A stretch of 64,000 nucleotides of DNA, taken from the NCBI GenBank assembly GCA_002238725.1, contig MPMX01000011.1, positions 1-64,000 of the forward strand, given 5' to 3'. Positions 1-64,000 of the stretch are shown here, one piece after another. The notes below the pieces were generated by a model, which was not told where the DNA came from, made no database searches, and worked only from the letters and a program-made list of their open reading frames with translations. Every line of letters begins with the position of its first letter. Position 1 is the first letter of the stretch. The stretch comes from Rhodospirillaceae bacterium bin65. Lineage in GTDB: Bacteria; Pseudomonadota; Alphaproteobacteria; Bin65. The position numbers and the translations under genes were made by a program.

Positions 1-1
1 C

Positions 2-1798
2 TTCTTCGACCCGCTGGCCACTCCTTCCGGTCCAAAACTTCGGCTAACGAACTCGGGCAACGAGGATGCGGGTAAGGCCGACGGGTGGAGCCTCCGGGAC
101 AACCGCGCGACTTGGACATCGGGCGAAGCTTGGAAATTTCCCTTGGACGCCTGGCAGATCGCCATCGACGGCGCTGCGGTAGTTTCAGCGCCGCAGCCGC
201 AGTCGGCGAGCGTGGCGGGGACGAAGCTGAAGATCGTCTTCGACAAGGCGCTCGACGATACCGCCACGGAGTCCGGGGAGAATTTCACGGTCGTGTTTTC
301 GGACCGAGACGGCGAGCAGAGCAGCATCGCGGGCACGCAGGCGAACGTGGCCATCTCGGGCTCGACGGTCACGGTCACGCTGGCCGAGGCGGTGCCCCCG
401 AACGCGACGGCGCAGGTCACCTACGAGCCGCCGACGCCCTCCCTCAAGGCCGACGGGGACGACACCTACGTGGCGTCGTTCCTGGGGTTCAAGATCGAGA
501 CGGTGTACGACACCGCCGTCCCGGAACTGATGCAGGCCGCGGTCGCGCAGACGAGCAAGAACCCGGACGGGTTCCGGGTGGCGCTCTATTACGACGAGGC
601 GCTGGACCCGGACTCGGTGCCGGCAACCACCGACTTCGGCGTGAAGCTGGACTCGAACGCCGCGGTGACCCCGAACGCCGTCGCGATCGAGGACAAGACG
701 GTGTTGCTGACGGTGGACCTGGCGAAGGAGCCCGGGGACCAAGGGGGCGACGTCACCTACACCGAGGCGGACGTGTCCTACACCAAGGGCACGAACCCGA
801 TCCGCGACCCGGCGGGCAACGACGCGGCGTCGTTCACCGGGCTTGAGCAGACCGGGCTAGCGGCCAAGGTGGACGTCGAGGCGGCCGGCACGCCGGCGGT
901 TGCTGCTCCTGTGCCGGGGACGCTGGTCGGCAATACCGGGCAGAGCTTCGATTTGACCCGTGGTTTCAGCGATGACCATGCTCAAGCATTTACCACCGGC
1001 AGCAACACCCAAGGCTACAAGCTGACGAGCCTGAGGGTCCCGTACGTCAGTACGGTCGCGCCAGCGAGCTCGCACACGATAAGCATCCATGCTTCGAACT
1101 CGAACAACCGGCCGGGCGACTCGCTGGGCACGCTTTCATACGGCTCGGTGTCCGGCAGCACCGTCACCTACACCGGGGACATCGATCTCGCCTCCGGGAC
1201 GACGTATTTCGTCGTTCTTGACACGACGGCTGCTCCTAATCTTGTAGCGATTAAGAAAACGGGCTCGGACAACGAGGATTCGGGGGCGGCCGACGGATGG
1301 AGCCTCGCAAACACGGGCCTCAGGAGGCTGAGGGGCACCGATGTTGCATGGCTAAGCGAAGCAGCCTCCTGGCAGATCGCTATCCAGGGCATTGCGGCGG
1401 TGACCACGGTGACGGTGACGGTGACGGTGCCGGCCACCAGTGAAGGGACGCTGGTCGGCACTACCGGGCAGAGCAGCGATCAAAATATCTCGTTGAGGCG
1501 AGGGTCGCCGAAGAGTGGACGCCCGACGGCTGGATGCGCTCCCAGATCCGGCGCTGGATCCCCAAGGCCAGGGCGCTGGCAGAGGGCGGCTGGCGCGACC
1601 TCGTGCCCCGCCATGTGCCGGAGCCGTGGCGGTATGCCCCGACCGCGGGACCGGACGCGTAGTGCGGGCGTCCGGCGGGACGCAAACGGGACACCGCATT
1701 GCGGCATCCGCCGCCCGGCGCTACCGTCGCCCGCGCCGGATCGGAAGCATCCCCCGCAATTCGGGCGAATTCGGGGGACATGCGGGGTCAGGAGTTGA
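2..1798 (+). CDS. SwmB-repeat surface protein, 5' cut by window edge, 3' end replaced
   Basis: The reading frame is open from the first bases, so the N-terminus lies outside the window. It encodes modules of a large secreted or surface protein. A module ending in a NED-GWS signature and a WQIAI strand (about 2-175) is followed by two SwmB-type beta-sandwich repeats (about 180-475 and 500-845; the second ends in the typical NPIRDPAGNDAASFTG pattern). A second copy of the first module lies at about 910-1400, then a Thr-Val linker, then the start of a third copy at 1445 (GTLVGTTGQS). After about 1475 the repeat pattern stops and the frame continues as low-complexity Arg/Pro/Gly sequence to 1798, typical of reading the wrong frame of GC-rich DNA. 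The original gene therefore probably ended differently. SwmB repeats occur in motility- and adhesion-related giant proteins; the function here is unknown. Confidence 0.6.
   Translation, partial: FFDPLATPSGPKLRLTNSGNEDAGKADGWSLRDNRATWTSGEAWKFPLDAWQIAIDGAAVVSAPQPQSASVAGTKLKIVFDKALDDTATESGENFTVVFSDRDGEQSSIAGTQANVAISGSTVTVTLAEAVPPNATAQVTYEPPTPSLKADGDDTYVASFLGFKIETVYDTAVPELMQAAVAQTSKNPDGFRVALYYDEALDPDSVPATTDFGVKLDSNAAVTPNAVAIEDKTVLLTVDLAKEPGDQGGDVTYTEADVSYTKGTNPIRDPAGNDAASFTGLEQTGLAAKVDVEAAGTPAVAAPVPGTLVGNTGQSFDLTRGFSDDHAQAFTTGSNTQGYKLTSLRVPYVSTVAPASSHTISIHASNSNNRPGDSLGTLSYGSVSGSTVTYTGDIDLASGTTYFVVLDTTAAPNLVAIKKTGSDNEDSGAADGWSLANTGLRRLRGTDVAWLSEAASWQIAIQGIAAVTTVTVTVTVPATSEGTLVGTTGQSSDQNISLRRGSPKSGRPTAGCAPRSGAGSPRPGRWQRAAGATSCPAMCRSRGGMPRPRDRTRSAGVRRDANGTPHCGIRRPALPSPAPDRKHPPQFGRIRGTCGVRS
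1406..1429 (+). repeat. Hexanucleotide microsatellite (ACGGTG)x4
   Basis: Four perfect tandem copies of ACGGTG encode an alternating Thr-Val linker between the second and third modules of the SwmB-type protein. Copy-number change would alter linker length by two residues without a frameshift. Confidence 0.7.
1480..1662 (+). pseudogene. C-terminal fragment of an unrecognised gene in a second frame
   Basis: Immediately after the SwmB repeat pattern collapses, a different forward frame becomes protein-like. It is rich in Trp, Glu, Asp and Ile (for example EEWTPDGWMRSQIRRWIPKA) and ends at a TAG at 1660-1662. The frame has no start codon of its own at the junction and looks like the 3' end of another gene joined to the broken SwmB gene. 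The family is not recognised. The alternative, that the whole segment is noncoding, cannot be excluded from 60 codons. Confidence 0.4.
1752..1776. repeat. Imperfect inverted repeat (CCCCG-AATTCG arms)
   Basis: Left arm CCCCGCAATTCG (1752-1763) and right arm CGAATTCGGGG (1766-1776) are complementary apart from one bulged base. The hairpin follows the broken SwmB gene and could act as a transcription terminator remnant, but no T-tract follows it. The surrounding stretch 1663-2022 has no supported gene. Confidence 0.35.
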
Positions 1799-1883
1799 CT
1801 TGAATCAGCTTGCGATATGAAGACCGATAAGGATGGTTCTTGCTTAAGTCATTGTAATTGCATGACGAATCCAATTTTCTGGC

Positions 1884-2003
1884 AGATCATGACATTTCAT
1901 GACACATACTGGAGCAATACGGCGGACGCCCCGCAAGCGACTGCGCCGCGACCGGCGCCGGCCGGTGCATGACGGACCATGACATTCCATGACATTTCCC
2001 GAC
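1884..2003. repeat. Short 10-bp tandem repeats (CATGACATTY)
   Basis: Two clusters of a 10-bp unit CATGACATTT/C lie in the gene-free region upstream of the acetyltransferase. One cluster is near 1887-1906 (two units). The other is near 1967-2003 (at least three clear units plus a degenerate one). The 10-bp period is close to one DNA helical turn, which suits stacked protein-binding sites, but no regulator is known for it here. Confidence 0.5.
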
Positions 2004-2022
2004 ATCGCCAGACCTGCCCGCC

Positions 2023-3189
2023 ATGCCTGACGCTTCGGAGACCTTCGCCGTCCGCACCGTCGACGCCGTGGCGCGGATCGACCGGGCGGTGTGGGACCGC
2101 TGCGCCGGCGCGGGCAACCCCTTCGTTTCGTGGGAGTTCCTGAACGCGCTGGAGGAAAGCGGCTCGGTCGGGGCCGAGGCCGGCTGGCTGCCCCAGCATG
2201 CCGTGCTGGAGGATACGGCCGGCGCCGTCCTGGGCGTCGCGCCGATGTATCTCAAGAACCATTCCCAGGGCGAATACGTCTTCGACTGGGGCTGGGCCGA
2301 CGCCTACGAGCGCGCCGGCGGGCGCTATTATCCCAAGTTGATCGTCGCGGTGCCTTTCACGCCGGTGACCGGGCCGCGCCTGCTGGTGCCGCCGGGGCCG
2401 CGCCGGCGCGACCTGCAGCGCACCCTGATCGACGCGCTGGTGCGCATCGCCGGGCGGATCGGCGTCACCAACCTGCACATCACCTTTCCGACCGAGGCGG
2501 AAGCGGCGCTGGCCGGCGAGCTCGGTCTGCTCAAGCGCCGCGCGTTCCAGTATCACTGGCACAACCGGGACTATCGGGATTTCAACGACTTTCTCGGCGC
2601 GCTGGCCTCGCGCAAGCGCAAGGCGATCCGCAAGGAACGGGCCGCCGTGGCCGCCGCCGGCATCGATGTCCGCGCGCTCACCGGCGACGATCTGCGCAGC
2701 GAGCACTGGGACGTGTTCCACCGCTTCTACACCGACACCTACGACCGCAAATGGGGCTATCCCTATCTGACCCGGCGGTTTTTCCGCCTGTTGCAGGAGC
2801 GGATGCCGGACAAGGTGGCGCTGATCTGGGCAACGGAGGATGGCGCGCCGGTCGCCGGCGCGCTCAATTTCATCGGCGCCGACGCGCTCTACGGCCGCAA
2901 CTGGGGTTGCGCCGCCGACATCAGGTTCCTGCATTTCGAGACCTGCTACTACCAGGCCGTCGAATTCGCCATTTCACGAGGCCTGCAGCGCGTCGAGGCC
3001 GGCACGCAGGGGCCGCACAAGGTCCAGCGCGGTTATCTGCCGGTCGAGACCTGGAGCGCCCACTGGATCGGCGACAAGGGTTTCCGCAACGCGGTCGAAA
3101 ATTTCCTGGAGCGCGAAAGCGCGGCGATCCTGCACGAGATGCGGATCATGTCGCGCCATTCGCCCTACCGGCTGGAAGGCGGCGGATGA
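2023..3189 (+). CDS. FemAB-like GNAT acyltransferase (DUF482 / peptidoglycan biosynthesis-recognition family)
   Basis: This 388-residue protein fits the DUF482 family (PF04339, FemAB-like fold with two GNAT-like halves). Features typical of the family are the N-terminal GNPFVSWEFLNALEESGS segment, the YVFDWGWADAYERAGGRYYPKL block around residues 85-108, and the C-terminal Gly-Thr-Gln-Gly-Pro-His-Lys motif followed by the RGYLPVETWSAHWI strand. Family members are predicted aminoacyl or acyl transferases, sometimes tied to cell-wall or lipid modification; no substrate is established. Length agrees with the family. It is monocistronic and convergent with clpA, with a dispersed inverted repeat between them. 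Upstream lie the 10-bp repeats, which may belong to its promoter region. Confidence 0.85.
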   Translation: MPDASETFAVRTVDAVARIDRAVWDRCAGAGNPFVSWEFLNALEESGSVGAEAGWLPQHAVLEDTAGAVLGVAPMYLKNHSQGEYVFDWGWADAYERAGGRYYPKLIVAVPFTPVTGPRLLVPPGPRRRDLQRTLIDALVRIAGRIGVTNLHITFPTEAEAALAGELGLLKRRAFQYHWHNRDYRDFNDFLGALASRKRKAIRKERAAVAAAGIDVRALTGDDLRSEHWDVFHRFYTDTYDRKWGYPYLTRRFFRLLQERMPDKVALIWATEDGAPVAGALNFIGADALYGRNWGCAADIRFLHFETCYYQAVEFAISRGLQRVEAGTQGPHKVQRGYLPVETWSAHWIGDKGFRNAVENFLERESAAILHEMRIMSRHSPYRLEGGG

Positions 3190-3235
3190 GGCATGAGCGC
3201 TGTTGCGTCCCTCACCGGTCGGCCCGACCGCGACC

Positions 3236-3350
3236 GGCCCTTCGATACGCCGCTTCGCGGCTACTCAGGGTGAGGAGAGATTCGTTTAGAATTGGCGAAA
3301 GATTCAAAGTCCCTCATCCCGAGTAGGCCCGAAGGGCCGTATCGAGGGAC
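3236..3350. repeat. Dispersed intergenic inverted-repeat element, copy A
   Basis: The left arm (3236-3276) and the right arm (3310-3350) are imperfect reverse complements. Each contains a GATACG...CTACTC(A/G)GG(G/A)TGAGG core. Each arm also holds its own small hairpin (CCGC-TTCG-CGG in the left, GGCCC-GAA-GGGCC in the right), so the element can fold as a cruciform. A second copy in the opposite orientation lies at 22502-22619. Copy A separates the convergent acetyltransferase and clpA genes, where it could serve as a two-way terminator. Confidence 0.75.
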
Positions 3351-3369
3351 GTATTGCGCTTGCTGCGGA

Positions 3370-5718
3370 TCAGGCGTCTTCGGATTCGACTGCCGGTTCG
3401 TCCGCTCCGGACGCCGCAGTCTTGCCGGCGATCTTCTTCCTGCCGCCTTTCTTGCGCCCGGCCGGGCTCTTGAGGGCCTTGAAATCGAGCTTGCCGTCCT
3501 TGAGCGAGACCAGCACCGAGCCGCCCTTGTCGAGCGCGCCGAACAGCAGTTCTTCGGACAGCGGCTTCTTGAGATGCTCCTGGATCTGGCGCGCCAGCGG
3601 CCGGGCGCCCATCCTGGGATCGTAGCCCTTTTCGGCCAGCCAGGCGCGCGCAGCGTCGTCCAGTTCGATGGTCACGCCGCGGTCGGCAAGCTGTTCCTCG
3701 AGCTGCATGACGAACTTGTCGACGACCCGGCGCACGATCTCCGGCGGCAGGCTGGCGAAGCCGATGGTCGCGTCGAGCCGGTTGCGGAATTCCGGCGAGA
3801 ACATCCGGTCGATGGCTTCCTTGTCGTCGCCTTCGCGCACGGTGCGCCCGAAGCCGATCGCCGACTTTGCCAGGTCCGACGCGCCGGCGTTGGTCGTCAT
3901 GATCAGGATGACGTTGCGGAAATCGATCTGCTTGCCGTTGTGGTCGGTCAGCTTGCCGTGATCCATGATCTGCAGCAGCACGTTGAACAGATCGGGATGC
4001 GCCTTCTCGATCTCGTCCAGCAGCATCACCGCATAGGGATTCTGGTCGATGGCGTCGGTCATCAGGCCGCCCTGGTCGAAGCCGACATAGCCGGGCGGCG
4101 CGCCGATCAGGCGCGAGACGCTGTGGCGCTCCATATATTCCGACATGTCGAAGCGGACCAGCTCGACGCCCAGCGTCATGGCGAGCTGGCGCGCGACCTC
4201 GGTCTTGCCGACGCCGGTCGGGCCGGAGAACAGATAGTTGCCGATCGGCTTCTCGGGCTCGCGCAGGCCGGCCCGGGCCAGCTTGATCGCGGCGACCAGC
4301 GCATCGATGGCCTTGTCCTGGCCGAACACCATCCGCTTGAGGTCGCGCTCCAGGTTGCGCAGCGTTTCCTTGTCGTCGCGCGAGACATTCTTGGGCGGGA
4401 TGCGCGCGATCTTGGCGACCACATCCTCGATATCGCGCACGGTGATCGTCTTCTTGCGCTTCGACGGCGCGACGAGATTCTGCGCCGCGCCGACTTCGTC
4501 GATCACGTCGATCGCCTTGTCCGGCAGCTTGCGGTCGTGGATGTAGCGGGCCGACAGGTCGACCGCGGCCGTCAGCGCATCGCCGGTGTAGCGGACGCTG
4601 TGATGCTCTTCGTAATACGGCTTCAGGCCGCGCAGGATCTTGACCGAATCCTTGATCGACGGCTCGTGGATGTCGATCTTCTGGAAGCGGCGGACGAGCG
4701 CCCTGTCCTTCTCGAAATAGTTGCGGAACTCCTTGTAGGTCGTCGAGCCGATGCAGCGCAGCCCGCCGCTCTGCAGCGCCGGCTTGAGCAGGTTCGATGC
4801 ATCCATCGAGCCGCCGCTGGTGGCGCCGGCGCCGATTACCGTGTGGATTTCGTCGATGAACAGAACGGCGCCCGGCGTGTTCTCCAGCTCCTTTAGGACC
4901 GCCTTCAACCGCTCCTCGAAATCGCCGCGATAGCGGGTGCCGGCGAGCAGCGCGCCCATATCGAGGGCGTAGATCGTCGATTCGCCCAGCACTTCCGGAA
5001 CTTCGCCGTTGACGATCCGGCGCGCGAGGCCTTCGGCGATCGCGGTCTTGCCGACGCCCGGTTCGCCGACATAGAGCGGGTTGTTCTTGGTCCGCCGGCA
5101 CAGGATCTGGACCGTGCGCTCGACCTCGGCCTCCCGCCCGATCAGGGGGTCGATCCGGCCGTCCTCCGCCTTGGCGTTCAGATCGACGCAATAGGCGGCC
5201 AGCGCCTCCGTCCCCTGCTTGACGACCGATTCGCCGCCGGCTTCCTCGTCGGCGCCCTCCGGCGTCCGCACGCCTTCCTCGCCCGGCACCTTGGCGATGC
5301 CGTGCGAGATGTAGTTGACGGCGTCGAAGCGCGTCATGTCCTGCTCCTGCAGGAAATAGACCGCGTGCGATTCGCGCTCGGCGAACATGGCGACGATGAC
5401 GTTGGCGCCGGTCACTTCCTCGCGGCCGGACGACTGGACGTGAATCGCGGCGCGCTGCAGGACACGCTGGAATCCCGCCGTCGGCTTGGCGTCTTCGTCG
5501 CGCTCTGTAACGAGGCCGGTCAGTTCGTTGTCGACATAGTCGGATACTTCGGCGCGCAGCTTGTCGACATCCACGTTGCAGGCGCGCAGAACCGAGAGCG
5601 CATCCTGGTCCTCGACCAGCGACAGCAGCAGGTGCTCCAGCGTCGCGAACTCGTGGCTGCGTTCGTTGGCCAGCGCCAGCGCCCGATGGAGGCTTCTTTC
5701 CAGATTCGATGAGAGCAT
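3370..5718 (-). CDS. clpA: ATP-dependent Clp protease ATP-binding subunit ClpA
   Basis: ClpA is the AAA+ unfoldase that docks on ClpP and feeds it substrates, including N-degron substrates delivered by ClpS. The 782-residue product has the Clp N-terminal domain (about 1-145), a first AAA+ module with Walker A GEPGVGKT (218-225), and a second with Walker A GPTGVGKT (about residue 500). The SAIGFG segment in the second module matches the ClpP-docking IGF loop. Length is slightly above the usual 750-770 because of an acidic C-terminal tail (residues after about 740, Lys- then Glu-rich). It lies 72 bp downstream of clpS in the same direction, the usual arrangement. The start ATG at 5718 is the conserved MLSxxLE start. 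Confidence 0.97.
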
Positions 5719-5790
5719 CGCGCCCGCTTTCCGTTTCGCTCGGTATCTCTTTCGGTTTTCTACCCGGCGGGGCGGTCGCCCCTCAGGCGG

Positions 5791-6114
5791 TTACTCTTTC
5801 TCCAGCGTGCATTGCAGCGGATGCTGGTGCTTGCGCGCCAGTTCCATGGTCTGGTTAACCTTGGTCTCCGCAATCTCATAAGTATAAACGCCGCAGACAC
5901 CGACGCCGCGCTGGTGGACATGCAGCATGATGCGGGTCGCCTCCTCCCGGCTCTTGCCGAAGTAACGCTCCAACACGTGTACGACGAACTCCATCGGCGT
6001 GTAGTCGTCGTTCAGCATCAGCACCTTGTACAGCGCCGGCTTCTTGGTGCGCGTCTTCGACCGGACGATTACGCCCGTTTGACCGTCGTCGCCGTTGCGA
6101 TCCCTATCGCTCAT
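5791..6114 (-). CDS. clpS: ATP-dependent Clp protease adaptor ClpS
   Basis: ClpS binds N-degron residues and hands substrates to ClpA. The 107-residue product contains the conserved [16 protein letters not shown] strand and the [15 protein letters not shown] helix, with the H-rich [23 protein letters not shown] segment that forms the N-degron pocket. It is cotranscribed with clpA (72-bp gap). The start at 6114 is the last of four ATG codons spaced exactly 14 nt apart. The three upstream ones open five-codon mini-ORFs that each end by overlapping the next start, so 6114 is the only start that gives ClpS. Confidence 0.96.
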
Positions 6115-6156
6115 TCCTGGTCGCTCATTCCTGGTCGCTCATTCCAAGCCACTCAT
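6111..6156 (-). promoter_or_regulatory. Chain of overlapping mini-ORFs in the clpS leader
   Basis: On the minus strand, ATG codons occur at 6156, 6142, 6128 and 6114. The first three encode MSGLE, MSDQE and MSDQE, and each stops at a TGA that overlaps the next ATG as ATGA. The second and third are exact 14-nt repeats. Ribosomes finishing one mini-ORF could re-initiate at the next and finally at clpS. This could be real translational control or simple tandem duplication of the start region. Confidence 0.6.
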
Positions 6157-6344
6157 CCCGCAGCGCTCACGCCCGATTTCGAACCCCGGTTTCCGCTATT
6201 GTTGCCGGCCGGCGGCCCGGCGCAACAGCCGTCCCTAAGGTAGGGAATGATAGGGCAAAGCAAAGTCTCCGGTGAAGAACGAATATCGGTTCGTGCCGAC
6301 CGGACCGTTGCGATATTCGCCGAATCGGCCGCGCCAAGGAAGTT
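6157..6344. other. Intergenic region between divergent clpS and dacC-like genes
   Basis: No supported gene is visible between the clpS leader and the promoter of the carboxypeptidase gene. Small frames here run through on both strands without family features. Confidence 0.5.
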
Positions 6345-6373
6345 TTGACATTCAGAGCAAGCACGTCTATGTT
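6345..6373 (+). promoter_or_regulatory. Candidate sigma-70 promoter of the D,D-carboxypeptidase gene
   Basis: A perfect -35 box TTGACA (6345-6350), a 17-bp spacer, and a -10-like TATGTT (6368-6373, four of six consensus bases) precede the gene by about 250 bp. It is the best housekeeping-type promoter seen by eye in this gap. Confidence 0.5.
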
Positions 6374-6627
6374 AGGATTTCTATCCGGTCGGCGACACAA
6401 GCCGGACGCAGGGACGACCGTCAGGTCGTGGCGGAAATTGCCGCCGATAACTGCGTAAACGATGCGGAGTGCGGGGAGAGTAACCTTGTCGAGGCGCTGC
6501 CCAGTGCGGCGGTCGGCAAGCCGCGTACTGGTGCAATACGTTTGGGAGCCGGAACAGCTTCATGGGTGCGACAGGCTTGACAGCCTCGAAGCCGGTGCGC
6601 GGTCTGAAACTGCGTTCCGGAGGGAAG

Positions 6628-8277
6628 ATGCGTTCTGTCGGGCGCGTCGGTGCCGCCATAAGTCTGGCCGGCTGCCTGGCCGTTATGGCGACCGGCGGCC
6701 CGGCATGGGCCTCTACAAAATCGTCGATTACGATCAATGCCCGCAGCGGCCTGGTGCTTCAGTCGCACAACGCGAACGCGAGCCACCCGCCCGCGTCTCT
6801 CAGCAAGCTGATGACGCTGTACCTGACCTTCGAGGCCATGTCGCGCGGGCGATTCGGCTGGAATACCAGGGTGCGGATTTCTCGCTATGCCGCGACCAGG
6901 CAGCCGTCGAAACTCTATTTCCGGACCGGCCAGCGTGTTCGGATACGCGATCTGGTCTATGCCACCGCCATCAAATCGGCCAACGACGCCGCATCGGCGC
7001 TGGCGGAGAAAATAGCCGGCAGCGAGCGCCGGTTCGCCCGTCTGATGACCAAGCGCGCGCGTCAGCTCGGCATGCGTCGTACGGTGTTCGGCACAGCCTC
7101 CGGCCTGCCGGCCCGCGGCCAGCGGACGACAGCGCGGGATATGGCGATCCTGGCCCGGTCCCTGATCCACCATTACCCGCAATACACCAAAGTCTTTGCG
7201 ACCCGCTTCTACCGGTTCGGCCGACGCGCTTTCCGCAATACGAACCGGCTTCTGCGATCCCATCCCCATGTCGAAGGGATGAAGACGGGCTATACGCGGC
7301 GGGCGCGCTACAATCTCGTGACCAGTGCCCGCAACGGAAACGTCCATCTGATTACGGTTGTTCTCGGCGCGCGTACATCGAACCACCGCTACTGGAAAAC
7401 CAAGCGTCTCCTGGCCGGCGGATGGCGCAAGGCGCACAATTCGGCCTACTTGCGCAAGACTCCCAAAGGTTATGTGCGCATTGCAATGCGCAGCAGCGTT
7501 GGCGGCAAACCAGCCCGAACGAAGGGCCAGGGGTCGGGATCGGCCCATGCAAGGGCCGGCGCGCGCACCGGCAAGCGACATCAGGTAGCGGCGCTGCCGA
7601 AGAAGCGCCCGAGCAAACCGCGGATCGGCTTGTCCCTCGCGTCGTCGGCGATGGCAGCGACGCGCACCGCGTCGACCCGGCAGCCGGCCCAACGATCGAA
7701 GACGCGCAAGCGCTTTGCCCACGGCGTCCAGGTCGGCGCCTTCTATCGCAGGCATCAGGCGCAATCCGCGATCCGGCGGGCGATGCGGGCGCTGCCACGC
7801 AGCTATCGGCGCCAGGCGAACAGCGCAATCGTGCGCACAAAAGGGCGCAAGCGCTCCTTCTACGTCGCCCGGCTGATGGGCTTTGGCCTACGTCAGGCGC
7901 AACGCGCCTGTCGAACCGTGCGGCGGCGGGGCATCGATTGTGTGCCGGTTTCCGTCAAGAGAACGGTCGTTGAGGCCAAGCCGACCACCGTCGCCCTGCG
8001 GCGCACCAAATCCAAGTCCAGATTCGGGATTCAGGTCGGCGCCTTCACCGAATACCGGCGGGCGCAACGCGGCCTCGACCAGGCGAAAAGGGTACTGCCC
8101 AGGCGTCTTGCCCGCGGCACCGGCGCCCATATCCTCACCCGGCGCAATCGGGCCAACCGATCCATCTACCGCGCCCGAATCACCGGCCTCTCTTTCGCCG
8201 AGGCCCGCGAGGCGTGCTCGATCCTGAAACGGCGCAGCCTGAACTGCCTGGCGATCGAAATCCCGGCGCGCGGCTGA
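6628..8277 (+). CDS. D-alanyl-D-alanine carboxypeptidase (PBP5/6 type) with two C-terminal SPOR domains
   Basis: A periplasmic serine peptidase that trims the terminal D-Ala of peptidoglycan stem peptides. The penicillin-binding motifs are complete: SLSK (57-60), SAN (117-119) and KTG (219-221). A signal peptide covers residues 1-29 (cleavage near AWA). Instead of the usual PBP5 C-terminal beta domain and amphipathic anchor there is an Arg/Lys-rich linker (about 290-362) and two SPOR domains (366-440 and 466-545), which bind denuded glycan at division septa. The start at 6628 is chosen because GGAGGG lies just upstream and the signal peptide begins there; an in-frame ATG at 6562 would add 22 residues before the signal. 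The 3' end overlaps the convergent next gene by about 98 bp. Confidence 0.9.
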   Translation: MRSVGRVGAAISLAGCLAVMATGGPAWASTKSSITINARSGLVLQSHNANASHPPASLSKLMTLYLTFEAMSRGRFGWNTRVRISRYAATRQPSKLYFRTGQRVRIRDLVYATAIKSANDAASALAEKIAGSERRFARLMTKRARQLGMRRTVFGTASGLPARGQRTTARDMAILARSLIHHYPQYTKVFATRFYRFGRRAFRNTNRLLRSHPHVEGMKTGYTRRARYNLVTSARNGNVHLITVVLGARTSNHRYWKTKRLLAGGWRKAHNSAYLRKTPKGYVRIAMRSSVGGKPARTKGQGSGSAHARAGARTGKRHQVAALPKKRPSKPRIGLSLASSAMAATRTASTRQPAQRSKTRKRFAHGVQVGAFYRRHQAQSAIRRAMRALPRSYRRQANSAIVRTKGRKRSFYVARLMGFGLRQAQRACRTVRRRGIDCVPVSVKRTVVEAKPTTVALRRTKSKSRFGIQVGAFTEYRRAQRGLDQAKRVLPRRLARGTGAHILTRRNRANRSIYRARITGLSFAEAREACSILKRRSLNCLAIEIPARG

Positions 8278-8749
8278 GCCGGCCCAGCCAGATCCGGCGA
8301 TACCGGCCGAGTTCCGCCGGAACCGCTCCGGCCATCGCCGCCCTTGCATTCCTGAGAAAGGCCGGCCGCCATTGGCGTTGCCAGGTCTCGAAGCACCACT
8401 CCCCGGCTTCGACCTGCAGTCCGGAAGCAGCAACGCAAACCCAGGCCCCGGCGCGCATACCGTCACCCACGGCGACCGACTTCCGGACGATATCGTAGTC
8501 GGCGCCATCGCCCTCGAAATAGCTGGTCCGCACCGCCGCCTCAAGAGGTGCTTCCCGCACCAGCACACCTTGCGTTACCGACCCCTCTTCCGCGACGATA
8601 GCCGGAAATCGGCCGCGCTCGACCGGCGCGCAGCGATAACCCGCCAGCATCGCAGGTGTCGCGACCAGAGAAAGTGCTGCCGGTCCGAGCACGATCCGCC
8701 GCACGACCTCGTCCCTCAAGGTGCCGTAAAAGAAAAAATCGATAGTCAC
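8180..8749 (-). CDS. Gamma-glutamylcyclotransferase / AIG2-like protein
   Basis: The N-terminal FFYGTLRDEVVRR motif is the signature of the AIG2/GGCT fold (FYGTL substrate loop), and the EVEAGEW-type segment near residue 120 is consistent with it. Family members cyclise gamma-glutamyl amines or glutathione-derived peptides to 5-oxoproline; the substrate here is unknown. The expected catalytic acid region (YFEGDGADYDIV, about 78-89) is present. The 189-residue product is longer than needed: its last 40 or so residues are Arg/Gly/Ser-rich and overlap the 3' end of the carboxypeptidase gene on the other strand, so the stop may have been lost and replaced downstream. It is 7 bp from ugd in the same direction. 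Confidence 0.75.
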   Translation of the reverse strand: MTIDFFFYGTLRDEVVRRIVLGPAALSLVATPAMLAGYRCAPVERGRFPAIVAEEGSVTQGVLVREAPLEAAVRTSYFEGDGADYDIVRKSVAVGDGMRAGAWVCVAASGLQVEAGEWCFETWQRQWRPAFLRNARAAMAGAVPAELGRYRRIWLGRLSRAPGFRSPGSSGCAVSGSSTPRGPRRKRGR

Positions 8750-8756
8750 GACCCGG

Positions 8757-10079
8757 TCAGCCGGTCACAGCCTCGAGCGGCCGTCCGATGGAGGTATAGC
8801 CGAAGCCGGCTTCGGCCATGTCGCGCGGATTGTAGATGTTGCGGAAATCTACGAAGACCGGCGCTTTGAGCAGGGCTTTCACCCGGTCTAGATCCAGATT
8901 TCTGAACTGGTTCCATTCCGTCAGAATCACCACCGCGTCGGCGTCCAGCACAGCGTCGTAGGCGCCATCGCACCAGTTTACGCCGGGGAGCAAGGGGCCG
9001 GCTTCCGCCATGCCTTCGGGATCGTAGGCGCGGATGGTGGCGCCGGCCTCCTGCAACATCGGCACGATTTCCAGGCTCGGACTTTCCCGCATATCGTCGG
9101 TATTCGGTTTGAAGGTGACACCGAGAATCGCGATGGTCCGGCCGTTCACCTCGCCGCCGCAGGCATCAATCACCCGTTGGGCCATCGATCGTTTGCGCGT
9201 GTCATTGATGTCCGCGACCGCTTCGACGATGCGCAGCGGCGCGCCTTTGTCCCGGGCGGTCTTGACCAGCGCAAGGGAATCCTTCGGGAAGCAGGATCCG
9301 CCGTATCCCGGGCCGGGGTGCAGGAACTTCGGGCCGATCCGCCCGTCCAGCCCGATGCCGCGGGCGACTTGATGTACGTCCGCGCCTACCCGCTCGCAGA
9401 GATCGGCGATCTCGTTGATGAAGGTGATCTTGGTCGCAAGAAAGGCATTGGCCGCGTATTTGATCAGTTCCGAGGTTTCCCGTCGCGTGAACAGGATCGG
9501 CGTTTCGATCAGATAGAGCGGGCGATACAGTTTGCGCATGACGTCCCGCGCGCGCTTGCTGCCGGTGCCGATCACAACCCTATCCGGCCGCATGAAATCG
9601 ACGATTGCCGAGCCTTCGCGCAGGAATTCCGGGTTGGAGGCGACATCGAAATCCGCATCGGGATTGACCCGCCGGACGATCGCTTCGATCTCCCGGCCGG
9701 TGCCGACCGGCACCGTCGATTTGGTGACGACGACGGTGTAATCCCGGATCGTTGCCGCAATCTCCCGCGCCGCGGCATGGACATAGCTCAGATCGGCATG
9801 GCCGTCGCCGCGCCTCGAGGGAGTCCCGACGGCGATGAACACGGCTTCGGCTCCGTCGACCGCTGCCTCCAGATCCGTCGTAAAGCGCAGGCGGCCAGCC
9901 TCGACATTGCGCGCCACAAGATCCTCGAGGCCGGGTTCGTAGATCGGCATCTGGCCGTTGCGCAGCATGGCGATCTTGGCGGCGTTTTTGTCGACGCAGA
10001 CCACTTCAGTGCCGAATTCCGAGAAACCGGCGCCGGAGACGAGGCCGACATAACCGGTTCCGATCATGGCTATCTTCAT
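8757..10079 (-). CDS. ugd: UDP-glucose 6-dehydrogenase
   Basis: Oxidises UDP-glucose twice with NAD+ to UDP-glucuronate for polysaccharide or lipid A modification. The Rossmann motif GTGYVGLVSG is at residues 7-16, and the catalytic cysteine sits in the GPGYGGSCFPKDSL block near residue 260. The length of 440 fits class UDP-glucose dehydrogenases. It follows galU by 44 bp on the same strand, so substrate supply and oxidation are encoded together. Confidence 0.96.
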   Translation of the reverse strand: MKIAMIGTGYVGLVSGAGFSEFGTEVVCVDKNAAKIAMLRNGQMPIYEPGLEDLVARNVEAGRLRFTTDLEAAVDGAEAVFIAVGTPSRRGDGHADLSYVHAAAREIAATIRDYTVVVTKSTVPVGTGREIEAIVRRVNPDADFDVASNPEFLREGSAIVDFMRPDRVVIGTGSKRARDVMRKLYRPLYLIETPILFTRRETSELIKYAANAFLATKITFINEIADLCERVGADVHQVARGIGLDGRIGPKFLHPGPGYGGSCFPKDSLALVKTARDKGAPLRIVEAVADINDTRKRSMAQRVIDACGGEVNGRTIAILGVTFKPNTDDMRESPSLEIVPMLQEAGATIRAYDPEGMAEAGPLLPGVNWCDGAYDAVLDADAVVILTEWNQFRNLDLDRVKALLKAPVFVDFRNIYNPRDMAEAGFGYTSIGRPLEAVTG

Positions 10080-10123
10080 TCAAGGTCTCCGGTCAGGCGC
10101 AGATAAGTCCGGCAGATGGCGGA

Positions 10124-11008
10124 TCAGTCCGACTCTAACAATCGGCGCAGTCTTTCGCGAATACCTTCGAGATCCGGCCGTTGCAGCGCGAAGGCGACAT
10201 TTGCCGCCAACCAGCCCTGCCGGTCGCCGCAATCGAAGCGCACGCCCTGGAATCTGAAGCCGTGGACCGGCTGCCGGCCGATCAGCGCGGCGATGGCGTC
10301 GGTCAACTGGATCTCGCCGCCGGCCCCAGGTTCGCCGTTTTCCAAGGCGGAAAATATTTCAGGTTGGAGGATATAACGGCCGATGATCGACAGGGTTGAC
10401 GGGGCGTCCGCCGGCGCGGGCTTCTCGACCAGACCGCGTATCTCGGCCAGGCCGCCCGGGCAATTTTGGTCGTTGCCCACTTCCAGAATGCCGTAGCGGT
10501 CGGTCCGGTCCGGCGGCACATCCTGCACCGCCAGCAGGTTGCCGCCGGTCGCGGTATAGCAGGCAATCATCTGTGCGAGGCATCCCGTATCGGCCATCAC
10601 AACATCGTCGGGCAAGATTACAGCGAACGGCTCGTCGCCAACGATTTGCCGGGCGCACCAGACGGCATGGCCGAGGCCCAGAGGCGCCGGTTGAATCTCA
10701 ACGCTGCAGCGCACTCCGTCAGGCAAAATCGCAGCCAGCCGCTTGAGTTCCGCCGTCTTGCCTTTCGATCTCAGCACCGCTTCGAGTTCGGCGTGCCGGT
10801 CGAAATGTTCTTGCAGCGCTGACTTGCCGTTCGCGGTGACGAAAATCATGTGCGTCACACCGGCCGCAGCGGCTTCGGCGACGGCATATTCGATCACCGG
10901 CCGGTCGACGACCGGCAGCATCTCCTTGGGCACCGCCTTGGTCGCGGGCAGGAAGCGCGTTCCGAGACCGGCGACCGGAAATACGGCTTTACGGATCGGC
11001 TTCTGCAT
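10124..11008 (-). CDS. galU: UTP--glucose-1-phosphate uridylyltransferase
   Basis: Makes UDP-glucose from UTP and glucose 1-phosphate. The nucleotidyltransferase signature GLGTRFLPATKAVPKEMLP is at the N-terminus, followed by the conserved PVIEYAVAEAAAAG block and the catalytic VEKP segment. The ATG at 11008 is preferred because GAGG lies just upstream and homologues start with the same xKPIRKAVFP sequence; a GTG at 11020 would add four residues. It forms an operon with ugd. Confidence 0.95.
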   Translation of the reverse strand: MQKPIRKAVFPVAGLGTRFLPATKAVPKEMLPVVDRPVIEYAVAEAAAAGVTHMIFVTANGKSALQEHFDRHAELEAVLRSKGKTAELKRLAAILPDGVRCSVEIQPAPLGLGHAVWCARQIVGDEPFAVILPDDVVMADTGCLAQMIACYTATGGNLLAVQDVPPDRTDRYGILEVGNDQNCPGGLAEIRGLVEKPAPADAPSTLSIIGRYILQPEIFSALENGEPGAGGEIQLTDAIAALIGRQPVHGFRFQGVRFDCGDRQGWLAANVAFALQRPDLEGIRERLRRLLESD

Positions 11009-11116
11009 GGCCTCGATCACGTGTGAATTGGCCGCCGTTGCAGCATGAATTCCCCAGCCTGGCCACGCGCCATTATGCGCGAAGACACGCCGGGTGGTGT
11101 GTCAATCGGCAAGGTT

Positions 11117-11791
11117 CTACTCGCCGAGGAGAACTTCCCTGGCCTGGTTGAGCTTGGCGGCAAGCCAGTCCGATCCGCCATGATCCGGGTGATGTTTGCG
11201 CATCAGGTCTCGATGGGCGCGCCGGATGTCGTCGTCGGTGGCGGTCTCGTCCAGGCCGAGAACCGACAGCGCCTCGGCGCGGTCCATCGGGCCGGGCCCG
11301 CTTCCGCCGCCCCGGTTGATGTTGCGCCATTCCGGCCACATGCGGTCCAGATAGGCCTCGATAAGGCGGGCAGACTGGGCATCGTCGCGGGCACACTCGG
11401 CGAGCAGGATCATGAGGTCGTCGCGATCGAGCGATTCGACTCTGGACCCGGCGTAGCTGCCGGCCAGCACATCTCCGGTAATCCCGCCGGTCGTATGATC
11501 GAGCTGCAACTTGAGCCACGGCGTCTCGACCTCGGACGTGCCCTTTTCCGGCTTCTTGAAATTCCACGGCATGGTGCCGCCCATCAGGTAGATGACCAGG
11601 GCGGCCCCGAGACCGAGCACACCCCAGAGCAGCTTCCCGGTGAACAGGCCGAAAAGGCCGAAAACAGTCGCGCAGGCGATCGCAATGCCGCGCAGCAGCC
11701 GTACCAGTTGCCCGACACTGGCCTGTGGCAGCGAAAACAGCAGCAGAATGGCCGCAGCGATCAGCGCGACGCCGAGGAGGAACCAGCCCAT
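11117..11791 (-). CDS. Membrane-anchored J-domain protein (DjlA/TIM14-like)
   Basis: A 224-residue DnaJ-family co-chaperone. Two N-terminal hydrophobic segments (about 1-22 and 33-70) anchor it in the inner membrane, and a cytoplasmic J domain closes the protein with the HPD motif intact (KHHPDHGGSDW near residue 205). The same layout is common in alphaproteobacteria; it would stimulate DnaK at the membrane. It starts one base after the stop of the VWA-like gene (TAA at 11792-11794 then ATG at 11791), so the two are translationally coupled. Confidence 0.88.
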   Translation of the reverse strand: MGWFLLGVALIAAAILLLFSLPQASVGQLVRLLRGIAIACATVFGLFGLFTGKLLWGVLGLGAALVIYLMGGTMPWNFKKPEKGTSEVETPWLKLQLDHTTGGITGDVLAGSYAGSRVESLDRDDLMILLAECARDDAQSARLIEAYLDRMWPEWRNINRGGGSGPGPMDRAEALSVLGLDETATDDDIRRAHRDLMRKHHPDHGGSDWLAAKLNQAREVLLGE

Positions 11792-12517
11792 TTACCGGCC
11801 GCTGTCGTCGATCTGGCGGGTAATCTGCAGGACCGGGCCGTCCCGGCCGGCGGAGTAATTCTCGAGCGCCGGGCGCCCGCCGGCCGCATAAACCGCGACG
11901 GCCGCCAACAATTCGCGCAGTTGTTTCGCGCTGCCGGCATCGAAACGGCAGCAGGCGCCGCCGGTCAGACGCGCGAACTGGCGGAAGGCCATCGTGGCGT
12001 CCGGATTGTCACCTTCCTGGAACAGGAACGCCCTGGTGCCCATCAGCCCGAGCCGGCCGGCCAGTTCGCAGACCGGATCGATCGCTTCCTCGAAAGCGTC
12101 GCCGACGATCACGAGCGCGCCGACCGCATGGGATTTTGACTCGGTGATTGCATGTTTGAAGACGCGCCCGATCTGGGTCCGACCGCCCAGACAGCGCACC
12201 TTGACCATCCGGCCGACCAGATCGGCGGAGGACGACAGCCACTGGGTCGACCGGCATTCGCCAATGCCGCGGTAAAAGACAAGCTGGACATCCAGACCGC
12301 CCAACGCATCGGTTTCGGCAAACATTTCGGCCTGAATATCGCAGGCGATATCCCAGGTCGGCTCACGGCTCGCCGTGGCGTCCATGGCAAAGATCAGCCG
12401 CCCCCGTCCGGCAGCCGCAGCCGGTGTCTGCGCCATCGACTGCAGGAAGGCGTCGACCTCGTTGGCGGTCCGGGGTTCGGACAGCGCCCTGTGCTGCGGC
12501 GTGACGGATTTTGCCAT
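11792..12517 (-). CDS. VWA-like domain protein
   Basis: A 241-residue protein with a von Willebrand A-like fold. It has LIFAMDATASREPTW as a MIDAS-type DxTxS motif (about 42-56), a central GGRTQIG segment, and a GDAFEE strand. It lacks a signal peptide or membrane segment and is probably cytosolic. Its immediate coupling to the J-domain gene suggests a joint role in protein quality control or complex assembly, which is inference from position only. The start ATG at 12517 (MAKSVTPQHRAL) is chosen because the frame upstream of it is Arg/Asp-rich and reads across the GlsB-like gene. Confidence 0.8.
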   Translation of the reverse strand: MAKSVTPQHRALSEPRTANEVDAFLQSMAQTPAAAAGRGRLIFAMDATASREPTWDIACDIQAEMFAETDALGGLDVQLVFYRGIGECRSTQWLSSSADLVGRMVKVRCLGGRTQIGRVFKHAITESKSHAVGALVIVGDAFEEAIDPVCELAGRLGLMGTRAFLFQEGDNPDATMAFRQFARLTGGACCRFDAGSAKQLRELLAAVAVYAAGGRPALENYSAGRDGPVLQITRQIDDSGR

Positions 12518-12627
12518 GATCGTCCCGCTGATGAATTGCGCTTCGTAGATAAGAGTCCGCCTTGCGACCGTCCAGTCTCGCAGGCGGGCGGCGCTGGGTC
12601 GATGGACCGCCGCCGGTCGACTACAGC

Positions 12628-12924
12628 CTAGTAGCGCCGCCAGCGGAACAGACGCAGCAGGATTACCAAAAGAACGGCGCCGACAAAGGCGGCAAACAGG
12701 TGACCGATCGGGATCGGGCCGATCTGATAGCCCTCGATCCGGACGTCGATCGCGCGGAACAGAACGATGCCGATGAAGGAACCGACAACGCCGACGATCA
12801 TGGTGCCGACGATACCGATGGACCGGACCCGCAGGACGGTCGCGGCGAGCCATCCGGCAATGCCGCCGATGGTGACCATGACGAGAATCTGGTCAACACT
12901 GCCGATCAATGTCCCCATCTCCAT
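12628..12924 (-). CDS. GlsB/YeaQ/YmgE family membrane protein
   Basis: A 98-residue inner-membrane protein of the transglycosylase-associated (YeaQ/GlsB) family. It has three hydrophobic helices, each Gly-rich (GGIAGWLAATVL, GTMIVGVVGSFIGIVLF, FAAFVGAVLLVILL). Family members are often stress-induced, but the biochemical role is unknown. It is alone, 110 bp upstream of the VWA-like gene and divergent from the leucine dehydrogenase gene. Confidence 0.88.
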   Translation of the reverse strand: MEMGTLIGSVDQILVMVTIGGIAGWLAATVLRVRSIGIVGTMIVGVVGSFIGIVLFRAIDVRIEGYQIGPIPIGHLFAAFVGAVLLVILLRLFRWRRY

Positions 12925-13082
12925 TATAGATGCGTTGTACCGTGGCGCGGGGAGCCCGTTCTCCGGCGTCGGATCGGCTCTTCGCCCGCCCGCGAGAGGC
13001 GGCTATCATGGCCGCATCGCCATTGCTACAGGACACCCCGCCGCCGGTCCGATTTGGCGCGGCCTAACCTGCGATCCGACCC

Positions 13083-14108
13083 ATGAACCTTTTCGACCAC
13101 CCCGATTTCGCCGGCCACGAACAAATTGTCTTCAGCCATGACGAGGCCACCGGATTGCGCGCCATCGTCGCGATCCACAATACCAACCGCGGCCCGGCGC
13201 TCGGCGGCTGCCGGATGTGGCCCTATCCCGGCGAGGCGGCGGCGCTGGAAGATGCGCTGCGCCTGTCGCGCGGCATGACCTTCAAGGCGGCGATGGCGGG
13301 TCTCGATCTCGGCGGTGGCAAGGCGGTTATCGTCGGCGACGCAAAGAGGGACAAGACCGAAGCGCTGATGAAAGCGTTCGGCCGAGCGGTCGACCGGCTG
13401 AACCGGCGCTACATAACTGCCGAAGATGTCGGTACGACGGTCGCCGACATGGATACGATCAAAACCGTCACCGACCATGTCGTCGGCGTGACCGGCGGCG
13501 CCGGCGATCCTTCCAATTCGACCGCGCACGGTGTCTTCATCGGTATCCGGGCGGCCGTCCGTTACAAGCTCGGCCGGGAGTCGCTGGAGGGGCTGCATGT
13601 CGCCGTCCAGGGCGTCGGCCATGTCGGCCGCTTCCTGTGCGAATATCTGCACGACGCCGGAGCCCGCCTGACCGTCACCGACATCGATCCGGCTGCCCTC
13701 CGGAAGGCAGAACGCGACTTCGGCGCGATTACCGTCGGCCCCGACGACATCTACGACACCGATTGCGACCTGTTTGCGCCCTGCGCCCTGGGCGCCGTCG
13801 TCAACGACGAGACCCTGCCCCGCCTGAAATGCGCTATTGTAGCGGGATCGGCCAACAATGTGCTGGATGATGCGCGGCACGGCACGGCCCTGCGCCGGGC
13901 CGGCATTCTCTATGCGCCGGACTATGTCATCAACGCTGGCGGCCTGATCGATGTGGCGCGCTTTGCCGTCGGCTACGACATTGAGGAAGCGCGGGCCAAA
14001 CTGCACCGGATCGACGCCACTCTAGTCGAAATCTTCGCCCGCGCCGACGCCGAGGGCAGCCCGACCAGCGATGTTGCCGATGCGATCGCCGAGGAACGGT
14101 TCAGGTAA
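13083..14108 (+). CDS. Glu/Leu/Phe/Val-type amino acid dehydrogenase (leucine dehydrogenase-like)
   Basis: NAD-dependent oxidative deaminase of branched-chain or aromatic amino acids. The 341-residue length, the substrate-binding GGGKAVI loop (about residues 77-83), the GPALGGCRM segment and the AEDVGTTVADMDTIKTVT block are those of leucine/valine dehydrogenases rather than hexameric glutamate dehydrogenases. The NAD fold begins near VAVQGVGHVGRF (about 170-181). Its position beside the leucine degradation cluster fits leucine to 2-oxoisocaproate conversion. It is transcribed from its own promoter region (12925-13082), divergent from the GlsB-like gene. Confidence 0.88.
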   Translation: MNLFDHPDFAGHEQIVFSHDEATGLRAIVAIHNTNRGPALGGCRMWPYPGEAAALEDALRLSRGMTFKAAMAGLDLGGGKAVIVGDAKRDKTEALMKAFGRAVDRLNRRYITAEDVGTTVADMDTIKTVTDHVVGVTGGAGDPSNSTAHGVFIGIRAAVRYKLGRESLEGLHVAVQGVGHVGRFLCEYLHDAGARLTVTDIDPAALRKAERDFGAITVGPDDIYDTDCDLFAPCALGAVVNDETLPRLKCAIVAGSANNVLDDARHGTALRRAGILYAPDYVINAGGLIDVARFAVGYDIEEARAKLHRIDATLVEIFARADAEGSPTSDVADAIAEERFR

Positions 14109-14132
14109 GCGCCGCAGGCGGACCGCTCCGGC

Positions 14133-14549
14133 CTACAGCAAACCCAGATTGCGCAATTCGGCCGCCATTTCCGCCGGCGGTTCCTCCGGTATCGCGCCGT
14201 CCGGAGCGTCCGGCGGTGCATCCGCTTCTTCAAGATAACGCCAGCCCTGATGCGGACGGCGGGGCTGCAGTTCGGTGCGCACCAGCACGGGATCGAGGTG
14301 GAGGCGGCAGAACCGGCCGCGGTCTTCATCCGCCCGCCGTTCCAGTTCGGGAATCCGCTGCCGGACCCGGACATAGCCCTTGATGATCCAGTAGATCGAG
14401 CCGCCGGCGCGGATCTCGTCCGCCCGCCGCGGGAAGTTGCGGGTCTCGTGGAACAGCAACCCGGTGCGCGCGAGGCGACCGGCCTGCCAGCGGGCCAGGG
14501 ATTCGACCGAGGCGCAACCGACCGCCAATTTAAGCAGATGGAGCGCCAT
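14133..14549 (-). CDS. DUF1489 family protein
   Basis: A 138-residue protein starting MALHLLKLAVGCASVESLARW and containing the conserved RTGLLFHETRNFPRRADEI and GSIYWIIKGYVRVRQ segments of DUF1489, a family found mainly in alphaproteobacteria with no known function. A proline- and acid-rich stretch precedes the C-terminus. It is 7 bp downstream of the HMG-CoA lyase gene and probably on the same transcript, though a metabolic link is not known. Confidence 0.85.
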   Translation of the reverse strand: MALHLLKLAVGCASVESLARWQAGRLARTGLLFHETRNFPRRADEIRAGGSIYWIIKGYVRVRQRIPELERRADEDRGRFCRLHLDPVLVRTELQPRRPHQGWRYLEEADAPPDAPDGAIPEEPPAEMAAELRNLGLL

Positions 14550-14556
14550 TCTCCCT

Positions 14557-15480
14557 TCAGGCCGCCTTCTTTCCCGCAAAGGCCTGGGCAACCCGCGACG
14601 CCGGCGTACGGCCCAGCCAGCCGGTGATAAAGGCGCCGGTCTCTGCGACCGCATCCAGATCGACGCCGGTTTCCATGCCGAGGCCGTCCAGCATGTAAAT
14701 AAGGTCTTCGGTCGCCAGATTGCCAGCGGCCCCCGGCGCGTAGGGGCAGCCGCCCAGACCGGACACGGAGGAATCCGCCACCCGGACGCCGCGGTCCAGG
14801 CAGGCCAGCGTGTTGGCAAGCGCCTGGCCGTAAGTGTCGTGAAAATGGATGCCGATGGCGTCGAGCGGAACGGCCTCCGCCACCCGGTCGATCAGGGCCG
14901 CGGCCTTGGACGGCGTGCCGACGCCGACCGTGTCGCCCAGCGATACCCGGTAGCAGCCCATCGCGTAGAGCCGGCCGCACAGATTGGCGACGATGCCGGG
15001 ATCGATCTCCCCTTCATAGGGACAGCCCAGGACTGTCGAGACATAGCCCTGGATCTTGACACCGGCCTCCTGCGCCGCTGCACAGACCGGGCGAAACCGC
15101 TCCAGGCTCTCCTCGATAGTGCAATTCGTATTGCGCTGGGAGAAAGTTTCGGAAGCGGCAGCGAACACCCCGATTTCGGTTACGCCGACGGCAACAGCCC
15201 GGGAAAAACCTTTCATATTCGGCGTCAGCGCCGGATAGCTTACGCCGTCCCAGCGCTCGATCCGACGAAAGACCTCTTCTGAATCGGCCATCTGCGGCAC
15301 CCATTTGGGTGACACGAAAGCCCCGGCTTCGACCGCCGGCAGGCCGGCACGGGCCAGCCGCTCGATCAGGTCGACCTTGATACCGGTGGGCACCGTCCGG
15401 GATTCGTTCTGCAACCCGTCGCGCGCCCCGACCTCCTGAACCCGGACATAGCGGTCTCCCCGTCCGTTCGCAGCACCCAT
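14557..15480 (-). CDS. mvaB: Hydroxymethylglutaryl-CoA lyase
   Basis: Cleaves HMG-CoA to acetoacetate and acetyl-CoA, the last step of leucine breakdown. The N-terminal EVGARDGLQNES motif carries the catalytic Arg-Asp, and the metal-binding HFHDTYGQALANTLACL and signature cysteine loop SVSGLGGCPYAPGAAGN are intact. The 307-residue length is normal. It lies 3 bp after the carboxylase alpha subunit gene in the liu-type operon. Confidence 0.96.
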   Translation of the reverse strand: MGAANGRGDRYVRVQEVGARDGLQNESRTVPTGIKVDLIERLARAGLPAVEAGAFVSPKWVPQMADSEEVFRRIERWDGVSYPALTPNMKGFSRAVAVGVTEIGVFAAASETFSQRNTNCTIEESLERFRPVCAAAQEAGVKIQGYVSTVLGCPYEGEIDPGIVANLCGRLYAMGCYRVSLGDTVGVGTPSKAAALIDRVAEAVPLDAIGIHFHDTYGQALANTLACLDRGVRVADSSVSGLGGCPYAPGAAGNLATEDLIYMLDGLGMETGVDLDAVAETGAFITGWLGRTPASRVAQAFAGKKAA

Positions 15481-15483
15481 CGC

Positions 15484-17484
15484 TCAGGACTCCTTCCGTT
15501 CGAAATCCACCAGTTGCGCGCCTTCCTCGACCTGGTCGCCGGCACGGAAATGGACTGCGCCGACAATGCCGTCGCCAGGCGCAACGATCGTCTGTTCCAT
15601 CTTCATCGCCTCCAGCACAAGGATGGGCTCGCCGGCCTCCACCTCGGCGCCGGCTTCGGCGATCACCCGGATAACCTTGCCGGACATCGGCGCGACCAGC
15701 CGGTCTTCGATCTCCTCCCGGTCCGCCACGTCGGCGAGCGGATCGACCCGGTCGAAAGCCGTCCGGCGACCGTCGATCCACACGGCGACGGTTTCGGCAT
15801 CGACATAAGCGCCGGCGGCGATGCGACGATGCCCAATCTGCACCCGTAACCGGTCACCGTCTCTTTCGACCGCACACCGGACCGGACCGGACGCCAGGTT
15901 GAGGACATAGTCTGCCGGCCCGTACGCAACCGGGATGACATGGCCGGTATCGCCCTGCACCAGCCGGATGTCGTGCCGGCCGGAATGGTTCAGCCGCCAG
16001 CCGTTGACCAGATGCCAGGGCGACCAGGGATCGGTCGAGGCCGCGGCTGCAGCAGCGGCCTTTTCCTGCCGGTCGAGTTCGATGGCCAGTGCAGCGCAAG
16101 CCAACGCGTCCTCGGGGAGCGGGGCATCGGACGGCTGGATGGCTTCACGATGAGTCTCGATAAAGCTGGTATCGAAGTGCCCTTCGACAAATGCAGAATG
16201 GCCGATAACCCGCTGAAGATAATCGCGATTGTTCTCAAGACCGACAATTTCTGTCTGCGCCAACGCCCGCTCTATCCGGCGCAGGGCGGCCGCGCGGCCG
16301 TCCGCGCTCCAGGCGATCAGCTTGGCGATCATCGGATCGTAATGCGCCGTCACGCTGTCGCCTTCGGTAACGCCGGAATCACAGCGGATGCCAGCGCCGG
16401 TGGGCAGCCGCAACCGCTTGAGCGTGCCGGTCCGGGGAAGGAAGTCCCGGTCCGGATCTTCGGCATACAGGCGCACTTCGATGGCATGGCCGGCGATGGC
16501 CAGATCTTCCTGAGCAAGCGCCAGCGGCTCCCCTGCGGCCACCCGCATCTGCCATTCCACCAGGTCCTGCCCGGTAATCATTTCCGTCACCGGGTGCTCG
16601 ACCTGCAATCGGGTGTTCATCTCCATGAAATGGTAGTCGCCGCCGGCACCGACGATGAACTCGACGGTGCCCGCCCCTTCATAACCGATGGCCCGGGCCG
16701 CGTTGACGGCCGTCGCGCCCATCTCCGCCCGTTGTGTTTCAGTCATACCCGGCGCCGGCGCTTCCTCGACCACTTTCTGGTGCCGCCGCTGGATCGAACA
16801 GTCGCGCTCGAACAAATGGACCGCGTTGCCGTGGCTGTCGGCGAAAATCTGAATTTCTATGTGGCGCGGCGACTCGACGAATTTCTCGATCAGCATACGG
16901 TCATCGCCGAATGCGCCGGCCGCCTCGCGCTGCGCCGATTCGAGGGCGGCGGCGAAATCCTCCGCCCGGTCGACCCGGCGCATCCCCTTGCCGCCGCCGC
17001 CGGCCGAAGCCTTGATCAACACCGGAAAGCCGATTTCGGCGGCCCGCTCCTGCAGTTTTATCGCGTCCTGTGCATCGCCGTGATAGCCCGGTACGATCGG
17101 AACTTTCGCCTCTTCCATCAAGGCCTTGGCAGCGCTTTTGGATCCCATCGCCCGGATTGCACCGGCAGGCGGGCCGATGAACTTTACCCCGGCCGCTGCG
17201 CACGCCTCGGCAAAGTCCGCGTTTTCGGAAAGGAACCCGTAGCCCGGATGAATCGCCTGCGCCCCGGTCTCAAGCGCTGCCTCGACGATCCGCTCGCCGC
17301 GCAGATAGCTCTCCGCCGCCGGCGCTGGCCCGATCCGGACCGCCTCATCGGCCTGCAATACATGCTGGGCGCCGGCATCGGCGTCCGAATAGACCGCCAC
17401 GGCGCTCACACCCATCCGGCGCGCCGTGCGAATCACCCGGCAGGCGATCTCTCCCCGGTTGGCGATCAGGATTCGGTCGAACAT
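15484..17484 (-). CDS. liuD: 3-methylcrotonyl-CoA carboxylase alpha (biotin) subunit
   Basis: Biotin carboxylase and biotin carrier subunit of methylcrotonyl-CoA carboxylase, which converts 3-methylcrotonyl-CoA to 3-methylglutaconyl-CoA. Biotin carboxylase N-domain RILIANRGEIACRVI, ATP-grasp glycine loop KASAGGGGKGMR, and C-terminal biotinyl site EAMKMEQ with Lys628 are all present. At 666 residues it matches MCC alpha rather than the shorter AccC. Assignment to MCC rather than propionyl-CoA carboxylase rests on its neighbours (MCC beta, methylglutaconyl-CoA hydratase, HMG-CoA lyase). Confidence 0.95.
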   Translation of the reverse strand: MFDRILIANRGEIACRVIRTARRMGVSAVAVYSDADAGAQHVLQADEAVRIGPAPAAESYLRGERIVEAALETGAQAIHPGYGFLSENADFAEACAAAGVKFIGPPAGAIRAMGSKSAAKALMEEAKVPIVPGYHGDAQDAIKLQERAAEIGFPVLIKASAGGGGKGMRRVDRAEDFAAALESAQREAAGAFGDDRMLIEKFVESPRHIEIQIFADSHGNAVHLFERDCSIQRRHQKVVEEAPAPGMTETQRAEMGATAVNAARAIGYEGAGTVEFIVGAGGDYHFMEMNTRLQVEHPVTEMITGQDLVEWQMRVAAGEPLALAQEDLAIAGHAIEVRLYAEDPDRDFLPRTGTLKRLRLPTGAGIRCDSGVTEGDSVTAHYDPMIAKLIAWSADGRAAALRRIERALAQTEIVGLENNRDYLQRVIGHSAFVEGHFDTSFIETHREAIQPSDAPLPEDALACAALAIELDRQEKAAAAAAASTDPWSPWHLVNGWRLNHSGRHDIRLVQGDTGHVIPVAYGPADYVLNLASGPVRCAVERDGDRLRVQIGHRRIAAGAYVDAETVAVWIDGRRTAFDRVDPLADVADREEIEDRLVAPMSGKVIRVIAEAGAEVEAGEPILVLEAMKMEQTIVAPGDGIVGAVHFRAGDQVEEGAQLVDFERKES

Positions 17485-17497
17485 GCCACCGGCGCCG

Positions 17498-18295
17498 TCA
17501 GTCCGCGACCTGCCAGGCCGGCTTGCGCTTTTCCAAAAAGGCGCTCGCGCCTTCCTTGCCCTCTTCGGTTGCGCGGATGTCGGCGATCAGGCGCGAAGTC
17601 CAGTCGATCAACTCCTTGTCGATCTCGCGGTCGCTGACCCGGAAGATCAGGTCCTTGCTGATCGCCTGTGCCTTCGGCCCGCCGAGCAGCAGCAGATCGA
17701 CAAATTCCTGCCCTTTCGCCGCCAGCGCCTCCGGTCCGGCGACCATGTGCACAAGGCCGATCTCCTCGGCCCGCGCGGCATCGAAGACCTCGGCGGTCAG
17801 GAAATACCGCCGTGAATGGGTCTGGCCGATCTTGCGTACGACATAGGGGCTGATGGTCGCCGGGGTCAGGCCGAGCCGGACTTCCGAGAGCGAGAATTTC
17901 GCCGCCGAACTGGCGATGGCGATATCGCAGCACGCGACCAGGCCGACGCCGCCGCCGAAGGCATGACCGTTGATCAGGCCGAGCACCGGCTTGGGCAGAC
18001 CGTTCAGCAGCTTCAGCATTTGGCCGAGCCGGCCGCTGTCGGCATAGTTCTCTTCAACGGAATATTCCGCCGTCCGGCGCATCCAGGCGAGATCGGCGCC
18101 GGCGCAGAATCCTTTGCCCTGCCCGGTCAGAACGACCAGCCGCACATTGTCGTCCGTGCCCACCGTCTCGACCGCTTCGGTCAGGTCGCGGATAAACGCC
18201 GCATTCATCGCGTTGCGGACCTCGGGCCGGTTCAGCACGATCCGGGCAACGCCGCGGCTGTCGATTTCGGTCAGGACGGTCTTCTTTTCACTCAT
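17498..18295 (-). CDS. liuC: Methylglutaconyl-CoA hydratase (enoyl-CoA hydratase family)
   Basis: A 265-residue crotonase-fold protein. Oxyanion-hole segments are KGFCAGADLAWMRR and NGHAFGGGVGLVACCD. Position between the two carboxylase subunits identifies it as the hydratase that makes HMG-CoA from 3-methylglutaconyl-CoA. The stop is 13 bp upstream of the carboxylase alpha start and its own start is 12 bp after the beta subunit gene, consistent with one operon. Confidence 0.93.
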   Translation of the reverse strand: MSEKKTVLTEIDSRGVARIVLNRPEVRNAMNAAFIRDLTEAVETVGTDDNVRLVVLTGQGKGFCAGADLAWMRRTAEYSVEENYADSGRLGQMLKLLNGLPKPVLGLINGHAFGGGVGLVACCDIAIASSAAKFSLSEVRLGLTPATISPYVVRKIGQTHSRRYFLTAEVFDAARAEEIGLVHMVAGPEALAAKGQEFVDLLLLGGPKAQAISKDLIFRVSDREIDKELIDWTSRLIADIRATEEGKEGASAFLEKRKPAWQVAD

Positions 18296-18307
18296 TCACC
18301 GTTTCTC

Positions 18308-19915
<1,608 letters not shown>

Positions 19916-20029
19916 GGCGCCGGCCCGCTTGGGAAAGACGGCCCGTTTTAGAACAGGTCCCCGGCCGGCGGTAGCGGCGAATGGGAACGGTCTCCGTTGC
20001 CGCCCAGACTGGCGCCCGGCCATCCAGTT

Positions 20030-21256
20030 TCACGCCTTGGCGGCTGCCTCTCGCTGGGACAGCATCATGAGCCAAACGGTGGCGGCGAGGACGATCAGCA
20101 GCAGCGGCAGCACGCCGATCGCCAGGTTCTGCCAGCCGTAGACATGCAGGGTCACGCCGGAGAAGAAGGTCGCCGTCGCGACGAAGCCGAACACGAGGAA
20201 TTCGTTCAAAGCCTGGGTTTTGGCGCGCTCGGCCAGGGTGTAGGTCTCGGTCAGCAGCGTGGTGGCCCCTGTATAGAGGAAGTTCCAGCCGACGCCGAGC
20301 AGGAGCAACGAAACCAGGAAATTCTCGAAGGCGATATCCACGGTCGCGATCGCGAGACAGACAATGTTGAGCAGCCCGCCGATCAGCATGATGCGCTGGG
20401 CGCCGTAGCGCTTGATCAGATGGCCGGTGAAGAAGGCCGGGACATACATGCCCAGAATGTGCCACTGAATGACATGGGTCGCCTCGGCGAAACTCAGGCC
20501 GCACATCTCCATCGCTTTCGGCGTGACCGACATCAGCAGCACCATGACGCCGTAGCCGATCACGCCGCCGGCGACCGCCAGCATGAATTTCGGCTGCCGG
20601 GCGATCTCGACCAGCGGACGGCCGCCGCGCAGCGCCATCCGGGGCGGCCTGGGTATCTGCACGGTCAGCAGGATCGTCATGATCATGGCCTGAATGACGA
20701 TGGCCGCGAGATAGGCGCCGGCAAAATTTACCGGCGCCAGCCAGTCGACCGAAAATCGTGCCAGGGTCGGGCCGACGATCGCCGCGACGACACCGCCGGC
20801 CAGGACCAGGGAAATCGCCCGGCTGCGGAAGAAATCCGGCACCACCTCCGCCGCGGCGAAGCGGTAGTACCACTGGAATCCGGTGGCGAAGCCGACCACC
20901 AGGCTGGCGAAGCAGAACAGTGCGAAACTGCCCTCGTAGACCGCCAGCAGGGACAGGCCCGCGCCGACAGTCATGGCAGTGACCGCCAGCAGGAAGCCGT
21001 TGCGCCGGCCGATCCGCGCCATGATGAAGGAGGCGGGAATCGTGAAGAACGCCGAGGCATACCACTGGATCGCGATAGGCAGCGCCAGCAGCGCCTTGTT
21101 TTCCGCCAGGCTGGCGCCGACCAGCGCAGACACCGTCACCAGCAGCATCATCGACGTGCTGGTCAGCGCCCAGCAGACGAACAGCAGGCCGACATTGCGC
21201 TTGTAGTGCGGAAACTCGGAGGCGCCGGCAGCCTGTGCGGCGGGAGACTCGGTCAA
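20030..21256 (-). CDS. MFS transporter
   Basis: A 408-residue major facilitator with about 12 hydrophobic segments. A short cytosolic N-terminus precedes NVGLLFVCWALTSTSMMLLV, and the loop between helices 2 and 3 has the MARIGRRNGF form of the DRxGRR motif. Substrate is not evident. It lies directly upstream of the MCC beta gene in the same direction, so a carboxylate linked to leucine or isovalerate catabolism is possible, but that is inference from position. Confidence 0.85.
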   Translation of the reverse strand: MTESPAAQAAGASEFPHYKRNVGLLFVCWALTSTSMMLLVTVSALVGASLAENKALLALPIAIQWYASAFFTIPASFIMARIGRRNGFLLAVTAMTVGAGLSLLAVYEGSFALFCFASLVVGFATGFQWYYRFAAAEVVPDFFRSRAISLVLAGGVVAAIVGPTLARFSVDWLAPVNFAGAYLAAIVIQAMIMTILLTVQIPRPPRMALRGGRPLVEIARQPKFMLAVAGGVIGYGVMVLLMSVTPKAMEMCGLSFAEATHVIQWHILGMYVPAFFTGHLIKRYGAQRIMLIGGLLNIVCLAIATVDIAFENFLVSLLLLGVGWNFLYTGATTLLTETYTLAERAKTQALNEFLVFGFVATATFFSGVTLHVYGWQNLAIGVLPLLLIVLAATVWLMMLSQREAAAKA

Positions 21257-21349
21257 GGGGCGCTCTCGGTGGCGGAACGTCGGCGATGCTCTATCACGGA
21301 CATTACAGATCCGCTATGCGCCCGGCGCATCCGCACCCCACGCCACGCC

Positions 21350-22483
21350 CTACTCCGCTGCAATGGCGCGGCTTATGATCATTTTCTGGACGTCGCTGGT
21401 GCCCTCGTAGATCTGGCACACCCGGACGTCGCGCCAGATGCGCTCGACCGGGAAATCCTGCAGGTAGCCGTAGCCGCCGTGGATCTGGATGGCGTCGGAA
21501 CAGACCTGCTCGGCGATCTCGCTGGCGAACAGCTTGGCCATGGCGGCTTGCTTCAGGCAAGGCCGGCCGGCATCCTTGAGGCGCGCAACATTGAGGGCCA
21601 TCTGGTGCGCCGCCTCGATCCGCGTCGCCATGTCGGCGAGCCGGAAGGCGACCGCCTGATGCTCGATGATCGGCTGGCCGAACGAGACCCGCTCCCTGGC
21701 GTAGGAAACAGCGCTTTCGTAGGCCGCCCTCGCCATGCCGACGGCCTGCGCCGCAACGCCGATGCGGCCGGCTTCCAGGTTGGCGAGCGCGATCCGGTAG
21801 CCCTCGCCCTCCTGCCCGACCAGCAGGTCGGGCGTCGCCTCCATGTCCTCCAGGTTGAGTGCGCAGGTGTCGGACGAGCGCTGGCCCAGTTTCTCCTCCT
21901 TGCGCACGACCGTGTAGCCCGGTGTGTCGGTCGGCACGATGAAGGCGCTGATGCCGCGCTTGCCGGCCGCCGGGTCGGTCACCGCGAACATCAGGTTGAT
22001 GTCGGCCGTCGCGCCCGAGGTGATGAACTGCTTGGCGCCGTTCAGGACGTATTTGTTGCCCCGCTTCTCGGCGCGGGTCTTGAGGTTAGAGGCGTCGGAG
22101 CCGGCCTGGGGCTCGGTCAGCGAGAAGGCCGCATTGATCTCGCCGCGCGCCAGCGGCTTCAGGAAGCGTTCCTTCTGCTCCGTCGAACCGTAGCCGTGCA
22201 GCGCCGCGGCGACCGGAGAATTGTTGACGCTCATGACGGTCGAGATGCCGCCGTCGCCGCCCGCGATCTCCTCCATCGCCAGAACGTAGGCGACGGTGTC
22301 GGCGCCCGCGCCGCCCCATTCCTCGGGGATTGTCATTCCCATGAAGCCGAGCGCACCCATCTCGGCGAGTAGGCCGCGCGGCGTCTCACCGGTGCTGTCG
22401 CGCTCCGCCGCGCCCGGAGCCAGCCGTTCCTGCGCGAATTGCCGGGCGGTATCCCGGATCATGATCTGGTCGTCGGTCAGCAT
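21350..22483 (-). CDS. Acyl-CoA dehydrogenase (short/branched-chain type)
   Basis: FAD enzyme of 377 residues. Conserved segments include AFSLTEPQAGSDASNLKT (FAD and substrate contact) and QIHGGYGYLQDFPVERIWRDVRVCQIYEGTSDVQK, where the glutamate in YEGT is the catalytic base used by short-, medium- and 2-methyl-branched-chain enzymes. Isovaleryl-CoA dehydrogenases place the base elsewhere, so despite the liu neighbourhood this is more likely a short or 2-methyl-branched acyl-CoA dehydrogenase. It is separated from the MFS gene by 93 bp and preceded by dispersed repeat copy B. Confidence 0.9.
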   Translation of the reverse strand: MLTDDQIMIRDTARQFAQERLAPGAAERDSTGETPRGLLAEMGALGFMGMTIPEEWGGAGADTVAYVLAMEEIAGGDGGISTVMSVNNSPVAAALHGYGSTEQKERFLKPLARGEINAAFSLTEPQAGSDASNLKTRAEKRGNKYVLNGAKQFITSGATADINLMFAVTDPAAGKRGISAFIVPTDTPGYTVVRKEEKLGQRSSDTCALNLEDMEATPDLLVGQEGEGYRIALANLEAGRIGVAAQAVGMARAAYESAVSYARERVSFGQPIIEHQAVAFRLADMATRIEAAHQMALNVARLKDAGRPCLKQAAMAKLFASEIAEQVCSDAIQIHGGYGYLQDFPVERIWRDVRVCQIYEGTSDVQKMIISRAIAAE

Positions 22484-22501
22484 GGTCTTTCTGCCTGCCG
22501 G

Positions 22502-22619
22502 TCCCTCGATACGGCGCTGGCGCGCCTACTCGGGATGAGGATTTGGGGTTTCTTTCACGGTAAAAAACTCGCCCTCACCCTGAGTAGCCCCGGCTCAAGT
22601 CCGGAGCGTATCGAAGGGC
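22502..22619. repeat. Dispersed intergenic inverted-repeat element, copy B
   Basis: Left arm 22502-22542 (CTCGATACGG...CCTACTCGGGATGAGG) and right arm 22572-22619 (CCTCACCCTGAGTAG...GTATCGAAGGG) are imperfect reverse complements and match copy A at 3236-3350 in reverse orientation. It fills the gap between the acyl-CoA dehydrogenase start and the SDR stop. Confidence 0.75.
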
Positions 22620-22623
22620 GCCG

Positions 22624-23316
22624 CTACCACGGAATCCGGCTGCCATCGTAGTTGATAAAGCTGCCGGTATCGCGCAGGCCGACCTTGCCGATCACCTTCA
22701 TCAATCCATCGACGCTCTGTCCGACTGTCAGGGATGCCGAGGGACCGCCCATATCGGTCTGCACCCACCCCGGATGGACGACGATTGCCGTGATGCCGCT
22801 GCCTTTCAGGTCGTTCGAAAGGATCTTCATCGCCATATTCAGGGCGGCCTTGGAAGTACGGTAGGAATAATTGTTGCCGCTTGCTTCGCTGATCGAACCC
22901 ATCCGGCTCGAGATGTTGACGATCAGCTTGCGTTGCGAGCGTGCGACGTTGCCGGCCAGCGCCTTCATCACCCGCACCGGCGCCACCGTATTGACTCGCA
23001 GCGTTTCCTCCAGGTCGCCGACATCCAGCGTGTCGAAGGTTTCGCCGCGGCCCAGCAGAATGCCGGCATTGTTGATCAGAACGTCGATGGGCGTATCGCC
23101 CAACAGGTCGGCCAGGGCATCCACATGTGCGTCCGAGGTAACGTCGCAGGTGTGGATCGTCGCCGAAGCGCCGAGCGCACGCAGGCCGTCGGCCCTGGCG
23201 AGATCGCGCACGGTTGCATGAACATGCGCGCCGTCGTCGGCAAATCGTCGGGCAAATTCCAGGCCGATGCCGCGGCCGGCGCCGGTGATGAGGACATTGG
23301 ACAATGGGGCTGTCAT
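22624..23316 (-). CDS. Short-chain dehydrogenase/reductase
   Basis: A 230-residue SDR with the NAD(P) motif TGAGRGIGLEFARRF (about 10-24), NNAG (about 88-91), and a catalytic Ser (NISSRMGSI) and YxxxK in the YSYRTSKAALN segment. The pattern resembles C-factor/sniffer-type carbonyl reductases. The start ATG at 23316 overlaps the RidA stop by 4 nt (ATGA), indicating translational coupling; the longer frame upstream is the shadow of RidA. Confidence 0.9.
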   Translation of the reverse strand: MTAPLSNVLITGAGRGIGLEFARRFADDGAHVHATVRDLARADGLRALGASATIHTCDVTSDAHVDALADLLGDTPIDVLINNAGILLGRGETFDTLDVGDLEETLRVNTVAPVRVMKALAGNVARSQRKLIVNISSRMGSISEASGNNYSYRTSKAALNMAMKILSNDLKGSGITAIVVHPGWVQTDMGGPSASLTVGQSVDGLMKVIGKVGLRDTGSFINYDGSRIPW

Positions 23317-23699
23317 GAAGCGGTCTTCCTCCGGACGGTGACTTCGATCTCGATTTTCATGCGCGGATCGATCAGACCGGCGATCACGGCGGTCGCCGCC
23401 GGGCGCGCCGCGCCGAACCATCTGGCCAGCACCGGGGCGACTGCGGCCATGTCCGCCCGGTCGGTCACCGTGTATTGCACCCGGGCGGTATCGTCGATCG
23501 AAGCGCCGGCCTCGTCCAGCACCCGTTCGATGTTGCGGAAGGTCTGCTCCGCCTGCTCGACGACATCGTCGGACATTTCGCCGGTGTCGTAGTTCATGCC
23601 GGTCGTGCCGGCGACAAACACCCAGTCCCCGTCGACGACGGCGCGGGAATAGGCATAGTCGGCTTCCAGACGCGAGCCGGAGGAGATCGTTCTGCGCAT
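23313..23699 (-). CDS. RidA family protein
   Basis: A 128-residue YjgF/YER057c/UK114 protein, the family that hydrolyses reactive enamines and imines. Conserved features are the SGSRLEADYAYSRAVV N-terminus, GDWVFVAGTTGMNYDTG, and the core Arg in VQYTVTDRADMAA with the IEIEVTVR end strand. It overlaps the SDR start by 4 nt, so the pair forms a small operon. Confidence 0.92.
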   Translation of the reverse strand: MRRTISSGSRLEADYAYSRAVVDGDWVFVAGTTGMNYDTGEMSDDVVEQAEQTFRNIERVLDEAGASIDDTARVQYTVTDRADMAAVAPVLARWFGAARPAATAVIAGLIDPRMKIEIEVTVRRKTAS

Positions 23700-23746
23700 G
23701 GCGCCTGCTTAGCGGCGTAAGGCGGCAAGGGGAATGGGCAATTTCC

Positions 23747-25945
23747 CTACTGCCCCGAATCGGCAACGGCGCGGCGGTGCGCGAGGCGCAGCCGGAGGGC
23801 CGGCAAGGGCGGACGAATGACCCACGGCCGATCGCCGCGGACGTCCCGGTCGGAGCGGATCAGGATCCGGCCGCCGGACAAGCGAATTGTGTGGCTGCCG
23901 TTTCGGATCAGCGCCCGCCGGTCGATAGCCCAGCGGACGGCAGGGCATCTCCGTCGCACTTCGAAGTCGGCCACGATCATAAAGGCCCGGCCGCAATCCT
24001 CCGCCAGGGCCGCCGGTTCGGCCGGGAAGGCGACCAGTCGGCCGTCGAGGCGGTAGATGCAGCCCAGCGCGTCGCAGCGCACCCGGCTCAGCCGGTCGCT
24101 ATGCCAGAAACGGGCATGGCGCTGCGCCTCGCCCTCCCGCCAGACCTTTGCAATGAACCGGCCGCGCCGCGCCGACGACATGGCGAGTGCCCCGTCGGAG
24201 GAACGGGTGGCGACAAGCTGGCCTTCCGGCGAGATCAGGATATCCGGCCGGGCGGCGAACAGGCTGCTGGCGAGGCCGAAGGCGATAGCGGCAACACCGG
24301 CGACCCGCCATGGCCGCTGCCATATCGCCAGCCAGAGGCCGCCAGCGACGATCAGCGCCATGCCCCAGGCCAGTGGCGCAGGCGCCAGCGCCAGTGCGCC
24401 CGGCAGACCGGAGACGCCGTGCGCCACCCACAGCATCAGATCGATGCCCTGGGCCATCAGCCAGAGCGGACCCGCCTCCAGCCCGAACGGCATGGCGAAC
24501 AACGCCAGCAGGCCCATCGGCAGAACGAAGAAGGAGACGATGGGTACAGCAGCCAGGTTGGCGGCGAGGCCGTACATCGCCAGTCTCTGGAAATGGAACA
24601 GGGCGAACGGTCCGGTCGCCGCGCCGGCGATCAGACTCGTCGCACCGATGCCGACCAGCGCACGCACCGGCCGGGGCAGGCGTGGCGCCTGCGCTCTTAA
24701 CCGCCAGCCCGACCAGGCTTCGTAGGCCGCGACCAACGCCACAACCGCGGCGAAGGACATCTGGAAGCTCGGCGTCGGCAGGCTTTCCGGTGAAATCAGC
24801 AGCAATACCGCGGCCGCTGCCGCGACCAGCCGCATAGAGATCGCAACCCGGCCGATCAGTACGCCGGCCATCACCACCGCCAGCATCAGGAATGCGCGCT
24901 GGGTCGGGATCGTCGCGCCGGTCAGCAGCAGATAGGCCGCTGCCACCGCCAGCGCGCCGACCGCCGCGAATTTTCGCGTCGGCCAGTGCAGGGCCGCGCC
25001 GGGCACGAGCGCCAGCCCAAACCACAGAGCGAAGAAGACAAGGCCGGCGACCATGCCGATATGCAGGCCCGAAATCGCCAGCAGATGCGCCAGGCCGGCA
25101 TTGCGGATCGCAGCCATGGTCGCGGGCGAGATGCCGCCCCGGTGCCCGGTCAGCAGGGCTATCGCAACGCCGCCGGCATCGCCGGGAAGCACCGCCGCAA
25201 TCCGCCGCATCGCGGTATCGCGCGCGCGCTCGATCCTGGCACCGAACCAACCGCCGTCGGCCTCCTCGATCACAGCGGGCGCGGTGATGACATACCCGCT
25301 GGCGCCAATGCGTTCGAAAAAGGCGCGGCGCTGGAAATCTGCGGCGCCGGGCGCGACCGGCGGTCTAACCGGCAGCAGTACGGCGCGCATTGTCACGACC
25401 TGACCGGGCCGGAGCGTGGCTGCGCCGACGCGTACGGTAAGGCGCACCCGCGCCGGCGTATCGGCAGCCGACAACCGCCCGACTGTGAGATCGCCGAGAA
25501 CGATCCGGACACCGTGCTGGCGCGGATCGACGGCGAGCACACGGCCGATCACGGTTACGGGGCCGATCTTTCGGCCTATCGCCGGCGCCTCGACGCTGTG
25601 TGTCCGCACAGCGCCCGCTGCATAACCGGTTGCACAGAGCAGGAGCAGAAGCCCGGCGAATCGCCAAGCCGGCCGGCGCCACGCTGCGACCGATGCGACA
25701 GCAGCCAACGCGGGCAGCGCCAGTGCGGTGAACAGCGAAGGTTCGGCCGTCCCGGCGAAATAGAGATAGACGCCCAGGCCGACGGCGCCCGGCGCCCAGA
25801 GCAGCCAGCGCTCCTGCTCGTCGGCCAGCCGTGCCGCCATTCCCCGCGAGAAATATTCGGCGCCACAGCGCAGCCGCCCGACCGCCGCCGGCGGCCAGCG
25901 CAAGAACTCGACCGAATGCCTGATCCGGCCCACGATCGGGCGCAC
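23747..25945 (-). CDS. comEC: ComEC/Rec2 family DNA-uptake channel-like protein
   Basis: A 732-residue polytopic protein. An N-terminal cluster of hydrophobic segments with a DUF4131/OB-like extracytoplasmic domain (about 45-220) precedes the Competence domain, whose LAHLLAISGLHIGMVAG motif is near residue 290 and PTPSFQMSFAA near 385. The C-terminal part (about 540-732) carries a short beta-rich domain in place of the full metallo-beta-lactamase domain of Bacillus ComEC, common in alphaproteobacteria. It is divergent from gltX, the usual alphaproteobacterial context. Competence itself is not shown. Confidence 0.9.
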   Translation of the reverse strand: MRPIVGRIRHSVEFLRWPPAAVGRLRCGAEYFSRGMAARLADEQERWLLWAPGAVGLGVYLYFAGTAEPSLFTALALPALAAVASVAAWRRPAWRFAGLLLLLCATGYAAGAVRTHSVEAPAIGRKIGPVTVIGRVLAVDPRQHGVRIVLGDLTVGRLSAADTPARVRLTVRVGAATLRPGQVVTMRAVLLPVRPPVAPGAADFQRRAFFERIGASGYVITAPAVIEEADGGWFGARIERARDTAMRRIAAVLPGDAGGVAIALLTGHRGGISPATMAAIRNAGLAHLLAISGLHIGMVAGLVFFALWFGLALVPGAALHWPTRKFAAVGALAVAAAYLLLTGATIPTQRAFLMLAVVMAGVLIGRVAISMRLVAAAAAVLLLISPESLPTPSFQMSFAAVVALVAAYEAWSGWRLRAQAPRLPRPVRALVGIGATSLIAGAATGPFALFHFQRLAMYGLAANLAAVPIVSFFVLPMGLLALFAMPFGLEAGPLWLMAQGIDLMLWVAHGVSGLPGALALAPAPLAWGMALIVAGGLWLAIWQRPWRVAGVAAIAFGLASSLFAARPDILISPEGQLVATRSSDGALAMSSARRGRFIAKVWREGEAQRHARFWHSDRLSRVRCDALGCIYRLDGRLVAFPAEPAALAEDCGRAFMIVADFEVRRRCPAVRWAIDRRALIRNGSHTIRLSGGRILIRSDRDVRGDRPWVIRPPLPALRLRLAHRRAVADSGQ

Positions 25946-26089
25946 TCCTCGACTCGTCCGTTCTTTTCGGGCGCGTGCATGGCAACAGAGGCTGTGCTAT
26001 GCGACGCACCCGTCCGGCCTGTTTCGTCGCGCTGGCCCGCCCGAAGCCCGGCGCTCTGGCCGTAGCCGTGAAATCTACATGAAGCCCCG

Positions 26090-27502
26090 ATGACTGTCGT
26101 TACCCGTTTTGCCCCTTCGCCGACGGGCTTCCTCCATATCGGCGGCGCCCGGACCGCCCTGTTCAACTGGCTCTTCGCGCGGCGGCATGGCGGACGGTTC
26201 CTGCTGCGTATCGAGGATACCGACCGGGCACGCTCGACCGACGCGGCCAGACAGGCGATTCTGGACGGCCTGGACTGGCTCGGCCTGGAATGGGACGGCG
26301 CGCCGGTCTACCAGTCCGCCCGCGCCGAACGGCACGCCGAGGTTGCCCTCGCACTGCTCGACGCCGGCAATGCCTATCGCTGCTATTGCAGCCCGGAAGA
26401 ACTGGCGGCGATGCGGGAGGCGGCGCGCAAATGGGGCAGCGGACGGCTTTACGACGGCACCTGGCGCGACCGGGACCCGGCCGATGCGCCCGAGGGCGCC
26501 GCGCCGGTTTTGCGGCTGCGCGCGCCGCTGGACGGCGAATCCGTCATCGACGACGCGGTCCAGGGCCGTGTGACCGTGCATAACGACCAGCTCGACGACA
26601 TGGTGCTGCTGCGCGCCGACGGCACACCGACCTACATGCTATCGGTCGTCGTCGACGATCATGACATGGACGTCACCCATATCGTGCGCGGCGACGACCA
26701 CCTGACCAATGCTTTCCGCCAGAGCCTGATATACCGGGCCATGGGCTGGGCTGTGCCGGCCTTTGCCCACATCCCTCTGATCCATGGGCCGGACGGCGCC
26801 AAACTTTCCAAGCGGCACGGCGCGCTGGGCGTGGAAGCGTATCGGGACATGGGATTTCCGGCCGAAGCGGTGTGCAACTATCTCGCCCGGCTCGGCTGGA
26901 GCCACGGCGACGACGAGATTTTCTCCATGGCGCAGGCCGCGGCGTGGTTCGATCTTGCCAACATCGGCAAGTCCCCCGCCCGCTTCGACATTGCGCGACT
27001 GACCAGCCTCAGCGCCCACTATATCCGGGCAATGACAGACGATCGGCTCGCCGGGATGGTCGAGCCCCTGATTGCCGGACGTTTGGCAAGCCGGCTGACG
27101 GATACGCAGCGCACCCGGCTGAATGCGGGCCTGCCCGGCCTGAAGGAACGGGCAAAGTCGCTGGTCGACCTGGCCGATTCCGCCCTGTTCTACTGTCGGT
27201 CCCGCCCGCTGGAGCCGGACGCGAAGGCTGCGAAACTGCTCGACGGTGCAGGCAAAGCAAAGCTTGCGCTCGCCCGCGAGACACTTGCCGAAGTCGAAGG
27301 TTGGACAGCCGAGAGCACCGAGGCCGCAATCCGGGCAACCGCCGACGCGGCCGGGGAAAAACTGGGCAAGATCGCCCAACCGCTGCGCGCCGCGCTCACC
27401 GGCAGGACGGTTTCGCCCGGCATTTTCGAGGTCCTGGGCGTTCTCGGCAAGTCGGAGAGCCTTGGAAGGATCGACGACATCCTCGAACCGACGGTCGTCT
27501 GA
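26090..27502 (+). CDS. gltX: Glutamate--tRNA ligase
   Basis: Class I aminoacyl-tRNA synthetase charging tRNA-Glu (and tRNA-Gln where the Gat pathway is used). HIGH-type motif HIGG (16-19) and KMSKS-type KLSKR (238-242) are intact. Length 470 matches alphaproteobacterial GltX. Many alphaproteobacteria carry two paralogues with different tRNA preference, and the window cannot say which this is. It is followed by gltA after 183 bp. Confidence 0.97.
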
Positions 27503-27685
27503 TCCGGCTTTCCTTGCGTGCCGGCGAACCCTGATAGAGGTTGCATTTGCCCAAGGGGGCCGGACGGTCTATTTTCCGGATAATGTTGCGCTGCACCACG
27601 GCCCGGCCGGGGTCTGGCGCGGGGAGATCCTGATTGCCCGTGCGGGTGCGCCGGGCGCAATCGTACACAGAATGTCAGGAGCATC

Positions 27686-29011
27686 ATGAACGATACGTCC
27701 AAGACAGCCGGCGCCGCCGCGACGCAGACTCTTACCGTCACCGACAACGTAACCGGAAAAACGCTCGAATTGCCGGTGCGCCAGGGAACGGAAGGACCGC
27801 GTGTCGCCGATATCCGCCGGCTGTACAGCGACTTGGGCATGTTCACCTACGACCCGGGCTTCACCGCTACCGGCAGTTGCGAATCGAAGATCACCTATAT
27901 CGACGGGGACGAAGGCGTGTTGCTGCACCGCGGCTACGCCATTGAGGACCTTGCCGAGCACAGCGACTTTCTGGAGGTCTGCTTCCTGCTGCTCTACGGC
28001 CATCTGCCGGACAGGGCCGAGAAGGAGGATTTCGAACAGACCATCACGATGCACACGATGGTGCACGAGCAGATGCGCACTTTCTTCAGCGGCTTTCGCC
28101 GCGATGCGCATCCCATGGCGATCATGGTGGGCGTCGTCGGCGCCATGTCGGCCTTCTATCACGACAGCACCGATATCGACGATCCGTACCAGCGGATGGT
28201 CGCCTCGCACCGGCTGATCGCTAAAATGCCGACCATCGCGGCGATGGCCTACAAATATTCGATCGGCCAGCCCTTCATGTATCCGCGCAACGACCTTCGC
28301 TACGCAGAAAACTTCCTGCACATGACCTTCAACGTGCCGTGCGCTGACCTGCGCGTATCGCCGGTCCTGGCCCGCGCCATGGACCGCATCTTCATCCTGC
28401 ACGCCGACCACGAACAGAACGCCTCGACCTCCACCGTGCGGCTCGCCGGATCATCCGGCGCCAACCCGTTCGCCTGTATCGCCGCCGGTATCGCCTCGCT
28501 GTGGGGACCGGCCCATGGCGGCGCGAACGAAGCCGTCCTGAACATGCTCAGGGAGATCGGCAGCAAGGACCGGATCCCGGAATTTCTCAAGCGCGCCCGG
28601 GACAAGGACGATCCCTTCCGCCTGATGGGTTTCGGGCACCGGGTCTACAAGAATTACGATCCGCGCGCGGCGGTGCTCAAGGATTCGACCGATTCGGTGC
28701 TCGACGAGCTGGGCGTGCGCAACGAGCCGCTGCTCGAACTGGCCCTGGAGCTGGAGCGGATCGCCCGGGAAGACGAGTATTTCCAGAAACGCAAGCTGTT
28801 CCCGAACGTCGATTTCTATTCCGGCATTCTGTTGCAGGCCATGGGTTTCCCGACTTCCATGTTCACCGTGCTGTTCGCGCTCGCCCGCACGGTAGGCTGG
28901 ATCGCCCAGTGGAAGGAAATGATCGAGGATCCGGTCCAGAAGATCGGCCGTCCGCGCCAGCTCTACACCGGCGAAGCCCGCCGGCCTTTCGTGCCGCTAG
29001 GCGCGCGGTAG
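27686..29011 (+). CDS. gltA: Citrate synthase
   Basis: Condenses acetyl-CoA and oxaloacetate. Type II hexameric form by length (441) and by the [24 protein letters not shown] and [12 protein letters not shown] motifs that supply the catalytic His residues, with the catalytic Asp in the NVDFYSGI segment. An AGGAG ribosome-binding site lies just before the ATG. In related genomes the next gene is lpxB; here about 11 kb intervene. Confidence 0.97.
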
Positions 29012-29137
29012 GGCGGGCGGCGGCTACCCGGCGGTTTACGCTGCTCTGCGCTGACGACAGGCGACCGGGTGCCACGCAGGATCGAAACTAAGCCAACGAC
29101 CGAAGCGAGATAACGGGCGCCGTGCCGCGCTCCCGGT

Positions 29138-29632
29138 TCATCGCCGGGTCCCGTCCGGCTCTAGGGCGCTCAAGGTCGAAGCGGAAAGCTTGCCGCGCAC
29201 AATCGACGCTCCCCAATCGATGCATCGATCCAGGGCGATCACGGCATTTTCAGCGTCTTTTTTCGCGAACAGGTCAAGAATGCGTTGTTTGTGGTTGAGG
29301 TCCATTGATTTAACTTCACCAGAATACTCCCAAGAATGTCTGTGAAAGCGCTCAACAAAGCACCAGTTTGTCTCGATAACCTCCATAGTTCGAACCAAGC
29401 GGGAAGCTTCGTATATCGTTCTGAAAAATTCCCAATGAGCGTTTAGAATTTTGGTGGCGCCGAATGAGTTTCTCCATTCTTTTTATTTTTTCTTCGCTGT
29501 AGCGGCAATAGTTGAATCGCCAATTTCGATTGCGCGTTTCATGACAGTCGGTTCGAGAGATTTCTGAAGTGTGACCAACTCTTCAAATTCGTTGAGGTAT
29601 AAAGGGCGTATTCTTACACCTTTTCTCGACAT
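29138..29632 (-). pseudogene. GntR-family (FCD type) regulator remnant
   Basis: The minus-strand frame from 29632 to 29138 reads as the C-terminal ligand-binding half of a FadR/FCD-type GntR regulator. It begins SRKGVRIRPLYLNEFEELV (the linker after the DNA-binding domain) and continues through NAHWEFFRTIYEASRLVRT to NHKQRILDLFAKKDAENAV. The winged-helix half is missing, and an in-frame TAA (29483-29485, inside a run of A) interrupts what remains. The stretch is visibly more AT-rich than its surroundings. The break lies where the opposite-strand permease fragment begins. Confidence 0.75.
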
Positions 29633-29635
29633 CCC

Positions 29636-30172
29636 TTGGGTGTCGGCCTCTCGATCAACAAGACCGTCTCCGAGGCGGTTTATCCGCTCCTCGTATTTGC
29701 CAATGCCGTACCCGTTATTGCAGTCGCGCCGATTATCGTGGTCATGTTCGGAACCGGTCTTGAATCGCGTCTCGTTATCACGCTGATGGTGTGTTTCTTC
29801 CCCATCATGGTTGCTACCGCGACCGGAATTCTCGATACGCCGCGGGAATATCTTGACCTCAGCAAATCGACCGGCGCGTCGTTCGGGACGGAACTCCTGA
29901 CCATCCGCATGCCGCATGCCGCGCCGTTCATATTCAGCGGCCTCAAAATCGGAATTACCTTATCTGTAATCGGCGCCGTTGTCGGAGAATTCATTACCTC
30001 GCAAAGAGGTCTCGGCTTCCTCATAGTGTCCGCGACCACCAATTTCGATCTAGCCCAGGCGATCGCCTCGGTCGTGGCCTTGGCGCTGATGAGCGTTGTG
30101 CTCTACCAGATCGTCCAACAAGTGCAGAAAATCTGGTTGCCGTGGTCGATCAAGGCTGAATCCATGACCTGA
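29636..30172 (+). pseudogene. ABC transporter permease remnant (NitT/TauT/SsuC type)
   Basis: About 178 codons encode the C-terminal two thirds of a binding-protein-dependent permease. The EAA-like loop (EYLDLSKSTGASFGTELLTIRMPHAAPFIFSG with conserved Gly) and final helices GLGFLIVSATTNFDLAQ are intact. The N-terminal helices are gone: homology starts abruptly at 29639, and the frame has only a TTG at 29636. Intact relatives are about 250-270 residues. No ATPase or binding-protein gene is nearby. Confidence 0.75.
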
Positions 30173-30340
30173 CCGGAAATGTCGGAGCGGTCGGCCGCGG
30201 GCGATGGCAGTCTTCATCCCGCGCGCGGCATCCATTGCCCTTCGCCGCCCGATACCGTAAGAGGCCGAATACCGCTGCCATCGAGCCGGCTGTTCGCCAA
30301 GCGAAACCGCAGTCATCGGACCCGGGTGAGTCCGTAGCAA

Positions 30341-31438
30341 ATGAAAGTGAATCCAGACAAAAATAGCGGCGTAGCCTCGCTTTCTCCATTTCCGGAAGGC
30401 TGGTATTTTATCGCCAGCCGCAAAGCGATAGAGAAAGAAGGGTTGGCCCGGAAAACCTGGCTCGGCGAACGGATCGTCGTCTGGTCCGACGGCGACGGGA
30501 AAGTCTGCGTCGCCGAAGCGGTCTGCCCTCATCTCGGCTCCGATCTGGCGCCCGAGGCCGGCGGCCGGGTGCGCAACGGTTGCCTGGTCTGCCCCTTTCA
30601 TGGATTCGAATACGACATTACCGGCCAATGCGTCGCGACGCCCTATGCGCCTGCGCCCAGGTCGGCCAGGCTCAATGTATTCGAGACACGCGAAGTCGAG
30701 GGCCTGGTCTTCGCCTGGCGGGGCAGCGGCGGACGGCCGCCGCAGTGGGACATTCCCGCGCCGCCAAGCGGAACCGACTGGAGTGAAATGGAATTCTGGA
30801 GCGTCCGGTTCCCGGGACATCCCCAGGAAACGACCGAAAACTCCGTGGATCTCGGACATTTGCGTTATGTGCACGGCTACGACAGCGTGAAAGGGGTCGG
30901 TTCGATATCGGTCGACGGGGCCTGGCTCAAGAGTTGTTTCGATTTCAGGCGAACCCAGACTGTCGCCGGGATCAAGATCTTCACCTACGATGTTTCCGCC
31001 GTCACCCATGTACACGGACTCGGCTATTCCTTCGTCGAGGTGCGAGAACATGCCATCGGCATGGATACCCGTTTGTGGGTGCTTGCGACGCCGATCGATG
31101 GCGAACTCGTCGAAATGACTCTCGTCAGCCAGGTGCGGCAGTTGCGCCGGCCGAAGCGGCCGATCATCGGGATGCGGTTTCTTCCGCCGCGCCTGCGCAC
31201 CCGGATAATGAACAAGATCATCATGGCGGCCCAGAAGCACGACGTGTTGCAGGACGTCGTGATCTGGGGCCGGAAACAATACCGGCCCCGCCCGATGCTA
31301 TGCCGTTCGGATGGCGAGATCGGCAAATACCGGCGTTATTGCGAGCAATTCTATCCGGACGGCCAGCTTTGCGACGCCCGAGCGGCGGACCGGCTTTCCG
31401 CCGGCACAGAACGTCAGCCGGACCCTCGCACCCGCTGA
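30341..31438 (+). CDS. Rieske-type non-heme iron oxygenase (sterol/steroid-oxygenase-like)
   Basis: A 365-residue Rieske oxygenase alpha subunit. The [2Fe-2S] ligands are C62-x-H64 and C84-xx-H87, and the mononuclear iron site reads N167-xx-D170-xx-H173-xxxx-H178, the pattern of this class. The single-subunit layout and N-terminal PFPEGWYFIA start resemble the KshA / Neverland-DAF-36 / SdmA branch, which acts on sterols and steroids (ring hydroxylation, 7-desaturation, C-4 demethylation). A reductase partner is not in the window. It is followed by the GPP34-P450 gene in the same direction and faces a sterol-methyltransferase-like gene, which supports a sterol-like substrate. The exact position oxidised cannot be inferred. 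Confidence 0.82.
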   Translation: MKVNPDKNSGVASLSPFPEGWYFIASRKAIEKEGLARKTWLGERIVVWSDGDGKVCVAEAVCPHLGSDLAPEAGGRVRNGCLVCPFHGFEYDITGQCVATPYAPAPRSARLNVFETREVEGLVFAWRGSGGRPPQWDIPAPPSGTDWSEMEFWSVRFPGHPQETTENSVDLGHLRYVHGYDSVKGVGSISVDGAWLKSCFDFRRTQTVAGIKIFTYDVSAVTHVHGLGYSFVEVREHAIGMDTRLWVLATPIDGELVEMTLVSQVRQLRRPKRPIIGMRFLPPRLRTRIMNKIIMAAQKHDVLQDVVIWGRKQYRPRPMLCRSDGEIGKYRRYCEQFYPDGQLCDARAADRLSAGTERQPDPRTR

Positions 31439-31677
31439 ACGGCGCGAGGCGCTGCAAGAGCCGGGAAAAGTTCGTGGAGGCCTGGCCTGAAGAGATCGTT
31501 GCGCCGGTCCGCAAAATGCGGAATCGCCTTCGGCAGCGAAGCCATCGACGCGGACAATTCAATTTCCGCGGACTTGACGGCCGTCTATCCGGACCTGACA
31601 TTCAGTCTTGGAATTGAACGCCGACGGCAGTTCAAATCCCCGGATGCGGACTATCGGCGGCTTGCGAATGCCCCGAT
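31439..31677. other. Intergenic stretch before the GPP34-P450 gene
   Basis: No gene is supported here; short frames lack family features. It leads into a small palindrome and the ribosome-binding site of the next gene. Confidence 0.5.
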
Positions 31678-31690
31678 CGCGAAATTCGCG
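31678..31690. promoter_or_regulatory. Small palindrome upstream of the GPP34-P450 gene
   Basis: CGCGAA-A-TTCGCG, perfect 6-bp arms around one base, lies 30-42 bp upstream of the ATG and just before the AGGAGG ribosome-binding site (31704-31710). It could be an operator; in GC-rich DNA a chance match is also possible. Confidence 0.25.
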
Positions 31691-31719
31691 CCGCTCCGGA
31701 CCGAAGGAGGCCATGGCCG

Positions 31720-33747
31720 ATGCCCGATTCTGTCGAGGGATTGACGACGCAATCGCTGAGCCTGCCGGAAGAGCTCATCCTGATGCTCCTCAATGAGGAG
31801 ACCGGCTACTTTCACCAGGTCCATGGCTGGGAATTGAACTGCGCCGTCATCGGTTCGGTGCTCGCGGAACTCTCCCTCCTGTCGCGCATCGACACCGACA
31901 TCGAAGCGCTGCTCCTCGTCGACCCGACGGAGACGGGCAATCCGGTTCTGGATCCCGTACTGAAGGAAATCGCAGACGAGCCGGTTCAGCACAACGCCCA
32001 GTACTGGATCGAACGGCTCGCCGTTCATGCAGAGTCGATCATCGATATGACGCTCGACCGTCTGGTCGAACTGAAGATTCTCCATCACCACGACGGCGAT
32101 TTCTGGACGCTCGCGCCCACGAACTGGCATACGGACGTGCTCGGCAACTCCAGGGAAGGGACTGCCGGCCAGTTCATCAAGACGCGTATCAGCGAGTGTA
32201 TCTTTACCGACACGATCCCCGATCCGAGGGACGTCATCGTCGTTTGCCTCGTCAATACCTGCGACGTGTTTCGCTTCATATTCGAACTCGACGACGAAGC
32301 CGAAGGGCGCATCGAACTGATCTGCAAGATGGACCTGATCGGCCGTTCCATCGCCGATGCAGTCGAACACACCATCGCCAGCCCGCTGCTTCGGCGTTCG
32401 GCGCTGAACAAGCAAATTCCGCGGGTTTCGCTGCGTCGATTGCTGTTCAATCGTCATGTGCGGCACGGCAACATTCCCGCCATCTTTGCGGACCTCACAA
32501 AAGAATACGGCCCGGTGTTCGAGATCCGTCCGCCGTTTGCGAAACCCATGATCTTTCTCGGCGGGCCGGAGACAAACCGCTGGGTACATCGGCACGGGCG
32601 GATGTATCTGAGGGCCAAGGACTATTTTGCCGACTTCGAGAAAGTCTACGGGGCGTCCGGCGTCATGCCTTCGCTGGACGGCGCCGATCATTTTCGCCTT
32701 CGCAAGGCCATGGGACCGGCGTATTCGCGCGGGCGGCTGTGCGGGCAGTTGGACCAGGTTTATGACTATGCCCGCAAATTCATGGCGGATTGGAAGGTCG
32801 GCGAATCCTACCCCGCGACGAGCCTGTGCCGGCGAATGGTCAACGCGCAACTCTCGCCTCTCTTCATCGGCGTCGATTCTCAGGATCTCATTGACGATCT
32901 GATGACGTTCAAGGAGCGTGCACTCACCACCCACATCGTGAGGGCCCTGCCCAAATTCATGCTGTCTACCCCGGGCATGAAACGCCGGGCCAAAGCCGTC
33001 GACACGTTGATGGAACGGATCCAAAGCGTCCATACCCCTGCCCAGCGGGCCGGTTGCCCGCGGAACCTTGCAGACGACTGGCTGAGCCTGCACGCGAGCG
33101 ACCCGCAGCTGATGCCGGAATCGAACCTGCGTTTCGCCCTGTCCGCCGCGCTGGTAGCCAGCGTCTATCTCGGCGATGCGTTCAGCTTTGCGGTTTACGC
33201 CATGGCGTCGCAGCCCGAGCATTACGAAAAGATCCGGAGCGAAGCCGATGCCCTGTTCGAGGACGGCGATCCGGACAGCGAAGATTTCACCCCGTCGGCG
33301 ATCGAGTACACGCACCGATTCCTCATGGAATGCCTGCGCATGTACCCGATCGTACCGATGTCCATGCGGGATATCATGAACTCCTGTGTGGTCGAGGGAT
33401 ATGAACTGCCGGTCGGGTCGCGGGTCTATATCGCCCAGACGGCTTCGCACTATATGGAAGATGTCTTCCCGGATCCCTTCTCATTCGATATCGACCGTTA
33501 CCTGCCGGAGCGCAGCGAGCACCGCGATCCCGGCTATGCGCCCTATGGGCTGGGCACGCATACCTGCCTTGGCAACCGGTGGATGGATCTGCAACTGGCC
33601 GTCAACCTGCTGATGATCGCGCACCACTTCACCTTCGAGGTGTCCCCCGCCGACTATGCGCTCCGGTTCAGTCCGCTTCCGTCGATGAAACCGAGCAAAC
33701 GGCTGAAGTTCCGTATTGCGGAACAGAGGCGCGGACTGCCCGTCTGA
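31720..33747 (+). CDS. GOLPH3/GPP34 domain - cytochrome P450 fusion protein
   Basis: One uninterrupted 675-residue frame holds two domains. Residues about 12-222 form a GPP34 (Golgi phosphoprotein 3-like) domain: SLPEELILMLLNEETGY at the start, the VDPTETGNPVLD strand, LDRLVELKIL, and a final helix MDLIGRSIADAVEH. Residues about 232-668 are a cytochrome P450 with ExxR (E537-R540) and heme Cys616 in YGLGTHTCLG. The I-helix has SVYLG where (A/G)Gx(D/E)T is usual, so the acid-alcohol pair for O2 activation is missing. There is no signal peptide, and the GPP34 part may bring the P450 to membrane lipids, as GOLPH3 binds PI4P in eukaryotes (inference). An AGGAGG site supports the ATG. It ends 29 bp from the convergent sterol-methyltransferase-like gene. 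Confidence 0.82.
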   Translation: MPDSVEGLTTQSLSLPEELILMLLNEETGYFHQVHGWELNCAVIGSVLAELSLLSRIDTDIEALLLVDPTETGNPVLDPVLKEIADEPVQHNAQYWIERLAVHAESIIDMTLDRLVELKILHHHDGDFWTLAPTNWHTDVLGNSREGTAGQFIKTRISECIFTDTIPDPRDVIVVCLVNTCDVFRFIFELDDEAEGRIELICKMDLIGRSIADAVEHTIASPLLRRSALNKQIPRVSLRRLLFNRHVRHGNIPAIFADLTKEYGPVFEIRPPFAKPMIFLGGPETNRWVHRHGRMYLRAKDYFADFEKVYGASGVMPSLDGADHFRLRKAMGPAYSRGRLCGQLDQVYDYARKFMADWKVGESYPATSLCRRMVNAQLSPLFIGVDSQDLIDDLMTFKERALTTHIVRALPKFMLSTPGMKRRAKAVDTLMERIQSVHTPAQRAGCPRNLADDWLSLHASDPQLMPESNLRFALSAALVASVYLGDAFSFAVYAMASQPEHYEKIRSEADALFEDGDPDSEDFTPSAIEYTHRFLMECLRMYPIVPMSMRDIMNSCVVEGYELPVGSRVYIAQTASHYMEDVFPDPFSFDIDRYLPERSEHRDPGYAPYGLGTHTCLGNRWMDLQLAVNLLMIAHHFTFEVSPADYALRFSPLPSMKPSKRLKFRIAEQRRGLPV

Positions 33748-33776
33748 TGCGCCACAGGCGCGCGGGGACATCCGGG

Positions 33777-34814
33777 TTAAAGGGGTTTGCGCGCCAGAAA
33801 ACAATACAGCGGGGTGAAAATCCCGGTCCTGCCGCTGGCGATATAGGCGTCGGCGGTTCGATCCAGCAGCCGGACGACCTCTGTTGAACCCTTCGGGAAA
33901 ACCCCCGCCTTCTCGGCCAGCATGGACGCCGCGAGGAACGCCTTGCGGCCCAGCGGAGTCCGGCGCAAAGCGTTGCCGACCGTTCCGCGCCGGGTCTCCA
34001 TGGGCCGATACCACGGCGTGATCGGGCCGTTCTCCCCGACGGCCAGGTCCATCCCCTCGATGACCTTGAACCCAGCGGTTTCGAGGGCCCGGTCAACCTC
34101 ATCCGTCGTCGCGATCTCCTTGAGCGCGATGCCGCGCATCAGTTCCCGCTTGACGGCCCGGTGCCGGCTGTCGTCGGGATCGAACCTGCCCGTCATGCAC
34201 ATTTCCTGACCCCAGAAAAGGGCCCCGGGTTTCAGCACGCGGTAAATCTCGGCGAACGCGCCCACCTTGTCCGGCGCATGGCACGTCGATTCGATCGCAT
34301 AGCCCCGGTCGAAGGCGGCGTCCTCGATGGCGTTCATGTCCATAAAGCTGCACGCGATGTAATCGACGATGCCGCCGGTCCCTGCCTCAAGGTCGAACGA
34401 TTTCGCCTTTTCCAGTTGGAATTCACTGCTGTTGACCCCAGTCACCCTGACACCGGCCTCACGGGCGACGCGGCGCATCGGGCCGCCGACCCCGCAACCG
34501 ATATCGACGACCGTCATGCCCTCCTGCAGCTCCAGCTTGGCAATCATCAGCTGCTGATGCCGGATCTTGGCGTCCTCCAGGTTTTCCCGGGGCGACAGCG
34601 GCGCGAAATGAAGGGATTCGCCCCAGCCGAAGATCATGAACTCGCTGCAGAGGTCGTAATATTCCTTGACGGTTTCGGTGTGGTCGTAGCCCGCCGCGCC
34701 GGAATCTTCCGCGAAGGCCCGGTCGGTCCATCCGTCGAAACGCTGCACGCGGCGGACCACGTTCGACCCGCGGTACGCGGCCTTCAGCCCGTCGGATAAT
34801 CTGCGGAGTTGCAT
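33777..34814 (-). CDS. Sterol C-24 methyltransferase-like protein (ERG6/SMT family)
   Basis: A 345-residue SAM-dependent methyltransferase strikingly like eukaryotic sterol 24-C-methyltransferase. It carries the four SMT regions: FGWGESLHF (62-70), SAM-binding DIGCGVGGP (104-112), YAIESTCHAP (172-181) and TPWYRP (266-271). It also has a C-terminal SMT domain ending GIFTPLYCFLARKP, as in yeast Erg6. These signature segments set it apart from tocopherol or mycolic-acid methyltransferases. The predicted reaction is methyl transfer to a side-chain double bond of a sterol or a similar isoprenoid. It is 54 bp downstream of the MMPL exporter gene in the same direction, so product and export are probably co-expressed. 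Bacterial SMTs are rare and have been described mainly from uncultured, sponge-associated lineages. Confidence 0.88.
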   Translation of the reverse strand: MQLRRLSDGLKAAYRGSNVVRRVQRFDGWTDRAFAEDSGAAGYDHTETVKEYYDLCSEFMIFGWGESLHFAPLSPRENLEDAKIRHQQLMIAKLELQEGMTVVDIGCGVGGPMRRVAREAGVRVTGVNSSEFQLEKAKSFDLEAGTGGIVDYIACSFMDMNAIEDAAFDRGYAIESTCHAPDKVGAFAEIYRVLKPGALFWGQEMCMTGRFDPDDSRHRAVKRELMRGIALKEIATTDEVDRALETAGFKVIEGMDLAVGENGPITPWYRPMETRRGTVGNALRRTPLGRKAFLAASMLAEKAGVFPKGSTEVVRLLDRTADAYIASGRTGIFTPLYCFLARKPL

Positions 34815-34868
34815 GGCGCGAACTTCTGAATGAATCCGGATAGTAGGAAGGTCGTCAGGCTGCCGGAC

Positions 34869-37196
34869 TCACCGGATCGGCTGCCTGAGCCGTTCCCTGA
34901 TCTGCGCGGTCGTTTCCCTGGTCCCGTCGAGGGCCATGAGCAGCGGCGGGAGGAAAAGGAAATCCGCCAGTAATGCGATGACGACCGTCATTCCCACGAG
35001 CATGCCGAGCGCCTGATTGGTGGTCATCCCCGACGCGCCGAACACCAGGAATCCCAATCCGAACACGATGGTCGTCGTCACCAACGCCTTGCCGACCGAG
35101 CGAAAGGCGGATTGTACGGACTCCGACGGCAGCAGGCCGCGCTTCCTGGCTCCGACATACTTTGTCATGAAATGGATCGTGTCGTCCACGATGATGCCGA
35201 ACGCGATCGCGGTGACGACTGCCGCGGCGTTCCCGACCGCTCCGACCGCATACCCCCACAAGCCCATCGCCATGGCGGCCGGAACGAAATTGGGTATCAG
35301 GCTGATCAGGCCGAGCCGCACACTCCTGAAAACGAAAAGCAGGAGCAGGGAGACGATCGCCATCGCCACGATGGTGCCGCGCAACATGCCTTCTATATTC
35401 CGCTGGATCGAATTGGCGCCGACGACCGAGACGCCGGTGGCGCCGGTTTCCAGGCCGGGGGCGTTATCCCGGAACCAGGCGCGCGCGCGTTCGTCGAGCG
35501 CGATCTTCTCGTTGGTGGACAGGCTCTTGAGCGTGACCGTTACCCGCGTCGCCGCGCGTCCGACGTCGATGAGATTGTTCAGGTCGCGGCCTTCCGGCAA
35601 AGAAAACTCGTAGAGCAGCAGATACTGCGCAGCGAGATCGGAATTGTCCGGAATAGCGTAAAATTCCTGTTTGTCGCCGTGCAGGTTCTTGTTCAGCCGC
35701 TTCATGATGTCGGAAATGGCAAAGACGTGGGCAACTTCAGGCTGCGCCCGGTACCATTGCGCAAACGCCTCGACGCGGCGCAGGTATTCGACATCGGTCA
35801 CGCCGCCCTCGCGCCCGGAATTGAGCGAGTATTCGTAGGTTTCCACGCCTGCGAACTTCTCGCTCACGAAATCCGTCGATTGCCGGAACTCATAGCTTTC
35901 GTCGAGCAGTTCGAGCCAGTTTTCCTTGAGCTCGATCCGCGAGATTCCGGCGATGAGCACAACCGTCACGACACCGAAAGACCATAGAAGCGTTGTGCGG
36001 TGGGAAACGACAAACCGCCCGAGGCGATCGAAGAAATCCAAGTGTCCGTCGCGCACGGGCCGGGCGCGCAGGGGAACAAACGACAGAAATACCGGCAGAA
36101 GCGTTACCGAATACACGAAGGCGCACATGGCGCCGAACGCCACCATGTTCCCCATGACCCGAAACGGCGGCATTTCCGCAAAATTCAGGCTGAGGAAACC
36201 GATCGCGGTTGTCAGCGACGTCAGGAAAACGGGCCACGCATTGACTTGCAGGGAGTGGGTCGCCGCCTGTTTGCGATCCATGCCCTGGCGCAACCCCGCC
36301 ATCATGGCCTCGATGATATGGACGGTGTGCGCGACGGTGACCGCCATCAGGACGAACAATGCCGCGCCGCTCTCTCCGTACAGCTTCATCCCGGCCCAGC
36401 CGATGAAGCCCAGCGCGGACAGGAAAACGGCGACCAGCATCACGACGATCGCAACGGTTCCCCACATCGAGCGGAGCAGGACTATGGCGACGAGCAGCAT
36501 CGTGACAAGCGCGAGCGGCGCGAGAACGCCCATGTCGTCGTTGATCGCGTCGCGCATGGCGCGATTGAGGACGATTTCACCTGTCAGGTGGTAATCGATG
36601 TTCGAATGTTTCGTCCGGGCCGCGGCAAGCGTTTCATTGAGAAAGTCGACGATCTCTACTCTCGCCGGCTGTCGATTTTCGGGAAGCGCAACGCTGACGA
36701 CCAGCCCGGCGACCTGACCGTCCCGGGAAACAAGGCGCCCGGCAACTTCCTCGGATTCGAGCGCAATTTTTCCAATTCGTTGTATGTCGCTGTCGCCAAG
36801 GGAACCGGCGTTGTCGATCAAGCGTTCGACAATAAGTTCGTCTTCGCGGCCCTCGCTGTGCGAATAGTTTGCAATTGAATCGACGCGGGTGACGTAGGGC
36901 GTATGCCAGAGTCGCTCGGTCAGATCTTCTATGGCAACAAGCGCTTCCCTTGTGAAAACGGTGCCGTTGCGCGGCGCTACGGTAACGAGCGCCGCATCCG
37001 AGAGGGCGTAGGTGTCTTCAAGCTGTTCGAGCGCAACAATGTGCGGGTCTTGTTTGCTGAAATGATTTCGAACGTCGACGTCAACATTTACGATGAACAT
37101 TGCGCCGGTGGCGAGAGCGATCATCACGATCAACGAAAGTAAAATGGTCAGCCATCGCCGACCCATTACGAGCGCTATGGAGGATTCCAAATTCAT
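34869..37196 (-). CDS. MMPL/RND-family lipid exporter
   Basis: A 775-residue RND/MMPL permease. It has an N-terminal helix, a periplasmic domain (about 35-225), a first helix bundle (about 225-370), a second helix and periplasmic domain (about 400-610), and a final bundle ending in LFLPPLLMAL. The bundle contains the GIIVDDTIHFMTKY charge-relay motif typical of MMPL/HpnN-type hydrophobic-lipid transporters. Such proteins move hopanoids (HpnN) or sterols (BstA) between membranes. No membrane-fusion protein or TolC is nearby; the divergent LolA-like and beta-barrel genes could supply the periplasmic and outer-membrane steps. It is upstream of the SMT-like gene on the same transcript. Confidence 0.88.
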   Translation of the reverse strand: MNLESSIALVMGRRWLTILLSLIVMIALATGAMFIVNVDVDVRNHFSKQDPHIVALEQLEDTYALSDAALVTVAPRNGTVFTREALVAIEDLTERLWHTPYVTRVDSIANYSHSEGREDELIVERLIDNAGSLGDSDIQRIGKIALESEEVAGRLVSRDGQVAGLVVSVALPENRQPARVEIVDFLNETLAAARTKHSNIDYHLTGEIVLNRAMRDAINDDMGVLAPLALVTMLLVAIVLLRSMWGTVAIVVMLVAVFLSALGFIGWAGMKLYGESGAALFVLMAVTVAHTVHIIEAMMAGLRQGMDRKQAATHSLQVNAWPVFLTSLTTAIGFLSLNFAEMPPFRVMGNMVAFGAMCAFVYSVTLLPVFLSFVPLRARPVRDGHLDFFDRLGRFVVSHRTTLLWSFGVVTVVLIAGISRIELKENWLELLDESYEFRQSTDFVSEKFAGVETYEYSLNSGREGGVTDVEYLRRVEAFAQWYRAQPEVAHVFAISDIMKRLNKNLHGDKQEFYAIPDNSDLAAQYLLLYEFSLPEGRDLNNLIDVGRAATRVTVTLKSLSTNEKIALDERARAWFRDNAPGLETGATGVSVVGANSIQRNIEGMLRGTIVAMAIVSLLLLFVFRSVRLGLISLIPNFVPAAMAMGLWGYAVGAVGNAAAVVTAIAFGIIVDDTIHFMTKYVGARKRGLLPSESVQSAFRSVGKALVTTTIVFGLGFLVFGASGMTTNQALGMLVGMTVVIALLADFLFLPPLLMALDGTRETTAQIRERLRQPIR

Positions 37197-37688
37197 ATCA
37201 TCTTGCCGGCTTTGGCCCGGAATTCGAAATCAGCACATTCTGTTCGCGTTCCCGAGTCCCTTACTTGGCGACCATAACAGAGCACAGCATTAGGAAAGGA
37301 ATTTCGCAGGAGGCGGCAGTACATAGTCAAGTGAACTCCAACGACAGGAGCATCCCTTTGCAGTATTCCAGCCTCCAACCTCTCCTGTCCATCATTCTTT
37401 CGGGTCTGCCCGCCCGATCGGCGGCGGTCGGGCAGCGCGATCGGGAACCGGTTGAAGCCACTTGCACATGCGGCAGCGCGGCAATAGGGTTCCACCTGCA
37501 TACTGAATTTCTCTGGACCGACTCGTCTTTCCGGAAGTATCCCGGACTCCGGCCGATCGGGCGGCGGTATTCTGGTTGCCGGGCGCGGCATTGCAGCCGA
37601 CCGTCGCGTTGCCGGCAGCGGTTCGGTGCCGGGGCGCCGGTTTCCAGCTTCATCCGCTGCTGTTGATGGCTATCGATCGGAAAAACAC
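37197..37688. other. Intergenic region between divergent exporter and LolA-like genes
   Basis: About 490 bp without a supported gene. It must hold the promoters of both divergent units; short frames on either strand lack family features. No clear promoter or operator was identified by eye. Confidence 0.5.
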
Positions 37689-38501
37689 ATGATCCGCCTC
37701 CATCCGACCCTATCGAAACTTCCGGCTGTTCTGCTGCTGACTTCGGTGCCGCTCACCGGAGTTCAGCCCGCGGGCGCCGCCTCGCCCGGGGAGGCCGGCC
37801 TCAAGATCGCCAAGGACGCCTACGACCGCGACAAGGGCTTCGGCAATTTCACCGCCAGCCAGACCATGGTGCTGCGCAACAAGCAGGGGCGGGAGAGCCG
37901 GCGCCAGCTCCGGATCAAGGTTCTCGAGACCGAGGATGCCGGCAACCGGAGCCTGTTCGTGTTCGACCGGCCGCGCAGCGTCAAGGGCACCGCCTTCCTG
38001 ATCCACGCCCACAAGAAGAAGGCCGACGACCAGTGGCTCTATCTGCCGGCGCTCAAAAGGGTGAAACGCATCAGTTCGTCGAACCGCTCGGGCTCGTTCA
38101 TGGGCTCCGAGTTCTCCTACGAGGATCTGGGCGCCCAGGAAGTCGGGAAATACACCTACAAGTATCTGCGCGACGAGGCGTGCGGCAAGCTCGCGTGCAC
38201 GGTGGTCGAGCAGGTGCCGACGGCGAAGCGCTCGGCCTACCGGCGCCAGATCGTGTGGCGCGACAAGACGGAATTGCGCGCCTGGAAGATCGCCTTCTAC
38301 GACCGCAAGAACGCGCATCTGAAGACGCTGACCTTCGCGAAATACAAGCAGTATCTGAAACGCTTCTGGCGCGCCGGCGAGATGACGATGGTCAACCACC
38401 TGACCGGCAAGAGCACCGTCATGCTGTGGTCGGACTACAGGTTCGGCGCCGACCTCAAGGCGCGCGAGTTCACCCGGACCGGCCTCAAACGGGTGCGCTG
38501 A
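37689..38501 (+). CDS. LolA-like periplasmic outer-membrane lipoprotein-sorting protein (PF17131 type)
   Basis: A 270-residue periplasmic protein with a signal peptide (about 1-30, cleavage near AGAAS). The fold is the LolA/LppX-like half barrel that binds lipids: features of the PF17131 group are QTMVLRNKQGRESRRQLR, the RPRSVKGTAFL strand, and the WLYLPALKRVKRISSSNRSGSFMGSEFSYED block. Proteins of this group are often encoded with MMPL exporters and an outer-membrane barrel. Start at 37689 is chosen because the signal peptide begins there; a frame extension to 37626 adds residues before the signal. Stop and next start overlap as TGATG. Confidence 0.86.
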   Translation: MIRLHPTLSKLPAVLLLTSVPLTGVQPAGAASPGEAGLKIAKDAYDRDKGFGNFTASQTMVLRNKQGRESRRQLRIKVLETEDAGNRSLFVFDRPRSVKGTAFLIHAHKKKADDQWLYLPALKRVKRISSSNRSGSFMGSEFSYEDLGAQEVGKYTYKYLRDEACGKLACTVVEQVPTAKRSAYRRQIVWRDKTELRAWKIAFYDRKNAHLKTLTFAKYKQYLKRFWRAGEMTMVNHLTGKSTVMLWSDYRFGADLKAREFTRTGLKRVR

Positions 38502-39787
38502 TGCCAATGCCCGCCGACCTTCGGCGGACCGGCCGGAGCGCAGTCCGGATTGCGCTTGCGCTCCTTGCCTTCGCCGCCGGAACGGCGACTGCCGTTGCCG
38601 AACACGAAATCTCCGGGCGTGTGGCGGTGGAGAGCCGCTGGTTTCCGCAAACCGCCGCCTTTGACGGCCAGCGCGGCTATAACGCCGGGCTGGTCGCCGA
38701 GCCCAAGCTCTATCTCCAGGTCGCGGAATCGACGAGCTTCACCCTGGTTCCGTTTTTCCGCTACGACGCCGCCGATCCGGCCCGCACTCATGCCGACCTG
38801 CGCGAAGCCTATCTGCTGGTGAACGGCCCGATGGGCGAGGGCGAATGGGAACTGCGCCTCGGCATCGACCGGGTGTTCTGGGGCGTCGCCGAATTGCGCC
38901 ATCTGGTCGATATCGTCAACCAGACCGATCTGGTCGACCATCCGAACGAGAAGACCAAGCTGGGCCAGCCGATGGCCCATCTCACGCTGTCCGGTGACTG
39001 GGGCGCGGCGGAGTTCTTCCTGATTTCTTATCATCGGCAGCGCACCTTCCCGGGCCGCGCAGGCCGCTTGCGCCCAATGTTGCGAATCGACAACGACCTC
39101 GCGACCTACGAGAGCGGCGCCGGGGAATGGCATCTCGATTTCGCGGCCCGCTACAGTCACACCTTCGGGCCGCTCGATCTCGGCCTCAGCGTGTTCGACG
39201 GCACCAGCCGGGAACCGGTCATGCGGATCGAGCCGCTCAGTCTCACAAGTTTTGTACTGGCGCCGCACTACGAACAGATCCGGCAGTTCGGACTCGACGC
39301 CCAGCTCACCGTCGAGGCCTGGCTGTTGAAGCTGGAGGCGATCTATCGCCAGGGCGCCCGCAACACCGTCCGCAACCCCGCCGATCTTACCGACCTCGGC
39401 AAGAAGGAAGCCTATGCTTCCTTCGTCGTCGGCGGCGAATACACCTTCAACGGCATCTTCGAATCGGACGCCGACCTCAGCCTGCTCGCAGAATGGATGC
39501 TCGACGGGCGGCGCCAACGGGCGACCAACCAGTATCAGAACGACCTGTTCCTCGGCGCGCGCCTCGCACTCAACGACGTCCAGGGCGCGGAATTCATCGT
39601 CGGAGCGCTGCTCGATCTGGACTATCGCACCCGAACCCTGAACATCGAGTTCAACCGGCGGCTCACCGACGCCGTCTCGGTGAAGGCCGAGGCGGTCCTT
39701 CTGCTCCAGGTCGACAGGGCGGACACGATCGTCCACCAGACCAGGCGCGACAGCTTCGTGGCCGTGAACCTGACGTATAATTTTTAG
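38501..39787 (+). CDS. Outer-membrane beta-barrel protein
   Basis: A 428-residue outer-membrane protein. A signal peptide (about 1-34) is followed by many short amphipathic strands, and the C-terminus ends in a phenylalanine (NLTYNF), the BamA recognition signature. It does not match a porin family that can be named with certainty; DUF1302-like or alginate-export-like barrels are possible. The start overlaps the LolA-like stop by one base (TGATG), so the two are coupled. With the divergent MMPL exporter it would complete a cell-envelope route. Confidence 0.8.
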   Translation: MPMPADLRRTGRSAVRIALALLAFAAGTATAVAEHEISGRVAVESRWFPQTAAFDGQRGYNAGLVAEPKLYLQVAESTSFTLVPFFRYDAADPARTHADLREAYLLVNGPMGEGEWELRLGIDRVFWGVAELRHLVDIVNQTDLVDHPNEKTKLGQPMAHLTLSGDWGAAEFFLISYHRQRTFPGRAGRLRPMLRIDNDLATYESGAGEWHLDFAARYSHTFGPLDLGLSVFDGTSREPVMRIEPLSLTSFVLAPHYEQIRQFGLDAQLTVEAWLLKLEAIYRQGARNTVRNPADLTDLGKKEAYASFVVGGEYTFNGIFESDADLSLLAEWMLDGRRQRATNQYQNDLFLGARLALNDVQGAEFIVGALLDLDYRTRTLNIEFNRRLTDAVSVKAEAVLLLQVDRADTIVHQTRRDSFVAVNLTYNF

Positions 39788-39825
39788 CCACCGGCTGCGC
39801 AGGCAGCGCCGACGATCCGCCGGCC

Positions 39826-40230
39826 CTACCGCTCGATCAATTCGACCTTGTAGCCGTCAGGGTCTTCGACAAAAGCGATCACCGTCGTGCTGTGCTTCAT
39901 CGGACCCGGCGGGCGCGGAATGGCGACACCGGCAGCTTCGAGCTTGTCGCATGTGCCGTAGATGTCCGGGACACCGAGCGCGATGTGACCGTAACCCGTG
40001 CCGAGATCGTAGGGCTCTTCCTGGTCCCAGTTGTGGGTCAGTTCCAGAACGGTATTGGCGGATTCTTCGCCATAGCCGACGAAAGCAAGCGTGAATCGAC
40101 CGCCCGGAAAATCCCGACGGCGCAGCAGATGCATTCCCAGATGGTCGGTGTAGAAAGCGATGGACTTGTCCAGATCGCGCACCCGCAACATGGTGTGCAG
40201 CATGCGGAAAGCGGGGCTCTCGTCACTCAT
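39826..40230 (-). CDS. gloA: Lactoylglutathione lyase (glyoxalase I)
   Basis: A 134-residue VOC-fold metalloenzyme converting the methylglyoxal-glutathione hemithioacetal to S-lactoylglutathione. Metal ligands are in the MLHTMLRVRDLDKSIAFY N-terminus (His), VLELTHNWDQ (Glu), GYGHIALGVPD (His) and AFVEDPDGYKVELIE (Glu). The start overlaps the lpxB stop by 8 nt. Confidence 0.95.
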   Translation of the reverse strand: MSDESPAFRMLHTMLRVRDLDKSIAFYTDHLGMHLLRRRDFPGGRFTLAFVGYGEESANTVLELTHNWDQEEPYDLGTGYGHIALGVPDIYGTCDKLEAAGVAIPRPPGPMKHSTTVIAFVEDPDGYKVELIER

Positions 40231-41428
40231 CGCAGGATTTTTCCAGAATGATTCTTAGGATGGCGTCGGCTGCTATCTCGCTGGGCTTGCGGCCGGGCAC
40301 GGACAGCGTCTGCGCGACAGCACGAATACGCGTCGCCTGCGCACGGCGCAACGCCGGATCGCGCAACAGCGGCGCCAGCGCATTGGCGATCGGCTCCGGC
40401 CGGCATTGTTCAAGTAGGAGTTCCGGCATGATCGCCTCTCCGGCAGCGATGTTGACCGCCGAAACGAGAGGCGTGTTCACAAGGAGACGGGCGAGCTTGC
40501 CCTCCAGCCAGGGCAGATTGTACGTCACCACGGTCGGCGTGCCGGCAATCGCCAGTTCCACGGTGACGGTGCCGGACGCCGCCAGCGCGGCATCGGCCGC
40601 CAGGAACGCCAGGTATTTGGTGTCGTCGGCCGGCAGCGGGATGAGCGGCGCCGGCCAATCCGCCGTCAAGGCGGTCGCCAGTTTCCGGACAGACTCCACG
40701 GTAGGCATCAGACAGACAGGCGGCGGACCGCCGTCCTTCAGTCGCTCGATCACGGCGCGGTATATCGGAAGTTGCCGGCGAACCTCCTTGCGCCGGCTGC
40801 CCGGCAGCAGGCACAGGACCGGTCCGGCGCCGGCGTGACGCTGGCGAAATTCCGCCACGGTGGCCGGATCCGGCGGATCGGGCTCGGCGGCCGGGTGGCC
40901 GACGAAAGTGACCGGCAGGCCGAGCGGTTCGAACCACGACGCCTCGAACGGAAAGATGGTCAGCAAATGGGTGAGACGCCGCGCGATCACCTGCGCGCGG
41001 CCCGGGCGCCACGCCCACACCGTCGGCGCCACATAATGAACCAGCGTCTCGCCGCGCCGGGCGAGGCGGCGACCCATATGCCCGGACAGGGCCTGGGCAT
41101 CGATCGTAACCACGCAGTCCGGACAGCGAAGGGCGATGTCCCGCTCAAGCTGCTTCATGCGCCGCAGGATGCTGCACAGTCGGGGCACATAGTCCAGACC
41201 CATGACCGAGAACAGATCGATGGGAAACAAGCTCTCCAGCCCGGCCGCAGCCATCGCCGGACCGCCGATTCCGCCAAACTCGACGGCTCCGTCAGTCTGC
41301 TCTTTCAGCGCGCGGATCAGATGACCGCCAATCTGGTCGCCGGACGGCTCGCCCACGATGAAGTAGATGAGGGGACGGCTGCCGGCGAACCGGCCGGGAT
41401 CAGTGAGTCTTCCCGGCATCTGTCTCAC
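40223..41428 (-). CDS. lpxB: Lipid-A-disaccharide synthase
   Basis: Joins UDP-2,3-diacylglucosamine and lipid X. The N-terminal VGEPSGDQIGGHLI motif and the GGIGGPAMAAAGLESLFP segment identify it; length 401 is usual. It overlaps lpxI by 29 nt. The start at 41428 may be a few codons too long: MPGRL at 41419 is an alternative. Confidence 0.95.
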   Translation of the reverse strand: MRQMPGRLTDPGRFAGSRPLIYFIVGEPSGDQIGGHLIRALKEQTDGAVEFGGIGGPAMAAAGLESLFPIDLFSVMGLDYVPRLCSILRRMKQLERDIALRCPDCVVTIDAQALSGHMGRRLARRGETLVHYVAPTVWAWRPGRAQVIARRLTHLLTIFPFEASWFEPLGLPVTFVGHPAAEPDPPDPATVAEFRQRHAGAGPVLCLLPGSRRKEVRRQLPIYRAVIERLKDGGPPPVCLMPTVESVRKLATALTADWPAPLIPLPADDTKYLAFLAADAALAASGTVTVELAIAGTPTVVTYNLPWLEGKLARLLVNTPLVSAVNIAAGEAIMPELLLEQCRPEPIANALAPLLRDPALRRAQATRIRAVAQTLSVPGRKPSEIAADAILRIILEKSCDE

Positions 41429-42260
41429 CGCCGTCCAGAGTCAGCCCGACCAGAAAAAGCCCCGCCTTGTCAGCCGCCGCCACAATTGCATCCCGGTTCA
41501 CCAGAAGCGTCGCGCCTGCCTCAACGGCAATGCCGCGCAGGCCGGCAGCAGCAGCCTTTTCCACCGTCGCCGTGCCGACCGTCGGCAGGTCGAGGCGACG
41601 GTCCTGCCTGACTTTCCGGATCTTGACCAGAACTCCGCCCGGCCCGCTGCGCTTGAGCCCCGCGCAGCGTTCGAGCAGGGCGTCCGTACCCTCTATGGCT
41701 TCCACACCGAGGACAAGGGACTGCTGCACGACAACAGCCTGACCCACATCCAGGCTGCCCAGGGAACCGGCGATCTCGATCCCGCGAGCAATATCCCGTT
41801 GCGCGTCGCGATCCGGCTGCGCGCGACTCAGCGTGCCGGCGGGCGCAAGCAGGCCGGCTACGACATCCTGGATGGCGACCACCCGGAAACCGAAACGTTC
41901 CAGTTCGTCGGCGACCGCCCGCAGCAGGCCGTCGTCGCCCAGCGATTTCATCGCGACCCGAGCGACGAAGGCGGCCGCTTTCGCGTCGGGGCGGATCTCT
42001 CGGAGGGCCGGCCGGCGAACCCGGCCAACCATGACGATGTCCCTGACGCCCTCCTCTCGCGCCCGCTTTTCGAAATACGATGCGGCGCCGATCCGGACGA
42101 CCTCGTGCGGCGCGGCGAAGACGGCCGGATGATCGGCGTGCCCTTCGAGCGCGAAGACGAAAAAGGGCCTGCCCGCCCTTTCGCAGGCCTCGATGGCGAG
42201 CGCCGGTATATCTCCGCCGCCGGCAATGATGGCGAGCGTATCGGCCGCCGGCTCAGCCAC
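41400..42260 (-). CDS. lpxI: UDP-2,3-diacylglucosamine pyrophosphatase LpxI
   Basis: A 286-residue DUF1009/LpxI protein that hydrolyses UDP-2,3-diacylglucosamine to lipid X in alphaproteobacteria, in place of LpxH. Motifs are AIIAGGGDIPALAIEAC at the N-terminus, the GDDGLLRAVADELE block, and VLVKIRKVRQDRRLDLPTVGTATVEKAAAAG at the C-terminal domain. It overlaps lpxA by 8 nt. Confidence 0.95.
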   Translation of the reverse strand: MAEPAADTLAIIAGGGDIPALAIEACERAGRPFFVFALEGHADHPAVFAAPHEVVRIGAASYFEKRAREEGVRDIVMVGRVRRPALREIRPDAKAAAFVARVAMKSLGDDGLLRAVADELERFGFRVVAIQDVVAGLLAPAGTLSRAQPDRDAQRDIARGIEIAGSLGSLDVGQAVVVQQSLVLGVEAIEGTDALLERCAGLKRSGPGGVLVKIRKVRQDRRLDLPTVGTATVEKAAAAGLRGIAVEAGATLLVNRDAIVAAADKAGLFLVGLTLDGGETDAGKTH

Positions 42261-43050
42261 GAGTTGCCGGTGGCTGGCAGATCGGCCGCGCCGGATCCGC
42301 GCGGATAAAGTCCACGATCTCCCGCACCGCCGCGCTGCCGTTGAACATCTCAGCCACGTCGTTGGTGCGCTCTGTCAGGGTACCTTCCGCCGCGAACAGC
42401 AACCGGTAGGCGCGGCGCAGTTCGTGGATCTGGTCCCGCGTATAGCCGCGCCGGCGCAGGCCGATGAGGTTCAGGCCCGAAAGGCCGTCACGTACGCCGA
42501 TGACCAGGCCATAAGGGATGATATCGGCCTCCGACGCCGACATGCCGCCCATCATGGCGTGACGACCAACCCTGGCGAATTGCTGAATCGCCGAGTTACC
42601 GCCAAGGATGGCATAGTCGCCGATGGTGACGTGGCCGCCCATCACGGCGTTGTTGGCCAGGATTACATTGTTGCCGATGGTGCAGTCGTGCGCGACATGT
42701 GTGTTCACCATGAAGAGGCAATTGTCGCCGACTCTCGTTATACCGTGGCCTTTCGACGTTCCCGTATGCAGGGTGGCGTGCTCGCGAATGACGTTGTTGC
42801 TGCCGACGACGAGCCGGGTCGGTTCACCCCTGTAGCTCGTATCCTGGGGCGGTAATCCCACACAGGCATGGGGATAGATCACCGTGCCGTGGCCCACGCT
42901 CGTATGGCCTTCCACAACTGCGTGCTGCATCACCGTGCAGCGGTCGGCAAGCGTGACATGCGCGCCGATCGTGGCGTAGGGGCCCACGCGGACCGTGTCC
43001 GCCAGCGTGGCGGACGGATCGACGATGGCAGTCGGATGGATATCGGACAT
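42253..43050 (-). CDS. lpxA: Acyl-ACP--UDP-N-acetylglucosamine O-acyltransferase
   Basis: First enzyme of lipid A synthesis. A 265-residue left-handed beta-helix of hexapeptide repeats, with the catalytic His in NTHVAHDCTIGNN and the C-terminal GLNLIGLRRRGYTRDQIHELRRAYR helical domain that distinguishes LpxA. It is 14 bp downstream of fabZ. Confidence 0.96.
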   Translation of the reverse strand: MSDIHPTAIVDPSATLADTVRVGPYATIGAHVTLADRCTVMQHAVVEGHTSVGHGTVIYPHACVGLPPQDTSYRGEPTRLVVGSNNVIREHATLHTGTSKGHGITRVGDNCLFMVNTHVAHDCTIGNNVILANNAVMGGHVTIGDYAILGGNSAIQQFARVGRHAMMGGMSASEADIIPYGLVIGVRDGLSGLNLIGLRRRGYTRDQIHELRRAYRLLFAAEGTLTERTNDVAEMFNGSAAVREIVDFIRADPARPICQPPATRG

Positions 43051-43064
43051 CCCGGCGCCGCCGC

Positions 43065-43574
43065 TCAGGTGTCATCGTCGACGATCATCGCGGTGTAGGT
43101 CGCTTCGGCCACCACCTCGCCGTCCACCTTGCATGCGCCGTCGAACTTCCACACAAGACGACGGGCATGTCGCTTGTGCACATGGATATGCATCCGGTCT
43201 CCGGGGCGCACGGGCTTGCGAAAGCGCGCGCTTTCAACCGACATAAAATAGACGAGCTTCCCTTCCATTTCCGAGCCCAGCGTCTCTATGACCAGAATCC
43301 CCGCGGCCTGCGCCATCGCTTCGATCATCAACACACCCGGCATCACCGGAGAGCCGGGGAAGTGGCCCTGGAAGAACGGTTCGTTGATCGACACATTCTT
43401 GATTCCTACGGCGCTTTCGCCGCGCACCACATCTTCCATCCGATCGACCATGAGGAACGGATAGCGGTGCGGCAGCACCTCCAGAATGCGCTTGATATCG
43501 AGGATCGAGGGAAGCGTTTCGTCGGACACTGTCGTCACCGGTTCGCCGCGACCGTCATGGGCCTGTAATGTCAA
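43065..43574 (-). CDS. fabZ: 3-hydroxyacyl-[acyl-carrier-protein] dehydratase FabZ
   Basis: Hot-dog fold dehydratase of fatty-acid synthesis. The 169-residue protein holds the [10 protein letters not shown] strand and the catalytic [20 protein letters not shown] motif (His and Glu). It directly follows skp with a 26-bp gap: lpxD, normally located here, is missing. Confidence 0.96.
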
Positions 43575-43600
43575 AGGCTTACACCGAAACGCAGCACCGG

Positions 43601-44212
43601 CTATTTTTTCTTTTTTTGCGCTTTCTCGCGGCGTTTCTTTACTTCTTCTTCCGCACTGCCAACCGGATCCTTATAGGTCAGCTCCAGTTTTGGCAGACGC
43701 TTGTTCAGTCGCTCGACCACCTTGTCGGTAATGTCATACTGCGGTGCTGCGTGGATCAGAGTGACCTGATTCAGAACCAGGGTCAAACCATCCTCGACCG
43801 CCAATGATTTCACGACCAGAACCACTTCCTGACGGAACTTGTTAAACACCTTTTCGGACGCCACGCCCAACGCGTCGCTTCGCGCCCGGCTTTGACGCCG
43901 CAGCTTCACAAGATCGGCCTGAAGGGAACGAACCCGCCGCTCATACTCGCCACGCGACATTTCCTTGTCTTTACGCAGCCGGTCGTATTCTGACTGCATT
44001 TCCTTTTGGCTGGCGTCGAAGTTCTTGTTGTACTTCTTGCGCAAGGCTTCGATCGATTGGCGGACTGCGATCATGGCGCGCGATCGACGCTGCACGTCCT
44101 GCACATTGACGATGCCGATCTTGGTCACCGGCCTCGATGTCTGCGCGTGAGAGGCCGACAACGTACCGAGCGCAGCAACGACGGCCAGTCCCAACAGGGC
44201 GCATTTTCTCAT
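43601..44212 (-). CDS. skp: OmpH/Skp-family periplasmic chaperone
   Basis: A 203-residue periplasmic chaperone that escorts unfolded outer-membrane proteins to BamA. A signal peptide (about 1-24, SHAQ cleavage) is followed by the [16 protein letters not shown] strand and a long charged coiled-coil region (about 60-125) that forms the tentacles. The extreme C-terminus is Lys-rich and encoded by a near-homopolymeric A tract (seven A, G, six A, then TAG), a possible slippage site affecting only the last residues. It starts 3 bp after the bamA stop. Confidence 0.92.
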
Positions 44213-44215
44213 GAT

Positions 44216-46513
44216 CTAGAACCTGGTCCCGAAACTGAAATTGAACATGCGGCGGCGATCATGGGATTGGCTCACGAGCGGGAAACCGAAATCCAACCGC
44301 AGCGGCCCGAGCGGCGAACGCCAGGATAGCCCGGCACCTGCCGAAATTCGTGGAGTGGCATCGTCGATCAGTGCAGGTCCGCTGGCGTCAAAGCCGAAAG
44401 CGCTGCCTGTATCGGTGAACACCCGTCCCTTGATGCCCAACTCCTTTGGCAGGCCGAGCGGAAAACTCAATTCGGCCGTCATCAGCCAGTAATTCTTCGC
44501 GCCGAGCGAGACGTCTACGGCCCGGTCGCGCGGTCCGACTCCGCCATATTCAAAACCGCGAAGCCTGTTCCCGCCGAGGAAAAACCGCTCGCCCAAGCGA
44601 ACGTCCTGGCCGAATCCGCCAACATGGCCGGCTTCACCGGACAGCGCCAGCACGAGACCGGGAGTCAACGAAGTCCAATGGCCGGCTCGGGCCGAAAGCT
44701 TGTAGAATTTCTCCGTTCCGCCGAGTCCGGCGGCGGTCAAACCGCCGCCGACCACATAGCCGTCAGTCGGTTCGAAACGGTTGTCCCGGGTATCCCAGGT
44801 AATGTTGGTGCCGACTGCAGATTTCGTTGTACTGCCGGATTCGTTCTGGAGGAAAACAGAGCTTTGCGTTGTCGCACCCGTCACGCGGCGGTTCGACAGT
44901 TCATAGAACATGCTCTGGCGTACATCTTCCGCCAGTGGATAGCCAAACCGGACCCGGCCGCCCAGGGTTTCTACCTGGATATCGGAACTCTGCGAGAAGT
45001 TGTCCTGAAACCCGCGCGTTAGCCTGAACAGGTCGACACCGAAGGAGACGTCGCGCCCGAGGAAATGCTTGTCGGTAAAGCTGGCGTCTATCTGCGAGGA
45101 CCGCAGGGACAACTGGCCCGACAAACGGACATCGTAGCCTCGTCCCAGGAAGTTGCTTTCCTGCACGCCGAGCTGGCCGAGCGGACCATCTCGCGTGGAA
45201 AATCCGCCACCCACCGAAAGTTGGCCCGTAGCGCGCTCTACAACGACGATATTCAGCCGCACCCGATCCGGTCCCGAACCTTCCTTGCGTTCGAATATGA
45301 CCGATTCGAAGTATCCGGTGTTGACCAGCCTTCGCCGCGACTGGCCTATCTTGCTGGTATTGAACGCGTCTCCTTCGGAAACCAGGATCTCGCGCCGAAT
45401 CACCGAATCGCGAGTCCGGACATTTCCCACGATTTCAATCCGCTCGATAAAGACCCGGCGCCCCCTCTCGATCGTGAAGGTGACGTCGACCGTCGCCTTT
45501 TCCGGGTTCAGCTTGACCTGAGGAGCGACCTTGGCGAATGCATAGCCGTGAGTGCCTGCGACATCGGTAAGAGCGACGATCGATCGCTGGATCTTCTCGG
45601 CGTTATACCGGTCGCCTGTCTGCATCTTGACAGCAGCGCTCAACTGACTGGAATCGATTCGCCTGAGCCGGGAATCCACCGTCATTTTGCCGAACCGGAA
45701 ACGGGCGCCTTCACGCACCGTGATAGTAATGAAGAATCCTTCCCGGTCGGGGGCCAGTTCGGCGACGGCAGACAGAACCTGAAATTCTGCGAAGCCGCGG
45801 TCCAGATAGAACCGGCGCAGCACTTCCTTGTCCGCTTCGAGCTTCGCCGGATCGTAAATGTCCGACTGGCCGAGGAAGCGCCAGAAAGCCGTCTCCTTGG
45901 TGATAATCGCATCGCGCAGCGCGGCGTCGGAATAATTGGTATTGCCGATAAAGCTGATTCGGCGGACCAGTGTCTTGGCGCCCTCATCGATTTCGAAGAC
46001 GACATCGACCCGGTTTTGCGAACGTGGGATGACCTTGGGCGTCACCGCAGCCGCATAACGGCCGGCGGCGCGGTAGGCGGCCAGCATACGCCGGACCGCC
46101 TCTTCGACCCTGGCGCGCGAATAAACGCTTCGCGGGCTGATATTCGCAGTGGAGTTCAAATCGCCGTCGTCGATCTTGGAATTGCCCTCGAAGGCGACCC
46201 GGTTGACGATCGGATTTTCGACCACGCGAATGACGAGATCCCGGCCTCGCCGGCGGATCGACACATCGCGGAACAAGCCGCTGGCGAAAAGCGACTTAAG
46301 CGAGGAATCGATTTTTGCCCGATCGAAGGGTTCACCCTGCTTGATGGCCAGATACCCCGCAATCGACTGGGGATCGATGCGCCGCGCTCCCTCGACAACT
46401 ATGTTTCGGATCGTGCCGCCGCGCACCTGGGCGGTTGCGGGGCTGACAGAGGTCGCCTGTACGACTCCGGCAAGCAGCGCTGCACCCAGCAACAACACCG
46501 TAAGTATCCGCAC
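44216..46513 (-). CDS. bamA: Outer-membrane protein assembly factor BamA
   Basis: A 765-residue Omp85 protein: signal peptide (about 1-28), five POTRA domains (about 30-420) and the C-terminal barrel, ending in the typical aromatic FNFSFGTRF. The VRGF/IRGY-type loop appears as RLRGFEYGGVGPRD in the barrel. It lies between rseP and skp as in most proteobacteria. Confidence 0.97.
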   Translation of the reverse strand: MRILTVLLLGAALLAGVVQATSVSPATAQVRGGTIRNIVVEGARRIDPQSIAGYLAIKQGEPFDRAKIDSSLKSLFASGLFRDVSIRRRGRDLVIRVVENPIVNRVAFEGNSKIDDGDLNSTANISPRSVYSRARVEEAVRRMLAAYRAAGRYAAAVTPKVIPRSQNRVDVVFEIDEGAKTLVRRISFIGNTNYSDAALRDAIITKETAFWRFLGQSDIYDPAKLEADKEVLRRFYLDRGFAEFQVLSAVAELAPDREGFFITITVREGARFRFGKMTVDSRLRRIDSSQLSAAVKMQTGDRYNAEKIQRSIVALTDVAGTHGYAFAKVAPQVKLNPEKATVDVTFTIERGRRVFIERIEIVGNVRTRDSVIRREILVSEGDAFNTSKIGQSRRRLVNTGYFESVIFERKEGSGPDRVRLNIVVVERATGQLSVGGGFSTRDGPLGQLGVQESNFLGRGYDVRLSGQLSLRSSQIDASFTDKHFLGRDVSFGVDLFRLTRGFQDNFSQSSDIQVETLGGRVRFGYPLAEDVRQSMFYELSNRRVTGATTQSSVFLQNESGSTTKSAVGTNITWDTRDNRFEPTDGYVVGGGLTAAGLGGTEKFYKLSARAGHWTSLTPGLVLALSGEAGHVGGFGQDVRLGERFFLGGNRLRGFEYGGVGPRDRAVDVSLGAKNYWLMTAELSFPLGLPKELGIKGRVFTDTGSAFGFDASGPALIDDATPRISAGAGLSWRSPLGPLRLDFGFPLVSQSHDRRRMFNFSFGTRF

Positions 46514-46584
46514 GACAATCCCCTTCGGTCACAAGTCAACACGACCGCCAACCGCTTCGCCGGCGACCGCGCTATTCCATAGGT

Positions 46585-47976
46585 CTACGAACCGTGCGCT
46601 CCGAACAGGCGGAGCAGATCGTTCCAGGTGACAACGACCATGAGCGTTAATACCAAAGCCATCCCAATTCGGAAACCATATTCCTGCGCCTTTTCACCCA
46701 ATGGTTTACCGCGAATTGCTTCGATCCCGTAGTACAGAAGATGCCCGCCGTCGAGCATCGGCACCGGCAGCAGATTGATCAGGCACAGGGACAGCGAAAT
46801 CGCCGCCATGAACCAGACGAACGCATACAGACCGATCTGCGCCATGTCGCCGGACATCTCGGCAATGCGCAGAGGTCCGCCGATATCCCTGAATTTCCGC
46901 TCTCCCGCAAACATCTGGCCGATGGCCGTTGCCGTGGTTACGGTCAGCGACCAGGTTTCGCCGACCGCCGCCCATAGTGCCGCGACGGGACCGTGGCGCT
47001 TCATTGGCGGTGGCGCGACGCCGATGCCGATCCGGCCGATCGTCCGGGTAGCGCCGGTGTTGTCTGTATAGGTATATTTTCGCGGCACGATCGCCAGGCC
47101 GGCCTGGCGACCGTCCCTCAGTACCTGCAATTTCATCGGCCTGTCCGGCCCGGCCATAACGACGGTACGAACTTCCTGGAAGGTCGAAACCCGCGTGCCG
47201 TCGATGGCGACGATCCGGTCGCCCCTTCTCAGCCCGGCTGCCGCTGCGGCTGAATCCTCGAGGACTCGCCCGACAACCGGCGCCACCATCCGCACGGCGC
47301 CGAGCACTCCATAGACTTCGGCGTTACCGTGTCTGTCGTGGACGGTTCGCGGTTCCGGCGCTAACGCGAAAGCGCGCTCGCCGCCATCGCGACGGACGAC
47401 GATCCGCAGCGTCTGGCCGGGATGCAGCAGCGCGATCTGTTCGACCTCTTCAAAGCGGTCTATGGAGCGACCGGCGAATCGAACGACTGTATCGCCGATG
47501 CGCAGGCCGGCTTTTTCAGCCGCCCCGCCGGGGATGACCGCGCCCACAACGGCTGGCGTATGACGCTGGCCGGCGGTCATGAACAGCAGCGCCAGGATCA
47601 GGACCGCGAAGACGTAATTGACCGCCGGACCGGCGAAGACGATAGCGGCGCGCTGTCCCACGCTCTTGTGGTAGAAGCTCACCTTGCGTTGTTCGGGCGT
47701 CAGCCGTTCCACCGCTTCGCCCGGCCGGCTGGTTGCGTCGGCATCGCCGAACATCTTGACGTAACCGCCCAGCGGAATCGCGCAGAACTTCCAGCGTGTT
47801 CCCGCCCGGTCGTCCCTGCCGAACAGTTCCGGCCCGAATCCGATGGAAAATATCTCAACCCGCACGCCGTTGCGGCGCGCAATCGTGTAGTGCCCCATCT
47901 CGTGAACGAAGACGAGCAGCGTGAACAAAATCAGGAACGGAAGGATGTAGTTCCAGAGGACTGAGATGAATTCCAT
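46585..47976 (-). CDS. rseP: RIP metalloprotease RseP
   Basis: Site-2 protease of regulated intramembrane proteolysis. The zinc motif HEMGH is at residues 25-29, two PDZ domains lie in the middle (about 125-300), and the third metal ligand is in the NLLPVPMLDGGHLLYY segment near residue 400. At 463 residues the length is normal. It precedes bamA by 71 bp on the same strand. Confidence 0.96.
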   Translation of the reverse strand: MEFISVLWNYILPFLILFTLLVFVHEMGHYTIARRNGVRVEIFSIGFGPELFGRDDRAGTRWKFCAIPLGGYVKMFGDADATSRPGEAVERLTPEQRKVSFYHKSVGQRAAIVFAGPAVNYVFAVLILALLFMTAGQRHTPAVVGAVIPGGAAEKAGLRIGDTVVRFAGRSIDRFEEVEQIALLHPGQTLRIVVRRDGGERAFALAPEPRTVHDRHGNAEVYGVLGAVRMVAPVVGRVLEDSAAAAAGLRRGDRIVAIDGTRVSTFQEVRTVVMAGPDRPMKLQVLRDGRQAGLAIVPRKYTYTDNTGATRTIGRIGIGVAPPPMKRHGPVAALWAAVGETWSLTVTTATAIGQMFAGERKFRDIGGPLRIAEMSGDMAQIGLYAFVWFMAAISLSLCLINLLPVPMLDGGHLLYYGIEAIRGKPLGEKAQEYGFRIGMALVLTLMVVVTWNDLLRLFGAHGS

Positions 47977-48152
47977 CGTTCGTAAGTCTTGAGCAGGAAG
48001 TCGAAGTGCGCCGTCAGCAACCGACCGGATCGGAAGGGGTCGCGATCATGTGGATTTCTTCTCCTGACCGGCCCCTCGGACCGAACGAACCAAGCGCAAA
48101 TATTTGGCGTCGTCGAATATCTAGCGCCCACAGGGACCAAAACCGACTCACC

Positions 48153-49361
48153 TCACCGCATCGTCAACTCATGGGCGATCCGCCGCGCCGCCCGGTCGAC
48201 TCCGAGAACATCGTCGATCGAGCGTATCTCGTGTTGCGGCCCGCGCGAGAGGGTCTCCTCGACGGTTTCGGCGATTTCGAGAAAGGCGATCCGCCCGTCC
48301 AGAAAGGCGGCAACGGCAATTTCGTTGGCAGCATTGAGCACCGCCGGAGCCGCGCCACCGGCGTCCAACGCTGCACGGGACAGCGCCAGGGCCGGAAACC
48401 TGTCGAGATCGGGCGCTTCGAATGTGAGCGGCCCGGCCGCCGGCAGATCCAGCCTTGCGGAGGGCGATACCATGCGTTTCGGCCAGGCCATGGCATAGGC
48501 GATAGGCGTGCGCATGTCCGGCGTGCCCATCTGGGCCAGCGTCGATCCATCGACGTAGTCGACCATGGAATGGACGACCGATTGCGGATGCACCACGATG
48601 GCGATCTGGTCCTTCTCCACGGGAAACAGGTGCCAGGCCTCGATCACCTCAAGGCCCTTGTTCATCAACGTCGCCGAATCGACGGATATCTTGGCGCCCA
48701 TGTCCCAGTTCGGGTGGGCGACAGCCTCGGCCGGGGTCGCCGCCGCCATCCGTTCGCGGGTCCAGTTCAGGAACGGACCGCCGGACGCCGTCAGCACAAT
48801 GCGAGCCACCCGTTCGGGTTGGTCGTAATCGAAAACCTGGAAGATTGCGTTGTGTTCTGAATCGACCGGCAACAGGGTCGCGCCGCAGCGCTGCACCTCG
48901 GCCTGAACAAAATCGCCGGCGCAGACCAGGCTTTCCTTGTTGGCCAACGCTACGATCGTGCCCTGCCGGATCGCTCGCAGGGTCGGCTCCAGCCCGGCGG
49001 CGCCGACGATGCCGGCCATAACCCAGTCAACCGGACGGGCTGCCGCTTCGGCGATCGCCTCCCTCCCTGCCGCCACCGCGATACCGGTCCCGGCGAGTCC
49101 GTCCTTGAGGGCGCCATAGAGCGCCGGGTCGCCAATTGCCGCCAGACACGCATCGGTCTTCAGCGCCTGCTGGATCAGAAGCTCGACATTTCGGTGGGCG
49201 GTGAGCGCCTCGATCGCGAAATGCTCCGGTTGGCGGGCAACCAGATCCAGCGTGCTCTGTCCGATCGAACCGGTCGAGCCGAGAATTGTGATGCGCCGGG
49301 GCCCGTCGTTAACTGCCGAAGCACTGCCGCTCGAGGCGGGATGGGGGCCACCTAAAGCCAT
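48153..49361 (-). CDS. dxr: 1-deoxy-D-xylulose 5-phosphate reductoisomerase
   Basis: MEP-pathway enzyme making 2-C-methylerythritol 4-phosphate. NADPH motif ITILGSTGSIGQSTLDLV follows a short Ser/Ala-rich leader, and the metal/substrate blocks PVDSEHNAIFQ and ASGGPFLNWTRE are intact. Length 402 is slightly longer than usual because of the leader. It overlaps the cdsA stop by 10 nt. The 176-bp gap to rseP (47977-48152) has no gene and may hold an internal promoter. Confidence 0.96.
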   Translation of the reverse strand: MALGGPHPASSGSASAVNDGPRRITILGSTGSIGQSTLDLVARQPEHFAIEALTAHRNVELLIQQALKTDACLAAIGDPALYGALKDGLAGTGIAVAAGREAIAEAAARPVDWVMAGIVGAAGLEPTLRAIRQGTIVALANKESLVCAGDFVQAEVQRCGATLLPVDSEHNAIFQVFDYDQPERVARIVLTASGGPFLNWTRERMAAATPAEAVAHPNWDMGAKISVDSATLMNKGLEVIEAWHLFPVEKDQIAIVVHPQSVVHSMVDYVDGSTLAQMGTPDMRTPIAYAMAWPKRMVSPSARLDLPAAGPLTFEAPDLDRFPALALSRAALDAGGAAPAVLNAANEIAVAAFLDGRIAFLEIAETVEETLSRGPQHEIRSIDDVLGVDRAARRIAHELTMR

Positions 49362-50233
49362 GGCGTTTCCACGCCGCCGCGCAGCGAAGCCGCCACGGCG
49401 ACCAGGATCATGGCCGGAACGACGCCGTCGATACGATCCAACAATCCGCCGTGTCCCGGTATCGACTTTCCGGAATCCTTAGCGTCGAACTGGCGCTTGA
49501 GCCGCGATTCGAACAGGTCGCCGGCCTGCGCCACCAGGCTTACGACAACCGCCGCAGCGACGTGGAAGCCGGCCGCCGGCCGGTCGGCGGCCAGGGCGAA
49601 CAGCAGCCCGGCCAGAGCGGCAAAAGCCAGCCCGCCGAAAAAACCGGACCAGGTCTTGTTCGGGCTCAGCCGCGGCGCGAGTTTGCGCCCGCCGACCGCC
49701 CGGCCGGCCAGGAAGGCGCCGATATCGGTGAACGCGACCACCCAGAAAATCCAGGCGACGGCCCACGCTCCGTCCCGGAACATGTCAAAAAGGGCGACAG
49801 CGGCCCAGGCCGCGCCGCCGATGTAAAACACGCCGGCGCCCATCCAAAAGGCATCCGACGGGCGCTCGGGGCGTACCAGCAATGCAGTCGCCGGCGCTCC
49901 CAGAATCAGAACCAATGACGCCTCGATTGACAAGGCGAACGAGACCAGCCCTACGACGACGAGGCAGACGGCAATCAGCGCATAACCGCCCCGCGCGACC
50001 TTCCCCCGGCCGCACAGTCCAGCCCATTCCCAGGCCATCAGCCCGGCAGCGGCGAAAACCAGCAGATGGAAGAAGGGCCAGCCGAGATAAAGGCAGGCAA
50101 CCAGAAGGCCCGACAGGCAGATCGCGGACAGTACACGGGCCAGAACCTCACCCGATCCTCTCAACGCATCCACCCTTGCCGGGGAAGCGATGGTCGGTTC
50201 CGCCGCGGCGGCCCGATCAGCCGACAGCGCCAT
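49352..50233 (-). CDS. cdsA: Phosphatidate cytidylyltransferase
   Basis: Makes CDP-diacylglycerol for phospholipid synthesis. A 293-residue polytopic protein with the family signature near the C-terminus (DLFESRLKRQFDAKDSGKSI then PGHGGLLDRIDG) and the GRKLAPRLSPNKTWSG cytosolic block. Start ATG at 50233 (MALSADRAA) is preferred; the frame upstream reads across uppS. It overlaps uppS by 17 nt. Confidence 0.95.
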   Translation of the reverse strand: MALSADRAAAAEPTIASPARVDALRGSGEVLARVLSAICLSGLLVACLYLGWPFFHLLVFAAAGLMAWEWAGLCGRGKVARGGYALIAVCLVVVGLVSFALSIEASLVLILGAPATALLVRPERPSDAFWMGAGVFYIGGAAWAAVALFDMFRDGAWAVAWIFWVVAFTDIGAFLAGRAVGGRKLAPRLSPNKTWSGFFGGLAFAALAGLLFALAADRPAAGFHVAAAVVVSLVAQAGDLFESRLKRQFDAKDSGKSIPGHGGLLDRIDGVVPAMILVAVAASLRGGVETPWL

Positions 50234-50948
50234 AACGGCGCTCCCGCTGACAGTATTCCGATACCGCGTCCTGCAGTGTATCGGCATCGAAATCCGGCCA
50301 CAGGCATTTTGTGAATACAAGTTCGGCGTAGGCCGATTGCCAGAGCAGGAAATTGCTCAAGCGCTGCTCGCCGCTGGTCCGGATAACAAGATCCGGATCC
50401 GGGATATCGCTGGTCAGCAAATGGCGGGAAAATTCCTCCTGCCCGATTGCGTCCGGATCGAGATCGCCCCGCGCAATCCTGGTGGCCATCCGGCGGGCGG
50501 CGCCCAAAATTTCGTCCCGGCTGCCGTAGCTGAGGGCGATGACCAGCGTAATGACATTATTGCCGGCGGTATGCCTTTCGGCATGATCGATCTGCGCAAT
50601 GATATCCGCCGGCAGGCGCGACCTGTCGCCGATGAATCGAAGCCGGACGCCCTGTTCGTGCAACTCGGCGATTTCGCTGCGCAGATAGTGGCGCAGCAGT
50701 TCCATCAGTTCCCTGACCTCGGCCGGTGGACGGTTCCAGTTCTCGGACGAGAACCCGTAGAGCGTCAGGTATCGGATGCCGTTGGCGACCGCCGCCTTTA
50801 CGGTCCGGCGTACGGCATCGACGCCATGCCTGTGGCCGACCGTGCGCGGCAGGCCGCGGGCCTTCGCCCAGCGGCCATTGCCGTCCATGATGATCGCGAT
50901 GTGGCGTGGCGGCGCCTGAACGATCGCTAAGGGCGAAACGGCGTCCAT
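50217..50948 (-). CDS. uppS: Isoprenyl transferase (undecaprenyl diphosphate synthase)
   Basis: Cis-prenyltransferase producing undecaprenyl diphosphate. IMDGNGRWAKARGLPRTVGHRHG holds the catalytic Asp and pyrophosphate-binding residues, and DLVIRTSGEQRLSNFLLWQSAYAEL is the second signature. Length 243 is normal. It is 12 bp downstream of frr. Confidence 0.97.
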   Translation of the reverse strand: MDAVSPLAIVQAPPRHIAIIMDGNGRWAKARGLPRTVGHRHGVDAVRRTVKAAVANGIRYLTLYGFSSENWNRPPAEVRELMELLRHYLRSEIAELHEQGVRLRFIGDRSRLPADIIAQIDHAERHTAGNNVITLVIALSYGSRDEILGAARRMATRIARGDLDPDAIGQEEFSRHLLTSDIPDPDLVIRTSGEQRLSNFLLWQSAYAELVFTKCLWPDFDADTLQDAVSEYCQRERRYGAVG

Positions 50949-50960
50949 ATCCGACCGACT

Positions 50961-51518
50961 CTAGACCTGCATGATCTCGCCCCTTTTCTGGGCGAGCAGC
51001 GCGTCGATGTCTCCGATGTGCGAGTCGGTCACCTTCTGGATATCGTCAGCCCGGGCGTGATGCTCGTCCTGCGAAATTTCGCCGGTCTTCTCGGCTTTCT
51101 TGAGGGTGTCCATACCGTCGCGGCGCACGTTGCGCACCGCAACCTTCGCTTGCTCCGCATAGTTGCCCGCCACCTTGACGAGTTCCTTGCGGCGCTCTTC
51201 GGTCAGGTCCGGCAGCGGCACTCGGATTACCTGCCCCTCCGTTTGCGGATTGAGGCCCAGATCGGAAGCGCGGATGGCTTTTTCGACTACCCCGACCAGA
51301 TTGGTATCCCACACCTGCACCGTCAGCAGGCGCGGCTCGGGCGCCGAGATATTACTGACCTGGTTCAGCGGCATCTGTGCGCCGTAAGCTTCCACCGTTA
51401 TCGGTTCCAGCAGACCGGTCGATGCACGACCGGTTCGCAAGCCGGCCAGATCGCCGCGCAGCGACTCCATCGCGCCGTCCATCCGGCGTTTGATGTCTTT
51501 CAGAACGGGATCGATCAT
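50961..51518 (-). CDS. frr: Ribosome recycling factor
   Basis: A 185-residue recycling factor. The [19 protein letters not shown] segment and the C-terminal [29 protein letters not shown] helix match the family. It is 120 bp downstream of pyrH. Confidence 0.97.
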
Positions 51519-51638
51519 GGCCCGGCCTCCGGTTCCGTTTCTCCGCGTGGCGGCACCGTTGCAGTCAACCGGCGCTTCTTTTCTCGTGTGACGCCTATAC
51601 TGCTTGTTTTTATCAGAATGTTCTAAGGGGAAAATGCC

Positions 51639-52358
51639 TTATTCGGCGATGATGGTGAAGGAGCCCCGGCCGTGAACGATGTCGGCAATCGATCCTGGAG
51701 ACTGGATCGAAAAGACAACGATCGGGATGCCGTTTTCCCTTGCCAACGCTATGGCGGTCGCGTCCATGACCCCTAGGTTCCGGCTCAACGCCTCAGTGAA
51801 GGTCAAGGCCTCGTATCGTGCCGCCGACGGATTGCCAGCCGGGTCTTCGCTGTATACTCCGTCCACCTTGGTCCCCTTGAGCAGGGCGTCGCAATTCATT
51901 TCCGAAGCGCGTAGCGCAGCGGCGGTATCCGTCGTGAAGAAGGGATTGCCGGTTCCGGCTGCGAAAATCACCACCCGGCCCTTTTCGAGATGCCGGACGG
52001 CGCGGCGACGGATATAGGGTTCGGAGACGGTCGACATCGGGATAGCCGACTGGACCCTCGTATTCACGCCCAGTTGCTCCAGCGCGCCCTGGATCGCCAG
52101 CGAGTTCATGACCGTCGCCAGCATGCCCATATAGTCGCCGGTCGACCGGTCGATGGCGTGGGCTGCGGACTGTATGCCCCGAAAAATATTGCCACCGCCG
52201 ACGACAAGACAGATTTCGATCCCGATATCGTGGATCGATTTCACTTCCTTTGCGATACGTTCCAGCGTTTCCGGGTCCAGCCCGAAATTCCGTCCGCCCA
52301 TCAAGGCTTCGCCGGACAACTTGAGAAGGACGCGCCTGTATGCCGGTTCGTCCTTCAT
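51639..52358 (-). CDS. pyrH: Uridylate kinase
   Basis: Phosphorylates UMP to UDP. A 239-residue amino-acid-kinase-fold protein with [11 protein letters not shown] at the start, [12 protein letters not shown] and the [17 protein letters not shown] nucleotide-binding block. It sits 48 bp after tsf. Confidence 0.97.
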
Positions 52359-52406
52359 GGGCCCTGGCTCCCGGTTTCGATGTCCTGTGCCGGCGTCGCG
52401 GCAGGA

Positions 52407-53330
52407 TCAGCCGGCAAGCTGGGCAACTTCAGCCGCGAAGTCGTCTTCCTTGCGTTCGACGCCTTCACCAAGCTGATAGCGCGCGAATCCGGCGATCTCA
52501 ACCGGCGTTCCCAACTCTTTCGCAGCGGCGTCGATGACCTTTGAAACCTTCGACTCGCCGTCGATCACCCAGGTCTGATTCATCAGCACAACTTCCTCGA
52601 AGAATTTGCGCAGCCGGCCCTCGATCATCTTCTCGACGATTTCTGGCGGTTTGCCGCTGGTCGCCGCCTGTTCGCGCAGAATTTCGCGCTCCTTCTCGAC
52701 CGTCTCGGCATCCAGGTCTTCGGCGGTTACCGCCCGCGGGCTGCTCGCCGCGACGTGCATGGCAACCTGCTTGCCGAGCTTATGCAGTGCTTCGGCATCG
52801 CCGGCGGATTTCACGCCCACCAGCACGCCGATCTTGCCCAGGCCCGGCGCCGCTGAATTGTGCATATAGGAGGCGACGACCCCCTCACCGACGCTCAGGC
52901 AGACAGAGCGGCGCAGGGTCATGTTCTCGCCGATCGTCGCGATCAGGTTGGTGAGTTCGCCTTCGACCGTGCGCGCGCCGCCCGGATAGTCCGCAGATTT
53001 CAGCGCCGCCAGATCGCCGCCGACTTCGAGCGCCACATCGGATGCCGCCCCCACAAAAGCCTGGAACCCTTCGTTGCGCGCCACGAAATCTGTTTCCGCG
53101 TTGACTTCTACCAACGCGCCGCGCGCGCCGTCGGTACGCAGGCCGACCAGCCCTTCCGCCGTAACACGGCCGGATTTCTTGGCCGCCGCCGCGAGACCCT
53201 TCTTGCGCAGCCATTCGCCGGCCATCTCGATATCGCCGCCGGCTTCGACCAGAGCCTTTTTGCAGTCCAACATGCCGGCGCCCGTGCGGCCGCGCAGTTC
53301 CTTCACCATGGACGCACTGATTTGAGCCAT
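52407..53330 (-). CDS. tsf: Translation elongation factor Ts
   Basis: Nucleotide exchange factor for EF-Tu. The product starts [23 protein letters not shown], the conserved N-terminal module, and has the [15 protein letters not shown] block. The ATG at 53330 gives 307 residues, the usual length; the frame extends to 53393 without family homology. Confidence 0.97.
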
Positions 53331-53422
53331 TTCGCCCTCTTGTTTGCTGGCTATCGTTTGCCGGTCGCTCCGCCGGGCGGCACCCGACAGCACCGACCGT
53401 TCGTCTGCTTGCGCCAGGCCGG

Positions 53423-54376
53423 TCAGCCGGACGCAGCTTCCTGCCCGACCGCTTCGGGAGATGCTTCGGGGGTTGCTTCCGAAGTCGTTTCAGCAGTTGC
53501 TTCCGGAGTCGTTTCGGGGGCTGCTTTCTGAGCCGGTTCTTCGCTCTCGGCTGGCGTTTCGTTCGATGCGGCCGGCTCAGCTGCCGTGTCTGTCGTCCCG
53601 GCCTCCCCGTCCGCAGCGGCGTCCGGAAGTTCCTCCGCCATCGGCGCTTCGGCTTCGCCCAGATCGCCGCCGGATAGCGCCACTTCCTGCGCCAGACCGT
53701 CCAGCACCGCACCCCAGAACAAATCCAGGTAAATCTCAATGGCACGCAGCGAATCGTCGTTGCCCGGCACCGGGTAATCGATACCTTTGGGATCGCTGTT
53801 GCTGTCGATCACGGCGATCACCGGAATCTTCAGCTTGTTCGCCTCGGCGACCGCGATCGCCTCTTTGTTGGTGTCGATGACGACGATTATGTCCGGCAGT
53901 GCGGACATCTCCTTGATGCCGCCCAGCGCCTTTTCCAGCTTGTCGCGCTCGCGGGTAAGCTGCAGCAGCTCCTTCTTGGTCAGGCCCTGGGTTTCTTCCT
54001 CGTTGCCGAGCTGTGCATCGAGTGTTTTCAGGCGCGCAATGGAGCGCTGGATCGTCGACCAGTTGGTTAGCATGCCGCCAAGCCAGCGGTGGTCGACATA
54101 GAACTGGCCGCAACGCTCGGCCGACTGTGCGATCATACGCGAGGCCTGCCGTTTGGTACCGACGAACAGAACCCGGCCGCCGGCCGCTGCGACGTCGCGC
54201 ACCGCATTCATGGCGCGTTGCAGCATCGGCACGGTCTGCTGCAGATCGATGATATGGACATTATTGCGCGCGCCGAAGATGTAGGGTGACATCTTCGGGT
54301 TCCAGCGGCGTGTGTTGTGTCCGAAATGGACGCCGGCCTCAAGCAGCTGGCGCATGGTGAAGCTTGGCATCGCCAT
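53423..54376 (-). CDS. rpsB: 30S ribosomal protein S2 with acidic C-terminal extension
   Basis: S2 core of about 235 residues ([18 protein letters not shown] start; signature [30 protein letters not shown] near 220) followed by about 75 residues rich in Ala, Glu, Pro and Thr built from irregular short repeats. Extended S2 tails are known in alphaproteobacteria. The 317-residue total is longer than the usual 240-260. It leads the rpsB-tsf pair. Confidence 0.96.
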
Positions 54377-54625
54377 GGAATTTTCCTTTACCGGTTCGAC
54401 CGCCGCGGACGTCTATCCGGAAATTGGCGCTTCCCGCGCCCCTGCCCGGACACCGGAACGACAAGACCGGAATACCCGGCTGCCGCAAATCCGCGTGAGG
54501 AGTTGAAGGACCAAGACCTAAGATGCCGCCGGCCTGTGCGCAACGGCGGAGGGCGGCATGCGGCAAATCTCCTGCTCCCGGCGCCGCGGACGGCACAAAT
54601 GCCTGCGCCGGCCGGTCAAGAGAAA
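54377..54625. other. rpsB upstream region
   Basis: About 250 bp with no supported gene between rpsB and the terminator of the upstream sulfide operon. It must hold the rpsB promoter and leader; no specific element was identified. Confidence 0.5.
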
Positions 54626-54652
54626 AGGGCCGCCCGGATCGGGCGGCCCTTG
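54626..54652 (-). terminator. Intrinsic terminator of the fccAB operon
   Basis: Perfect 12-bp stem AAGGGCCGCCCG / CGGGCGGCCCTT with a 3-nt loop. On the minus strand it is followed by TTTTCTCTT, so it would stop transcription coming from the flavocytochrome genes before rpsB. Confidence 0.85.
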
Positions 54653-54688
54653 TTCCTGCGGTTTTGCACCGCAGATCGACCTGCCGGA

Positions 54689-55963
54689 TCAGCCCCAGAT
54701 ATCCGCCGCGATGCTGGCATACCACCCGCTGGCATAGCGGGCTTCCTCCGCGCGGAAGCTGGCGGGCGCGCCCTTCGGGCTGACGCCGCCAGAGCCTTTC
54801 ACGCCGACCAGCTTACCACCCTGCCAGGCATAGACCTTGGCGACCGAGATGCCGTATTCCGGCGCCACCAGACTGTAGCAGGTGTTGGCAAAGGACGGGT
54901 CGGCCACGGCTTTGCCGGCCAGCGAATCGACCACCCCGGCGGCCACCACCTTGCCCTGGCTGCTCGCCGAAAAACCGGACTTCGGCATGGGCGAGGCAAT
55001 CGAGGCGTCGCCGATTACATAGACGTCCTTCTTCATGGTCGATGCGAAGGTCCGCCGGTCGATCGGGGCCCAGCCCGATTTGGCGGTGACGCCGGCGATA
55101 TCGGCCACCTTGCCCGCCTTTTGCGGCGGAATCAGGTTGACCACATCGCCCTTGTGCTTGGCGCCGAACTCGGTGATGACGGTCTTGCCGCCGACATCCA
55201 CTTCGGTCACCGGGCCGTCCTTCGACTGCGGGATGAACTCGATCATCGGTCCGTAGACTTTCTTCCAGCCCTCCAGGAACAAGGGCATCTTGGAGAACTT
55301 GTCCTTGGAATCGACGATCAGGACCTTCGACTTCGGCTTCTTGGTCTTGAGATAGTGGGCGATCATGCTGGCCCGTTCGTACGGCCCGGGCGGGCAGCGG
55401 AACGGATTGGCCGGCGGGGCCAGAATAACGACGCCGCCGTCCGCCATCGCCTCAAGCTGCTTGCGCAGCAGGACGGTCTGCGGACCGGCCTTCCAGGCGT
55501 GCGGAATTTTCTCCGCCGCCGCCGCGTCGTAGCCCTTGATCTTGCCCCACTGGAAGTCGATGCCCGGCGACAGGATGAGCCTGTCCCAGCCGATCGAAGC
55601 GCCGCCGGCGGTCGTCACCGTTTTCTTGGCGTGATCGACCCCCGTCACCATGTCTTGTACGACCTTGACGCCGCGCTTCTTCATCGCGTCGAAGCCGTGC
55701 CCGATCGATCCGATATCGCGCAGTCCGCCCAGCACCAGGTTGCTGAAGGGGCAGGTGTAGAAGGTCTTGTTCGGCTCGATCAGCGTTACGTCAACCGAAT
55801 CGCCGCCAAACATCTTGGCGTATTTGGCCGCGCTGGCACCGCCGAAGCCGCCGCCGACCACAACGATCCGGCCGCCCTTCCCCTGGGCGACCGCAGGGGC
55901 AGCGAACGCAGCCGCCGAAGCGCCTGCCGCCGCGGTAAATTCGCGTCGTGTCAGTCTGCTCAT
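54689..55963 (-). CDS. fccB: Sulfide dehydrogenase flavoprotein subunit (FccB/SoxF type)
   Basis: Periplasmic flavoprotein oxidising sulfide and passing electrons to a cytochrome c subunit. A twin-arginine signal ([16 protein letters not shown], residues 5-20), the FAD dinucleotide motif [13 protein letters not shown] (about 34-46), the cysteine for covalent FAD linkage or redox in [12 protein letters not shown], and the C-terminal [13 protein letters not shown] tail match FccB. The start at 55963 is chosen from the signal peptide. It is 11 bp downstream of the cytochrome gene. Confidence 0.92.
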
Positions 55964-55974
55964 GTCGCGACCTC

Positions 55975-56286
55975 CTATTTCACGGTGGCAAGATAACCGG
56001 CAAGCGCACTGATTTCCGCGTCGCTGTAACCCTTGGCTATCCGCTGCATCACTGTGGATTTCCGTTTGCCGTCCCGGAATCCGACCATCTCCTTGACGAT
56101 AAACGCCTTGTTCTTGCCGTTGATCGCGGGAATCGTATCCGGACTCTTGCCTGCCGGGCCGTGACAGCTGAAGCAGGACAGGGCGAGGTTGCGGCCGGAC
56201 GATTCCGCTTGGGCGCCGACCGGCGCGACGGCGACCAGCGCCGCAGCGATGAGCCCGGCTCCCGCCGGGCCGTATCCCAGTTTCAT
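55975..56286 (-). CDS. fccA: Cytochrome c subunit of sulfide dehydrogenase (FccA type)
   Basis: A 103-residue secreted monoheme cytochrome c. Signal peptide to about residue 27, heme site C38-F-S-C41-H42, and a Met-containing C-terminal region for the distal ligand. Single-heme FccA/SoxE-like subunits of this size pair with FccB. It precedes fccB in one operon. Confidence 0.9.
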
Positions 56287-56428
56287 GCGCTTCCTCCATC
56301 GTGTTCGTCGAACCGGAACAGCCGGCGTTCCGATCCGGTAACCTATGCTATGCCGCGTAGGCCGATGTTGGAAGCGGTTTTATAATGCCGATGCCGCAAT
56401 AATGCCGAATCTCGGACGTTACAGCACG

Positions 56429-56740
56429 CTAACTGCTGCAAAAGGCCTTGTGGACCGCCCCGATGATCGCCTCGACCTTCGGATCGCTGATCCGGTAGTA
56501 GATATTTCTCCGCCGGCGCCGGGTCGAGACCATGCCGCTACGGCGAAGCTGGGCCAGTTCCTGGGAAATGCTCGACTGCCGGACATCGAGCAACTGCTCG
56601 AGCTCCATGACATTGCGTTCGCAATTCACCAGGTAGCAGAGAATCAGCATGCGTTTCGGATTGCCGATCGTCTTCAGGAAGCGCGCTGCTTCCTCGGCGC
56701 TGCGCGCCATGGCCTCGGTATCGATGGTGTCGATGGCCAC
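56429..56740 (-). CDS. bigR: ArsR-family persulfide-sensing repressor (BigR/SqrR-like)
   Basis: A 103-residue winged-helix repressor. Cys35 (MLILCYLV) and Cys101 (HKAFCSS) match the cysteine pair that BigR and SqrR join by a sulfur bridge on exposure to hydropersulfide; an extra Cys40 is present. The recognition helix is RQSSISQELAQLRRSG. The GTG at 56740 is chosen because GGGGAG lies 9 nt upstream; the longer frame to 56851 adds a non-family leader, and an ATG at 56710 would be shorter. It lies upstream of fccAB in the same direction. Confidence 0.87.
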   Translation of the reverse strand: MAIDTIDTEAMARSAEEAARFLKTIGNPKRMLILCYLVNCERNVMELEQLLDVRQSSISQELAQLRRSGMVSTRRRRRNIYYRISDPKVEAIIGAVHKAFCSS

Positions 56741-56845
56741 GCGACGGCTCCCCGCTAATCCAACGCTATCGGCCTCTACCCGGCCCGCGGGCCGACGGTG
56801 TTTACCGGCCCAAACCGCTGCACAACATAGATTGTCGCGCGAAAT

Positions 56846-56861
56846 GTTCAAATTTTCGAAT
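56846..56861. promoter_or_regulatory. Candidate BigR/SqrR operator
   Basis: GTTC-N8-GAAT (in an AT-rich stretch otherwise rare here) lies about 106-121 bp upstream of the bigR start. It differs by one base from ATTC-N8-GAAT, the site recalled for SqrR. No match was seen in the 142-bp fccA-bigR gap. Confidence 0.35.
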
Positions 56862-56980
56862 GCGACGGTTCAAACTCAAGGTTCTGCGAAGCAGCGTGGA
56901 AAGCCGCGGATACCGGCGGGTGGCGGAATGTCTGATCAATGTGCGAACAGCCGATCTGAGCGCCCTTCGAGACCTGTCCG

Positions 56981-58084
56981 TCACCTCTTCTCGCACACCA
57001 GGTAGATGTGGACATAGTCCATGGCATGGCCTTCGGGGCTTTGCCGGACCCGGTCTTCGTAACTGTCGTAGAAGCGGTCGACGATCGCCTGTTTCTCCGC
57101 CGCCGGGCGGGCGGACGACAGGCCGGCCACGAAGGTGTGCTCGCTCCACGATCGCAGGGTCGGAATATAGTCGACGGCAAACCTGCCGGCATCGCCGTGG
57201 CCGGCGAATTCCCGTTCGTAGGGGCAGCGGACCACCCGGGTCTCGACATGCTTCAGCCGCAATCCGGCCCGGTACACCGGATTTTGCTCGTCTGTCAGCG
57301 GCGCGCAGAACTGATCGACGGTACGGTAGCACTGGGCGAAATTGGTGTTGCGGTATTCGCCGGGCGTTATCGTTCCCTCGTCCGCCAGCTCGCGCCACAA
57401 TTCGTTGAAGGTATCGAACATGCTGACACCGCCGGTATGGCCGAGGTAGCGGCCTTGCTCGTCGATGCCGAAATTGAACAGGGTCAAGTGCCCGCCGGCC
57501 ACGAGTTCCCGGGCGCGCTGCAGCAGCATGGCCTCCCAGTCCCGGGCGCCTTGCGCCTCGTAGGCCGCACGCACCGGGCCGGACGCGCCGACCATATGCA
57601 CGTGGTCGGGAATTTCGCAGGGCTTCTCGCTGATATAGTGCGAGGCCGTTGCGGAAAAACCGAGATGCAGGCTCGCGGGCGGAAAGATGCTCTTGTGAAA
57701 CGAGGTGCCGCTGGCGAAGCAGTAGACGTCCGTCATGTCGAGCAGCGGGCTTTCCAATTCGGTCAACCCATGGACATTCTGGAAGAGCTGGCTGAAATCG
57801 TTGCGTGGCAGGTCGGTATAGACCATCTGGATCGGATGGCCGGGCGCGCGCCGGCGCAGTACGCTCAGCACCTTGCCGATCATTTCGATCGACGTGCCGC
57901 CGTCAGCGCAGCCGATGTCCGCCACCGTGATCGGCCTGCCGTCGTCCGGGATGGGCAGCGAGTTCGCGGCGTCCAGAACCATTGGCGTCGCATTGTCGAT
58001 GACATCCTTGGCCCCGGCCGTCGACCTGGAATAGTAGCCGGCGCCCTTCATGGCGACATCGCGAATACTGGACGTGCCGGTCAT
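56981..58084 (-). CDS. SABATH-type SAM-dependent carboxyl methyltransferase
   Basis: A 367-residue methyltransferase of the SABATH family (PF03492), best known from plants where it makes methyl esters of salicylate, benzoate, jasmonate or xanthine alkaloids. Residues about 11-34 (AMKGAGYYSRSTAGAKDVID) and the SAM site ADIGCADGGTS (55-65) match the family, as does the LHLGFSATASHYISEKP block that lines the substrate pocket. The start at 58084 is chosen over a frame extension to 58141. Bacterial members occur, with unknown substrates. It is 42 bp downstream of the Ldh-like gene in the same direction. Confidence 0.88.
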   Translation of the reverse strand: MTGTSSIRDVAMKGAGYYSRSTAGAKDVIDNATPMVLDAANSLPIPDDGRPITVADIGCADGGTSIEMIGKVLSVLRRRAPGHPIQMVYTDLPRNDFSQLFQNVHGLTELESPLLDMTDVYCFASGTSFHKSIFPPASLHLGFSATASHYISEKPCEIPDHVHMVGASGPVRAAYEAQGARDWEAMLLQRARELVAGGHLTLFNFGIDEQGRYLGHTGGVSMFDTFNELWRELADEGTITPGEYRNTNFAQCYRTVDQFCAPLTDEQNPVYRAGLRLKHVETRVVRCPYEREFAGHGDAGRFAVDYIPTLRSWSEHTFVAGLSSARPAAEKQAIVDRFYDSYEDRVRQSPEGHAMDYVHIYLVCEKR

Positions 58085-58125
58085 TCTCGATCCCCCGATC
58101 GTTGGAAAAGCAGAAAAACGGCGGA

Positions 58126-59142
58126 TCAGCCCGCCAGCCAACGCACTTTTTCGACTATGACACGGTCAATCTCGATCGGCCCTGCCGCAGCGCGGGCCCG
58201 CGCCGCCTTGCGGCCGGCACCATGGACCCGCGCGCCCGGCTGTTCGGCGATCGCGGCGACCAGATCGGCAACCCGCCCGGCGAAAGCGCCTCCGGAGGTC
58301 GTATCGGCATCGACGGCGACGAAAAACTGCCCGGTCGCCGGCGGTCCGCCGACAGGCCCGGCAAACGGGCTCGCATCTATGCCGAGTGTGGCGCCGACCG
58401 CCGCCGCGGCGAACAATTCGACCATCAGCCCGACGCCGAATCCCTTGTAACCGCCGCTCGGCAGCATCGTGCCCTTGAGCGCAACCTCGGGATCGGTTGT
58501 CGGTTTGCCGTCGCCATCCAGCGCCCACCCTTCCGGGATTGCCTCGCCGCGGCGGGCAAACTGCATAATCTCGCTGCGCGCGACGATGCTGGCGCTCTGA
58601 TCGATCAGGACATGCGCCTCGCCCTGCCCGTCCGGCGCTGCCACGGCGAACGGGTTCGTCCCGACGACTTTCCGGGCGCCACCCGCCGGCGCGATGGAGG
58701 CAGGCGCGTTGGTGAACCCGATCGCGAGCAGACCCTGCTGCGCCAATCTGAAAGGATGCCAACCCAGAACGCCGCAATTGTAGGAATTGCGGATGGCGAG
58801 GCAGGCAATGCCCTGCTCCTTCGCCAGGGGAACCAGCCGGTCGAAACCGGCATCGATCGCCGGGTGGGCAAATCCGTTCCCGGCATCGGCGACCAGCGCT
58901 GCCGGTTTGGGCCGGTCGACGGCCGGCACGGCATCTCCGTTTACCTTGCCGCACCGAACATGTTCGCAATAGATCGGCACATAGGGCAGGCCGTGCGAGG
59001 CAACGCCGTCGGCGTGGGCCGCGGCCGAGGATCTGGCGACCGAGCGGGCATTGACGCCGTTCGCGCCGGCATTCCCGAGCGCGCGAAAGGCGAGGTCTTC
59101 AATCTCGACCAGCGTCATTGCGACGGTTCCTGCAGCGGCCAT
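58126..59142 (-). CDS. Ldh-family NAD(P)-dependent oxidoreductase
   Basis: A 338-residue malate/L-lactate dehydrogenase-family (YlbC/YiaK/Ldh2 type) oxidoreductase. The catalytic His region HADGVASHGLPYVPIY is near residue 45, and NPFAVAAP, PSGGYKGFGVGLMVELF and the C-terminal helix fit the family. Members reduce or oxidise 2-keto/2-hydroxy acids and delta-1-piperideine or pyrroline carboxylates. Its neighbours suggest an amino-acid-derived substrate, but none is proven. Confidence 0.88.
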   Translation of the reverse strand: MAAAGTVAMTLVEIEDLAFRALGNAGANGVNARSVARSSAAAHADGVASHGLPYVPIYCEHVRCGKVNGDAVPAVDRPKPAALVADAGNGFAHPAIDAGFDRLVPLAKEQGIACLAIRNSYNCGVLGWHPFRLAQQGLLAIGFTNAPASIAPAGGARKVVGTNPFAVAAPDGQGEAHVLIDQSASIVARSEIMQFARRGEAIPEGWALDGDGKPTTDPEVALKGTMLPSGGYKGFGVGLMVELFAAAAVGATLGIDASPFAGPVGGPPATGQFFVAVDADTTSGGAFAGRVADLVAAIAEQPGARVHGAGRKAARARAAAGPIEIDRVIVEKVRWLAG

Positions 59143-59162
59143 CCGTGTCTCCTGTCGAATAA

Positions 59163-59834
59163 TCAGTCGGTTTCGATCAATTCGCTGCCGCCTGCGCCGC
59201 GCGCCTGCGATTCGGCGCTTTCCGGCACATAGGTCCGGCAGGCCCAGCCGTTGAGGCGGTCATAGACCTCGATTTCGACCGGGATGCTGCCGTCGAGCTG
59301 CGGCAGCGATTGCGGCAATTCTCCGATTTGCCCCTGCTCGATCCGCACGGACCCGGCCAATGACAATTTTTCGATCCTGCGGCAGGAATCGGCGATGGTT
59401 TGCGGACCGATGCCGATGGCAGGTGCTTCGAGCCCGAGCGAAATATTCAGCCGCACATCGCAAACCTGCGCGACGCCGGCCAGAAACGGCATCGTTAACA
59501 GCGGCCAGCGGACCGCGGCAAGCGTGAGCGCACCGTCGCCGGCGAAGGGAAGCGGTTGACCGGCCCGGTCTGCGATCGTCACTCCGGCGAGCAGACCGTC
59601 GATCTCCCCCGCTTCCGACCGCCAGATCGTGCCGGAGGGGATGGGAAAGCAGCGCCGCCAATCCTGTGCAGAAAGGCCTTCGAGCGCACTGCCCAGAGCA
59701 GACAAGCCGGACAGGCCCCGCGCCTCCAGCCAGCGCGCGACCCGGCCGGCTTCGTCCGCCAGACCCCAGGGGAGCCCGGCGCCGCGCGCCGCCTTTGTCG
59801 CCAGCGTCTGAATTTCGTTGAGGGAGCAAAGCAC
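59163..59834 (-). CDS. DUF3726 family protein
   Basis: A 223-residue protein beginning CSLNEIQTLATKAARGAGLPWGLADEAGRVARWL, the signature of DUF3726, a family of unknown function often next to Ldh-type dehydrogenases. No membrane segment or known catalytic motif is visible. GTG at 59834 is preferred since it lies 5 bp after the upstream stop; an in-frame extension would overlap that gene. Confidence 0.8.
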   Translation of the reverse strand: MLCSLNEIQTLATKAARGAGLPWGLADEAGRVARWLEARGLSGLSALGSALEGLSAQDWRRCFPIPSGTIWRSEAGEIDGLLAGVTIADRAGQPLPFAGDGALTLAAVRWPLLTMPFLAGVAQVCDVRLNISLGLEAPAIGIGPQTIADSCRRIEKLSLAGSVRIEQGQIGELPQSLPQLDGSIPVEIEVYDRLNGWACRTYVPESAESQARGAGGSELIETD

Positions 59835-59838
59835 CGGC

Positions 59839-61476
59839 TTAAGGGGCGGGTTGAGGATAGATCCAGTCGTCCGGCGGCTGGGTGTCCAGTTCGTCCGGAA
59901 AAGGCGCATGGCAGAACATATTGATTCGCAGCCACCGGTCCGATTTCGGATCGAAATGGGTCGCGCCGAAAAATGCCAGCTTGCAGCGCAGCAGATTGAG
60001 CGGCAGCAGATCGGCGCCGATCAGATTGTCGCGAATCTGGCCATAGCGCCCGAGGTCCGGATCGTAGAGGCGACGGACTGCATGGCGGTGCTCCGGGTGG
60101 CGAAGCAGAAAATCGGCGAGCGACCGGTCCGTCGGCCCATTCCGCAGATCCGCATGGCATGCGGCGATATCCCTGCCGGTCGCGAGCGGCAGTTCCAGAG
60201 CAGCACCCGGCTCCTCCCATCTTTCGCCTAGCCGGGGCTCCAGCTTGTTGGCCGAAACGTACCAAAACCGGGCCTGGGCATCGCGGGTTTGATAGTCAGG
60301 CTCCAGCGCCCACCCGAACCGATCTTCAATCCGTCCGAGGACATCTCCCGCAGTGCCCGGCACACCGGCCAGCGCCATCTCCGCATCGTCGATCGCCATC
60401 CGGTCCGCCAGGTCGTCGACCAGATCGCCATGGGGCTCGATCAGCAACGAAACGACAAGTTCCTGACCCTCTAGAGACAGGGATTGTGCAGCCCAGCCGT
60501 TGATCTTCGCCCAAGGCAACGAATCATCGCGGGCAAGATTGTCGGAATACGCCGCAAGCCGGTCCAGATCGGTCGCCAGTCGCGCGATCCTTTCCGCTTG
60601 CATCGGATCCGGGACAACCCAGCCGGCGACCGCCTCCCTGGCTCGTTCGATCCATTGCCGGTACGCGGCCCAACTCTCTTCTGTAGCGACCGGCTGTGCG
60701 CAGACCCGGGCCAGCGCCAGTTCCCGGCATTCGATCCAGCGGGCGAACAGGGCCGGATGATTGACGACGAACGGCCCAAGGCCGAGACCGGTCGAATTCC
60801 CGATGCCGAGCCGGCGCCGAAGCGCCGGGTCGAGCGGCACTGCGGTGTCGCCGCCGCCGACCCGGGCCATGTGATCGACAAGATCGGCGACGAACTGGCG
60901 GATCATCCAAACGGTCAGCATTTCCATTCGGAACGGCCCGCCAAAGCCGGCCCGGCCGGCATAGCGCTGCCTGTCCGCGATACCGAACTTGCCGTTGCCG
61001 TAAACTGCAGTCGTCCGCATGACGTAACCGACATCGTCGAGCCGCGCCGCGTCCGGCTGGCGCCCTGATGCCAGACACTCCACGACATGATCGAACAGCC
61101 GTGCGCTTTTGTTGGTGCGCGACAGGATCAGGTCGGTGTGCCGGAAGCGCCCGGCTTCCTGTTTCGGCGTGTTGGCGCGCAAACGCTCGATCTCGCCGTC
61201 GTCCGGGGTGCCGTCATACAGAACGTAGGTGGCGTCCCAGGCCTCGGCGATCACCCGGTCGGTGCGCATCGACGGATCGAGATCGTGGGCGAAACAGACC
61301 AGCGAATATGTCCGGTCAGGCCCTCTGGCCGCATAGACCGCGGTGCCGACGCCGTCGTCGCCGATCTCCCAGCGGTCGTAACCGAAGCGGAAACCCGCAG
61401 CCGAGACATGCCGGAGCATCGCCCTGAGGAAACTGAGCCGCGTCTGGTGAAACGCCCCGAGACGGTCCAGACGCAT
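59839..61476 (-). CDS. Conserved protein of unknown function
   Basis: A 545-residue protein not recognised. It is even in composition, with no signal peptide or clear transmembrane segment. Conserved-looking blocks are YGNGKFGIADRQRYAGR (about residue 160), the GLGLGPFVVNHPALFARW segment (about 230) and a C-terminal LLRCKLAFFGATHFDPKSDRWLRINMFCHAPFP. Start ATG at 61476 gives MRLDRLGAFHQTRLSF; the frame upstream to 61584 overlaps the dipeptidase end. It is 4 bp from the DUF3726 gene, so the two probably work together. Confidence 0.75.
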   Translation of the reverse strand: MRLDRLGAFHQTRLSFLRAMLRHVSAAGFRFGYDRWEIGDDGVGTAVYAARGPDRTYSLVCFAHDLDPSMRTDRVIAEAWDATYVLYDGTPDDGEIERLRANTPKQEAGRFRHTDLILSRTNKSARLFDHVVECLASGRQPDAARLDDVGYVMRTTAVYGNGKFGIADRQRYAGRAGFGGPFRMEMLTVWMIRQFVADLVDHMARVGGGDTAVPLDPALRRRLGIGNSTGLGLGPFVVNHPALFARWIECRELALARVCAQPVATEESWAAYRQWIERAREAVAGWVVPDPMQAERIARLATDLDRLAAYSDNLARDDSLPWAKINGWAAQSLSLEGQELVVSLLIEPHGDLVDDLADRMAIDDAEMALAGVPGTAGDVLGRIEDRFGWALEPDYQTRDAQARFWYVSANKLEPRLGERWEEPGAALELPLATGRDIAACHADLRNGPTDRSLADFLLRHPEHRHAVRRLYDPDLGRYGQIRDNLIGADLLPLNLLRCKLAFFGATHFDPKSDRWLRINMFCHAPFPDELDTQPPDDWIYPQPAP

Positions 61477-61558
61477 GACCTGTTCCGGCGGCCGCAAGCG
61501 AAGGCGGCATCCCGTACGAACGTCCTGGACCGGACCGAATTCTCCGAGCCCGTCCAAA

Positions 61559-62551
61559 TCAGGCCTGCCGCGGCCCGAAGGCACTTTCCATGAACCGCAA
61601 CCAGTTGTTTCCCATGATTCCGGCAGTTTCTTCGGCCGAAAAGCCCTGCTCCCGCAGCGCCCTGGCGATGCCGGGGAAATCCTCGTTGGAGCGGAACCAG
61701 ACCGGCATTTCGGGAAACCGCGCGTCCTTCACGCTTTCCGGCGGCGGCGTATTCTCGTCTTCCCGGACCCCGCTGCGCATCCACCGGACAATCGAATCCG
61801 GCTGATCCTGACACAGGTCCGAACCTATGCCGATACGGTCCGCGCCCATCAGGTCGGCCGTGCGTGCCGCCATTTCGGAAAAGCTCCGAAGGGTTGTCGC
61901 CGGCCCGTCCTTCATGTGATGGGGATAGAGGCTGAATCCCAGCATACCGCCCGATTCGCCGAGCGCCTTCAGGACGGTGGCAGACTTGTTGCGCCCGGTA
62001 TCGCGCCACGACCGGGGGTTGGCATGGGACACAACGATGGGCCGGTCCGACCGCTCGATCGCTTCGAGCGTGGACCGCTCGGCCGAATGGGACATGTCGA
62101 CCGCCATGCCGACCCGGTTCATCTCTGCGATCGCTTCCCGCCCCTTCGGCGTAACGCCTTCGTCCCTCGCTTCCTCGACCCATCCGGTCGCCAGCGAGCA
62201 TTTCGCGTTGTAGGACAGCTGCATGAAACGGACACCGCGGTCGTACAAATCCTCGATTCGCGCCAGATCTTTCTCGACCGGTTTGCAGTTTTGCAGGCCG
62301 AAAAAGACCGCCGTCTTTCCGGCCGATCGAGCGCGGCGGATATCGGCGGCTGTCCGGCCGGGCGAGACATAGCCGGCGAAGCGGTCGAACAGCGCCGACC
62401 ATTCGTCCAGCCGGTCGAGCGTGCCGCAGTAGTCCTCGTGATAGACGACCGTCGTATGAATCGCGTCGACCCCGCCGGCGCGCAACTGGCGAAAAATCCT
62501 TTCGGACCATCGGCAGTATTGCAACCCGTCGATTACAACGTCGGCATTCAG
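61559..62551 (-). CDS. Membrane dipeptidase (peptidase family M19)
   Basis: Renal-dipeptidase-family metallopeptidase. TIM-barrel metal-site segments include AVFFGLQNCKPVEKD, GVRFMQLSYN, MAVDMSHSAERSTLEA, PIVVSHANPR and the C-terminal GIMGNNWLRFMESAF. Family homology extends upstream of the TTG at 62524 into DVVIDGLQYCRWSE, but that part has no ATG, GTG or TTG before an in-frame stop; a CTG at 62551 is the best candidate start, so coordinates are uncertain by nine codons. Family members cleave dipeptides or related N-acyl amino acids. Confidence 0.82.
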   Translation of the reverse strand: MNADVVIDGLQYCRWSERIFRQLRAGGVDAIHTTVVYHEDYCGTLDRLDEWSALFDRFAGYVSPGRTAADIRRARSAGKTAVFFGLQNCKPVEKDLARIEDLYDRGVRFMQLSYNAKCSLATGWVEEARDEGVTPKGREAIAEMNRVGMAVDMSHSAERSTLEAIERSDRPIVVSHANPRSWRDTGRNKSATVLKALGESGGMLGFSLYPHHMKDGPATTLRSFSEMAARTADLMGADRIGIGSDLCQDQPDSIVRWMRSGVREDENTPPPESVKDARFPEMPVWFRSNEDFPGIARALREQGFSAEETAGIMGNNWLRFMESAFGPRQA

Positions 62552-62642
62552 GCCGGAATCGATCCCTTGTCTCCCTCGGATAACAGCGTCCCTCGTCCCG
62601 GTTCAACCACAAGACACCGGCTCTGACAAACCGGGGGATACG

Positions 62643-64000
62643 CTACATCCGCATCCTCTTGCCTTCGGGATCGCAGGGCGAGGCCGGAACAACGCTCGCC
62701 GACCGTTCAACGCCGACAATATGGGTTTGAAGCGCCGTGCCGGGTTCGGCGCATTCCGGCTCGACCAGCGCCATCGCCAGGCTCTTGCCGACGACATGGC
62801 CGTAGCCGCCTGACGTGATGAAGCCGACCCGCCGGCCGTCGCGCCAGACCGGCTCGAACCCGGAGGCGTCGGCGTCCGGCGACTCGACCTCCAGCGTCAC
62901 CAGCCGCTGCGGCGCGGTATTCTTCTCCCGCTCCGCCAGGGCGGCGGCCCGGCCGACGAAGTCGCCCTTGTCGAACGCGATCCAGCGGTCGAGGCCGGTC
63001 ATGCCCGGCGAGTAGCCTTGGGTGAACTCGGCCGACCAGACGCCGAAGCTCTTCTCCAGGCGCAACGAATTGAGGGCGTAGTAGCCATACTCGCGGATCC
63101 CGGCCGCAGCGCCGGCGTCCAGCAGCATTTCGCGCAGGGTGACATGCGCCGCCGCCGGGCAGTTGATCTCGTAGCCCAGCTCGCCGGCGACCGAGAGCCG
63201 GCCAACCCGGGCGCGGACCAGCCCGACATCCATCGAACGGCAGTTCATGAACGGCAGGGCCTTGTGGCTGACATCCTCATGGGTCAGCGCCGCCAGCACG
63301 TCGCGGGATTTCGGGCCGGACAGCGAAAACCCGACGGTGGCGTCCGAAATGTCCCGCACTTGAACGTCGCCGTCGCGCGCCGGGTCGAGGCGGTCGTGGA
63401 ACCAGCGCATGTGCCATTCGCGCAGATAGTAGGAGCCCATGATCCACCAGGCGCCGTCGCCCCAGTTCAGGATCGTGAGATCGCCCTTCAGGCGGCCGTC
63501 CGGCGCGAGCATCGGCGACAGGCGCACCCGGCCCGGCTTCGGCAGGCGCCCGGCCATGGTCCGGTCGAGCCAGGCTTCGGCGTCCCGGCCCGTAACCTCG
63601 TAACGGGAGAAGCCGGTAATATCGAGCAAGCCGACGCCTTCCCGCACTGCCCGGCACTCCTCGCCGACAAGGTCGAAGGCGTTGGACCGCTTGAGCGTCG
63701 GCGTTTCCTCGAAACCCGGCGGCGCGAACACGAGCGGCACTTCGAGGCCCCAGCTTACCCCCCACACCGCGCCGGCCGCCTTCATCGCGTCGTGCGCCGG
63801 CGCCTTGTTGAGCGGCCTGCCGGCTGGTAACTGCTCGTTCGGATAAGTCATCACGAAGCGGCGGGAATAGAACTGGCCGGTCGTCTGGCGGATATAGTCG
63901 CGATTCGAGGCGAACGGCCCGTAGCGCGCGATGTCCATCGACCAGGCATCGGCTTCCGGCTCGCCGTGGATCATCCATTCAGCCAGGGTCTTGCCGACTC
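62643..64000 (-). CDS. Dimethylglycine/sarcosine dehydrogenase-like protein, C-terminal part (cut by window edge)
   Basis: The minus-strand frame is open to the right edge, so the N-terminal FAD domain lies outside. Visible first is the end of the FAD-oxidoreductase part (VGKTLAEWMIHGEP to DIARYGPFASNRDYIRQT). The GcvT-like aminomethyltransferase domain follows: WGVSWGLEVPLVFAP, VGLLDITGFSRYEVTG, the GELGYEINCP block and YGYYALNSLRLEKSFGVW. Such fusions demethylate dimethylglycine or sarcosine and pass the one-carbon unit to tetrahydrofolate. Confidence 0.88.
   Translation of the reverse strand, partial: VGKTLAEWMIHGEPEADAWSMDIARYGPFASNRDYIRQTTGQFYSRRFVMTYPNEQLPAGRPLNKAPAHDAMKAAGAVWGVSWGLEVPLVFAPPGFEETPTLKRSNAFDLVGEECRAVREGVGLLDITGFSRYEVTGRDAEAWLDRTMAGRLPKPGRVRLSPMLAPDGRLKGDLTILNWGDGAWWIMGSYYLREWHMRWFHDRLDPARDGDVQVRDISDATVGFSLSGPKSRDVLAALTHEDVSHKALPFMNCRSMDVGLVRARVGRLSVAGELGYEINCPAAAHVTLREMLLDAGAAAGIREYGYYALNSLRLEKSFGVWSAEFTQGYSPGMTGLDRWIAFDKGDFVGRAAALAEREKNTAPQRLVTLEVESPDADASGFEPVWRDGRRVGFITSGGYGHVVGKSLAMALVEPECAEPGTALQTHIVGVERSASVVPASPCDPEGKRMRM

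Follow-up and report, generated by a model that had tools for sequence, protein, structure and literature searches.

A GPP34–cytochrome P450 fusion gene in a sterol-type gene neighbourhood of a Rhodospirillaceae genome bin

Results

A single gene joins a GPP34 domain to a cytochrome P450

In the 64,000-nucleotide stretch of DNA analysed here (the window; contig MPMX01000011.1 of Rhodospirillaceae bacterium bin65) one reading frame joins a GPP34 (GOLPH3-like) domain to a cytochrome P450, among genes of a sterol type. We read its product as a natural enzyme acting on sterols at the inner membrane by oxidation or rearrangement, the GOLPH3-like domain being the predicted dock, and give this reading a probability of roughly one half. 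The features of the gene are as follows:

31704..31710, plus strand: ribosome-binding-type site AAGGAGG, 9 bases 5′ of the fusion ATG, read from the sequence
31720..33747, plus strand: GPP34-P450 fusion gene, 675 aa, ATG start, no internal stops
31762..32370, plus strand: GPP34 (GOLPH3-like) domain, aa 15-217, Pfam PF05719
32080..32112, plus strand: predicted beta hairpin LHHHDGDFWTL, aa 121-131, with H124, G126, F128 and W/Y129 nearly invariant
32371..32427, plus strand: linker, aa 218-236, with aa 218-228 below pLDDT 50 in the predicted structure
32458..33660, plus strand: cytochrome P450 domain, aa 247-647, by Pfam and predicted fold
33157..33180, plus strand: atypical I-helix motif ASVYLGDA, aa 480-487, without the acid-alcohol pair
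33328..33339, plus strand: ExxR motif, E537 and R540, invariant in 245 alignment rows
33544..33573, plus strand: haem-binding loop YGLGTHTCLG with C616, invariant in 245 rows

The earlier note had described a gapless frame encoding both domains in full behind a strong AGGAGG-type site, and this description stands: Pfam finds both domains in the 675-aa product, the P450 nearly complete, and the site is in place. A second ATG upstream of the start, at 31713, is out of frame. The junction, where a frameshift or stop had been named as what could overturn the fusion, is open over aa 218-236, and the length of 675 aa recurs in homologues of 98% and 96% identity; a missed frameshift is therefore no serious option, and a stop at this place is ruled out with it. 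In comparisons with four relatives dN/dS was 0.10–0.23 for the GPP34 part and 0.13–0.28 for the P450 part. In three of the four, constraint was weaker on the linker of 19 codons than on the domains. Promoter- and terminator-type sites around the gene were no more frequent than in shuffled sequences.

The GPP34 domain and its possible role as a dock

The N-terminal part matches PF05719 over profile positions 1–200 of 201 (95 bits against a cut-off of 29.1, E 8.2e-27), as the GPP34 assignment had demanded, and its predicted structure has the GOLPH3 fold. The PI4P residues of GOLPH3 are, as we take them, W81, R90, R171 and R174. R171, R174 and the hairpin of GOLPH3 align with aa 105, 108 and 124-135 of the fusion, and the columns corresponding to the four residues are free of basic residues in all 245 alignment rows. 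Judged by these columns, the phosphoinositide binding that had been associated with GPP34 appears unsupported here, and PI4P-dependent docking of the fusion was set aside on the same ground. Relative to GOLPH3 and Vps74, the domain is bacterial, about 20–22% identical, joined to a P450 and devoid of the PI4P residues. We infer that GPP34 may recruit the P450 to a lipid surface.

GPP34 is fused to other partners as well. The same genome encodes a 314-aa fusion of GPP34 with a Rieske [2Fe-2S] domain (contig C69, L070:4348-5292(-); Pfam E 6.7e-38 and 1e-17), with a gene for a PepSY-type membrane protein behind it on the same strand. A second GPP34-P450 subfamily (L123:993-2978(-), L124:669-2717(-), L126:1284-3290(+) and L127:2587-4947(+)) keeps the canonical I-helix motif, its P450 parts being 31–35% identical to that of the window. 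Two other genomes join GPP34 to a His-containing C-terminus of about 190 aa (L115:1018-2250(+), L120:1313-2563(-)) that has no Pfam match and is hydrophobic as judged by eye. GPP34 matches of at least 139 bits, a class that is stand-alone in most cases read, occur in 44 of 57 genomes (probably 56, since G001 and the genome of L004 share coordinates and look like one bin). The Rieske fusion, the other fusions and the stand-alone copies together speak for GPP34 as a reusable module; they are silent on what it binds.

GOLPH3 and Vps74 hold Golgi enzymes, and GPP34 might be a protein adaptor that gathers the P450, stand-alone GPP34 proteins and partner enzymes in one complex. The missing PI4P residues, the mostly stand-alone matches in 44 genomes and the fusion of GPP34 to further modules all agree with such a role, which we regard as possible rather than probable: no partner was identified, and the nearly invariant F128 and W/Y129 of the hairpin fit membrane contact, even if a protein contact would look alike.

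The fusion lies among sterol-type genes

The neighbours of the fusion in the window are:

30341..31438, plus strand: Rieske oxygenase with KshA C-terminal domain, 365 aa, by Pfam; upstream of the fusion
33777..34814, minus strand: sterol C-24 methyltransferase (SMT) homologue, 345 aa, Pfam Sterol_MT_C; convergent, 29 bases from the fusion
34869..37196, minus strand: MMPL/RND transporter; its sterol-sensing-domain match is borderline at 23.2 bits (cut-off 22.3)
37626..38501, plus strand: LolA-like outer-membrane lipoprotein-sorting protein, Pfam 204.9 bits; putative island member
38033..39787, plus strand: DUF1302-like open frame, weak match (23.4 against 23.2 bits); putative island member

The PDB sequence nearest to the Rieske oxygenase is KshA, 3-ketosteroid 9-alpha-hydroxylase (E 9.2e-28). 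Identity with SdmA was rejected, NCBIfam model NF052579 giving 32.7 bits against a cut-off of 600. The putative SMT matches both Methyltransferase (59.2 bits) and Sterol_MT_C (56.3 bits) above cut-off. The annotated start of the DUF1302-like frame overlaps the LolA-like frame, and the island has GltX and citrate synthase to its left; to its right lie LpxB, LpxI, an LpxA-type protein and Omp85. A sterol setting, as suggested earlier, is supported, with SMT, KshA-like Rieske and MMPL genes at the locus itself and OSC, ERG24 and P450 genes at other loci.

We surveyed the neighbours of 60 fusion loci, window included, over a range of about 10 kb at E 1e-15. Rieske proteins were found at 36 loci, FAD oxidoreductases at 30, SMT at 26, AcrB-type RND proteins at 13, MMPL at 11 and ERG24-like proteins at 9; these counts are lower bounds, since several loci end inside the range. 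SMT matches are present in 47 of the 57 genomes, mostly one to three in each, and chance would place one beside the fusion at about 1 locus in 60 if the neighbourhood is at most about 1% of the genome (an arithmetic estimate, with no shuffled control).

Genus-mates carry a FAD amine-oxidase-like gene beside the Rieske gene (L091:10729-12132(+), L092:3848-5596(+)). Between 21 and 44.5 kb of the window no such gene was seen. LkcE is the closest PDB match of a relative.

Sterol supply differs between carriers of the fusion

Searches of the genome of the window, a 96.3% complete draft, returned no sterol cyclase and no ERG24; the same cyclase search was positive in controls and the same ERG24 search in 16 of the 22 genomes of a chosen set. 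With neither gene found, this genome appears to lack the ERG24-CYP51-LSS core. Cyclase matches that we take as OSC (about 170–205 bits, nearly all in frames of 1130–1610 aa) occur in 18 of the 57 genomes, 17 of which carry the fusion, the remaining cyclase matches being SHC-like, partial or weak. Eight genomes (G064, G066, G079, G086, G090, G105, G108 and G109) have the fusion and an OSC-type match on one contig within 16 kb, and a ninth, G104, has a candidate fusion, a 672-aa GPP34 frame, near an OSC-type match. Within the genus of the window, OSC and ERG24 are both found in G002, G004, G005 and G006 and neither in G000, G001 and G003, all read from drafts. Some carriers of the fusion thus probably have no means of making sterols, and for these import is the simplest source.

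One 1201-aa frame (L051:13995-17600(-)) combines squalene epoxidase and oxidosqualene cyclase, and frames of this kind were also noted in G002, G004, G005, G006 and G066. In each of the six genomes with OSC-type frames that were tested for it, an epoxidase match and the cyclase match fall in frames of equal length on one contig.

The locus might instead serve to break sterols down for carbon, the KshA-like Rieske protein and the P450 starting ring and side-chain oxidation of host sterols. A 3-ketosteroid 9-alpha-hydroxylase as the nearest solved relative of the Rieske protein would suit this, as would a genome that makes no sterol as far as seen. We nevertheless consider it unlikely: a C-24 methyltransferase adjacent to the fusion and common near it (26/60), and the OSC-type genes within 16 kb on the fusion contig of eight genomes, point to the building of sterols, not their breaking.

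The P450 domain has an atypical I helix

The match to PF00067 over aa 247-647 (133.1 bits against a cut-off of 22.8, E 1.7e-38) covers a nearly complete domain. Its I helix reads ASVYLGD in place of the canonical (A/G)Gx(D/E)T and, in the alignment, has a one-residue gap relative to CYP51, CYP184A1 and the sister fusions. Among the five other P450s of the same genome with a script-readable haem loop (six loci given), a simple pattern found the I-helix motif in two, so these genes were not taken as a control for it.

Membership of CYP51 was rejected at about 21–22% identity to the nearest CYP51, a family being defined by convention at 40% identity or more. The nearest solved P450 by sequence is the CYP51-ferredoxin fusion of Methylococcus capsulatus (6mi0, 7jj1, 6mcw; E 4.7e-23), also the top Foldseek match at about 21% identity. 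It is likewise a bacterial sterol P450 in a natural fusion, but its partner is ferredoxin and its I helix, AGHHTSS, is one residue longer. The modelled P450 domain gave its highest structural Z, 36.4, with CYP46A1 (cholesterol 24-hydroxylase; 16% identity), a likeness that tells little of the substrate because P450 BM3 scores nearly as high.

The acid-alcohol pair is lacking also in CYP74, CYP8A1, CYP5A1 and CYP152, with haem motifs kept. These belong to other families with other substrates; the likeness lies in the missing pair and the retained haem motifs, and to our knowledge none is fused to GPP34. Because the fusion P450 lacks the pair and its I helix is shorter by one residue, it probably does not activate oxygen in the canonical way. 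Loss of the pair would also be expected of a catalytically dead P450 domain kept as a haem or sterol sensor. This explanation is very improbable in view of the invariance of C616, E537 and R540 in 245 rows and of the dN/dS of 0.13–0.28 in the P450 part; CYP74, CYP8A1 and CYP152 are active families without the pair.

The fusion is widespread and probably horizontally shared

A search of 5.8 billion proteins yielded 2205 homologues of the fusion. The domain-architecture check that had been proposed came out in favour of the fusion, both domains being present in 120 of 120 listed homologues, most of them 670–680 aa long and 75–100% identical. Separate searches with each half gave 20 listed entries annotated with one domain only; 19 of these hold part of the other domain and P0135 starts with the linker, a picture that suggests truncated or frameshifted copies. 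Scanning 84,980 species genomes for a sequence pattern located 59 fusion loci. An artefact of assembly or gene calling has a negligible chance: the 59 scan loci are all metagenome bins by title, but independent copies contradict it, with many of the 120 listed two-domain homologues on contigs longer than 1 Mb and full-length copies in six of the 385 genomes that represent the class.

Carriers are assigned to nine phyla, taken from submitters' titles, and misbinning can mimic transfer. Apart from the six full-length copies, the 385 genomes of the class include one (G004) with the fusion in pieces. Among 61 relatives, own genome included, the window's genus has five genomes with a full-length copy and one with a copy in pieces; the 54 genomes of other genera have none. 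The broken copy, in a genus-mate with OSC and ERG24, consists of two adjacent frames and scattered pieces (L094:7147-9182). Paired GPP34-P450 genes, in tandem or close together, were noted at L042:9923-14349(+), L037:7744-11630(+), L056:10001-14145(+) and L049, the lower identities to the copy of the window being 29–61%.

In a quick tree of 60 sequences the phylum label changes 16 times, against a minimum of 8 and a shuffled mean of 34.5; the labels thus cluster, but not cleanly. One supported node (100) unites a Chloroflexota bin with a Rhodobacteraceae bin, another (99) a single alphaproteobacterium with two Nitrospirota bins. Identities of 60–78% across phyla together with this mixed gene tree fit horizontal transfer. 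On the evidence of these comparisons the fusion is probably a large, horizontally shared family. For steroid genes of sponge symbionts, horizontal transfer is reported in Kelly 2022 (PMC9531527).

Bin titles of 16 of the 59 loci contain the codes RHO, COS, CAR, IRC or APA, which we read as the sponge hosts whose species are named in PMC8163846. To judge from bin names, and beyond these 16 loci by assumption, the carriers probably live in marine sponges.

Discussion

For the sterol-modifying enzyme docked at the inner membrane that we favour, the docking, substrate and reaction may be pictured as follows. Sterol would come from outside, probably from the sponge host, with the help of the MMPL, LolA-like and DUF1302-like genes. 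The P450 would be held at the membrane by the conserved aromatic hairpin of GPP34, not by PI4P, and the flexible linker would allow it to face the bilayer. P450, KshA-like Rieske oxygenase and C-24 methyltransferase would act in one pathway, and oxygen activation could be peroxide-driven, substrate-assisted or replaced by a rearrangement. A bolder version, in which GPP34 is a general bacterial membrane dock for redox enzymes, the P450 a new non-monooxygenase rearranging sterol (endo)peroxides, and symbionts unable to make sterols the source of some of the unusual sterol chemistry seen in sponges, is speculative and, taken whole, doubtful.

No description of a GPP34-P450 fusion was found in the literature searched, a scope that leaves out preprints and most subscription journals, and within it the earlier statement that no such enzyme is described holds. 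The papers found that pair GPP34 with cytochrome P450 concern insects, and the one found for PF05719 concerns cnidarian symbiosis; none came up on the GPP34 domain in bacteria. The steroid clusters of Ircinia symbionts, as given in Kelly 2022, have an ERG24-CYP51-LSS core with SMT or FDFT1 at the flank. The likeness to our case lies in sterol genes common to several phyla of sponge symbionts; the core is absent from the window, the main text contains none of the words GPP34, GOLPH3 and Golgi, and the CYP51 alignment, at 1698 bases, is too short for the 675-aa fusion. SMT homologues of sponge symbionts, some clustered with sdmA/sdmB, are active in vitro according to Brown 2023 (PMC10070321); there the likeness is in the SMT homologues, the fusion is not described in that paper, and P450 and Rieske do not occur in its main text. 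What is new here is a P450 fused to a domain partner undescribed in the literature searched.

If our reading is true, a domain known mainly from the Golgi would gain a bacterial role, and P450 enzymes a new architecture with an unusual oxygen-activation site. It would also bear on which organisms produce the unusual sterols found in sponges, some of these compounds being taken for molecular fossils of early animals. Host sterols may then still be edited by symbionts that lack a sterol cyclase.
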